Shown piece by piece: positions 1-35,933 of a stretch of 35,933 bases of DNA. The notes under the pieces were generated by a model. The model did not search any database. It was not told the origin of the DNA and saw only the letters and a list, made by a program, of their open reading frames with translations. Numbering within the stretch: position 1 is the first letter of the stretch; each line of letters starts with the position of its first letter. The stretch spans positions 1-35,933 of the forward strand of contig JAUXWO010000044.1 of NCBI GenBank assembly GCA_030680175.1, in the 5' to 3' direction. A program made the translations under genes and the position numbers. The DNA comes from Vicinamibacterales bacterium. Lineage in GTDB: Bacteria; Acidobacteriota; Vicinamibacteria; Vicinamibacterales; UBA2999.

Positions 1-1238
1 GGCGCAGGGGCGGCGGAGGGGCGCGCGACGGGCGGCGCGGGACGCGCGGACGCGGCCCCGGGACGCGAGAGAGGCATCGCCGGCCCGCGCGACGGACCGC
101 CGCCGCCCTCGAACCGCTCGATCAACTCCGCCAGCGGCACGAGCTTGCGCAGATGCATCAGGCGCAGCAGCGCCATCTCCATGTTGAAGCGCGGCTGGTC
201 GGATCCGCGAATCTCCTGCTCGGCGCGCGTCAGCACGTCGAAGGCGCGCAGCAGCTCCTCGCGCGAGAACCGCCCTTCGAGCGCCTGCACGCGCTCGCGC
301 TCGCTCTCGGCTGCCACGTCGGGGTCCGCCAGCCGGCCCTTGTCCACCGACACGATCAGCAGGTCGCGGATGGCGCGCGCGATCTCGCGGCACAGCAGCC
401 GCAGATCGTAGCCGCGCTCGATGGCCCGCTCGACGAGCGCGAAGGCCGCCGGCGCATCCTCCGCCGCCACGGCCTCGACCATGTCGAACACCAGGTCGCG
501 GCCGACGAGGCCGAGCACCGTGGTCACATCCTCGACCGTGATCTGGTCGCCCGCGAACGCACGCACCTGGTCGAACGCGCTCAGCGAGTCGCGCATGCTG
601 CCCTCGCCCGCCCGCGCCAGCAGCAGCAGCGCCTCGTCGGGCACCTCGATGCCCTCCTGGGTGGCGATGTGCCGCAGCCGGTCGGCGACGACGCGGCCCG
701 AGATGGTGCGGAACTCGTAGATCTGCGACCGCGAGAGCACGGTGTCGGGGATCTTCTGCAGCTCGGTCGTCGCCATCATGAAGACGACGTGCGGCGGCGG
801 CTCCTCGATGGACTTGAGGAGCGCATTGAACGAGGAGGCCGACAGCATGTGGACCTCGTCGATCAGGAACACCTTGTAGCGGTTGCGGACGGGGGCGATC
901 GACAGGCCCTCGATGATGACCTCGCGCACGTTGTCCACGCCCGTGTGCGTGGCGGCGTCGATCTCGAGCACGTCGATGTCGCGGCCCTCGGCGATCTCGA
1001 CGCACGGCTCGCAGACGCCGCACGGCTCGATCGTCGGGCCCTGCACGCAGTTCAGCGCGCGCGCCAGCAGCCGCGCGGTCGTCGTCTTGCCGCAGCCGCG
1101 GGGGCCGGCGAAGACGAACGCCTGGGCGATGCGCTTGCTCTTGAGGGCGTTCTGCAGCGTGCGGGTGACCGCCTGCTGCCCCAGGACGTCACCGAACGTC
1201 TGGGGACGCCATTTTCTCGCGAGGACCTGATAGGACAT
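1..1238 (-). CDS. dnaX: DNA polymerase III subunit gamma/tau (partial, C-terminus off window)
   Basis: Clamp-loader ATPase that loads the beta clamp during chromosome replication. The reading frame on the minus strand begins at ATG 1238 (MSYQVLARKWRPQTF) and runs off the left edge, so about 412 N-terminal residues are visible. Seen directly: Walker A GPRGCGKT (about residues 45-52), the four-cysteine zinc module (C64, C73, C76, C79), the Walker B/DEAD-like box DEVH (127-130), and the sensor region LSRSQIYEFR. After about residue 370 the sequence turns Pro/Ala/Arg-rich, which fits the linker to the tau-specific tail. There is no purine-rich ribosome binding site before the ATG; the sequence just upstream is the 3' arm of the SRP RNA. 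The ffs-dnaX order is common in bacteria. Identification is secure; only the C-terminal length is unknown. Confidence 0.96.
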   Translation of the reverse strand, partial: MSYQVLARKWRPQTFGDVLGQQAVTRTLQNALKSKRIAQAFVFAGPRGCGKTTTARLLARALNCVQGPTIEPCGVCEPCVEIAEGRDIDVLEIDAATHTGVDNVREVIIEGLSIAPVRNRYKVFLIDEVHMLSASSFNALLKSIEEPPPHVVFMMATTELQKIPDTVLSRSQIYEFRTISGRVVADRLRHIATQEGIEVPDEALLLLARAGEGSMRDSLSAFDQVRAFAGDQITVEDVTTVLGLVGRDLVFDMVEAVAAEDAPAAFALVERAIERGYDLRLLCREIARAIRDLLIVSVDKGRLADPDVAAESERERVQALEGRFSREELLRAFDVLTRAEQEIRGSDQPRFNMEMALLRLMHLRKLVPLAELIERFEGGGGPSRGPAMPLSRPGAASARPAPPVARPSAAPA

Positions 1239-1249
1239 GGGCTGGTGCG

Positions 1250-1358
1250 ATGGGTCCCACCGCGACCCGGAAGCCTCCACACATGTCAGGGACTACTTAG
1301 CGCTGCTGCCTTCCGGCCCTGACGCGGTTCGTAGGCTGAAATTGCACAGGTCCCGGAT
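1250..1358 (-). ncRNA. ffs: Small signal recognition particle RNA (4.5S-type)
   Basis: RNA scaffold of the signal recognition particle, which binds Ffh and targets nascent membrane proteins. The minus strand holds the diagnostic apical domain: GUCAGG, GCCGGAAGGCAGCAGC, then GUAGUCCCUGAC, with the GGAA tetraloop of helix 8 and the conserved asymmetric loops. The outer arms pair imperfectly (gcgat...ggg.cc on one side against its complement on the other), giving a hairpin of about 105 nt. It has no Alu domain, so it is the short bacterial form. Ends are estimated from the pairing and may be off by several bases. It sits about 12 nt before the dnaX start. Confidence 0.93.
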
Positions 1359-1422
1359 CGCGATGCGACCCACCGCCGTGACGCCCTCATGGCCGCGGGC
1401 GCGGCCAGTCAGGCGAATTTCG

Positions 1423-1452
1423 AGTGTAGCGCGCCGGCCACGCCTTGCGCAA
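1423..1452 (-). promoter_or_regulatory. Candidate sigma-70 promoter for ffs/dnaX
   Basis: On the minus strand TTGCGC (1452-1447) and TACACT (1428-1423) are separated by 18 nt, and they point at the SRP RNA about 60 nt further on. The spacing fits, but the -35 box is only partly consensus. The rest of 1453-1609 shows no gene or clear structure. Confidence 0.35.
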
Positions 1453-1609
1453 GGAACGCCCCGCCGCTGCGTGCGTGCGCGATCCGCCCTGCCCACATGG
1501 CGCACACACCGCACACGCGCGAAGCCGCTCGACCTGGCAAAAACAGGCCTGAAAACGTCCGTGGGGCCGCCACCAACCCGGCACCGCCCTTGCAACCTGA
1601 CTGGGCGTC

Positions 1610-2734
1610 ATGTCCTCCGCCCACATCCGCTCCCTGAACCACCGGGCCGCCACGCTCTTCGGCGGCGCCGAGCGCCTGGACCTGCTCCTGTCGGTCGCCC
1701 GCATTCTCGTCGTCGACGACGAGGAGGCGAACGTGCGGCTGGTGACGGAGATGCTGAAACGGTCTGGCTTCGCGTCGATTGCCACGCTGACGGACCCGCG
1801 CAAGCTCGAGCAGACGTTCGAGGCGTTCGAGCCCGATCTCGTGCTGCTCGACCTGCACATGCCGCATCGGGACGGGTTCTCGGTGCTCGAGGCGCTGTCG
1901 CCGTGGATCGTCGCCGAGCACCTGCCCGTCTGCGTGGTCACCGGCGACATGTCGATCGACGTGCGGCGCAAGGCGCTGGCGCTCGGCGCGCGCGACTTCA
2001 TCACCAAGCCGTACGACCTGATGGAAGTGGTGCTGCGCGTCCGGAACCTCCTCGAGACGCGGCTGCTCTACCAGGATCTGCGCAAGCAGAACCGCACGCT
2101 GCTCGAGACGGTGCACGGGCGCACGACGGAACTCGAGGAGACGCGGCTCGAGATGATCGAGCGGCTCGCGATCGCGGCCGAGTACCGCGACGACAACACC
2201 AGCCAGCACACGATCCGGGTCGGCGGGATGGCCGCCAGCATCGCCGAGGGGCTCGCGCTGTCGTCCGATCATGTGGCGCTCATCCGCCGCGCCGCCGCAC
2301 TGCACGACGTGGGCAAGATCGGGATCCCCGACGCGCTGCTTCGCAAGCCGGACGGCCTGACGCCCGAAGAGACGCAGATCATGCGCACCCACACCTCCAT
2401 CGGGGCGCACATCCTCGGCGGCAGCCAGGCGCCGCTGCTGACGATGGCCGAGAGCATCGCGCTCACGCACCACGAGCGGTGGGACGGCGAGGGCTACCCG
2501 CAGAAGCTGCACGGCACGACCATCCCGCTCGAGGGCCGCATCGTCTGCGTCGCGGACGCGTTCGACGCGCTCACCAACAACCGCCCGTACCGTGCCGCCC
2601 GGCCCGTACGCGAGGCGCTCGCCGAAATCGAAAGCCACCGCGGCACCCAGTTCGACCCCGACATCGTCGACGCGCTGCTCCGAGTGGTCCCGCACGTGGT
2701 GGGGACGGTGCCGATGTCGATGACGGTGCAGTAG
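1610..2734 (+). CDS. Response regulator with HD-GYP domain (cyclic di-GMP phosphodiesterase)
   Basis: Two-domain protein of 374 residues. The N-terminal receiver domain (about 30-150) has the acidic pair in ILVVDDEE, the phospho-acceptor D81 in LVLLDLHMP, T111 and K133. After a helical linker (about 150-185) comes an HD-GYP domain (about 188-360) with HD at 232-233 and HHERWDGEGYP at 287-297, the full signature of active members. This family hydrolyses cyclic di-GMP, so phosphorylation by an unseen histidine kinase probably controls its activity. No kinase gene is adjacent. No good Shine-Dalgarno precedes ATG 1610, and the first 28 residues are not part of the receiver fold, so a later start is possible. 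A TCGGCTW repeat array begins about 10 nt after the stop. Confidence 0.9.
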   Translation: MSSAHIRSLNHRAATLFGGAERLDLLLSVARILVVDDEEANVRLVTEMLKRSGFASIATLTDPRKLEQTFEAFEPDLVLLDLHMPHRDGFSVLEALSPWIVAEHLPVCVVTGDMSIDVRRKALALGARDFITKPYDLMEVVLRVRNLLETRLLYQDLRKQNRTLLETVHGRTTELEETRLEMIERLAIAAEYRDDNTSQHTIRVGGMAASIAEGLALSSDHVALIRRAAALHDVGKIGIPDALLRKPDGLTPEETQIMRTHTSIGAHILGGSQAPLLTMAESIALTHHERWDGEGYPQKLHGTTIPLEGRIVCVADAFDALTNNRPYRAARPVREALAEIESHRGTQFDPDIVDALLRVVPHVVGTVPMSMTVQ

Positions 2735-2743
2735 CCGGGGGGA

Positions 2744-2828
2744 GGCTGTCGGCGATCAGCTGTCGGCTTTCGGCTCTCAGCTCTCGGCTATCGGCTATCG
2801 GCTATCGGCTTTCGGCTTTCGGCTCGAC
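2744..2828. repeat. TCGGCTW heptamer array (one-armed copy)
   Basis: About eleven imperfect copies of a 7-bp unit, TCGGCTA or TCGGCTT (variants TCAGCTC), fill the gap between the HD-GYP and dapE genes. It starts with GGCTGTCGGCGATCAGC, nearly the same boundary sequence as the copy at 5723. Unlike the copies at 5723 and 25994 it has no inverted second arm; it passes into a CCCACTA array. Confidence 0.9.
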
Positions 2829-2830
2829 GT

Positions 2831-2863
2831 CCCACTACCCACTACCCACTACCCACTACCCAG
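2831..2863. repeat. CCCACTA heptamer array overlapping the dapE stop codon
   Basis: Four to five perfect tandem copies of CCCACTA. The dapE stop codon (2849-2851, read on the minus strand) and its last Gly-Ser-Gly codons lie inside the array, so the repeat forms the end of the gene. Confidence 0.92.
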
Positions 2864-3865
2864 CAGTTGCCGGGCGAGCCTGACGTAGAGCTCCACGCCG
2901 CGCTCCAGCTCCGCGATCTCGATGTGTTCCTGGTCGGTGTGGGCGACGTGGATGGAGCCGGGGCCGAGCAGCAGCGGCGTGCCCCAGGCGGCGAGGAACG
3001 GGATGTCGGTCGTGTAGGCGAACACGGCCGTGTCGAAGCCCTCGGCGGTCTGCAGGTGGACGGCCGGCACCTCGAGTACCTCCTCCACCTCCACCAGGGT
3101 GCCCACGGCCGCGCGGACCACGGCGCGCAGCGCGTCGTGCGGGCCCACGGAGCGGAAGAGGATCTCGGCGCTCGCGTGCGGCGGCACCACGTTCGGCGCC
3201 ACGCCCCCCTCGATCAACCCAATCGTGTAGTGCGTCCGTCCGAGCACGCCGTCGTCGGGCAGCGCGGCGGCCCGCAGGGCGGCCAGCGCGGCGAGCAGCG
3301 TCTCGATGGCGGAGTCGCCCAGTTCCGGGTAGCCCGAGTGGGCCGCGCGTCCGCGGGCCTTCAGCCGCACGCGGTAGACGCCGCGCGTCGCCGCCCCGAG
3401 CCGGTTCTCGGTGGGCTCCCCGTTCACCAGATAGCGCGACTGCGAGGCGATGCGGTTCGCCGCCTTCGCGCCGTCGCTCCCGCGCTCCTCGCCGGCCACG
3501 AACACGAGCCCGATACGCGTCTCGCCGGCGGCGCGCAGCCGCTCGGCGGCCGCGACCTGCGTCGCCAGAATCCCCTTGGCGTCGCACGCCCCGCGCCCGT
3601 AGAGCCGCCCGCCCTCGACGCGGCTCGGGAAGAACGGCGGGACGCAGTCGAAATGCGTGGAGAAAGTGATGCCGGGCTCGCCGGCCCCGGCGATGACATT
3701 GACGCGCGGCGCGGTCTCGCCCTCCCCGACGGGCTGCTCGAGCACGCTGTAGCCGCGGCCGCGGAGGTACGCCGCGAGCCACCGCGCCACGTCGCCCTCG
3801 CGCCCGGTCGTGGAGTCGATGTCGATCAGCTGCCGGGCGAGCCAGACGGGATCTACCGGATCCAC
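2849..3865 (-). CDS. dapE: M20-family metallopeptidase, probable succinyl-diaminopimelate desuccinylase
   Basis: Zinc-dependent amidohydrolase of 338 residues (M20/ArgE/DapE/CPG2 family). Visible metal and catalytic motifs are H71-x-D73 in STHFDCVPP, D95 in GRGACDAKG, E126-E127 in GEERG, and a C-terminal His in HVAHTDQEH. The dimerisation lid lies about 165-275 (AAHSGYPELG). The M20 family covers several substrates and sequence alone does not fix this one. The position directly after dapD, overlapping it by 13 bases, and the absence of another deacylase in the lysine block make N-succinyl-LL-diaminopimelate the best inferred substrate, giving LL-diaminopimelate for lysine and cell wall. Its last three residues and stop codon come from a CCCACTA repeat, so the C-terminus has probably been altered by the repeat. 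Confidence 0.8.
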   Translation of the reverse strand: MDPVDPVWLARQLIDIDSTTGREGDVARWLAAYLRGRGYSVLEQPVGEGETAPRVNVIAGAGEPGITFSTHFDCVPPFFPSRVEGGRLYGRGACDAKGILATQVAAAERLRAAGETRIGLVFVAGEERGSDGAKAANRIASQSRYLVNGEPTENRLGAATRGVYRVRLKARGRAAHSGYPELGDSAIETLLAALAALRAAALPDDGVLGRTHYTIGLIEGGVAPNVVPPHASAEILFRSVGPHDALRAVVRAAVGTLVEVEEVLEVPAVHLQTAEGFDTAVFAYTTDIPFLAAWGTPLLLGPGSIHVAHTDQEHIEIAELERGVELYVRLARQLLGSG

Positions 3866-4689
3866 GCTTCGAGCTCCGTGCGGGTATCCGTGCGATCGTC
3901 GCGGTACTTCACGATGACGGGCGTCGCCAGCGACAGGCCCCAGTCCTTGCCCGCCCCCACCGACACCGCGCGCGCGCCGGGCACGACGACCGCGCCCTCG
4001 GGCACGACGAGCGGCTGGCCCGGCTCCGGCTTGATGATGCAGCCGTTCGGCAGGTCGTACACCGGCGTGGACCCCGTCAGGATGACGCCGGCCGCGATCA
4101 CGGCGCGGCGCTTGATGACGGCGCCCTCATAGATGCCGGTATTGCCCCCGACCAGCACCTCGTCCTCGACGATGACGGGCATGGCGCCGACGGGTTCGAT
4201 GACGCCGCCAATCTGCGCGGCGGCGCTGATGTGGACGCGCGCGCCGATCTGCGCGCACGACCCGACGAGCGCGTGCGAGTCGACGAGGGTCCCCTCGCCG
4301 ACGTACGCGCCCACGTTGATGTACATCGGCGGGATGCAGATCACGCCGGGCGCCACGTAGGCGCCCGCGCGGATCATCGAGCCGCCCGGCACGATGCGCA
4401 CGCCGGCGCCAAGGCCGGGGCGCTGCACGCCCATCGTGTCCTTGTCGTAGAACGCCCAGCCCACGGTGGAGGCATCCACCATGTCGCCGAACCGGAAGCC
4501 GAGCAGGATGCCCTGCTTGACCCACTGGTTCACGCGCCAGCCGGTCGGCGAGGCCGCGTCGGGCTCCGCCGAGCGGACGTCACCCGACGTGAGCAGCCGC
4601 TGCAGCTCGAAGAACGCGGCGCGGCCGTCTTCCTTGTCGGCCGCCGCGCCCGCGGCGAACAGGGATTCAATTCGTATCTGTAGTGTCAT
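3853..4689 (-). CDS. dapD: 2,3,4,5-tetrahydropyridine-2,6-dicarboxylate N-succinyltransferase
   Basis: Transfers succinyl from succinyl-CoA to tetrahydrodipicolinate, committing the cell to the succinylase branch of lysine synthesis. The protein has 278 residues, the usual length for DapD. It has an N-terminal helical part (1-95, with WRVNQWVKQGILLGFR) and a left-handed beta-helix of hexapeptide repeats (about 100-230: IRAGAYVAPGVICIPPMYINVGAYVGEGTLVD, given here only as the segment near residues 108-138), followed by a C-terminal CoA-binding strand region. It overlaps the dapE start by 13 bases in another frame, so the two are probably translationally coupled. Start ATG 4689 is the first residue of the family's usual N-terminus; no strong ribosome binding site is visible. 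A palindromic CACGAAGGC repeat sits 20 nt upstream. Confidence 0.96.
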   Translation of the reverse strand: MTLQIRIESLFAAGAAADKEDGRAAFFELQRLLTSGDVRSAEPDAASPTGWRVNQWVKQGILLGFRFGDMVDASTVGWAFYDKDTMGVQRPGLGAGVRIVPGGSMIRAGAYVAPGVICIPPMYINVGAYVGEGTLVDSHALVGSCAQIGARVHISAAAQIGGVIEPVGAMPVIVEDEVLVGGNTGIYEGAVIKRRAVIAAGVILTGSTPVYDLPNGCIIKPEPGQPLVVPEGAVVVPGARAVSVGAGKDWGLSLATPVIVKYRDDRTDTRTELEAWIR

Positions 4690-4710
4690 GTGGCAACTTC
4701 TTGTCGGCTG

Positions 4711-4794
4711 AACACGAAGGACACGAAGGCCACGAAGGCCACACCAAAGAATCTTTGGGGGCCTGCTTCGTGGCCTTCGTGTGCTTCGTGTTTG
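4711..4794. repeat. Palindromic CACGAAGGC tandem-repeat element
   Basis: Left arm (4711-4742) has three copies of a 9-bp unit CACGAAGGM. The centre (4744-4758) is the palindrome CCAAAG-AAT-CTTTGG. The right arm (4760-4794) is the same unit in reverse complement. Left and right arms match at nearly every position over about 30 bases. It fills the gap between dapA and dapD, and any transcript through it would fold into a long hairpin. Confidence 0.9.
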
Positions 4795-4800
4795 TACGTC

Positions 4801-5706
4801 TCACGCCCTGGAGCCAGCGACGATCGGCAGGCCGAGCTCGCGCATGACGGCCAGCACCTTGTCCTGCGAGGCCGGACGAGGCGACACCATCGGCAGGCGG
4901 TACACCTCGTCGCAGAGGCCCATCGCGGCCATCGCGAACTTGACCGGGCCCGGATTCGACTCGACGAAGTTCACCTGCATGATGCCGAGCAGCTTCCGGT
5001 GCAGCAGCCGCGCGGTGGCGAAGTCGCCGCGCTCGGCCGCTTCGGCCATCTGCGCCATCTCGGCGGGTACCTGGTTCGAACACACCGAGATGATCCCGCG
5101 CCCCCCGATCGCCATCATCGGCACCGTGATCGCATCGTCACCCGACAGGACCAGGAAGTCGTCGGGCACGGCGTTCAGGATATCGGCGATCTGCGACATG
5201 TTGCCGGACGCCTCCTTCACGCCGACGAGCGTGGGGATGGTCGCGAGGCGCGCGAGGGTCGGCGCCTCGACGTTGCAGCCCGTGCGGCCCGGCACGTTGT
5301 AGAGGATGATCGGCAGCGGCGTGGCGTCCGCCACGGCGCTGAAGTGCGCGAAGAGCCCCTCGGGCGTGGGCTTGTTGTAGTACGGCGTCACCGAGAGCAG
5401 CCCGTCGGCGCCGGCCTGCTGCATCTCGCGCGAGGCGGCCACGACGTCGGCCGTGCTGTTGCCGCCGGCGCCCGCGAGCACGGGCACCTGGCCGCGCGCC
5501 TCCTCGACGACGAGCTCCACGACGCGCCGGCGCTCGGCGGCCGACAGCGTCGGCGTCTCCCCCGTCGTGCCGCACGGCACGAGGAAGTGCACGCCCGCAT
5601 CAATCTGCCGCCGCGCCAGCCGCTTCACGGCCGCCTCGTCCACGGCGCCACCCGCGGTGAAGGGAGTCACCAGCGCCGTTCCCACACCCGTCCATTGCGT
5701 TCTCAT
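4801..5706 (-). CDS. dapA: 4-hydroxy-tetrahydrodipicolinate synthase
   Basis: Condenses pyruvate with aspartate semialdehyde, the first committed step of the diaminopimelate/lysine pathway. The 301-residue TIM-barrel sequence shows the Schiff-base lysine K164 in VGVKEASG, the catalytic Tyr136 in LYNVPGRTGCN, Thr48-Thr49 in PCGTTGE, and the YYNKPT motif (109-114). All match the positions in characterised DapA proteins to within a few residues. A GAGGAG ribosome binding site precedes ATG 5706. It lies between dapB and dapD on the same strand, but both gaps are occupied by palindromic repeats (5723-5848 and 4711-4794) that could uncouple or attenuate operon expression. Confidence 0.96.
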   Translation of the reverse strand: MRTQWTGVGTALVTPFTAGGAVDEAAVKRLARRQIDAGVHFLVPCGTTGETPTLSAAERRRVVELVVEEARGQVPVLAGAGGNSTADVVAASREMQQAGADGLLSVTPYYNKPTPEGLFAHFSAVADATPLPIILYNVPGRTGCNVEAPTLARLATIPTLVGVKEASGNMSQIADILNAVPDDFLVLSGDDAITVPMMAIGGRGIISVCSNQVPAEMAQMAEAAERGDFATARLLHRKLLGIMQVNFVESNPGPVKFAMAAMGLCDEVYRLPMVSPRPASQDKVLAVMRELGLPIVAGSRA

Positions 5707-5722
5707 CCAGTCTGCTCCTCAG

Positions 5723-5848
5723 AGGCTGTCGGCTATCAGCGATCGGCTATCGGCTCTCAGCTATCGGCTTTCGGCTTTCGGCTTTCGGCTTTCGGCCCAG
5801 CGTCGCTGTCGTGCTGAGCCGAGAGCCGAGAGCTGATCGCCGACAGCT
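5723..5848. repeat. Palindromic TCGGCTW heptamer element between dapB and dapA
   Basis: Left arm (5723-5797) is a tandem array of TCGGCTA/TCGGCTT units. The centre (about 5798-5814) is unique. The right arm (5815-5848) is the same unit in reverse complement (GAGAGCCGA). The outermost 17 bases form inverted repeats: GCTGTCGGCTATCAGC on the left against GCTGTCGGCGATCAGC on the right when reverse-complemented. It fills the whole space between the dapB stop and the dapA ribosome binding site. Confidence 0.92.
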
Positions 5849-5856
5849 TCTCCCGT

Positions 5857-6549
5857 TCACCGCCCCTCGTCTCCGACTAACACGTCACGCATCCCGTACC
5901 AGCCTTTGCGGCCGGCGAGCCAGCGGGCGGCTTCGAGGGCGCCGTGGGCGAAGACGGCGCGGTCGCGCACCGTGTGGGTCAGCGTGATCGTCTCGGCCGG
6001 CCCGTCGAACCCGATCGTGTGGGTGCCGGGGACCGACCCCGCCCGGGAGGCGGCCACATCCATCGGCGCCGCGTAGCCCGCCGCGCGCATCGCGCGCTCG
6101 AGCATCAGCGCCGTGCCCGACGGCGCATCCTTCTTCGCGGCGTGATGAATCTCGTGGATCCAGGCGCCGAACTCCGGGCGCGACGCGAAGCGCCGCCCCG
6201 CCTCCTCGGCGAGCATCTGGAACAGGTGCATGCCAAGCGAGAAGTTCGCCGCGGCGACCACGCCGATGCCGGCCTGTGCGGCCACCGCCCGCATAGCCTC
6301 TTCGTGGGCCTGCCAGCCGGTCGTGCCGATCACCACGTTCACGCCGCGCGCGGCGAGCCGCGGCAGGTTCTCGGGCACGGCCTCCGGGCGCGTGAAGTCG
6401 ATGGCCACGTCCACCAGGCCGCCCGCCTCGGCGAGCGCCTCGGGGGCGGACGCCTCGGTCACGATGGCCGCGACCGCGAAGCCGTAGTGGGACGCGAGCG
6501 CCTCGACGTGCCGCCCCATCTTGCCGTGTCCGATCAGCAGGAGACGCAT
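5857..6549 (-). CDS. dapB: 4-hydroxy-tetrahydrodipicolinate reductase
   Basis: Reduces the DapA product to tetrahydrodipicolinate with NAD(P)H. The protein has 230 residues. Visible are the Rossmann dinucleotide-binding start LLIGHGKMGRHVE (4-16), IDFTRPEA (50-57), GTTGW (75-79), and the catalytic segment EIHHAAKKDAPSGTA (133-147) with the His pair and Lys that define the family. The C-terminus (FAHGALEAARWL...MRDVL) matches other DapB proteins. It is about 40 residues shorter than the Escherichia coli enzyme, a known short form in which the loss is in the N-terminal domain. It lies 5 nt downstream of the lysC stop, so the two are probably co-transcribed. Confidence 0.95.
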   Translation of the reverse strand: MRLLLIGHGKMGRHVEALASHYGFAVAAIVTEASAPEALAEAGGLVDVAIDFTRPEAVPENLPRLAARGVNVVIGTTGWQAHEEAMRAVAAQAGIGVVAAANFSLGMHLFQMLAEEAGRRFASRPEFGAWIHEIHHAAKKDAPSGTALMLERAMRAAGYAAPMDVAASRAGSVPGTHTIGFDGPAETITLTHTVRDRAVFAHGALEAARWLAGRKGWYGMRDVLVGDEGR

Positions 6550-6554
6550 GAAGC

Positions 6555-7976
6555 CTACCCTTTCGCGCCCGTCGCACCCGCGTGCGAGGTGTCCGGGACG
6601 CCGAAGAAGCGCGCATGTACGCCGCCGAGCGCGCGTGCGAGGTCGGCCTCGCGGATGACGAACGTTATGTTACGCCGGGAGGCCGCCTGCGACACGAGCT
6701 TGAGCGGCACGTCGCCGACCGCCTCGAGAATACGTGCCGCGAGCGTGGGGTCGGACTGCAGCCCCTCGCCGACCGCGCACACGATCGCCATCTCGTGCTC
6801 GCACCGCACCTCGGCAAACTCCGACAGCGCGTCCACGATGTCGGTAAGACGCCGTCGATCGTCGATCGTGACCGACACGCTCACCTCCGAGGTGGTGACG
6901 ACGTCCACCGGCGTCCGCTCGCGCTCGAAGACCTCGAACAGGCGCCGCAGGAAGCCGTGCGCCATCAGCATGCGGGTGGAGGTGATGTCGATGACCGACA
7001 CCTGGCGCTTCGAGGCGACGGCCGTGAGCGGCCGGTCGCTCAGCGGACGCTCGCGCGTGATCAGGGTGCCGCGCGCCTCGGCCCGGTGCGAATTGAGGAT
7101 GCGCACGGGGATGTTCTTCGCCACGGCCGGCAGGATCGTCGCCGGGTGCAGCACCTTCGCGCCGAAGTACGCCAGCTCCGAGGCCTCGTCGAAGGAGAGC
7201 TGCGGAACGACCTGCGGGTCCGCGATGATGCGCGGGTCGGCGGTGAGCATGCCGTCCACGTCGGTCCAGATCTGGATCTCGCCCGCCCCCAGACAGGCCC
7301 CGACGATCGCGGCCGAGAAATCCGACCCGCCCCGGCCGAGCGTCGTCGTGACGCCGCCCGTCGTGGCGCCGACGAACCCGCCCAACACCGGGAGCCGGCC
7401 CGCCGCGAGCAGCGGGTCCACCTGCGCCATGAGCGCCGCGGTGGTCTCGGGCATCAGCGGCGGCGCGGCTGTGTGCTCGTCGCCGGTCACGATGGCGCGC
7501 CTGGCATCCACCCACGCCGCCGGCAGCCCGCGCGACGCCAGCGCGGCGGCCACGATCCGGCTGCTCACGATCTCGCCCGTGGCGGCGATGGTGTCGAGCC
7601 AGCGGGGCGACACCTCGCGCAGCACGGCCAGCGCCTGCACGATGCGCTCGAGCGCGTCGAACTCACGCTCGACGAACGCCACGACGTCGGCACGCATCGC
7701 CTCGTCCGTGATCACGCCGGCCACGGCCACGTGCCGCGCCCGCAGGTCGCGCAGGTTGTGCTGCGCCCCCTCGGCATCGCCCGCGCCCGCCTCCGCCGCC
7801 ACACCAAGCAGCCGGTCCGTGGCCTTGGCGAGCGCCGATACGACGACCACAGGTCCGCGGCTGTCGCCGCCTTCCTGCGCCGCGTCCCCCTGCCGCTGCG
7901 CCCGCACGATGGCGATCAACCGCTCGATGGCCTGCGCATCCGCCACCGACGTCCCGCCGAACTTCATTACGACCAT
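6555..7976 (-). CDS. lysC: Aspartate kinase (monofunctional, with ACT domains)
   Basis: Phosphorylates aspartate, the first step towards lysine, threonine, methionine and diaminopimelate. The 473-residue protein starts with the kinase signature VMKFGGTSVA. It has GRGGSDFSAA (about 255-265), the aspartate-binding segment WTDVDGM, and two C-terminal ACT domains (about 320-470) that in this family bind lysine or threonine for feedback control. It lacks a homoserine dehydrogenase domain. Two starts are possible: ATG 7976 or the fourth codon, ATG 7967, which begins MKFGG as most relatives do. Neither has a ribosome binding site, because four TCTA repeats lie directly upstream. It is followed 5 nt later by dapB. 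Confidence 0.95.
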   Translation of the reverse strand: MVVMKFGGTSVADAQAIERLIAIVRAQRQGDAAQEGGDSRGPVVVVSALAKATDRLLGVAAEAGAGDAEGAQHNLRDLRARHVAVAGVITDEAMRADVVAFVEREFDALERIVQALAVLREVSPRWLDTIAATGEIVSSRIVAAALASRGLPAAWVDARRAIVTGDEHTAAPPLMPETTAALMAQVDPLLAAGRLPVLGGFVGATTGGVTTTLGRGGSDFSAAIVGACLGAGEIQIWTDVDGMLTADPRIIADPQVVPQLSFDEASELAYFGAKVLHPATILPAVAKNIPVRILNSHRAEARGTLITRERPLSDRPLTAVASKRQVSVIDITSTRMLMAHGFLRRLFEVFERERTPVDVVTTSEVSVSVTIDDRRRLTDIVDALSEFAEVRCEHEMAIVCAVGEGLQSDPTLAARILEAVGDVPLKLVSQAASRRNITFVIREADLARALGGVHARFFGVPDTSHAGATGAKG

Positions 7977-7993
7977 AGATAGATAGATAGATT
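7976..7993. repeat. TAGA tetranucleotide repeat at the lysC start
   Basis: Four tandem TAGA copies on the plus strand, reading TCTA on the coding strand, touch the ATG at 7976. They replace the usual Shine-Dalgarno region. A change of one unit would alter spacing by 4 nt. Confidence 0.85.
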
Positions 7994-8000
7994 CCGTACC

Positions 8001-8390
8001 TGGTGATCTCGTGATGTGGTGACGTGGTGATTGGATGTCGAATGTCTGGATGTTCAGCGCCTTCTGCGCGCATCTATCTTCTGATCTTCAGATCGATCGA
8101 GACCCGGAGGCCGCCCCAGAATCACAAGTTCGATGGCGACCCGAAGGCCGCCCTTACACCACGAGATCGATGCGGCGCTACGGCCCCCTACATCACCAGA
8201 TCGATGCGGCCCGAAGGGTCCCTACATCATGAGATCGATGCGGTCCGAAGGGTCCTGAACATCGCGAGATCGATGCGGTCCGCAGGGTCCTGAACATCGC
8301 GAGATCGATGGCACCCGAAGGCCCCGAAGATCCCAAGATCTCCACATCAGATCACCACGTCACAACGTCACCACATCACAAGATGACCTT
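8001..8390. repeat. Inverted-ended element with 34-35-bp tandem units between asd and lysC
   Basis: The ends are inverted repeats of about 30 nt: GGTGATCTCGTGATGTGGTG at 8001-8032 against its near reverse complement at 8350-8390. Inside are degenerate units beginning AGATCGATG at 8164, 8198, 8232, 8267 and 8302, a period of 34-35 bp (five heptamers), with earlier diverged copies from about 8090. The right inverted repeat encodes the last residues of Asd (HLVMW) and its stop. No convincing gene is present in the gap itself. Confidence 0.85.
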
Positions 8391-9417
8391 GCTCTGCCAC
8401 CATTAACTCCGCGTTCAGAATGGCGGCCCCTGCCGCCCCTCTGACCGTGTTGTGTCCGAGGGCCACGAACTTTGCGTGGAGGACGGGGCACGGGCGCAGG
8501 CGGCCGACGCTGACGGCCATGCCGGCGCCGCGGTCCGCGTCGAGGCGCGGCTGCGGCCGGTTCGGCTCGTCGCAGACGATGATGGGCGGCACCGGTGCGC
8601 TCGGGAGCGCGAGCTCCTGCGGGCGGCTGCTGAAGCCGCGCAGTGCCGCGTCCACTTCCGCGATCGAGGGCTTGCCGACGAGGTCGACCGACACCGTCAT
8701 CGTGTGCCCGTCCACGACCGGCACCCGGTTGGTGTGCGCGCTCACCACCGCCTCGTACGGAATGCGGCCGCCATCGGTGCCGAGGATCTTCAGCGTCTCG
8801 CTCTCCATCTTCTCTTCCTCGCCCCCGATGAAGGGGACGATGTTCCCCAGGATGTCGAGCGACGGCACCCCCGGATACCCCGCCCCCGACACCGCCTGCA
8901 TCGTCGACACGATGACGGCGCGGATGCCGAAGAGGCGCATCGGCGCGAGCGCCATGGCGAGCACGACGGTCGAGCAGTTCGGATTGGTGACGATCGCGCC
9001 CGTCCAGCCCTTCTCGCGGCGCTGCTCCGGCAGGAGGCCGAGGTGCTCGTGGTTCACCTCGGGGATGAGCAGCGGGACCAGCGGATCCATCCGGTGGTTG
9101 CGCGCGTTGCTGACGACGATGTGGCCGGCCTCGGCGAAGGCGCGCTCGATGTCGCCCGCGACGGAGGCGTCGAGCGCCGAGAAGACCAGCTGCGGTCCGC
9201 GGCCCGGCGTGCAGGCCTCCACGGTCATCGCGCCGAGCGCGTCCGGCATCGGCGCCGCCAGCCGCCACGGCGCGGCGTCGCGATAGGCGCGGCCCTCCGA
9301 TCGCTCGCTCGCCGCGAGCCAGGTGGCACGAAACCACGGATGCCCGTGCAGCCGCGCGATGAACTGCTGTCCGACGACGCCCGTGGCGCCGAGAATGCCG
9401 ACTTCGATCGATCGCAT
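8368..9417 (-). CDS. asd: Aspartate-semialdehyde dehydrogenase (archaeal/fungal-type)
   Basis: Reduces aspartyl phosphate to aspartate semialdehyde, the branch point to lysine/diaminopimelate and to threonine/methionine. Starting at ATG 9417 the protein has 349 residues (MRSIEVGILGATGVVGQQF), with the GATGVVGQ nucleotide-binding motif, the catalytic cysteine in NPNCST, and STMQAVSGAGYPG in the catalytic domain. The NPNCST and STMQAVSGAG forms and the overall length fit the archaeal/fungal-type subgroup rather than the enterobacterial one. The frame stays open upstream into the TTCGCTG array, but that sequence is low-complexity repeat, so 9417 is preferred. The last residues and stop codon lie in an inverted repeat shared with the intergenic element. 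It is the promoter-proximal gene of the lysine block and is preceded by an attenuator-like leader. Confidence 0.95.
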   Translation of the reverse strand: MRSIEVGILGATGVVGQQFIARLHGHPWFRATWLAASERSEGRAYRDAAPWRLAAPMPDALGAMTVEACTPGRGPQLVFSALDASVAGDIERAFAEAGHIVVSNARNHRMDPLVPLLIPEVNHEHLGLLPEQRREKGWTGAIVTNPNCSTVVLAMALAPMRLFGIRAVIVSTMQAVSGAGYPGVPSLDILGNIVPFIGGEEEKMESETLKILGTDGGRIPYEAVVSAHTNRVPVVDGHTMTVSVDLVGKPSIAEVDAALRGFSSRPQELALPSAPVPPIIVCDEPNRPQPRLDADRGAGMAVSVGRLRPCPVLHAKFVALGHNTVRGAAGAAILNAELMVAEQGHLVMW

Positions 9418-9418
9418 A

Positions 9419-9554
9419 TTTCGCTGTTCGCTGTTCGCTGTTCGCAATTCGCTGTTCGCTGTTCGCTATTCGCAATTCGCTGTTCGCAGTTCGCAGTTCG
9501 CTATTCGCGATTCGCTGTTTGCTATTCGCGATTCGCGAGTCGCTGTTCGCGATT
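9419..9554. repeat. TTCGCTG heptamer array directly before the asd start codon
   Basis: About nineteen tandem 7-bp units (TTCGCTG, TTCGCAA, TTCGCAG, TTCGCTA, TTCGCGA) end 2 nt from the asd ATG. There is no Shine-Dalgarno sequence in the array. All units keep the TTCGC core and vary in the last two bases. It lies between the leader terminator (9562-9594) and the gene. Confidence 0.93.
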
Positions 9555-9561
9555 GCCCAAC

Positions 9562-9594
9562 AAAAAACCCGCCGGCGGGAAGGTCCGCGGCGGG
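9562..9594 (-). terminator. Intrinsic terminator in the asd leader
   Basis: On the minus strand CCCGCCG (9594-9588) pairs with CGGCGGG (9574-9568), followed at once by six T residues (9567-9562). It lies upstream of asd in the same direction with no gene to terminate except a possible 31-codon leader, so it most likely works as an attenuator. Confidence 0.75.
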
Positions 9595-9603
9595 TCGCTG
9601 TGT

Positions 9604-9648
9604 GGCCCTGAGGGCCGGTCGATTCAGTGGTGCTCTACTGAGCCGGCC
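9604..9648 (-). promoter_or_regulatory. Overlapping alternative hairpins in the asd leader
   Basis: Hairpin 1 pairs 9613-9618 with 9643-9648 (GGCCGG/CCGGCC), with an inner TCAGT/ACTGA stem. Hairpin 2 is the palindrome GGCCCTGAGGGCC at 9604-9616. They share 9613-9616, so they cannot both form. With the terminator just downstream this resembles a transcription attenuator. It does not match the T-box or lysine riboswitch consensus that I know. Confidence 0.55.
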
Positions 9649-9730
9649 GCAAGGGCACGCTTCCCGACGCGGACGTGGCCCGCTTAGCCGTGAGCCGCTT
9701 TCGCGACGGGAAGAAATGTCCGAGGGCCAT
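9635..9730 (-). CDS. Possible 31-codon leader peptide of asd
   Basis: The minus-strand frame ATG 9730 to TAG 9635 encodes a short basic peptide starting MALGHFFPSRKRLTAK. Its stop codon falls in the loop of leader hairpin 1, as expected of an attenuator peptide. A TATACT -10-like box (9747-9742) lies about 12 nt upstream, so the transcript would be nearly leaderless. Against this, no ribosome binding site is present and only two Lys and two Thr codons occur, with no run of a regulatory amino acid. It is hypothetical. Confidence 0.25.
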   Translation of the reverse strand: MALGHFFPSRKRLTAKRATSASGSVPLRPAQ

Positions 9731-9750
9731 GAGCGAGAGGAAGTATACAT

Positions 9751-9946
9751 CAGGTCTTCACAGGTCCGGACAGGTCCGGACAGGTCCGACGGGTCCGGAC
9801 GGGTCCGACGGGTCCGGCGGGTCCGGCGGATCCGGCGGGTCCGATCTGCCATTCGCACACCTCTGGACCTGTGAGGACCTAACGGACCTGTCCGGACCTA
9901 TCGGACCTGTGAAGACCTGGCCGGACCTGTCGGACCCTGATCGACC
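9751..9946. repeat. Palindromic CAGGTCCGGA tandem-repeat element
   Basis: Left arm (9751-9847) has nine to ten copies of a 9-10-bp unit, from ACAGGTCCGG grading into CGGGTCCGG. The centre (about 9848-9868) is unique. The right arm (9869-9946) carries the unit in reverse complement (CGGACCTGTC). The segment CAGGTCTTCACAGGTCCG near the left end recurs inverted near the right end (rc of 9886-9918). It lies between the asd leader promoter and the antitoxin promoter, which are divergent. Confidence 0.9.
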
Positions 9947-9950
9947 CCTC

Positions 9951-9979
9951 TTGCAAGTGCAACGTTTCCAGCTTATTCT
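9951..9979 (+). promoter_or_regulatory. Antitoxin promoter with overlapping operator-like palindrome
   Basis: TTGCAA (9951-9956) and TATTCT (9974-9979) are 17 nt apart. The inverted repeat TTGCA-AG-TGCAA (9951-9962) covers the -35 box, a typical site for autorepression by an antitoxin. The predicted transcription start is 6-8 nt after the -10 box, at or 1-2 nt before ATG 9988, so the mRNA would be leaderless. Confidence 0.6.
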
Positions 9980-9987
9980 TTCAGTTG

Positions 9988-10371
9988 ATGACACCTGTGG
10001 CACGCACGTCTGGGGCGGTGGCGCCGGATCCGGCGGCGGTGCTGGGCAAGGCCCTGTTGTCCGCGGCCGGGCGGCTCGGGCTGCGGCCGCGGCAGATGGC
10101 CGCGATCCTCGGCGTCAGTGAGGCGTCGCTCTCACGCCTGCAGCGCGGTCGCGGGATCGACCCCGGCTGCAAGGAAGGCGAACTGGCACTGCTCTTCCTC
10201 CGGATGTACCGCAGCCTGGATGCGCTGGTGGGGGGCGACGACGAGCGCGGGCGCGCGTGGCTGCATGCCATGAACGACCACCTCGCCGCCGTGCCGGCCG
10301 AACGCATCGTGACCGTCGAGGGCCTGGTCGATGTCGTCCAGTATCTGGACGCAATGCGCGGGCGCCTCTAG
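9988..10371 (+). CDS. Xre/MbcA/ParS-type antitoxin (DUF2384)
   Basis: Antitoxin of a type II Xre-RES module, expected to bind and neutralise the RES toxin and to repress its own promoter. The 127-residue protein has an Xre-like helix-turn-helix region (about 30-55: LRPRQMAAILGVSEASLSRLQRG) and the C-terminal toxin-binding DUF2384 region (about 60-125), with LFLRMYRSLDALVGG and the family's AWL motif near HAMNDHL. ATG 9988 is preferred over TTG 9985 because the -10 box puts the transcription start at about this point. The RES gene follows after 78 nt containing a strong hairpin. Identification rests on family pattern and genomic pairing. Confidence 0.87.
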   Translation: MTPVARTSGAVAPDPAAVLGKALLSAAGRLGLRPRQMAAILGVSEASLSRLQRGRGIDPGCKEGELALLFLRMYRSLDALVGGDDERGRAWLHAMNDHLAAVPAERIVTVEGLVDVVQYLDAMRGRL

Positions 10372-10397
10372 TGGGGTGTCGTTGACGATTTACTACC

Positions 10398-10418
10398 GGG
10401 CCGCCCGTTGGGCGGCCC
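10398..10418. terminator. Perfect hairpin between antitoxin and toxin genes
   Basis: GGGCCGCCC (10398-10406), loop GTT, GGGCGGCCC (10410-10418): a 9-bp uninterrupted G/C stem in the 78-nt gap. There is no U-tract, so it may attenuate rather than fully terminate, lowering toxin output relative to antitoxin, or it may protect the upstream mRNA end. Confidence 0.6.
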
Positions 10419-10449
10419 GCAGGATCGCGGCTGAGCAGAGGCGCTGGTA

Positions 10450-11184
10450 GTGCCTCTGCAGTCGATACACTCCACTAGACGTCGCCCGCTCCGGCTGACG
10501 ACGTGGCGCGTCGTCGAGGCGCAGCACCAGGTCTCGACGCGCAAGCTGGTGGACACGCTCGAAGAGCAGGCGCTTCTCGAGGATCTGATCGACTCCGCCA
10601 AGCCTCCGAGCCGGCACCCCCGGCTGCACTACCTGCTGTCCACCCCGTTCCGCTACCCGCCGCTCCGGCATGGATCGCGATTCGGTACGCGGCACGCCCC
10701 GGGCCTCTGGTACGGATCGGAATCGGCGGCCACCGCCTTCGCCGAGGTGGCGTACTACCGGTTCGTGTTCCTCGAGGGCACGCACGCGGACCTCGGCGCC
10801 GTCACCACCGTCCTCACGGCGTTCACGGCGCGGGTGCGCACCGAGCGCGGGATCGATCTCACGGCCCGCCCGTTTGCGGCGCACCGTGCCGTGCTGGCCT
10901 CCCCCATCTCGTATGTCGACACGCAGGCGCTCGGCGGCGCGATGCGCGAGGCCGGGGTGGAGGCCGTGCGCTACCACTCGGCGCGCGCCGACGGCGTCAA
11001 CGTAGGCGTATTCGCGCCCCAGGTGTTTCGCGGCGTCGTGCCGCGCACGCTCGAGACGTGGCACTCGGTGGCGGCATCCCACAGGGTGGAGCTCGTCCGC
11101 CGCGACTACTTCACGCCGGCGCAGCACACCTTCGCCCGGGACGCATTCCTCGTCGACGGCCGCCTTCCCGCCCCTGCGCTGTAG
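10450..11184 (+). CDS. RES-domain toxin (probable NAD+-degrading)
   Basis: Toxin partner of the Xre-type antitoxin. Characterised RES toxins break down NAD+ by phosphorolysis or glycohydrolysis, which stops growth. The three residues that name the domain are visible at plausible places: R77 in SRFGTRHAPGLWYG, E99 in AFAEVAYYR, S177 in RYHSAR. The protein has 244 residues, slightly long for the group because of an N-terminal extension of about 70 residues. The start is GTG 10450, the first start codon after an in-frame stop at 10432; no ribosome binding site is evident. The catalytic set appears intact, so it should be active if expressed. Confidence 0.87.
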   Translation: MPLQSIHSTRRRPLRLTTWRVVEAQHQVSTRKLVDTLEEQALLEDLIDSAKPPSRHPRLHYLLSTPFRYPPLRHGSRFGTRHAPGLWYGSESAATAFAEVAYYRFVFLEGTHADLGAVTTVLTAFTARVRTERGIDLTARPFAAHRAVLASPISYVDTQALGGAMREAGVEAVRYHSARADGVNVGVFAPQVFRGVVPRTLETWHSVAASHRVELVRRDYFTPAQHTFARDAFLVDGRLPAPAL

Positions 11185-11223
11185 TCGATGTTCCCCCGCG
11201 CCACACGTCGCGGGCAGGGAGTA

Positions 11224-11240
11224 TGCTCGAAGTTCGAGCA
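11224..11240. promoter_or_regulatory. Palindrome upstream of the zinc metallopeptidase gene
   Basis: TGCTCGAA-G-TTCGAGCA is a perfect 17-bp inverted repeat about 50 nt before the metallopeptidase start. It could be a dimeric regulator site or a short terminator for the RES toxin gene. No regulator is assigned. Confidence 0.4.
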
Positions 11241-11288
11241 CGCCCGTGGCCGGCCGGCTCGTCTCTTGGCCACTAGGGGAGACGCAAC

Positions 11289-12140
11289 ATGCGGTGGGAA
11301 CGCGCGCGGCGCAGCAGCAACGTCGAGGATCGACGCGGCCGATCAAGCGCGGGGATGGTCGGCGGCGGCGGTGTCGGGGTGATCCTCGTCGTCCTGGTGG
11401 TCTCGTTCCTGACCGGGCAGAACCCGCTGCAACTGCTGCAGCTCGTGGAGTCCGGGTCGGGCGGGTCCGTGTCGCCGGCCCCTGGCGGCGCGCCGCCTGC
11501 CGATGATGCGCACGCGCAGTTCATTGCCGCGGTGCTCGGTGATACCGAGGACACGTGGGAGCGCATCTTCACGGCCCAGGGGCAGCGGTACCAGGCGCCG
11601 GTGCTCGTGCTGTTCGACGGCATGGTGGCGTCGGCGTGCGGATCGGCCTCCTCCGCGATGGGCCCGTTCTACTGCCCGGCCGACCAGCAGGTCTACATCG
11701 ACCTGTCGTTCTTCCGCGACCTCGACGAGCGCTTCGGCGCGCCGGGCGACTTCGCGCAGGCGTACGTCATCGCGCACGAAGTCGGGCATCACATCCAGAC
11801 GGTGACCGGCATCTCCGGCAAGGTGCAGCAGCTGCGCGCGCGCGCGTCGGAGGCCGAGAGCAATGCGCTGTCGGTGCGGCAGGAGCTGCAGGCCGATTGC
11901 TTCGCCGGCGTGTGGGGACACCACGCGGGCCGGCGCGATCTGCTGGACCCGGGAGACGTGGAGGAAGGCCTGCAGGCGGCCGCGGCCATCGGCGACGACC
12001 GGCTGCAGCGCCAGAGCGGCCACGTGGTGGCGCCCGAGAGCTTCACGCACGGCACGTCGGCGCAGCGCGTCGAGTGGCTGCGGCGTGGCCTCGAGACCGG
12101 CGACATGAACCAGTGCGACACGTTCGAGGGCGGGCGGTAA
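11289..12140 (+). CDS. YpfJ-family membrane-anchored neutral zinc metallopeptidase
   Basis: The 283-residue protein matches the YpfJ/KPN_02809 family. It has a basic N-terminus with the family's MRWERARRSSNVEDRRG start, one membrane segment (about 25-44), a Pro/Gly linker, and a protease domain with HEVGHH (163-168), zinc ligands from HExxH, and a downstream Glu in ELQADCFAGVWGHH (about 202-214). Two cysteines (C117, C129) in the catalytic domain could form a disulfide, which fits a periplasmic location. An AGGGGAG ribosome binding site lies 8 nt before ATG 11289. Physiological substrates of this family are not established. It stands alone, with a possible terminator at 12186-12203. Confidence 0.92.
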   Translation: MRWERARRSSNVEDRRGRSSAGMVGGGGVGVILVVLVVSFLTGQNPLQLLQLVESGSGGSVSPAPGGAPPADDAHAQFIAAVLGDTEDTWERIFTAQGQRYQAPVLVLFDGMVASACGSASSAMGPFYCPADQQVYIDLSFFRDLDERFGAPGDFAQAYVIAHEVGHHIQTVTGISGKVQQLRARASEAESNALSVRQELQADCFAGVWGHHAGRRDLLDPGDVEEGLQAAAAIGDDRLQRQSGHVVAPESFTHGTSAQRVEWLRRGLETGDMNQCDTFEGGR

Positions 12141-12185
12141 ACCACGCGGCTCGTCCCCGCACGGCCACCACAGTTGCAGGCGCAG

Positions 12186-12203
12186 GCCGCGGCGATCCGC
12201 GGC
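12186..12203. terminator. Possible terminator hairpin after the metallopeptidase gene
   Basis: GCCGCGG-CGAT-CCGCGGC is a perfect 7-bp inverted repeat about 45 nt after the stop. There is no clear U-tract, so the role is uncertain. Confidence 0.4.
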
Positions 12204-12231
12204 TTCGTGCGTGGAGGCGAGGCGCAGAGGG

Positions 12232-12289
12232 TTGACAGATGCCGCGGCATGTCGGACACTGCCGGAGCACTAGACCAGTCGGTCTAGTG
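12232..12289 (+). promoter_or_regulatory. Promoter and TetR operator of the tetR-cupin pair
   Basis: TTGACA (12232-12237) and the weak -10 GACACT (12255-12260) are 17 nt apart. Just downstream is the perfect inverted repeat CACTAGACC-AGTC-GGTCTAGTG (12268-12289), which would cover the transcription start. TAGACC-N4-GGTCTA sites are used by several TetR repressors (NemR-like), so autorepression is likely. Confidence 0.78.
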
Positions 12290-12298
12290 CCAGGAGCG

Positions 12299-12925
12299 AT
12301 GCGAGGCACCACCAAGCGCACCCTGCTGGAGCAGGGCATGACGATGCTGCTGAAGCGCGGCTACAACGACCTCGGGGTCGCTGACGTGCTCGACGCGACG
12401 GGGGTCCCGAAGGGCTCCTTCTATCACCACTTCGCCAGCAAGGAGGACTTCGGGCTGCAGGCGATCGACATGTACATGGAACAGGTCCACGCAGGGCTTG
12501 ACCGCTGCCTCGGCGACACGACGCGTGCCCCACTCATGCGCATCCGCCGCTTCTTCGAGCTCAGCGCGAAGAAATACCGGGCGGAAGGCAATCTGGGCTG
12601 CCTGCTCGGGGGGCTCGGCCAGGAGCTCTCCGGGGTGAGCGAGGCCTTTCGGCAGAAGGTCGATCGGTGCTTCACCGAGATCGCGCGCCGGATTGCGGAC
12701 ACGTTGCGGGAGGCCGTCGCGAACGGCGACGTGCCCCCTGGTACCGACGTGGACGCGATGGCGCACCTCCTGGTCAACTGCTGGGAAGGCGCGGCGCTCA
12801 GGAGCCGCCTTCGGCGCAATCCCGCTCCGCTCCACGACATGCTCGACTTCTACTTCCGTGCCGCAGCCCATCCGCGCAGCGGCGACCCCGTCACCCAACG
12901 CACCACTTCGAGGAGGAGACGATGA
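12299..12925 (+). CDS. TetR/AcrR family repressor
   Basis: Ligand-responsive repressor of 208 residues from ATG 12299, which has a CAGGAG ribosome binding site 3 nt upstream. The N-terminal helix-turn-helix spans about residues 20-50 (GVADVLDATGVPKGSFYHHFASKEDF, residue pattern typical of TetR). The C-terminal domain (about 60-195), with NLGCLLGGLGQEL and DVDAMAHLLVNCWEGA, resembles the AcuR/NemR-like group whose members sense reactive small molecules. The operator lies about 10 nt upstream of the start. The stop overlaps the cupin start (ATGA), so the two are co-translated and the cupin is the probable regulated product. The inducer cannot be read from the sequence. Confidence 0.9.
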   Translation: MRGTTKRTLLEQGMTMLLKRGYNDLGVADVLDATGVPKGSFYHHFASKEDFGLQAIDMYMEQVHAGLDRCLGDTTRAPLMRIRRFFELSAKKYRAEGNLGCLLGGLGQELSGVSEAFRQKVDRCFTEIARRIADTLREAVANGDVPPGTDVDAMAHLLVNCWEGAALRSRLRRNPAPLHDMLDFYFRAAAHPRSGDPVTQRTTSRRRR

Positions 12926-13284
12926 TCGCATTCACGAAGAACGACGTCCCTGTGGCCATCGAGGCCGACGGCATCCAGTTGCGCAAGCAGGCGATCGGGG
13001 GCGACATGACCGTGGCGTTCGTCAGCGCCAGGAAGGGGGTCGACCTGCGGCCGCCGCTGAAGGGACTGCTCGACGATCGCTGCCAGTGCCCCCACTGGGG
13101 CTACGTCATCAAGGGCACCGTCCGCATGCACACGGGAGACGGGCACCAGGACTACACCTCGGGCCAGGCCTTCTACTGGGCGCCCGGCCACGCGCCTGAG
13201 TTCACCGAGGATGCCGAGTACGTGGACTTCTCACCGACGGCGGACTTCGATGCGGTGATCCAGCACATCACGTCCCAAGGCTAG
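12922..13284 (+). CDS. Small single-domain cupin protein
   Basis: The 120-residue protein has the two cupin motifs: CPHWGYVIKGTVRM (about 54-67) and GQAFYWAPGHAPEF (about 80-93). The start is ATG 12922, with GGAGGAG a few bases upstream. It overlaps the tetR stop by four bases, so expression is coupled to its own repressor. Small stand-alone cupins may bind a metal or a small ligand; H56 and H89 are the candidate ligands, but the usual HxH pair of motif 1 is not complete. Context suggests a role in response to whatever the TetR protein senses. The specific reaction is unknown. Confidence 0.85.
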   Translation: MIAFTKNDVPVAIEADGIQLRKQAIGGDMTVAFVSARKGVDLRPPLKGLLDDRCQCPHWGYVIKGTVRMHTGDGHQDYTSGQAFYWAPGHAPEFTEDAEYVDFSPTADFDAVIQHITSQG

Positions 13285-13291
13285 CCACCCG

Positions 13292-13334
13292 TGGAGCGGC
13301 GACGCTTCGGCGGGGCCGAGGCGTCGCCGCTCCA
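13292..13334 (+). terminator. Terminator hairpin after the tetR-cupin operon
   Basis: A perfect 14-bp inverted repeat, TGGAGCGGCGACGC (13292-13305) and its complement (13321-13334), with a loop that adds a CGG/CCG pairing. It starts 7 nt after the cupin stop and is followed by a weak TCTTCC tail. Confidence 0.75.
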
Positions 13335-13493
13335 TCTTCCCGATGACGTGAGGCGGGTTCACGAGCCGCCACCGGTCGTTCCCGAGGTCAATGTCCCCCC
13401 CCTTCTTCCCCGTCGCAATCGGGAGGCACACGGTGTATGGTAGGCAGCGCATGTGCGCCGGTCACAGCTGGCGGCGCCAGTGAGGAGCTCACG

Positions 13494-15596
13494 ATGGGGA
13501 TGAACGAGACGCAACGTCGGACTGGTGTGGGCCGCCTGCTGGCGGCGTGCGTCCTCGGGATGGCGCTGGTCGCACAGGGGCCCGCGGGGGCGCAGGGTCC
13601 GGGCACGCAGCGCGGCGAGTGGCATTTTCTCGGCGGGGACGCCTGGAACACCCGGTATCTGCCGGCCAGCCAGATTGACGCGTCGAACTTCAACTCCCTC
13701 GAAGTCGCCTGGCAGTGGAACGGCCAGAGCTTCGGCGAGGCAGGCCCCGGGCTGATGCGATCGACGCCCAGCTACGTCGACGGGGTGCTGTACACGGTGG
13801 CCGGCGAGCGCCGCACCGTCGTGGCCATCGACCCCACCACCGGCGCCACGATCTGGACCTTCCGCGAGCCTGACACCGCCCGCTGGGCCTATTCGATGCG
13901 CGCCAGCTACGGGAAGGGCGTCTCGTACAGCGTGGTCAACGGCCGCCCGGTGATCTTCATGATCACGCCGGCCCGCTTCCTGTACGCCCTCGACGCCCGC
14001 ACGGGACGCCCGCTCGAGAACTGGGGCGGCGGCGTCGACCTGCCCGGCTTCAGCCAGACCGGGGTCGTCGACGTGCTCGAGGATCAGGCGCGCGACTGGG
14101 GCCCGTGGGCCTCGCTGAAGAAGCCGTGGGATCCCAATCAGGGCATCCCGCTGGAGCTTGGCTACGCCACCGCCTCCTCGCCCCCCATCGTCGTCAACGA
14201 CACCGTGATCGTCGGCACGTCGCACGAGCAGGGCTACAACCAGACGCGCAAGGAGAACATCCCCGGCGACATCGTGGCCTACGACGCGCCCACCGGCAAG
14301 ATGAAGTGGAAGTTCCACGTCGTGCCGCGCGAGGGCGAGTTCGGCCACGAGACGTGGGAGACCGGGACCTATCACGAGGGCAACATCGGATCGTGGGCGC
14401 CGATGTCGGCCGACCCCGAGCTCGGGCTGGTGTACATCCCGACGAAGGGCGGCGTGCTCGACTACTACGGTGGGTTCCGTCCGGGCGACAACCTGTTCGG
14501 CAACTCCATCATCGCGCTCGACGTGAAGACCGGCGAGCGGCGCTGGCACTACCAGATGGTCCGGCACGACGTCTGGAACTACGACACGCCCACCGCGCCC
14601 GTCCTGATGGACGTCACGATTGACGGCCAGCGGGTGCCGGTCATCGCGCAGCCCAGCAAGCAGTCGTTCCTGTACGTCCTCGATCGGCGGACGGGTGAAC
14701 CCATCTGGCCGGTTGAGGAACGGCCCGTGCCGCAGTCGAAGGTGCCGGGCGAGAAGCTCTCGGCCACGCAGCCGTTCCCCACCTGGCCGCTGCCGTACGA
14801 CCTGCAGGGGCGGAGCGAGGATCACCTGATCGACTACACGCCCGAGATCCGGCAGCGTGCGCTCGAGCAGGCGCTGAAGGGCAACCACTTCGCGCCGCTC
14901 TTCAACCCGCCCACGCACCGCGGCAACGCCGAGGGGGCCGGCCCCGCGCGCATCTGCGGCGGCGGCAGTGGCGGGTCGAACATCACCGGGCCTCCGGCCG
15001 CCGACCCGGTCAACGGCGTCATCTACGTGTCGTCGTTCAGCGGCTGCACGTACGTCATGCTCGTGCCGGGCTCGGAGGTCGACCATCCGAAGGCCGCCGG
15101 CACGACGGTGGTCGACTGGGCGCGCGGCCCCGGGGGCCGGCCGTCTGGGCCGCCGGACAACATCGACGGGCTGTCGATCTGGAAGGGCCCCGCCGGGCGC
15201 ATCACGGCCATCGACCTGAACACCGGCAAACACTTGTGGGTCACTCCGAACGGCGATGCGCCGCAGGAGATGCAGGACCGGATCCGCAACCACCCGCTCC
15301 TGCAGGGCGTGGACGGGGTGATGACGAATCCGGGCCGCGGCGGCCAGCCGTCGATGATGGTGACCGAGACGCTGGTGATCGCCACTGGCATGGGCGCCGA
15401 CGACGAGCCGTACGTGTTCGCGATCGACAAGCGCACGGGCAAGCGCGTCGGCCAGGTGCGGATTCCCGCGCTCAGTATGTACGGCATGTCTGGCTTCGTG
15501 CACAACGGCCAGCAGCACATCATGATCCAGCAGCCGTTCGGGCTGGTGGCGCTCAGGCTGCCGCAGAAGGCGGAGAGCGGGGCGTTGCAGGAGTGA
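13494..15596 (+). CDS. Secreted PQQ-dependent dehydrogenase (quinoprotein glucose/alcohol dehydrogenase type)
   Basis: The 700-residue protein starts at ATG 13494, 7 nt after GAGGAG. A signal peptide is visible (about 1-33, hydrophobic [13 protein letters not shown] then AGAQG). The mature part is an eight-bladed propeller with repeated W-docking segments such as [26 protein letters not shown] and [20 protein letters not shown]-like [15 protein letters not shown] (about 355) marks the glucose-dehydrogenase-like branch, with the catalytic Asp. No cytochrome c CxxCH motif is present and there is no N-terminal five-helix membrane domain, so electrons must pass to a separate acceptor. Substrate is uncertain: this group includes sugar, polyol and alcohol dehydrogenases. 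The following membrane protein is a possible partner by location only. PQQ synthesis genes are not in the window. Confidence 0.88.
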
Positions 15597-15715
15597 GGCG
15601 CGGGCCGGCCGCCGCGTGGGGATGTTCGACGTCGTGATCCGAGCGCGCGCCGGCCGGCGGGTGTACGCGTTGCCACCGGCCGTGTGAGAGTCAGGCATTC
15701 AGGTTGAGTGCGTCG

Positions 15716-17329
15716 ATGTCTTCCGGACAGCGCCGGGCGCGCCGGCCGCCCACCTCCTCCCGTTCCGATCCGCCCACGCCGATCGCCTCGCGGAGCATGG
15801 GCGGCGCGTTCCTGGCGCCGCTGGCCTTCACGGCCGGGCTCCTGGCGCTCACGCTCGTGCCGCGCATCGGCGACCACCCGGCGCTCCGATGGTCGTTCTG
15901 GGGCGCGGCGGCCGTGCTGCTGGCCTGGCAGGCGGCGCTCGCCGTGCGGAGCCGGCGCGAGGGCGTGCCGGTCCTGCACCTGCCCACGCCTCGGCCGCAG
16001 CACTACGTCCAGGCCCTCTGCCAGATCGGGATCTACGCGTATTGGGGGTGGCACTGGCCGCCGGTCTACGACTTCATGCCGCTGCTGGCCGGGCAGCTGC
16101 TGTTTGCCTTTGCGTTCGACCTGCTGCTGGCCTGGTCGCGGCGTGAGCCGTACCAGCTCGGCTTCGGCCCCTTCCCGATCATCCTCAGCACGAACCTGTT
16201 CCTGTGGTTCACCGACGACTGGTTCAGCCTGCAGTTCCTGCTCGTGGCCGTCGGCTTCCTCGGCAAGGCGTTCGTCCGCTGGGAGCGTGACGGCCGCCGC
16301 GTGCACATCTTCAACCCGTCGGCCTTCACGCTGGCGATCTTCTCGGTGGCGCTGCTGCTGACGGACTCGACCCACCTGACGTGGGGCCAGGAGATTGCCA
16401 CCACGTTCGGCGCCGGGCCCAACATCTATCTGGTGGTGTTCACGGTCGGCCTGGTCGTCATGTACTTCTTCTCGATCACGCCGGTCACGGCGTCGGCCGC
16501 GGCGACGCTGTTCGGCGCGAGCGCGCTGTACGGGGCCGTGACGGGCGTGCCGTACTTCATCGACTCCGAGATCCCCGCGGCGGTCTTTCTCGGGCTGCAC
16601 CTGCTCGTCACCGATCCGTCGACGTCGCCGCGCACGCCGCTCGGCCGCGGCCTCTTCGGCGTGCTCTACGGGCTGAGCGTGTTCGCACTCTACGCGGTGC
16701 TCGGCGCGATCGGGCTGCCGACGTTCTACGACAAGCTCATGGCGGTGCCGCTGCTCAACCTGGCCGTGCCCGGCATCGATCGCCTCGTGCGCGCCATCGG
16801 GGAGCGTCCGGTGCTGGAGCGGCTCGGCCTCACGGGGCCGCTCGGCCGCCTCAATCCGGCTCATATGGCGGTGTGGATCGTGCTCTTCGCCGCCATGGCC
16901 GCCCGCGGCGGCGCCGACGGCATGCACCGCGGTGATGCGCTGCCGTTCTGGGAGCAGGCGTGCAGCGACGAGCGGCCACAGGCCTGCGAGCGGCTGATTC
17001 GCCTCGAGGTGTCGTACTGCGGCGACAACGCCGGGTGGGCCTGCAATGAACTCGGCCGCCACTACGTGGAGGGCCGCCTCGTGCCGGCCGATCTCGATCT
17101 CGCCTTCGTGTACTTCTCGCGCGCCTGCGAGACGCGATTTCAGCCGGCCTGCCTGAACCTGCTCGAGCCGTCCGCGGCCCTTGGCGGCGATCCTCGAGCG
17201 CTCGATCTCCGGCTGCTGCTGCGTGAGGGCGGCCACAACCTGCTCGACATGCCCGAGCCCGACCTCTACGCGCGCGCGTGTCGCCACGGCTGGAGTTTTG
17301 CGTGCGACCGGCAGGCGGCCTCGCGATGA
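15716..17329 (+). CDS. RnfD/NqrB-like membrane protein fused to a Cys-rich Sel1-like tail
   Basis: The protein has 537 residues from ATG 15716 (TTG 15704 is an alternative). Residues about 30-400 form roughly ten membrane helices with hallmarks of the RnfD/NqrB/UnbU group: FNPSAFTLAIF (about 199-209), GPNIYLVVFTVGLV (about 234-247), and DPSTSPRTPLGRG (about 300-312), the region that in RnfD and NqrB lies near the flavin. Whether it carries covalent FMN is not certain, since the exact SGAT-type site is not obvious. Residues about 405-537 are soluble with repeated ACxxxxPxAC-like Cys pairs (ACSDERPQAC, CGDNAGWAC, ACETRFQPAC, ACRHGWSFAC), typical of disulfide-bonded Sel1-like repeats. Stand-alone RnfD-like proteins occur without Rnf operons. 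The stop overlaps the next gene's ATG (ATGA), so the two act together. Confidence 0.78.
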   Translation: MSSGQRRARRPPTSSRSDPPTPIASRSMGGAFLAPLAFTAGLLALTLVPRIGDHPALRWSFWGAAAVLLAWQAALAVRSRREGVPVLHLPTPRPQHYVQALCQIGIYAYWGWHWPPVYDFMPLLAGQLLFAFAFDLLLAWSRREPYQLGFGPFPIILSTNLFLWFTDDWFSLQFLLVAVGFLGKAFVRWERDGRRVHIFNPSAFTLAIFSVALLLTDSTHLTWGQEIATTFGAGPNIYLVVFTVGLVVMYFFSITPVTASAAATLFGASALYGAVTGVPYFIDSEIPAAVFLGLHLLVTDPSTSPRTPLGRGLFGVLYGLSVFALYAVLGAIGLPTFYDKLMAVPLLNLAVPGIDRLVRAIGERPVLERLGLTGPLGRLNPAHMAVWIVLFAAMAARGGADGMHRGDALPFWEQACSDERPQACERLIRLEVSYCGDNAGWACNELGRHYVEGRLVPADLDLAFVYFSRACETRFQPACLNLLEPSAALGGDPRALDLRLLLREGGHNLLDMPEPDLYARACRHGWSFACDRQAASR

Positions 17330-18210
17330 GCGTGTCGCGAGGACGATCGCGTCGCTCCCACGTCGTGGTGACGTGCGCGCTGCTGGCGGCGAGCGTGTGG
17401 CTGGCGTCGGTGTCCGGCGCGTCTTCGGCGCGGAGCGTCGCCGACCTGCCGCCGGAGGCGATCCCCGAGTTCGTCGAGGTGCCGGCCGGGCCGTTCCTGA
17501 TGGGCGCGGGTCCTGCGACCGACCCCGACGCCTTCGATAACGAACGCTGGTCGCCCACGGCGGCGCAGGGCACCGTCGATCTGCCCACGTTCTACATGGC
17601 GCGGCACGAGGTCACCGTCGCGCAGTTTGCCGCCTTCGCGAAGGCCGGCACGTGGCGCGTGGATCCGCGTGCGCTGGCGGCGCCGCCCGATCATCCGGTG
17701 GCGTTCGTGTCGTGGCCCGATGCGCTCGCGTACGGCCGGTGGCTCGACGCCGGGCTGAAGCGGTCGTCGTCCCTGCCCGCCTGGCTGCGCGCGCGATTGG
17801 ACGAGGGGTGGCGTGTGACGCTGCCGACCGAGGCGGAGTGGGAGAAGGCGGCGCGCGGCGCCGACGGGCGTCGATTCCCCTGGGGCCACGATCCGGATCC
17901 GGCCCGCGCCAACTACCAGCGCGCCGGCACGGCGCCGGTCGGACAGTTCGCCTGCCCGGCGTGCGCGTTCGGGCTCGCCGACATGAGCGGCAACGTGTGG
18001 GAGTGGACCGCCAGTCCGTATCAGCCGTATCCGTACGACCCGGATAACCTGCGTGCGACGATCGACGATGACGCCCTCTGGGTGATGCGGGGCGGGCACT
18101 TCGGAGATCCGGCGCGGCTGGTGCGCACGACGACCCGCGGCGGCGCGGACCCGGGGGCGCGCCGCGCGTTCATCGGCTTCCGCGTGGTGCTGACCGGCCG
18201 GCGTTTCTGA
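17326..18210 (+). CDS. Exported SUMF1/FGE-sulfatase-domain protein lacking the catalytic Cys
   Basis: The 294-residue protein overlaps the membrane protein gene by four bases. An N-terminal hydrophobic segment (about 13-33) suggests export. The remainder is one SUMF1 domain: FVEVPAGPFLMG (49-60), YMARHEVTVAQFAAF, LPTEAEWEKAARG, FPWG, GNVWEWTASPY and VMRGGHFGDPARLVR. True formylglycine-generating enzymes have catalytic cysteines after the RGGSW motif; here the equivalent RGGHFGDPARLVRTTTRGG has none. Only two cysteines (CPAC) are present, in the middle. So it is probably not a sulfatase activator. SUMF1 domains also serve as scaffold or EgtB-like oxidase domains; the role here may be partner to the membrane electron-transfer protein. 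A 13-bp tandem duplication covers its stop codon. Confidence 0.85.
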   Translation: MSVSRGRSRRSHVVVTCALLAASVWLASVSGASSARSVADLPPEAIPEFVEVPAGPFLMGAGPATDPDAFDNERWSPTAAQGTVDLPTFYMARHEVTVAQFAAFAKAGTWRVDPRALAAPPDHPVAFVSWPDALAYGRWLDAGLKRSSSLPAWLRARLDEGWRVTLPTEAEWEKAARGADGRRFPWGHDPDPARANYQRAGTAPVGQFACPACAFGLADMSGNVWEWTASPYQPYPYDPDNLRATIDDDALWVMRGGHFGDPARLVRTTTRGGADPGARRAFIGFRVVLTGRRF

Positions 18211-18225
18211 AGGGCGTTTCTGAAG
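18200..18225. repeat. 13-bp tandem duplication at the SUMF1 gene stop codon
   Basis: GGCGTTTCTGAAG occurs twice in tandem with no gap. The first copy contains the TGA stop (18208-18210); the second is non-coding. It looks like a recent slippage or duplication event. Confidence 0.9.
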
Positions 18226-18228
18226 GCC

Positions 18229-19884
18229 TCACGGCATCGAGGCGTGCAGCGTCTTCAGCCGCCTGACCTCGGACGCCGTCCATCCGTCGGGCTCCATCAG
18301 CGCACGCCAGGCGTCGACATAGTGCTCCGCGGCGAAGTTGTGCCCGTACCCGGGTGGCGGGGCATTGGCGACCGCCATGTCGGCGGCCAGCTGCACGGTG
18401 GACACGACCGGGTACCAGCGCAGGGCCGGCGAGACATCGGGGGCGCGCGGACCGCGCATCCAGTCGGGTTCCACGAACAGCGACCGGACGCTGAAAAACG
18501 TCATCGGGTCACTGGCATACTGCAGAAACGCGATCCGGAATGGGCCCCAGGGCGCGTCTCCGACCTCGAGCCCGCCCTGCTGGTTCATGAACCGCACGAC
18601 TGAGCCGTCGCGGAACCGCGGCCGCCACGCCGGCGAGTCGGGCCGGCGGTCCGAGGTCAGCAGGTGCCGGAGTTCGCTGCGAAACGGCGGCCCCGTCAGA
18701 AGAATGCCGCGAAACGGGTCGGCGATGATGTCGTGCACATCGAACGACCGCTCGGAGTTGAGCGCGCCCAGGCTCACGCCGTAGAGGTACAGCGCCGGGC
18801 GGCGTTCTTTCGGCAAACGGGTCCAGTGACCGTAGACCGCCTGAAAGAGCGCCCGCGCGTTTTCCGCGCCGTACGCGCCTTCGGTGGGTAGCGCGATGAC
18901 GCTGGGCAGGTACGAGTACTGCACCGCCACACTGGCGATGTCACCGCGATGCAGATACTCGACCGGGCTCAACGCCGCGGGGTCGACCCAGCCCGTGCCG
19001 GTGGGCGTGACCAGCAGCAGCACGGCGCGGTCGAAGGCGCCGACCCTCTCGAGTTCGCGCAGCGCGAGGCGGGCACGGGCGTCCGGCGTCTCCGCGGCGT
19101 TCAACCCGACATAGACGCGAATCGGCGTCGGGGTCTCATACCCGAAGAACGCGCGGAGGTCCGCCGCCGTGGGCCCGGTCGACACGAACTCGCGGCCCTG
19201 TCGCCCCAGATCCTCCCAGGCCACATGCGACTCGCGGCTGCCGGTGCGTTGCGGGTCAGCGGGTGGCTCGAGATCGACGGGCGTCGACGCATCCACCTGC
19301 TGCGAGACGCCGTCGGCGAACCTGAGGGCCGCCGCGATCAGGATACCGTCGAGAATCGTCCAGAACAGCGCGACCGAGACCGCCACGCCCACGACGTTGG
19401 CGACACGCTGGGGCAGGAACCTGTCGAACCGGGCGGCGATGATGACGAACGTCTGCCGGAACAGCCGTGCGAGCGACACGAGGACGCCGAAGGCCAGCAG
19501 GGTGACCGCGGCCAGACTGAACGGACTGACGCCGCTCGCCGGGGGCAGGTGCATCAACTGCCGGACCGAGTTCTGCCACTCGGATGCCTGCCAGATGAAC
19601 AGCCCCAGGAACGCGACGCCCACGACCGCGCCGCTCGCGGTGAGGATACGCGCCAGACGGTCCCCGGCCTGAGGAAGTCCGAGGTAGGCCCACAACCAGC
19701 GGCCGGCGACGCCCAACGCATACCCGAGCGTGAGCGACAGCCCCGAAACGAGGCCCTGGTAGATCAGCGGCCTCGGCACGAGGCTGGGCGTCAACGACAA
19801 CGCCAGAAACAGCACGCCGACAATCAACCCGATTCTCGAGAGCCGGGCACACCACACGGTGATCAGGCGAAGCACAAACGTCAT
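18229..19884 (-). CDS. Membrane alpha/beta hydrolase of the Abhydrolase_9 family
   Basis: The protein has 551 residues from ATG 19884 (the frame is open further upstream, but MTFVLRLITVWCARLSRIG starts the family's usual region). The N-terminal half (about 10-220) has five to six membrane helices including LSLTPSLVPRPLIYQG, a signature of Abhydrolase_9_N. The C-terminal half (about 225-545) is the alpha/beta hydrolase domain, with the nucleophile motif YGVSLGALNSE (GxSxG form) and a late His in GYGHNFAAEHYVDAW. Proteins with this layout are found in Actinobacteria and others and their substrates are mostly unknown, though lipid or cell-envelope esters are likely. It converges with the SUMF1 gene with only 18 nt between stops and no terminator visible. 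Confidence 0.87.
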   Translation of the reverse strand: MTFVLRLITVWCARLSRIGLIVGVLFLALSLTPSLVPRPLIYQGLVSGLSLTLGYALGVAGRWLWAYLGLPQAGDRLARILTASGAVVGVAFLGLFIWQASEWQNSVRQLMHLPPASGVSPFSLAAVTLLAFGVLVSLARLFRQTFVIIAARFDRFLPQRVANVVGVAVSVALFWTILDGILIAAALRFADGVSQQVDASTPVDLEPPADPQRTGSRESHVAWEDLGRQGREFVSTGPTAADLRAFFGYETPTPIRVYVGLNAAETPDARARLALRELERVGAFDRAVLLLVTPTGTGWVDPAALSPVEYLHRGDIASVAVQYSYLPSVIALPTEGAYGAENARALFQAVYGHWTRLPKERRPALYLYGVSLGALNSERSFDVHDIIADPFRGILLTGPPFRSELRHLLTSDRRPDSPAWRPRFRDGSVVRFMNQQGGLEVGDAPWGPFRIAFLQYASDPMTFFSVRSLFVEPDWMRGPRAPDVSPALRWYPVVSTVQLAADMAVANAPPPGYGHNFAAEHYVDAWRALMEPDGWTASEVRRLKTLHASMP

Positions 19885-19980
19885 CGGATCCCAGATCGTC
19901 GCGCGCCAAGCATAGCAGGAACGCGCCCCGCGGGACGCGGGGCAAGAACAACAGGAGGCCGGGACCACCGGCGCGATGGA

Positions 19981-20334
19981 TCAGAACACCAGGACCCTGT
20001 CGGCGGAGACCGTCAGGTCCGCGAGGGCCTCCATCGTGCTGCGCCTCGCGCCCTCCATGACGTCGTCGTCCATCATGCCGCGCGCGTCCATGCAGGTGCC
20101 GCACAGCAGCACGGCACCCTTGCCCGCGGCCACGCGCTTCAGCATGCGTTCCAGGTTGTAGTACCCGTCCGGCGTCTTCTGGCCCGTGCGCGCCGCGGCC
20201 ACTGCGTCGGCCATCAGGAAGACCGTCACCCCGGCGTCTGGCGCCTTCTTCAGGAGCGCGAGGGCCAGGCGGAGCGCGTTGTAGCAGCGTTCCGTGCCAT
20301 ACGGCGGATCGTTGAGAATCAGCAGCGTCGTCAT
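19981..20334 (-). CDS. DsrE/DsrF-like protein (possible sulfur carrier)
   Basis: The 117-residue protein has the DsrE-like fold sequence pattern: MTTLLILNDPPYGTERCYNALRLA at the N-terminus (residues 1-24), MADAV (41-45) and LLCGTCMDARG (76-86), with C78 and C81. The CGTCxxARG motif holds the cysteine that carries persulfide in related sulfurtransferases. The start ATG 20334 overlaps the upstream hydroxylase stop (ATGA), so translation is coupled. Its divergent regulator carries a rhodanese domain, another persulfide-handling fold, which supports a link to reactive sulfur. The exact substrate is unknown. Confidence 0.87.
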   Translation of the reverse strand: MTTLLILNDPPYGTERCYNALRLALALLKKAPDAGVTVFLMADAVAAARTGQKTPDGYYNLERMLKRVAAGKGAVLLCGTCMDARGMMDDDVMEGARRSTMEALADLTVSADRVLVF

Positions 20335-21179
20335 GCGCGTGTCTCCGTCTCTTCCCGATTGATCGGATAGCCGCTCGCCGGGCCGCGCAGCGGCTGGATG
20401 AGCATGCGGTCGAGCCACAGGTCGCGGGGGGTGCGGAACTGCTCGATGCCGATGGTCATCGCCGCGTGTCCGTCGCGGGGCTGCGGCCGGTACGTGCCGA
20501 GCAGCCGGTCCCACCAGGGCAGGTTGAAGCCGAAATTGGAGTTCGTCTCGCTCGGGTAAATGGAGTGATGCACCCGGTGCATGTCCGGGGTCACGACGAC
20601 AAGCCGCAGGAGCCGGTCGAGCCCGGCGGGGATGCGAACGTTCGAGTGATTGAACATCGCGGTGGCGTTGAGGAGCACCTCGAAGACCAGCACGGCGATG
20701 GCGGGAGGTCCGAGCGCGGCGACCACGGCAAGCTTGAGACCCATCGACAGCAGGATCTCGAGGGGATGGAAGCGCAGCCCGGTGGACACGTCGAACTCGA
20801 GGTCGGCGTGGTGCATGCGGTGCAGCCGCCACAGGGCGGGCACGGCATGGAACATGACGTGCTGCAGGTAGATGGCGAGGTCGAGCGCCACGAACGACAG
20901 CACAACGGCGAGCGGGAAGGGAACGGCGAAGACGTTGAACAGGCCCCAGCCGTGCGCCCCGGCCGTCACCGCCAGCCCCACCGCCAGGACAGGAAACGTG
21001 AGGCGCAGCAGCAGGGCGTCGACGGCCACGATGCCGAGGTTGTTGCTCCAGCGGATCAGGCGCGGGATCTCCCGCCGGCGACGCGGCGCGGCCACCTCCC
21101 AGATCGCCATCACCAGGAGGACGACAAGGAAGAAGCCCAGTCGGATCAGCGGTTCGTCGGCCAGGGTCAGGTTGGTCAT
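20331..21179 (-). CDS. Sterol desaturase/fatty acid hydroxylase family membrane di-iron enzyme
   Basis: The 282-residue integral membrane protein has the histidine motifs of the fatty acid hydroxylase superfamily: HVMFH (107-111), HRMHH (120-124) and HRVHH (201-205), plus FNHS (177-180) and RFHP. These bind a non-heme di-iron centre that uses oxygen to hydroxylate or desaturate lipids. About four hydrophobic segments are visible (12-30, 48-73, 83-108, 150-172). The start ATG 21179 is chosen because the open frame further upstream would pass through the divergent promoter and operator. It overlaps the DsrE-like gene by four bases. The lipid substrate is unknown. Confidence 0.9.
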   Translation of the reverse strand: MTNLTLADEPLIRLGFFLVVLLVMAIWEVAAPRRRREIPRLIRWSNNLGIVAVDALLLRLTFPVLAVGLAVTAGAHGWGLFNVFAVPFPLAVVLSFVALDLAIYLQHVMFHAVPALWRLHRMHHADLEFDVSTGLRFHPLEILLSMGLKLAVVAALGPPAIAVLVFEVLLNATAMFNHSNVRIPAGLDRLLRLVVVTPDMHRVHHSIYPSETNSNFGFNLPWWDRLLGTYRPQPRDGHAAMTIGIEQFRTPRDLWLDRMLIQPLRGPASGYPINREETETRA

Positions 21180-21219
21180 GGGGCTGATGGTCCGCGACGT
21201 TCGTTCAGGTCGCCAGACA

Positions 21220-21248
21220 TTCAACATATCACTTGAATGATGTATCGT
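21220..21248 (+). promoter_or_regulatory. Promoter and ArsR-type operator in the divergent region
   Basis: TTCAAC (21220-21225) and TATCGT (21243-21248) are 17 nt apart on the plus strand. The imperfect palindrome ATATCA-CTTGAA-TGATGT lies in the spacer, of the size and AT-rich type used by ArsR/SmtB dimers. Binding would block both the regulator gene and probably the divergent hydroxylase-dsrE operon. Confidence 0.5.
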
Positions 21249-21264
21249 GGGGCGATTGAAGAAG

Positions 21265-21942
21265 ATGTCGAAGGGCCCCAAGCAAGCGATTTACTCTGAA
21301 TTCGCGACCGTCGCCAGGGCGCTCGGGTCGCAGCACCGGCTCGAGATGCTGGAGCATCTGGCCCAGGGCGAACGCGGCGTGGAGGCACTGGCGACGCGTG
21401 TCGGCCTGTCGGTGGCCAACACGTCGCAGCACCTGCAGCACCTCAGGAGGGCGGGGCTTGTCGCCTCGCGCCGGGACGGCAAGTTCGTCCTCTACCGGCT
21501 CGCTGACATCGGCGTGCTCGGGCTGATGGCGTCGCTGTCCGCCGTGGCGGCGCGGAACCTTGCCGAGGTCGAGCGCATCCGGCTGGCCTATTTCGCTGAT
21601 CGTGACGGGATGGAGCCTGTGTCTCGCGAGGAGTTGCTGCAGCGGACGCGCGACGGTCTCGTCACGGTGCTGGATGTCCGGCCGGCAGACGAATTCGCCG
21701 CCGGGCATGTCCCCGGTGCCGTCAACATCCCGCTTGGCGAGTTGGAGGCGCGGCTGGCCGGCCTCGACCCCGATCGCGAAGTCGTCGCCTACTGCCGCGG
21801 CCCGTGGTGCGTGTTGTCCTTCGAGGCCGTGGCCGCGCTGCGCGCGCGCGGCTACACGGCGCGCCGCCTGGAGGATGGCCTCCCCGAATGGCAGGCGGCC
21901 GGCCTGCCGCTGGAGCGCGGCACGTTCGAGGGCGGCCGGTGA
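21265..21942 (+). CDS. ArsR-family regulator fused to a rhodanese domain
   Basis: The fusion has 225 residues from ATG 21265; GTG 21247 would fall inside the -10 box, so it is less likely. The N-terminal winged helix (about 5-105) has ALGSQHRLEMLEHLAQG and the recognition helix VGLSVANTSQHLQHLRRAG. It contains no cysteine, so it cannot use the metal or thiol sites known in many ArsR proteins. The C-terminal rhodanese domain (about 115-220) has LDVRPADEFAAGHVPGA and the active-site loop YCRGPWCVLS (C177, C182). The natural inference is that the rhodanese cysteine senses persulfide or another sulfur species and controls DNA binding. It diverges from the hydroxylase and DsrE-like genes. Confidence 0.9.
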   Translation: MSKGPKQAIYSEFATVARALGSQHRLEMLEHLAQGERGVEALATRVGLSVANTSQHLQHLRRAGLVASRRDGKFVLYRLADIGVLGLMASLSAVAARNLAEVERIRLAYFADRDGMEPVSREELLQRTRDGLVTVLDVRPADEFAAGHVPGAVNIPLGELEARLAGLDPDREVVAYCRGPWCVLSFEAVAALRARGYTARRLEDGLPEWQAAGLPLERGTFEGGR

Positions 21943-21948
21943 TGGCGG

Positions 21949-21984
21949 CGCGCGGCCGGCTCCTCCAAACGGTGAGGCCGCGCG
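21949..21984. terminator. Possible bidirectional terminator between convergent genes
   Basis: CGCGCGGCC (21949-21957) pairs with GGCCGCGCG (21976-21984). It lies 7 nt after the arsR-rhodanese stop and before the convergent marR stop. It has no U-tract. The remaining sequence to 22101 shows no gene. Confidence 0.4.
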
Positions 21985-22101
21985 TCACCAGGCTTGGCAG
22001 ACGCGCCGTCCCAGATGCCCGGGCCAGGAGAATCACGCATCCTGTCGGCGCAGATACTCCGGTGTGAGCAGGCCGGAGAGGCCCCAGTTTTCTGGCTCAC
22101 C

Positions 22102-22524
22102 CTATCGGAGCATGGCGCCACAAAGACGGCCAAGCTCCTGCTTTTCGTTGTCCGAGAGTCCCATGGCGACGGCTTCATGGACGGCCAGGACCTCGGGATC
22201 CAACCGGTTTAACAACGCCAGGCCGCTCTCTGTGATTCTCGAGAGCGACAGACGCCGGTCTTCGGGTGAGCCTACGCGCTCGATCAGCCCCCCTCGCCCC
22301 AGCCGGTCGAGCAGCCGCGTGACGTCCGGCGCACGATTGATGAGTCGCTGCGAGATCTCGAAGCGCGGAAGCCCCTCCGGATATGCGCCGCGCAGGATTC
22401 GCATGACGTTGTACTGGTCATGCGTAATCCCGTGGCGCGCACAGACGTCGCTCAGCGACTGCTCAATGCGGCCCGCCAGGCGGAGCAGGCTCACCAGGGC
22501 ATCCTGTGCCGTAGTCCTTGTCAT
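22102..22524 (-). CDS. MarR family transcriptional regulator
   Basis: The 140-residue protein from ATG 22524 has an AGGAG ribosome binding site 6 nt upstream. It shows the MarR winged helix: RHGITHDQYNVMRIL (about 30-44), LPRFEISQRLINRAPDVTRLLDRLGRGGLIER (about 53-84) and the wing SPEDRRLSLSRITESG (about 86-101). It is divergent from the secreted cyclase gene. A 14-bp operator-like sequence overlaps its own -10 box and two inverted copies cover the cyclase promoter, so it is probably an autorepressor and the repressor of the cyclase. Ligands of such regulators are often aromatic compounds, which would fit a cyclase/formamidase-type target, but nothing visible fixes the ligand. Confidence 0.92.
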   Translation of the reverse strand: MTRTTAQDALVSLLRLAGRIEQSLSDVCARHGITHDQYNVMRILRGAYPEGLPRFEISQRLINRAPDVTRLLDRLGRGGLIERVGSPEDRRLSLSRITESGLALLNRLDPEVLAVHEAVAMGLSDNEKQELGRLCGAMLR

Positions 22525-22555
22525 TCGATCTCCTGCCAGGGCCCCCCATAAGCAT

Positions 22556-22595
22556 GTTGTAAACACATAGTATCCCCGGTTCGCTGGCAATTCAA
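22556..22595 (-). promoter_or_regulatory. marR promoter with operator copy A
   Basis: On the minus strand TTGAAT (22595-22590) and TACTAT (22572-22567) are 17 nt apart. The 14-bp sequence GTTGTAAACACATA (22556-22569, plus strand) overlaps the -10 box, so binding there would repress marR. Confidence 0.72.
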
Positions 22596-22678
22596 GCCGT
22601 GCGCATCGCGGACAACCGGTCGCAAACACCAGCCTGGAACATGCCCTGACCCCTCTAGCAACAGCACATCAGGCATTT

Positions 22679-22714
22679 TATGTGTTGACAACACGTAAGT
22701 TGTAAACACATACT
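22679..22714 (+). promoter_or_regulatory. Cyclase promoter inside a MarR operator palindrome (copies B and C)
   Basis: TATGTGTTGACAAC (22679-22692) and GTTGTAAACACATA (22699-22712) are inverted copies (13 of 14 matching) separated by 6 nt. Copy C is identical to copy A at the marR promoter. TTGACA (22685-22690) and CATACT (22709-22714) with an 18-nt spacer lie within the palindrome. Confidence 0.75.
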
Positions 22715-22834
22715 GGCTCGACCTTGACTTGGAGAGGCAACCGCGAACGTCGGTCGCGCGCCCTCCCCGTCGAGGAGTTGCTGCCGGACGGCTCTCATTC
22801 ACCCGCTGATATTCGCGACAGGATCGACATCCCA

Positions 22835-23860
22835 ATGAGCAGACACCTTGAACTCGGACTACTGGTTTGGTTCCTCCTCGCGTCTCACGTGCACGCGCAG
22901 CCTCACACGCAGGGGCAACGATCCACGATCGAGACCGCCGAGGTGGCCGGGACCAGTCCATGGGGCCCCGCCGATGAGATCGGCACGCTGAACATGATGA
23001 GCGACGCTTCGCGCACGAAGATTCTCTCCCGCGTCTCCGGCGGGACGGTCCACGACCTGTCGGTCGAGTTCTTCAATGGGATGCCCAGCTGGCACCTGCT
23101 GGGGGATCCGCGCTACCAGTTCTGGCTCACGCACTCGCCGCGGGGGACCGCGGTGGACGATCCCGCGGGCATCGGGCGCGAGATGAACGAAAAGGTGGCC
23201 TACACCGGCGACGCGGTCTCGATGTACACGCACACCGGAACGCACATCGACGGCCTCAACCATTTCGGCCTGCATGGGCGGGTCTGGAATGGGTTCGCCG
23301 CAGATGACCACCTGGGAGATCAGGGGTGGCGCAGGGCGGGGGTCGAGAAGTTCCCGGTGATCATCGCTCGGGGCGTGATGATCGACGTCGCCGGCTACAA
23401 GGGTGTGACGGTGCTTCCGGATTCCTATTCGATCACCCCGGATGACCTGCAGGGGGCCCTTCGCCTGCAGGGCGTCCGGCTCGAACCGGGAGATGTCGTC
23501 CTCATTCGAACCGGGCGCATGACCCTTTGGCCCGACAACGATGCCTACATTCTCAATCAACCGGGCCTCGGCCTCTCGGCAGCCCGATGGCTGGCGGAGG
23601 AGCAGCAGGCGATGGTGATCGGGGGCGACAATCTGTCCCTCGAGCACTTCCCCGGTGAACGCGCAGACAACTGGGTCGCCGTGCACACCTATCTGCTGGC
23701 ACAGCGCGGGATTCCTATCATCGAGGTGGCCTACCTCGAGGACCTGGCCCGAGAGCGTCTGTACGAGTTCGCCTTCATCGGCGGGTCGCTGAAGTGGCGT
23801 GGGGCGTCGGCGGCACCCTTCCGGCCGGTCGCGCTGCCGGTCCGTCAGGATTTCCGGTGA
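22835..23860 (+). CDS. Secreted cyclase-family metal hydrolase (kynurenine formamidase-like fold)
   Basis: The 341-residue protein from ATG 22835 has a signal peptide (MSRHLELGLLVWFLLASHVHA, cut before QP at about 21). The cyclase-family motif HTGTHIDGLNHF (133-144) supplies metal ligands H133, H137 and D139. Other conserved parts are WGPADEIGTLN, DLSVEFFNGMPSW, GDVVLIRTGR and GGDNLSLE. Members act as amidohydrolases on N-formylkynurenine, isatin and similar compounds, or are uncharacterised; the longer, secreted type seen here is of unknown substrate. An alternative longer start at 22724 would remove the signal peptide from the N-terminus, so it is less likely. Expression is controlled by the divergent MarR-type gene by inference from the operators. 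Confidence 0.9.
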   Translation: MSRHLELGLLVWFLLASHVHAQPHTQGQRSTIETAEVAGTSPWGPADEIGTLNMMSDASRTKILSRVSGGTVHDLSVEFFNGMPSWHLLGDPRYQFWLTHSPRGTAVDDPAGIGREMNEKVAYTGDAVSMYTHTGTHIDGLNHFGLHGRVWNGFAADDHLGDQGWRRAGVEKFPVIIARGVMIDVAGYKGVTVLPDSYSITPDDLQGALRLQGVRLEPGDVVLIRTGRMTLWPDNDAYILNQPGLGLSAARWLAEEQQAMVIGGDNLSLEHFPGERADNWVAVHTYLLAQRGIPIIEVAYLEDLARERLYEFAFIGGSLKWRGASAAPFRPVALPVRQDFR

Positions 23861-23946
23861 GGATGTCTCCGGTGCGCCACGAGACCAGGCAGACGCCTTT
23901 TGGCGTCGGCCGCCCCCTCGCGGTAAACTGGGTGGCCCACCCGAAC

Positions 23947-24036
23947 GGAGAGATGTCCGAGTGGTTGAAGGAGCACGCTTGGAAAGCGTGTGTAGGGGAA
24001 ACTCTACCGAGGGTTCGAATCCCTCTCTCTCCGCCA
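23947..24036 (+). tRNA. tRNA-Ser (anticodon GGA)
   Basis: A full cloverleaf of 90 nt: acceptor GGAGAGA/TCTCTCC, D-arm with GTCCGAGTGGTTGAAGG, anticodon loop TTGGAAA with GGA (reads UCC/UCU), a long variable arm (GTGTAGGGGAAACTCTACC) typical of class II tRNAs, T-arm GGGTTCGAATCCC, discriminator G and encoded CCA. It starts 86 nt after the cyclase stop. Confidence 0.97.
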
Positions 24037-24190
24037 CTCTCTCGGCTTCGCCTCGTTCGGGCGGAGCGAGAGGGTTCTAGATCAGCTGCCGCCGCGGCCG
24101 CGGCGGCACCAGCGCGAATCCCCAAGGCCTCATGCTGCTGGCTTCGCCTTCCTCGCGCCAGCCAACCTTCGCCCCCGGCATCCGAGAAGC

Positions 24191-24224
24191 ACAGACGCCC
24201 CGGCCGTGAGGCCGGGGCGTCTGT
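24191..24224. terminator. Perfect 15-bp hairpin between the tRNA and the beta-helix gene
   Basis: ACAGACGCCCCGGCC (24191-24205), loop GTGA, and its exact complement (24210-24224). The plus-strand tail is CGTTC. It can end transcripts from the tRNA side and from the convergent beta-helix gene. The gap 24037-24190 shows no gene. Confidence 0.75.
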
Positions 24225-24253
24225 CGTTCAGGGAGCGACCCCATCGAGGAGCG

Positions 24254-25189
24254 CTAGCTCGTCGGCGACGTGTTGCCGCGGGCGACGGTGCCGGTGCCGC
24301 CATCGATGATGGGCGCCTCGAAACCGGTGATGCGGTTCCCCGTGATCCGGGTGGCGGTGGACCCGGGATAGATGTAGACCCCGCCCGCCCCGTCATCGGC
24401 GCTCACACGGTTGCCCGCGAGATGGTTCCGGTCACCGGCGATGAGCACGCCCCAGGCGCGGAAGTTGTAGATCGACTGGCTCACGATCGTCGAGGACGTC
24501 TGGTTGCCGCTCACGTGGTTGTCGCTGCCGGCGACGAAGACGCTGAACTCGTTGTCGGTCATCGTGTTGTTGCTCAGATGACTGTTCGACGAGAACAGCA
24601 GAATCCCCGTCGAGGCCCAGTTGGACGGGCCGTCCCACCAGTGACCGGTGACGATGTTGTTCGTGATGCGGGCGACGGCGCCCTGATCCACCTGGATGCC
24701 GTTCTCGGCCCACCCGCTGGTCTTGGCGCCGGTGCCCCGCACGGTGTTGCGAGAGACGGTCACGTCGGTCCCGACACCACGGAGCGCCACCCCGGCCCGG
24801 TGGGCGCCCGTGAAGACGCTGTCACGGATGGTGCCGGTCGCCCCGTCGCGGTACGTCACGGACACAAACTGATGCGGGTAGCCGTCAGCCACGGTGACTG
24901 ACGACCCGGTGACGGTGACCGCTGCGCCGCTCACGTAGATCCCGTACTGCACGGGCTTCGCGTCGCTGACGGTGCCGCTGATCTCGACCCCGCTCAGCAC
25001 CCCATCCTGGCTGATGAAGATGCCGATGTCGCAGGTGACGACAAACGGCCCGGACGGCACATCGTTGACGTAGTTGGCCGTCAGCGTCCCGACGCCGGTC
25101 ATCTGGCACTGCGCCTCGGCCGTAGAGGGGGCGACGACACCGGTGGCCAGCACGACGGCGAGGGCGAGCGGGAGACAGGTCTTGCGCAT
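24254..25189 (-). CDS. Secreted right-handed parallel beta-helix protein
   Basis: The 311-residue protein starts at ATG 25189 with AGGAGG 7 nt upstream; the longer open frame upstream adds no conserved sequence. It has a signal peptide (MRKTCLPLALAVVLATGVV...AEAQ, cut at about 28). The rest repeats short strands such as NGIQVDQGAVARITNNIVTG, GILLFSSNSHLSNNTMTDN and GVLIAGDRNHLAGNRVS, typical of NosD/pectate-lyase-like beta-helix coils with regular N and G positions. There is no recognisable catalytic site. It could be a carbohydrate-binding or cell-surface protein. No partner gene is adjacent. Confidence 0.85.
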   Translation of the reverse strand: MRKTCLPLALAVVLATGVVAPSTAEAQCQMTGVGTLTANYVNDVPSGPFVVTCDIGIFISQDGVLSGVEISGTVSDAKPVQYGIYVSGAAVTVTGSSVTVADGYPHQFVSVTYRDGATGTIRDSVFTGAHRAGVALRGVGTDVTVSRNTVRGTGAKTSGWAENGIQVDQGAVARITNNIVTGHWWDGPSNWASTGILLFSSNSHLSNNTMTDNEFSVFVAGSDNHVSGNQTSSTIVSQSIYNFRAWGVLIAGDRNHLAGNRVSADDGAGGVYIYPGSTATRITGNRITGFEAPIIDGGTGTVARGNTSPTS

Positions 25190-25322
25190 CTGAGCGCCTC
25201 CTTCCCTGACACGGATTGCTGGGGGCGTGAACCGCCAGATCATACGTCCCCCATCAGGGTCGCGCCAGCGCAATCGAGGTGCTCACGCAGCCTGTTCGTG
25301 CAGAAGGAAAGGAGCGGCTGGA

Positions 25323-25961
25323 CTACCGGCTGTCGCGCCTGCCCTGACTTCGGCGGCCGCGGCTCGAGACGTGTGCCTGCATGCGCACCTGGCCGCTGCG
25401 CCTCACCAGGTCGCCCTTCGCCACGACGGGCCCGCGGGACGCCTTCACCTTGGAGGGAGGCAGCATCGACGCCATCCCCTGCTGGGCCGCCTCTGCATTC
25501 GCCGCCACCTCCGCCGCCGTCCGAGCCTCGGCCGCCTCGGCCGCCTTCACGGCCTTCGCCGCCTTCGAGGTCTTCGAGGTCTTCGAGGTCTTCGCCGCCT
25601 TCACGGCCTTCTTCGTGCCGCTCGTCGTTCGGGGCCTGGCCGTCTTGGCGGGTGTCGCCGCCTTCGCGGCGAGCGCGGACAGGCGCGCCTCGTAGCGGGC
25701 GAACACCTCGGCGAAGAGCTCTGCCTTGCGCTTCGTTCGCGCGTTCAGTTCGTGCGGGACCGCCGGCCGCTTCCCCTTCGCTGCGCGCGACTGGCTCCTG
25801 ACGAGGTCCGCATACTTCGTCCAGAGCTTCCGCGCGCGCGCGGCCTTGGCCTTCAGGCGCGCAGGCGAGAACTCGCGGATCGCCGCCGGCAGGCTCGACT
25901 GCACCACCGGCCATTCAGCGACCGTCGTCAACTGTCGTGCTTCGCGTGTTGTGATGGACAT
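25323..25961 (-). CDS. Histone H1-like Lys/Ala-rich protein
   Basis: The 212-residue, highly basic protein has two parts. Residues 1-105 form a predicted helical region (EARQLTTVAEWPVVQSS, SPARLKAKAARARKLWTKYADLVRSQSRAAKGKR) also seen in small hypothetical proteins of other bacteria. Residues about 105-150 form a Lys/Ala/Thr-rich tail with KTSKTSKTSK and AAKAVKAAEAAEA, resembling histone H1-like tails of bacterial nucleoid proteins. The tail is written with a 9-bp DNA repeat (CTTCGAGGT, three copies near 25566-25592 on the plus strand), so its length may vary. The start ATG 25961 is the first usable codon; a GGGAG lies very close. Nucleic acid binding is likely; exact role unknown. Confidence 0.7.
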   Translation of the reverse strand: MSITTREARQLTTVAEWPVVQSSLPAAIREFSPARLKAKAARARKLWTKYADLVRSQSRAAKGKRPAVPHELNARTKRKAELFAEVFARYEARLSALAAKAATPAKTARPRTTSGTKKAVKAAKTSKTSKTSKAAKAVKAAEAAEARTAAEVAANAEAAQQGMASMLPPSKVKASRGPVVAKGDLVRRSGQVRMQAHVSSRGRRSQGRRDSR

Positions 25962-25993
25962 ACTCCCACCATAACGCCGATTGCATGGCGGGG

Positions 25994-26190
25994 GATCGGC
26001 AATCGGCTGTCAGCGATCGGCTTTCGGCCCTCGGCGGTCGGCTCTCGGCGATCAGCGGGCAGCTATCGGCGATCAGCGGTCGGCTATCGGCGCAGCGGTA
26101 CTAGTAGCGTTGCTGAGCCAAAAGCCGAAAGCCGAAAGCCGAGAGCCGAAAGCCGAGAGCCGAGAGCCGAAAGCTGATCGCTGACGCTGA
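25994..26190. repeat. Palindromic TCGGCTW heptamer element near the Gdx gene
   Basis: Left arm (25994-26090) is tandem TCGGCTA/TCGGCTC/TCGGCGA units. The centre (about 26091-26115) is unique with a CAGCG...GCTGAGCC pattern like the copy at 5723. The right arm (26116-26185) is the same unit in reverse complement (GAAAGCCGA). GTCAGCGATCGGCTTTCGG at 26009-26027 matches the reverse complement of 26167-26185 at 18 of 19 positions. It begins about 30 nt before the histone-like start and ends about 25 nt from the Gdx stop. Confidence 0.92.
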
Positions 26191-26212
26191 CCGCCGTCCG
26201 CCGACGTCCCGT

Positions 26213-26527
26213 CTAGGAGGCGGCCTTCAGCCAGACGATTCCGCCGACGATCATGGCGAGGGCGCCGAGGCGCTGGAGGGTGGCGGGTTCGTTGAGCCAG
26301 AGGATGCCGATGGCCGCCGTGCCGATGGCGCCGATGCCGGTCCACACCGCGTAGGCCGTGCCGATCGGCAGGGTGCGCGCGGCCATGCCGAGGAGGGTGA
26401 CGCTCAGGATGAGGCAGACGATGACCACCACGGTCGCCACCGGCCGCGTGAACCCCTCAGTCGCCTTCAGCCCCACGGCCCAGGCAATCTCGAAGAGCGC
26501 CGCCACAACGAGAATGCCCCACGCCAT
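26213..26527 (-). CDS. SMR family exporter of the Gdx/SugE type
   Basis: The 104-residue protein has four membrane helices and the SMR active-site glutamate E13 in LFEIAWAVGLK. The WAVGLK motif and FTRP near residues 26-29 (GFTRPVAT) are features of the Gdx (SugE) subgroup, which exports guanidinium by proton exchange, rather than the Qac/EmrE group. The start ATG 26527 is the usual MAW start. It lies 16 nt downstream of the PUFA synthase stop on the same strand, so it might be co-transcribed. No guanidine riboswitch (ykkC types) is visible before it, which is unusual for a gdx gene. Confidence 0.92.
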   Translation of the reverse strand: MAWGILVVAALFEIAWAVGLKATEGFTRPVATVVVIVCLILSVTLLGMAARTLPIGTAYAVWTGIGAIGTAAIGILWLNEPATLQRLGALAMIVGGIVWLKAAS

Positions 26528-26543
26528 GTCAGCCGTTCCCGGT

Positions 26544-29500
26544 TCACCGCTCCCCGTCCACAATCCGCATCGCCATGTCCTCGACCGAGTAGACGCGCAG
26601 GCCGTCCACCCAGAGCCAGCCGTTGGCCACGGCGTACGCGCCGCGGTCGTCACGGCCGACTTCCGTGATCTCGATCTCGGTGAGGATCGTCTTGTTGCGG
26701 GGCACGACCTGGCCGCGGTACTTCCAGCTCATCGGCCGGCCGATGGCGATGGGCTCGAAGCGCGGCGCCGTCATGCCGGCGCCCATGTCGCGGTCGAGCA
26801 TGTGGAACTGCAGGAGCTGGATCAGCGCCTCGATGCCGAGCGAGCCCGGCTGCACGGGGTCCTGGAAGAAATGCGCCTTGAAGAACCACTCCGACGGCTT
26901 CACGTCCTTCTCGGCGCGCAGCCGGCCCAGCCCCTTGGCGCCCGCCTCGGGCCAGATGCCCGTGACGCGGTCGATCATCAGCAGCCGCTTGTCGGGCAGG
27001 CGCAGCGACCCGCTGCAGTACCGCGCCGGCCGGCTCGTCAGATCCTCGAGCCGATCGCTCGACGCGCTCACCCACACCCGATCCGCATCGGTCGTCGGCA
27101 GGCCCTTCTGGTTGGACAGCGCCTCCGGCGAGAAGTGGCCGAACTTCGTCGTGAACTCGTAGACCGGCACATCGTCGAGGTAGCAGGTGCCCTTGAAGCT
27201 CTCGAGGAACATGCCGGGCATCGTGGCCACCGCCGTGCAGCGCGTGTGCGTGCGAAGCGTGCCCGAGTCGGGCAGGATCTCGACGAGCTGCGTCGCCGTG
27301 CCCTCGAGGTTGCGGAACGCAAGGTCCGTCTCGCTCGCGAGCGGCGCGCCGCTGTACGCCGTGAGCCAGCCGCATGGCTGAAGCGCGGCCTCGAGCAGCA
27401 CGGCATAGGGCATCGTCTTCGCCCCGTTGGCGTCGAAGTACCACGCGGTCGGTGACACGTCGAACTCGAGGTCGACGGCCGCGCCCTTCTCGAACACGCC
27501 GTAGGCGCCCTCGACCTTCGTCACGCGCGACATGAAGAGATACGGCGGACCCGGCAGCCGCGGCAGGCGGCGCGTGCCGTCGAACCGCGTGAACGCCTGG
27601 CCGAACGCCTCCGAGGGCTTGCCCCACGCGCATGCGAGCAGCGAGCGGCTGCCGAACTGGAAGCCGTCCACCTCCGCGACCGGCCGGCCCGGACGGTCGG
27701 GGATCACCTGATCCTCGCGCGTCGAGAGCGGCCAGTCGGGCACGAGGCGCAGGCCCATGCGGCGGCAGTGGAACGCCTTCAGGCCGTCGACCGTGCCGAG
27801 CAGGTCGGCATAGATCGTCGGGTAGGGTCCGTCGGTGACCTCCTCGACGAAGAGCTCGCAGACGACGTCCGGCGACGTCGGCAGCACCTGGCCGCGGCAC
27901 CGCAGCAGGTACTTCTCCTCGGGCACCGGCTCGAACTGCCAGCCGTCCTTCTCGAGCGTGTAGCCGAGGCCCGTCAGGTAGAACGCCATCAGTTCGAGAC
28001 AGCCCTCGAACATCAGCGTGCCCGGCATGCACGGGTCGTTCTTGAAGTGGCCCTGGAAGAACCAGTCGTCGGGCGAGATGCGCGTCTCGGCGCGGCAGTA
28101 GCCGCGGCCCCACGGCCCGCCCGTGGGATCGAAGTGGGTGACCTCGCTGAGCAGCAGCATCTGGCCGCCCTGGATGCGCGGCGACCGCACGTGCGTCTCG
28201 GCGTGCTCGAAGCCGGGGCCGAAGCAGTCGAACGGCCGGCCCGCGGCAAACGCCTCGAGCTCACGCGGGCCGAAGTGCGTGCGCGTGCACGGCACGGCGG
28301 GCGGCGCCACCGGGCAATCCGGGAGCGGCGTGGCGGTGTTGATATCCCACAGCACGCCGCCCGACTCGGCCAGGTCGCGGTCGCTGAAGAAGCCGGCCTG
28401 CCCCTGCCGCACGCTGAGCCGCACCTCGTCGTTGACGCGGCAGTCGTAGTGGAAGAAGAACAGGCGCACGTCGCCCTGGCTGGCGTGGCCATCGACATGG
28501 ATGTCGTACTTCAGCGTGTCGCCCACGCGCGGCAGGCCGCCGTGATACGTCAGCTCGCACCCGAGCAGGCGGTAGACGCGCTCGCCCTTGTTGAGGAAGT
28601 CGGCGCCCATCCAGGAGATGAGCAGCAGATCGGCCTGGCCGGCTTCGATCATGATGCCGGCCGGCATCCGCCCGTCGTTCAGATACCACGCATCCGGCGT
28701 GACATCCGTCTCGGTCCAGATCGTCCCCGTGCCGTGGACGCCCGGCTCGGCATCGATGCCCGTGACGCGGTCGGCGAGCAGCAGCGGCGGCTCCGGCATG
28801 CGCACCTGACGCCGCCACTGATCCTGCTGCTCGAAGAGCGGCCCGAAGAGCGACGAGATCTTGCCCGACGACAACACCTCGAGTTCCTGGCGGTTGAACT
28901 TGGGGCCGGGGAGTGTGGTGGACAGTGCACGGTGCACGGTGGACGGTGCAGGGTCGGTGACCGGTGCACGGTGAACGGTGGACGGTGCCACCTCGGTGAC
29001 CGGTGCACGGTGAACGGTGGGCGGTGCCACCTCGGTGACCGGTGCACGGTGGACGGTGGACGGTGCGGCCTGCACCACCGGCCGGGTCGCGTCGACTACG
29101 CCGGCCTGCCCGGCTCGGGCAAACGCGGCCGGAGTCGCGTCGTAGCCCGTCTGCCCCGCCCGGGCGAACGGGCCCTCCGGGGCGCCGAAGCCCGGGGTCT
29201 GTCCGGCCCGGGCGAAGGCGGCAGCGGCATGCTGCATGTAGCTCTGCTGCGCGTGCGCCACGCGCGCGACCATCGTCATGTACTGGTCACGCAGGTTCCG
29301 CTGCCACTCCGACACGTCCGCCTCCATCTCACTTGCACTCGAGACAGGCCCCGCGGCCGCCCCGACCATCTCGAACACCGGCGCTGGTGCGAGCGCGCGT
29401 ACGGGCTCGGCCAGCGTGGCGAAGACCGACGGCAGCGCTGGCGCCATGGCCATCGCCTGCCGCGACTCCCCGGACGCGGAGACCTGCGCGGACACGGCCG

Positions 29501-32500
29501 CCGTACGCGGTGCCGGCAGGCGCACGGGCGCGGGATGCGCCGGCAGCACCGTCACCGGCCCGCGCGGCGCCTCGGCCCAGCGCGCCACGTCATCGAGCGC
29601 ACGGCCCAGCCGCGCGCGATCCACCGGCACACCGGCCGCAATCAACTGCGCCGCGGCGCGCACGGCCTGGATGAGCGACGGCTCGCTCGCCGTGTCGAGC
29701 GCCACGGCCAGATGCTCGCGGTCGCCGAGAATCTCGCGTGCGAACGCGGCACAGCCCGCCCGCGGGCCGTGCTCGATGAACACGCGCACGCCGTCGTTCC
29801 AGGCGGCCTCGATCACCTTCGGAAACTCGATCGTCTGCACGGCCTGCTGCGTCAGCATGTCCGCCACCGCATCGTCGCCCAGCGCGAAGTGCGAGTTCGT
29901 GGCGTGCGTGTAGAAGCGGACGCCCGGCACCGGACGCGTCGGGCGGCGGTGCACGGCGTGCCAGGTCTCGCCGAAGGCCTTCAGCTCCGGGCAATGCACG
30001 GCGACGTTGTAGCGCACGGGGAACGCGCGGGCGCCCTCGAGCTTCGCCACCACGCGCGCGCATGCGGCCGCCTCGCCCGCCACGATCAGGTCCGCGTTGG
30101 TGTGGACGATCGTGATGTGCGCGCGTGTCTCGCCCTCGAGCGCCTTGCGCACCGCGGCGATGGGCGCCACCACGCGCCAGGTCTGCCAGGTCGCGGCTTC
30201 GGCCTCGGTCGAGCCCCAGGCCCGCGCGATCGCCTTGAAGTTGCCCGCGATCTCGTGATCGAACGCGCCCGTGCCCAGGAACGCGTCGTAGAAGATGTCG
30301 AGGTCGCCCCACGCGCCGAGCGCGAAGAGCGCGGTCGTCTCGCCCGACGACAGCCCGATGGCGGCGTCCGGCTTCAGCCCGAGGATGTCGCGCGAGAACG
30401 CCGCGTGGAGGTACGAGACGAACGATCCGCCCTTCAGCCGCTCGGCGGGCGAGATCTCCTCGGGGCCGTCGGCCTCGAAGATCCAGCCGGCCACCGTGCG
30501 GTTGCGGTGCATCAGCGCGGTCGTGCTCGAGAGCAGCGACGGGAATGCGGCGATGACGTCGCGCGCCATGCCGCGATACGAGCCGCCGGCGCCGCCGAAG
30601 ATGAAGCCCACCTCGCCGCCAATCGGCCGGTCGCGGAAGTACAGCCCGTCCTCGATCTGGAACGGCACCGCGCCATCGCCCGCGGCGGTGATGACCGCAA
30701 CGGCCGCTTGCGCTTTGCGCGCGCGTTCCGTCTCGTCGGCAGCCACGACCACCAGGCACGCCGGGCCCTCGCTGGCGCGATCGTCCCGCTCGGCCGCCGC
30801 AATCACCGCGCGCCGATCCGCACCGGCATAGGCATGCACGCGCGGCACGATCGGGCGCGCCAGCGGCGCCGGCGGCGCGGCCGCCTCCACGAGGTGCACG
30901 ACCGCACGCTGTCCGCCGGTGGCGTCCATGGCTACCGTCACCGCACGGCGCTCGGTATCCGCCAGCCACGGCGTGACGACGCCCCCGCGCGCGACCGGGC
31001 GGAGCCGGTGATGCAGGGCGAGCGCGCCCGCCGCGACATGCACGAGGCCCGAGGCCGCATGCGCATGCCCGACGACCGGCACGAGCGAGGTCGCGCCCTC
31101 GTCGAACCCGAGGCGCAGGTCGGCGCCCTCCGGCTCTTCGTCCGGAAGGATCGCGTAGACGCGATCCCCGTCCCGCTCCGCATCCTCGAGCCGCTTGAGC
31201 ACGAGCGCGACGGCGGCATCGCCCGGCACCTGCCGGTCGGCGGCGAGCACCTCGCGCGCGGCAGCCTGATGCACCGGCTCGCACGACAGATCCACCGCCC
31301 CCACGACGGCGGCGTCGATCTCGCCGGCGCGCAGCGCCCCGATCGCCTCATCGAGGGCGACGAGGCCCGAGACCTCCTCGGCCGCCACGGAGAAGCTCTG
31401 CCCCGTCAGATCGAACTGGCTGTTGATGCGGTTGGTGACGATGTTGGGCATCATGCCCACGACCATCGCCGCGTTCAGCCGTGGCGCAATCGCGTCCTGC
31501 GTGGCCGGTGTCAGCACGCCCCCGGCGGGCACGCCGTTCGCCGTCCACTGCTCCACCCAGCCGGCCAGGCGCTCGCGCACGCCCATGCGCGCGATCTCGT
31601 TGTCGCAGCCCATGCCGACAAACGCGCCGGTGCGCGCCGCGGGCAGCACCGCCACGTCGGCGATCGCCTCGGCGGCCGCGCGCATCACGAGCAGCTGCTG
31701 CGGGAGCGTGTCGGCCAGATCGCGCGGCGGGAAGCGCAGCCCGGTCAGCGGCAGCGTCACCGTGCCGGCCGGCGCGCCCGATGCGTCGCGCACGGGCGCC
31801 GCGCCGGCGAAGATCGCATCCGCGAAGTCGTCGCGGCTCTGTCCCGCGCCGACCCGCGCACCGACGCCGACGATGGCGACGGGGCCGCGGCCGGGGGCGG
31901 GGCTGTGCACCGCGACGAGGGGCCGGGAGGGCTGCCACTCCTCGACGAGCAGGTGCGCGTTGTTGCCGCCGAAGCCGAACGCGCTCACCGCCGCACGGCG
32001 CGGGCCATCCGACGGCCACGGCTCGGCCTCCGCGAGGAGCCGGAACGGCGATCCCGCCAGCGCGTCCACGGGCTGGTCGGCCCACAGCGTCGGCGGTCGC
32101 GTGGCGTGCTCGATCGCGCCGAGCACCTTCAGCAGGCCGCCGAGGCCCGCCACGGTGATCGCGTGGCCGAGGTTCGACTTGAGCGATCCGAGCGGCACGC
32201 CGGCCTGCCCGGCATACACGCGCGACATGCTGCGGACTTCGGTGGCATCCCCCACCACGGTGCCGGTCGCGTGGCACTCCACGAGCGAGATGTCGGCGGG
32301 GGCCAGCCCCGCGATCTCGTACGCGCGCTCCATCGCGCGGACCTGGCCCTGCTCGCTCGGGACGAGCAGGCCCTGTGCGCGGCCGTCGTTCGACAATCCG
32401 ATGCCGCGGATGACGCCCAGAATCCGATCGCCATCCCGCACGGCATCGTCCAGCCGCTTGAGCACGACGAACGCGGCGCCCTCGGCGGGCACGAGGCCGT

Positions 32501-33263
32501 CGGCCTCGCGATGAAACGGACGGCTGCGGCCGCTCGGGCTGAGCGCCTGCAGCGCGCTGAAGCCGGCATGGATGAAGAGGTCGTCGCAGCGGTTCACGGC
32601 GCCCGCGAGCATGATGTCGGCGCGGCCCGTGTGGAGCCAGCCGCAGGCCAGCTTCAGCGCGTAGAGCGACGACGCGCACGCGGCATCGAGTGCGTACGCG
32701 CCGGCGTCGAGGCCGAGCGCGCGCGCGAGCATGTGGGCCGGCAGGCCCGACGAAAAGCGATTCTCCGCCGCGGGCCGATCGACGCCGGCCGCCACGCGCG
32801 GATCCAGAGGCGCCCATGCCTCGCGCTGCGCGTCGAGCCAGTACGCCTCGGCGAAGCGCACCTGGTACTCGCTCGGGTAGCACAGGTTGCCCATGATGGC
32901 GCCGGTGCGCGCGCCGGACGGCACGGCGTCGTAGCCGGCGTCGGCCAGGGCGGCGCGTCCCGTGTGCAGCACCCAGCGGAACGCGGGATCGAGCCCCGCC
33001 ACGAGATCCGCGGGCACATGGAAGCCCGTCGGATCGAACTGCGCGTCGAAGCCCTCGACGTAGCCACCGCGCCGCGAGCTGATGCGCGTGCCGGCGCCGG
33101 CCGGGTCAGCGGTGATGAAGCGCGCGGGCAGGCGCCAGCGGTCGTCGGGGCACTCGGTGAGCAGGTCGGTGCCCGCGACCACCCGGTCCCACAGCGCCTG
33201 CGGGGACGGGGCGCCGGGCAGCAGGCAGGATCGTCCTACGATCGCGATCGGCGGAAACGGCAC
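26544..33263 (-). CDS. pfaC: PUFA-synthase subunit, KS-CLF-AT-DH-DH (PfaC/Pfa3-like)
   Basis: A 2239-residue multidomain synthase. Domains seen in order: ketosynthase (1-445) with C196 in DAACASSL, H331 in ECHATGT and H367 in SNLGHA; chain-length factor (about 461-795) with the Cys replaced (SFSVAAEE); acyltransferase-like (about 883-1190) with S972 in GLSSGE, where the usual GHSxG His is Leu; a repeat-rich linker (1290-1455); then four hotdog folds forming two double-hotdog dehydratases. In each pair the second fold has the catalytic His: H1739 in WFFQGHFKNDPCMPG and H2131 in WFFKAHFFQDPVQPG; the first fold has none. RMPEPPLLLADRVTGI marks the dehydratase start as in PfaC proteins. An AT between CLF and DH is known from myxobacterial Pfa3. 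The start is GTG 33263, 1 nt after the upstream stop. No C-terminal acyltransferase is present. Product unknown; long-chain polyunsaturated or related lipid likely. Confidence 0.85.
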   Translation of the reverse strand: MPFPPIAIVGRSCLLPGAPSPQALWDRVVAGTDLLTECPDDRWRLPARFITADPAGAGTRISSRRGGYVEGFDAQFDPTGFHVPADLVAGLDPAFRWVLHTGRAALADAGYDAVPSGARTGAIMGNLCYPSEYQVRFAEAYWLDAQREAWAPLDPRVAAGVDRPAAENRFSSGLPAHMLARALGLDAGAYALDAACASSLYALKLACGWLHTGRADIMLAGAVNRCDDLFIHAGFSALQALSPSGRSRPFHREADGLVPAEGAAFVVLKRLDDAVRDGDRILGVIRGIGLSNDGRAQGLLVPSEQGQVRAMERAYEIAGLAPADISLVECHATGTVVGDATEVRSMSRVYAGQAGVPLGSLKSNLGHAITVAGLGGLLKVLGAIEHATRPPTLWADQPVDALAGSPFRLLAEAEPWPSDGPRRAAVSAFGFGGNNAHLLVEEWQPSRPLVAVHSPAPGRGPVAIVGVGARVGAGQSRDDFADAIFAGAAPVRDASGAPAGTVTLPLTGLRFPPRDLADTLPQQLLVMRAAAEAIADVAVLPAARTGAFVGMGCDNEIARMGVRERLAGWVEQWTANGVPAGGVLTPATQDAIAPRLNAAMVVGMMPNIVTNRINSQFDLTGQSFSVAAEEVSGLVALDEAIGALRAGEIDAAVVGAVDLSCEPVHQAAAREVLAADRQVPGDAAVALVLKRLEDAERDGDRVYAILPDEEPEGADLRLGFDEGATSLVPVVGHAHAASGLVHVAAGALALHHRLRPVARGGVVTPWLADTERRAVTVAMDATGGQRAVVHLVEAAAPPAPLARPIVPRVHAYAGADRRAVIAAAERDDRASEGPACLVVVAADETERARKAQAAVAVITAAGDGAVPFQIEDGLYFRDRPIGGEVGFIFGGAGGSYRGMARDVIAAFPSLLSSTTALMHRNRTVAGWIFEADGPEEISPAERLKGGSFVSYLHAAFSRDILGLKPDAAIGLSSGETTALFALGAWGDLDIFYDAFLGTGAFDHEIAGNFKAIARAWGSTEAEAATWQTWRVVAPIAAVRKALEGETRAHITIVHTNADLIVAGEAAACARVVAKLEGARAFPVRYNVAVHCPELKAFGETWHAVHRRPTRPVPGVRFYTHATNSHFALGDDAVADMLTQQAVQTIEFPKVIEAAWNDGVRVFIEHGPRAGCAAFAREILGDREHLAVALDTASEPSLIQAVRAAAQLIAAGVPVDRARLGRALDDVARWAEAPRGPVTVLPAHPAPVRLPAPRTAAVSAQVSASGESRQAMAMAPALPSVFATLAEPVRALAPAPVFEMVGAAAGPVSSASEMEADVSEWQRNLRDQYMTMVARVAHAQQSYMQHAAAAFARAGQTPGFGAPEGPFARAGQTGYDATPAAFARAGQAGVVDATRPVVQAAPSTVHRAPVTEVAPPTVHRAPVTEVAPSTVHRAPVTDPAPSTVHRALSTTLPGPKFNRQELEVLSSGKISSLFGPLFEQQDQWRRQVRMPEPPLLLADRVTGIDAEPGVHGTGTIWTETDVTPDAWYLNDGRMPAGIMIEAGQADLLLISWMGADFLNKGERVYRLLGCELTYHGGLPRVGDTLKYDIHVDGHASQGDVRLFFFHYDCRVNDEVRLSVRQGQAGFFSDRDLAESGGVLWDINTATPLPDCPVAPPAVPCTRTHFGPRELEAFAAGRPFDCFGPGFEHAETHVRSPRIQGGQMLLLSEVTHFDPTGGPWGRGYCRAETRISPDDWFFQGHFKNDPCMPGTLMFEGCLELMAFYLTGLGYTLEKDGWQFEPVPEEKYLLRCRGQVLPTSPDVVCELFVEEVTDGPYPTIYADLLGTVDGLKAFHCRRMGLRLVPDWPLSTREDQVIPDRPGRPVAEVDGFQFGSRSLLACAWGKPSEAFGQAFTRFDGTRRLPRLPGPPYLFMSRVTKVEGAYGVFEKGAAVDLEFDVSPTAWYFDANGAKTMPYAVLLEAALQPCGWLTAYSGAPLASETDLAFRNLEGTATQLVEILPDSGTLRTHTRCTAVATMPGMFLESFKGTCYLDDVPVYEFTTKFGHFSPEALSNQKGLPTTDADRVWVSASSDRLEDLTSRPARYCSGSLRLPDKRLLMIDRVTGIWPEAGAKGLGRLRAEKDVKPSEWFFKAHFFQDPVQPGSLGIEALIQLLQFHMLDRDMGAGMTAPRFEPIAIGRPMSWKYRGQVVPRNKTILTEIEITEVGRDDRGAYAVANGWLWVDGLRVYSVEDMAMRIVDGER
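28923..29062. repeat. In-frame CGGTGNN/39-bp tandem array inside the PUFA synthase
   Basis: The stretch encodes about four copies of a 13-residue unit (STVHRAPVTEVAP) at residues 1402-1448. At DNA level it is built of CGGTGCA, CGGTGAA, CGGTGGA and CGGTGCC heptamers, a composition like the intergenic arrays. It lies in the linker before the first dehydratase, where length change is tolerated. Confidence 0.85.
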
Positions 33264-33264
33264 G

Positions 33265-35933
33265 TCAGCGAGCCCCGGCAGCCTGCTGGCTCGACTTCGA
33301 CGCGGGGAGCATGTGCATCTCGAGGTCGGTCATCGATGCGACGGGCGTGCCCTTCGCATCCACGACGAGCAGGTTGACGGCGAGGCCGTGCTTGCCGGTG
33401 ACGCGGCCTTCGAGCACGCAGGTCAGCGCGCCGTCGACCGGCCCGGTCTGCCACTGGCGGAACGTGCCGATGCGCGTCGGCAGCGACAGCCGGCCGAGAC
33501 GGTGCAGGCCCCAGACCTGCGCGAGCTGCACGGCGCCGTCGAGCGCGGCCACGTCGGTCGCGTACGGTCCGCCGATCCAGTGCTGGGCCGTGACGCCCTG
33601 CAGCGTGCCGACGAGTCCCTGATCCGACACGCCCTCGACGCCACGAATCACCTGGAACTCCGGACCGTGAAACAGCAGCTCGCCGTAGATGTCCGACGAG
33701 GTCCAGCGGCACGCTTCCAGGGTGCCCGCCGACAGCACGGGCGGCGCCAGGCGATGGCTGGCGGGGCCGAGGGTGACGACGGCGCCGTAGTGGCGCGTGC
33801 CGTCGGCGCCAACAAGCGCGGCGGTCATCACGACCTCGCGGCCCTTCGGCTGGGCGTCGAGCGTGACGGTGAACGCGTGGCCGCGGCCATCGAAGTCCGG
33901 CAGCGGGATCCCCTTGTAGACCCGCAGGTCATCGCAGGCGATCACGGCCAGGTCCGGCCGCTCGGCCGCCGCGGCGCTCAGGATCCACTCGAGCGCGAGC
34001 ACGGCCGGGACGACGGCATCACGCTGGATGCGGTGGCCGGTGAGGAACGGATGGCTTGCCGCGTCCACGGTCACGGTGTGCGTGCGCGGCCCCACCGGCT
34101 GCGACTCGCCGCTCAGCAGCCCGCCGATCACCACCTCGACATCGTCGGACGGCGCCGCGGCGAGTTCCTCGCAGAACATGCGGGCGCCGGTGGCGACGGG
34201 GATGAGCGACACGCCGCGCTTGCCGAACTCGGCGGCGAGGGCGGGCGTGACCATGCCGCCTTCCCACGGGCCCCAGTTGATCGACTTCACGAGGCACGCG
34301 CCCTTGCGGCGGCGCTGCTCGCGCGCGCCCACCTTGTTGAGCACCTCGTTGGCCATCGCGTAGTCGGACTGGCCGGGGTTGCCGGCGCGCGCCGCGACCG
34401 ACGAGAAGAGGCAAATAACGTTAAGCGGATCGCCGGCGGTCGCCTCGAGCAGCGCGCGGAGGCCATCCACCTTGGTGCCGAAGACGAGATCGAACTGCTC
34501 GACGGTCTTGTCGGCGAGGCGCTTGTCGGCGAGGACGCCGGCGCCGTGCACAAGGCCCGTGATCGGCCCCCACGCGGTGCGCACCTCGTCGAGCGCCGCG
34601 CCGAGCGCGGCGGCGTCGCGGACATCCACCGGGACGTAGCGCGCGGGCGAACCGGCCGCCTCGAACGCGGCGAGCGTCTCGCGCACCTCGCGGGAGCGGA
34701 GGATGCCGTCCACCTGCCGGCCGAGGTCGGCGGGACGCAGCATCTCACCGCGCGCCTTGGCATCGGCGAGCAGCGCCTTCTTGAGCGCCGCATCGCCCTC
34801 GACGCCGCGGCAGGCCGCCGGTTCGTCGGCGAGCGGCGTGCGGCCGAGCAGCAGGATGCGCGGCTGCGCGCGGCGGGCCAGTTCCAGCAGCGACGCGGCG
34901 GTCACCCCGCGCGCGCCGCCGGTGGCGACGATCACGCTGGTCGCGTCCACGCGCGGTGCCGCTTCGACGACGGGCTCGGCCACGGAGACGAGCGTCGTGC
35001 GGCGGCCGTCCTTGTGGAGGCCGACCTCGAGTTCGTCGCCGCCCGCAATGATCTCCTGCAGCACGGCCGCCGCGAGCTTCGCGGTGGGCCGGCGGCCACG
35101 CTCGAGGTCGATGGCCTTCGCGCGCACTGCCGGCCACTCCTGCGCGGCGGTCTTCACGAGCGCGGCGAGCCCCGCCGTCCACACGGTATCGGCGTCCACG
35201 CCGCCGACGCCGAAGCTGCCGCCGGTGTCCTGCACGGTCACGAAGAGGCCGCCGTCGGCCGACGCACGCGCCGCAAAGGCCTTCGCCGCCTGGAAGGCGC
35301 GGCGATTGATGGCGAGGGCCGTCGCCGCGTCCGGGCACGCACGCAGGCCATCGAGCAGAATCACGCCCGCGGCCTCGGCCGGGACGGCTTCGACGATGGC
35401 CACGCGCACGCCGCTGGCCTCGAGCTTCTCGGCCAGCGCGCTCGCCACGCCGTGCCCATCGTCGGTGATCGCGACGAGCCCCGTGCCGACCGCGTCGAGC
35501 ATGGAGCGGCCGCTCGCGGTGGCCACCGCTTCGCGTACGACGAAGCGTCCCGCACGCTCGGACACGGGCTCGGCGGCCGTCTCGCGCGGCGCACTCGGAC
35601 CGGAGGGCGTCGTCGGTGCGGGGTCCGTCGGCGCCCCGGTCGTGCGCCCGAGGTACTCGACGATCTCGCGGAGGGTCCGGACCGCGGCCATGTCGCTCGG
35701 ATCGACCTCCGGCAGGTGCGGCGCGGCCGACCGCATCGCGGCGAGGATCTCGACGCGCTTGATCGAATCGACGCCGAGGTCCGCCTCGAGCGCCATGTCG
35801 AGCTTCAGCATGTCGACCGGATAGCCGGTCTTGTCGGCGACGACGGTGAGGAGCAGCGCGCCGAGGTCCTCGGCCGCCGCGGGCGCGGCGGACGAAGCGG
35901 ACGGGGCGGCCACCGGCGCGGCGGCGGCGGCCG
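33265..35933 (-). CDS. pfaA: PUFA-synthase subunit, ACP-KR-DH part (PfaA-like, N-terminus off window)
   Basis: The frame is open to the right edge, so the usual KS-AT-ACP N-terminal part lies outside; about 889 residues are visible. Counting from the GTG-encoded Val at 35913 as residue 1: an acyl carrier protein with S50 in DLGVDSIKRVEIL, the PUFA-synthase version of the phosphopantetheine site; a ketoreductase region (about 120-610) with TGGARG (331-336), HGAGVLADK (456-464), and the SSVAARAGNPGQSDYAMAN segment (S504, Y518); then a dehydratase-like domain (about 611-870) with HPFLTGHRI (621-629). Ala/Pro-rich sequence before the ACP suggests that further tandem ACPs lie upstream. The stop is 1 nt from the next gene's GTG start, so the two subunits are translated together. 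Identification by family motifs is strong. Confidence 0.9.
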   Translation of the reverse strand, partial: AAAAAPVAAPSASSAAPAAAEDLGALLLTVVADKTGYPVDMLKLDMALEADLGVDSIKRVEILAAMRSAAPHLPEVDPSDMAAVRTLREIVEYLGRTTGAPTDPAPTTPSGPSAPRETAAEPVSERAGRFVVREAVATASGRSMLDAVGTGLVAITDDGHGVASALAEKLEASGVRVAIVEAVPAEAAGVILLDGLRACPDAATALAINRRAFQAAKAFAARASADGGLFVTVQDTGGSFGVGGVDADTVWTAGLAALVKTAAQEWPAVRAKAIDLERGRRPTAKLAAAVLQEIIAGGDELEVGLHKDGRRTTLVSVAEPVVEAAPRVDATSVIVATGGARGVTAASLLELARRAQPRILLLGRTPLADEPAACRGVEGDAALKKALLADAKARGEMLRPADLGRQVDGILRSREVRETLAAFEAAGSPARYVPVDVRDAAALGAALDEVRTAWGPITGLVHGAGVLADKRLADKTVEQFDLVFGTKVDGLRALLEATAGDPLNVICLFSSVAARAGNPGQSDYAMANEVLNKVGAREQRRRKGACLVKSINWGPWEGGMVTPALAAEFGKRGVSLIPVATGARMFCEELAAAPSDDVEVVIGGLLSGESQPVGPRTHTVTVDAASHPFLTGHRIQRDAVVPAVLALEWILSAAAAERPDLAVIACDDLRVYKGIPLPDFDGRGHAFTVTLDAQPKGREVVMTAALVGADGTRHYGAVVTLGPASHRLAPPVLSAGTLEACRWTSSDIYGELLFHGPEFQVIRGVEGVSDQGLVGTLQGVTAQHWIGGPYATDVAALDGAVQLAQVWGLHRLGRLSLPTRIGTFRQWQTGPVDGALTCVLEGRVTGKHGLAVNLLVVDAKGTPVASMTDLEMHMLPASKSSQQAAGAR

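Follow-up and report, generated by a model that had tools for sequence, protein, structure and literature searches.

Introduction

The thrL and hisL attenuators of enterobacteria place a short leader peptide, rich in codons for the product of the pathway, before a biosynthetic operon, together with alternative protector, antiterminator and terminator helices and a U-rich terminator. Control of this sort over lysine genes is, in well-studied bacteria, the work of a riboswitch; the lysine riboswitch (L-box, RF00168) often acts by premature termination and senses lysine by RNA alone, with no leader peptide.

A 2005 survey describes, in the portions of its text drawn on here, leader peptides before amino-acid genes of the tryptophan, cysteine and branched-chain pathways in Actinobacteria, and no conserved RNA element before the histidine, threonine, lysine or methionine operons of these bacteria; in the same portions lysine and methionine genes are placed under riboswitches, and attenuators are tied to histidine, threonine and phenylalanine (PMC1262725). 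A 2010 survey of premature terminators predicts attenuators in Acidobacteria, almost none of them with an associated function in the excerpts used here, and the words "lysine" and "asd" are absent from its main text (PMC2965389). No published lysine or methionine leader-peptide attenuator was found in the open-access literature.

Here we describe a candidate attenuator before asd in a 35,933-nucleotide stretch of DNA from a soil bacterium of the Vicinamibacterales (GCA_030680175.1, contig JAUXWO010000044.1), referred to below as the window. Like thrL and hisL, its leader has product codons, alternative helices and a U-rich terminator before a biosynthetic operon; it differs from them in matching no Rfam leader family, in apparently reading mainly Lys, and in coming from another phylum. 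The leaders of its order also start 6-13 nt after the -10 element, with no Shine-Dalgarno (SD)-like site in 66 of 67, and the Lys codons they are proposed to sense are mostly spaced by Arg and not arranged in runs. With the lysine riboswitch the element shares the control of lysine genes, but the riboswitch needs no leader peptide whereas the window element has one. With the attenuators of Actinobacteria, as far as the consulted part of that survey describes them, it shares a setting in high-GC bacteria and leader peptides before amino-acid genes (PMC1262725). The element is very probably a transcription attenuator that works through a translating ribosome, as in the classical trp, his and thr operons, but placed before lysine genes.

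A leader element upstream of the asd block

The asd gene (TIGR00978; 8368-9417, minus strand, ATG at about 9417) is the first gene of a minus-strand block, asd-lysC-dapB-dapA-dapD followed by an ArgE/DapE-like gene, that extends down to 2849; the genes were assigned by NCBIfam, the last one below its families' curated cut-offs. Upstream of asd and on the same strand, a -10 element TATACT (9747-9742) is followed after 11 bases by the ATG (9730-9728) of a 31-codon frame, MALGHFFPSRKRLTAKRATSASGSVPLRPAQ (9730-9635), which closes with a TAG stop codon (9637-9635). Codons 10-11 of this frame are CGA-AAG (Arg-Lys; 9698-9703) and contain the first conserved Lys codon, recognized by the in-frame bias of CGAAAG in relatives; codon 16 is a second Lys codon, AAG (9683-9685). 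The best -35 of the window leader is weak, with 3 of 6 matches, and a simple consensus scan listed neither a sigma-70 promoter nor a terminator at the leader.

Folding assigns region 1 (9702-9713) as the 5' arm of a protector whose partner is 9671-9660, a pairing also backed by the co-evolution of strands 1 and 2 described below. Region 2 (9660-9674) is a shared strand, acting as the protector 3' arm (9671-9660) or as the antiterminator 5' arm (9674-9663), and region 3 (9583-9594) is both the antiterminator 3' arm and the terminator 5' arm; the former rests on folds, shuffles and strand swaps, the latter on folds and shuffles. The overlap between protector and antiterminator spans 9671-9663, and that between antiterminator and terminator spans 9594-9583. 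The terminator hairpin (3:4; 9596-9566, -22.5 kcal/mol, z -4.37) runs into a T6 tail (9567-9562). None of 200 dinucleotide shuffles folded as well as this hairpin, the protector (9713-9660; -30.2 kcal/mol, z -4.36) or the whole element (z -4.45), and the same was true (0 of 200 shuffles) of the antiterminator stretch with the stop-codon hairpin included (9674-9583; -50.1 kcal/mol, z -4.47). That hairpin, which has the stop codon at its loop (9648-9613), is weaker alone (4 of 200 shuffles as good, z -2.57) and is also seen in an alignment of 22 leaders from one other family. The order claimed in the first-pass annotation, with TATACT, a 31-codon frame, mutually exclusive hairpins and T6 before asd, was thus confirmed by the sequence and by folds against 200 shuffles. 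Its remark that the frame has no run of Lys or Thr codons is literally correct, but the two Lys codons at positions 11 and 16 occupy sites that are conserved in relatives.

Searches of Rfam at gathering and permissive thresholds gave nothing credible at the leader site; matches there to the small RNA CC1840 and to microRNAs lay far below their cut-offs and were discarded. The lysine riboswitch (RF00168), T-box and Thr_leader are all absent among the 14 Rfam matches with E up to 10, which bears out the earlier judgement that the element fits neither the lysine riboswitch nor the T-box pattern. Across the order, the lysine riboswitch was found in none of 161 genomes, and 4 of 14 control genomes were positive.

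The leader lies intact between two repeat arrays. A 131-base array of 7-base TTCGCTG repeats (9420-9550) separates the terminator from asd, and 9-10 base repeats, GGTCCGGACG and GGACCTGTCC, occupy 9763-9940 on the other flank; other short repeats adjoin the asd leader in some relatives, such as CCCCAGAA in G030. Beyond the upstream array, a divergent gene pair on the plus strand (9985-11184) with Xre/MbcA/ParS antitoxin and RES domains is likely a toxin-antitoxin pair adjoining the lysine block. Elsewhere on the minus strand, the window holds a small SRP RNA (1261-1358; RF00169, 66.3 bits) and two long multidomain synthase genes (26544-35913) with ketoacyl synthase, FabA-like, KR and dehydratase domains, which resemble a polyunsaturated fatty acid or polyketide synthase.

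Occurrence of the leader in relatives

A DNA search with the element at E <= 0.01 matched 12 of 59 genomes including the window's own, or 11 of 58 relatives. Seven of the matches, from six relatives, are immediately upstream of asd (G001, G025, G029, G030, G034 twice and G041); the best is in G034, with 69% identity over 147 bases (E 8.8e-9). Of 104 asd upstream regions collected across the order, at least 67 show these parts in the same succession, and they span 11 families and 37 genera. This count is a lower bound. Leaders were chosen by the presence of CGAAAG or by visual inspection, which covered 15 of the 37 regions with no listed leader; two of the 104 regions are shorter than 200 bases (G158, G148), and at least one missed leader, in G102, was later found by the model R1 described below. 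Excluded beforehand were asd matches at contig ends or with the start inside the gene (G021, G065, G103, G108, the second piece of G109, G123, G136, G151 and the second piece of G158).

Outside the order, inspection by eye of 32 asd upstream regions, a subset of 157 matching outside-order genomes with two from the same class, revealed no leader. Among 80 named loci, the 10 closest carry it (CGAAAG before a terminator), including an Acidobacteria "gp6" genome; in 4 of these 10 the T-run of the terminator is broken and was missed by the search pattern. A pattern scan of the other 70 loci showed no CGAAAG in the leader arrangement before a terminator.

A -10 element matching TATACT at 5 or more of 6 positions precedes 53 of the 67 leaders, and 14 have none that good. 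In all 53 the distance from -10 to start codon is 6-13 nt, most commonly 9 nt (22 of 53); a good -35 is present as well in 23 of them. An SD-like four-mer was present before one of the 67 leader frames. Transcription typically starts 6-7 bases downstream of a -10 element, and leader mRNAs with the observed spacing are therefore predicted to be leaderless or nearly so.

The compact fold (z -4.45), flanked by a -10 element and a terminator, could also belong to a free-standing small RNA that has its own promoter and terminator and lies before asd by chance, and part of the element weakly resembles the Caulobacter small RNA CC1840 (23.0 bits against a cut-off of 50, E 0.81). Against this stands a conserved reading frame, with 75 in-frame copies of CGAAAG and a single out-of-frame copy across the 67 leader frames, as well as the persistence of the element before asd in 11 families and of sister elements before other biosynthetic genes. 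We consider a chance neighbour of this kind very improbable, and a 6S-like or other free-standing RNA, suggested by the fold, was dropped on the grounds of the frame and the synteny.

In one relative, G120 (L048), a TATAAT -10-like element and the terminator are retained before asd and the leader frame is absent, a natural deletion. This genome and the 131-base array between terminator and asd are compatible with a constitutive terminator that belongs to another gene, the asd promoter lying inside the array (9420-9550). Such an arrangement is highly unlikely: the xre-like gene on the far side (9985-10371) points away, a constitutive terminator would not account for the conserved leader frame or the antiterminator, and in several relatives, among them G051, G071 and G075, asd starts less than 60 bases from the terminator. 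Transcription attenuation is the reading pursued below.

Pairing and co-evolution of the strands

Compared with dinucleotide-shuffled leaders, the cognate 2:3 duplex scored a mean z of -1.59, with p <= 0.05 in 30 of 67 leaders; in the window alone it is unexceptional (29 of 200 shuffled leaders as good) owing to the high GC content of the region. When 37 leaders were aligned by sequence, RNAalifold returned six terminator pairs only, with a covariation term near zero, and did not recover the protector or the antiterminator; MAFFT probably fails to align the non-terminator helices across families. We used an alignment-free test in its place, in which pairing strands are swapped between leaders.

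Strand swaps between genera cost a mean of 5.1 kcal/mol per leader for 1:2 and 3.3 kcal/mol for 2:3. For 37 genus representatives, none of 1000 permutations was as good as the cognate arrangement in either pairing (median p 0.001 in both). For 11 family representatives, the swap loss was 6.1 kcal/mol (1:2) and 3.4 kcal/mol (2:3), and the largest p in 200 resamplings was 0.005 and 0.012, respectively. Because between-genus swaps weaken both pairings, the protector and antiterminator strands appear to co-evolve; within one leader family the pairing strands vary little. The first-pass annotation had held that an absence of compensatory change in relatives would count against attenuation, and this check, run alignment-free by strand swaps, left the reading unrefuted, both pairings being weakened.

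Leader codons and the position of the ribosome

Among the 1784 leader codons, 152 (8.5%) specify Lys, whose share in nine window genes is 1.8%, a 4.8-fold enrichment; Thr is enriched 2-fold and Arg 2.4-fold over the same genes, the latter to 18.0% of leader codons. The peptides diverge widely outside the Lys positions. Some asd leaders are Lys-rich (G114 CKQKKSKRDLRKR, G090 LKKSKCIGRKR), and others are rich in Thr and Ile (G037 MTRTIITITVTTRKR) or in Met (G104 AAAMRMMAMRMTGIGGG, G038 TMSMPMMAMRMTSIGG), families f3 and f4 having Thr/Ile-rich and Met-rich asd leaders.

We modelled the consequences of ribosome position by folding the RNA downstream of a ribosome placed on each codon in turn, with the transcript ending before region 4. 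With the ribosome at the first Lys codon, the mean probability that region 3 is paired upstream is 0.77 (> 0.5 in 63 of 64 Lys-containing leaders); at the second Lys it is 0.69 (> 0.5 in 47 of 53), and at the stop codon 0.32 (> 0.5 in 15 of 67). The corresponding values for the window are 0.75, 0.75 and 0.22. Taking as boundary the codon at which a ribosome first encroaches on region 2 (0.6 of the maximum, one fixed setting), we found it 0 or 1 codon past the last Lys in 37 of 64 leaders, with a Lys one codon past the boundary in 6 more. In the window the boundary is codon 17, adjoining Lys 16. Lys occupies 97 of 447 codons (0.217) in the last seven before the boundary versus 55 of 1248 (0.044) elsewhere, and Thr shows no such concentration (0.114 in both zones). 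Arg is concentrated there more weakly than Lys (126 of 447 versus 187 of 1248) and so could be a co-signal.

The repeated and conserved Arg-Lys-Arg, in leaders with 18.0% Arg codons, raises the alternative of nascent-peptide arrest. Basic peptides are able to slow ribosomes, and on this reading the binding of lysine, arginine or a polyamine would halt such a peptide inside the exit tunnel, with no wait for a charged tRNA. However, the peptides diverge widely outside the Lys positions, these positions follow the antiterminator boundary and not the peptide end, and the sister leaders described below swap Lys for Met, Thr, His or Phe according to the pathway, which fits codon reading. Peptide arrest is in our estimation hardly probable, and codon reading by an attenuator is preferred.

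The question of the signal, left open in the first-pass annotation, can be regarded as answered by comparison, to the extent that sequences allow: the control position is occupied by Lys codons, and other families have leaders rich in Thr or in Met. Lys-tRNA would be the main signal in the window species, to which Thr, and perhaps Arg, may add.

Sister leaders before other amino-acid genes

Model R1, built from 37 asd leaders only, was run over the 161 genomes of the order and matched at E <= 0.1 in 102 of them; the asd leaders of the training set, being circular, were left out of the test. We examined 45 R1 places away from known asd genes. A leader with an identifiable gene was present at 37 of these, 6 appeared to be chance matches (G045, G094:C196, G123, G063, G066:C47, G156), and at 2 the contig end truncated the locus (G082, G103). 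A further dozen or so matches were set aside, one strong at a contig end (G065:C799) and the rest weak. Leaders were found before lysC, dapB, lysW, hom, thrB, metY, hisI, pheA and the E. coli-type asd.

Ten representative downstream proteins were checked by NCBIfam, whereas the remaining genes took their names from inspection of the translated sequences. Eight of the ten exceeded their curated cut-offs: aspartokinase, homoserine dehydrogenase, LysW, LysX, O-acetylhomoserine sulfhydrylase, gamma-type asd, dapB and hisI; homoserine kinase thrB (E 3.3e-42) and chorismate mutase/prephenate dehydratase pheA (E 1.8e-90) fell below theirs.

The codon content of these leaders follows the pathway. His leaders contain 26.2% His (n=8), with His runs before hisI, thrB leaders 23.7% Thr (n=2), the metY leader 23.8% Met (n=1), hom leaders 19.8% Met (n=4; Met was set as the cognate residue of hom after the leaders had been inspected), the pheA leader 11.5% Phe (n=1) and Lys-gene leaders 7.1% Lys (n=21), Lys codons being found in those of lysW, dapB and the E. 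coli-type asd. The cognate residue averages 14.0% versus 5.2% with shuffled labels, with 0 of 5000 shuffles as high; one frame (G131), mis-called from a truncated match, lowers this cognate match. Since R1 was trained on leaders that mostly read Lys, its matches had not been chosen for their content of His, Met, Thr or Phe. Several of the matches are weak, with E from 5.5e-5 to 0.085 for the eight His leaders and 0.024 for pheA, whose start codon falls outside the match. In the window's own genome, a His-rich leader, MSVVFTHHLVHHHRSTSGPAGLRA, stands upstream of hisI, with a GC-rich hairpin and T5 after it, and no leader was found before the best hom, thrB, pheA and metY relatives.

Before the gamma (E. 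coli) class asd of three genomes (L257, L263 and L264, in G105, G044 and G107, respectively; one of the three proteins NCBIfam-checked), the leader is of the Lys type and seems therefore to have outlived a replacement of the enzyme class. Leaders of RKRK type occur before lysW-lysX (L275, L277, L280, L291 and L292, family f14; and L295 in G131); these genes represent the LysW lysine route, within the same order as the window, which has dap genes.

Leaders of lysC with one Lys codon or none occur in G068 and G069, with none in G004 and G013. The aspartokinase leaders L269 (G068, TATKTSMRNRTMRIR) and L270 (G069, STTTMRNCITRIR) carry Thr, Met, Asn and Ile codons, and apparently sense several aspartate-family amino acids at once. 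These two leaders, together with the 2-fold enrichment of Thr and the Thr/Ile-rich and Met-rich asd leaders of families f3 and f4, speak for a variant of the same attenuation mechanism in which the main signal is a mixture of Lys, Thr and Arg or translation in general. We regard this variant as rather unlikely, its probability overlapping with that of the preferred reading. Thr is flat across the boundary zones whereas Lys is concentrated (0.217 versus 0.044), the gene block of the window is a lysine block, and it is RKRK-type sequences that the leaders of lysW-lysX, NCBIfam lysine biosynthesis proteins, carry. Attenuation with Lys as the main signal is kept for the window.

CGA before the proposed sensed codon

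CGA is used for 9 of 396 Arg codons in nine window genes versus 106 of 322 in the asd leaders, where 76 of the 152 Lys codons directly follow it. Sister leaders of the aspartate family use CGA for 31 of 109 Arg codons, and 27 of these 31 precede AAG, ATG, AAT, ATT or ATC; in His leaders CGA accounts for 1 of 24 Arg codons. The bias may make the next codon more sensitive to tRNA supply: with CGA in the P site, the following codon would be decoded more slowly or less firmly, and the ribosome would depend all the more on the supply of the tRNA for that codon. The bias may equally reflect some property of the RNA in the loop that joins strands 1 and 2, or be left over from common ancestry.

As the amino acid sensed before one and the same gene, asd, has apparently switched between lineages, the leader would work as an evolvable codon cassette. 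We put forward tentatively, as a possibility that is on balance doubtful, a wider picture in which the order uses near-leaderless leader peptides of its own, and not riboswitches, for aspartate-family pathways, the asd signal has switched between lineages (Lys, Thr/Ile, Met), and CGA serves as a sensitivity amplifier.

Proposed mechanism and significance

The proposal that transcription of the lysine block is attenuated, already made in the first-pass annotation, draws support from conservation, strand co-evolution, the position of the Lys codons and the pathway-matched sister leaders. Translation of the leader and termination in the cell are inferred. In the proposed mechanism, transcription would begin just ahead of the leader ATG, giving a leader mRNA almost without a 5' UTR. 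When Lys-tRNA is short, the ribosome would wait at the AAG codons 11 or 16, where it would cover region 1 and free region 2 to form the 2:3 antiterminator; this would block the terminator, and asd through the ArgE/DapE-like gene would be transcribed. When lysine is plentiful, the ribosome would pass region 2 and reach the stop codon. With region 2 covered or paired with region 1, the 3:4 terminator would form and transcription would end at T6. The classical attenuation scheme wants termination when no ribosome translates the leader; in an equilibrium model with no ribosome, which ignores folding order, the antiterminator still prevails in 49 of 67 leaders, that of the window among them.

The mechanism itself is known. 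What would be new, judging from sequence comparison, is its Lys-reading, near-leaderless leader, the switching of the signal between families, and a rare CGA before the sensed codon. If true, the range of amino acids read by leader peptides would extend to lysine, and in some families to methionine. Functions would also be given to attenuators in a phylum where, according to the part of the 2010 survey drawn on here, almost none had one (PMC2965389). The same gene with a different sensed amino acid across families would amount to many natural experiments, and the pattern of CGA before the sensed codon poses a concrete question on how codon context may bear on the sensitivity of an attenuator.
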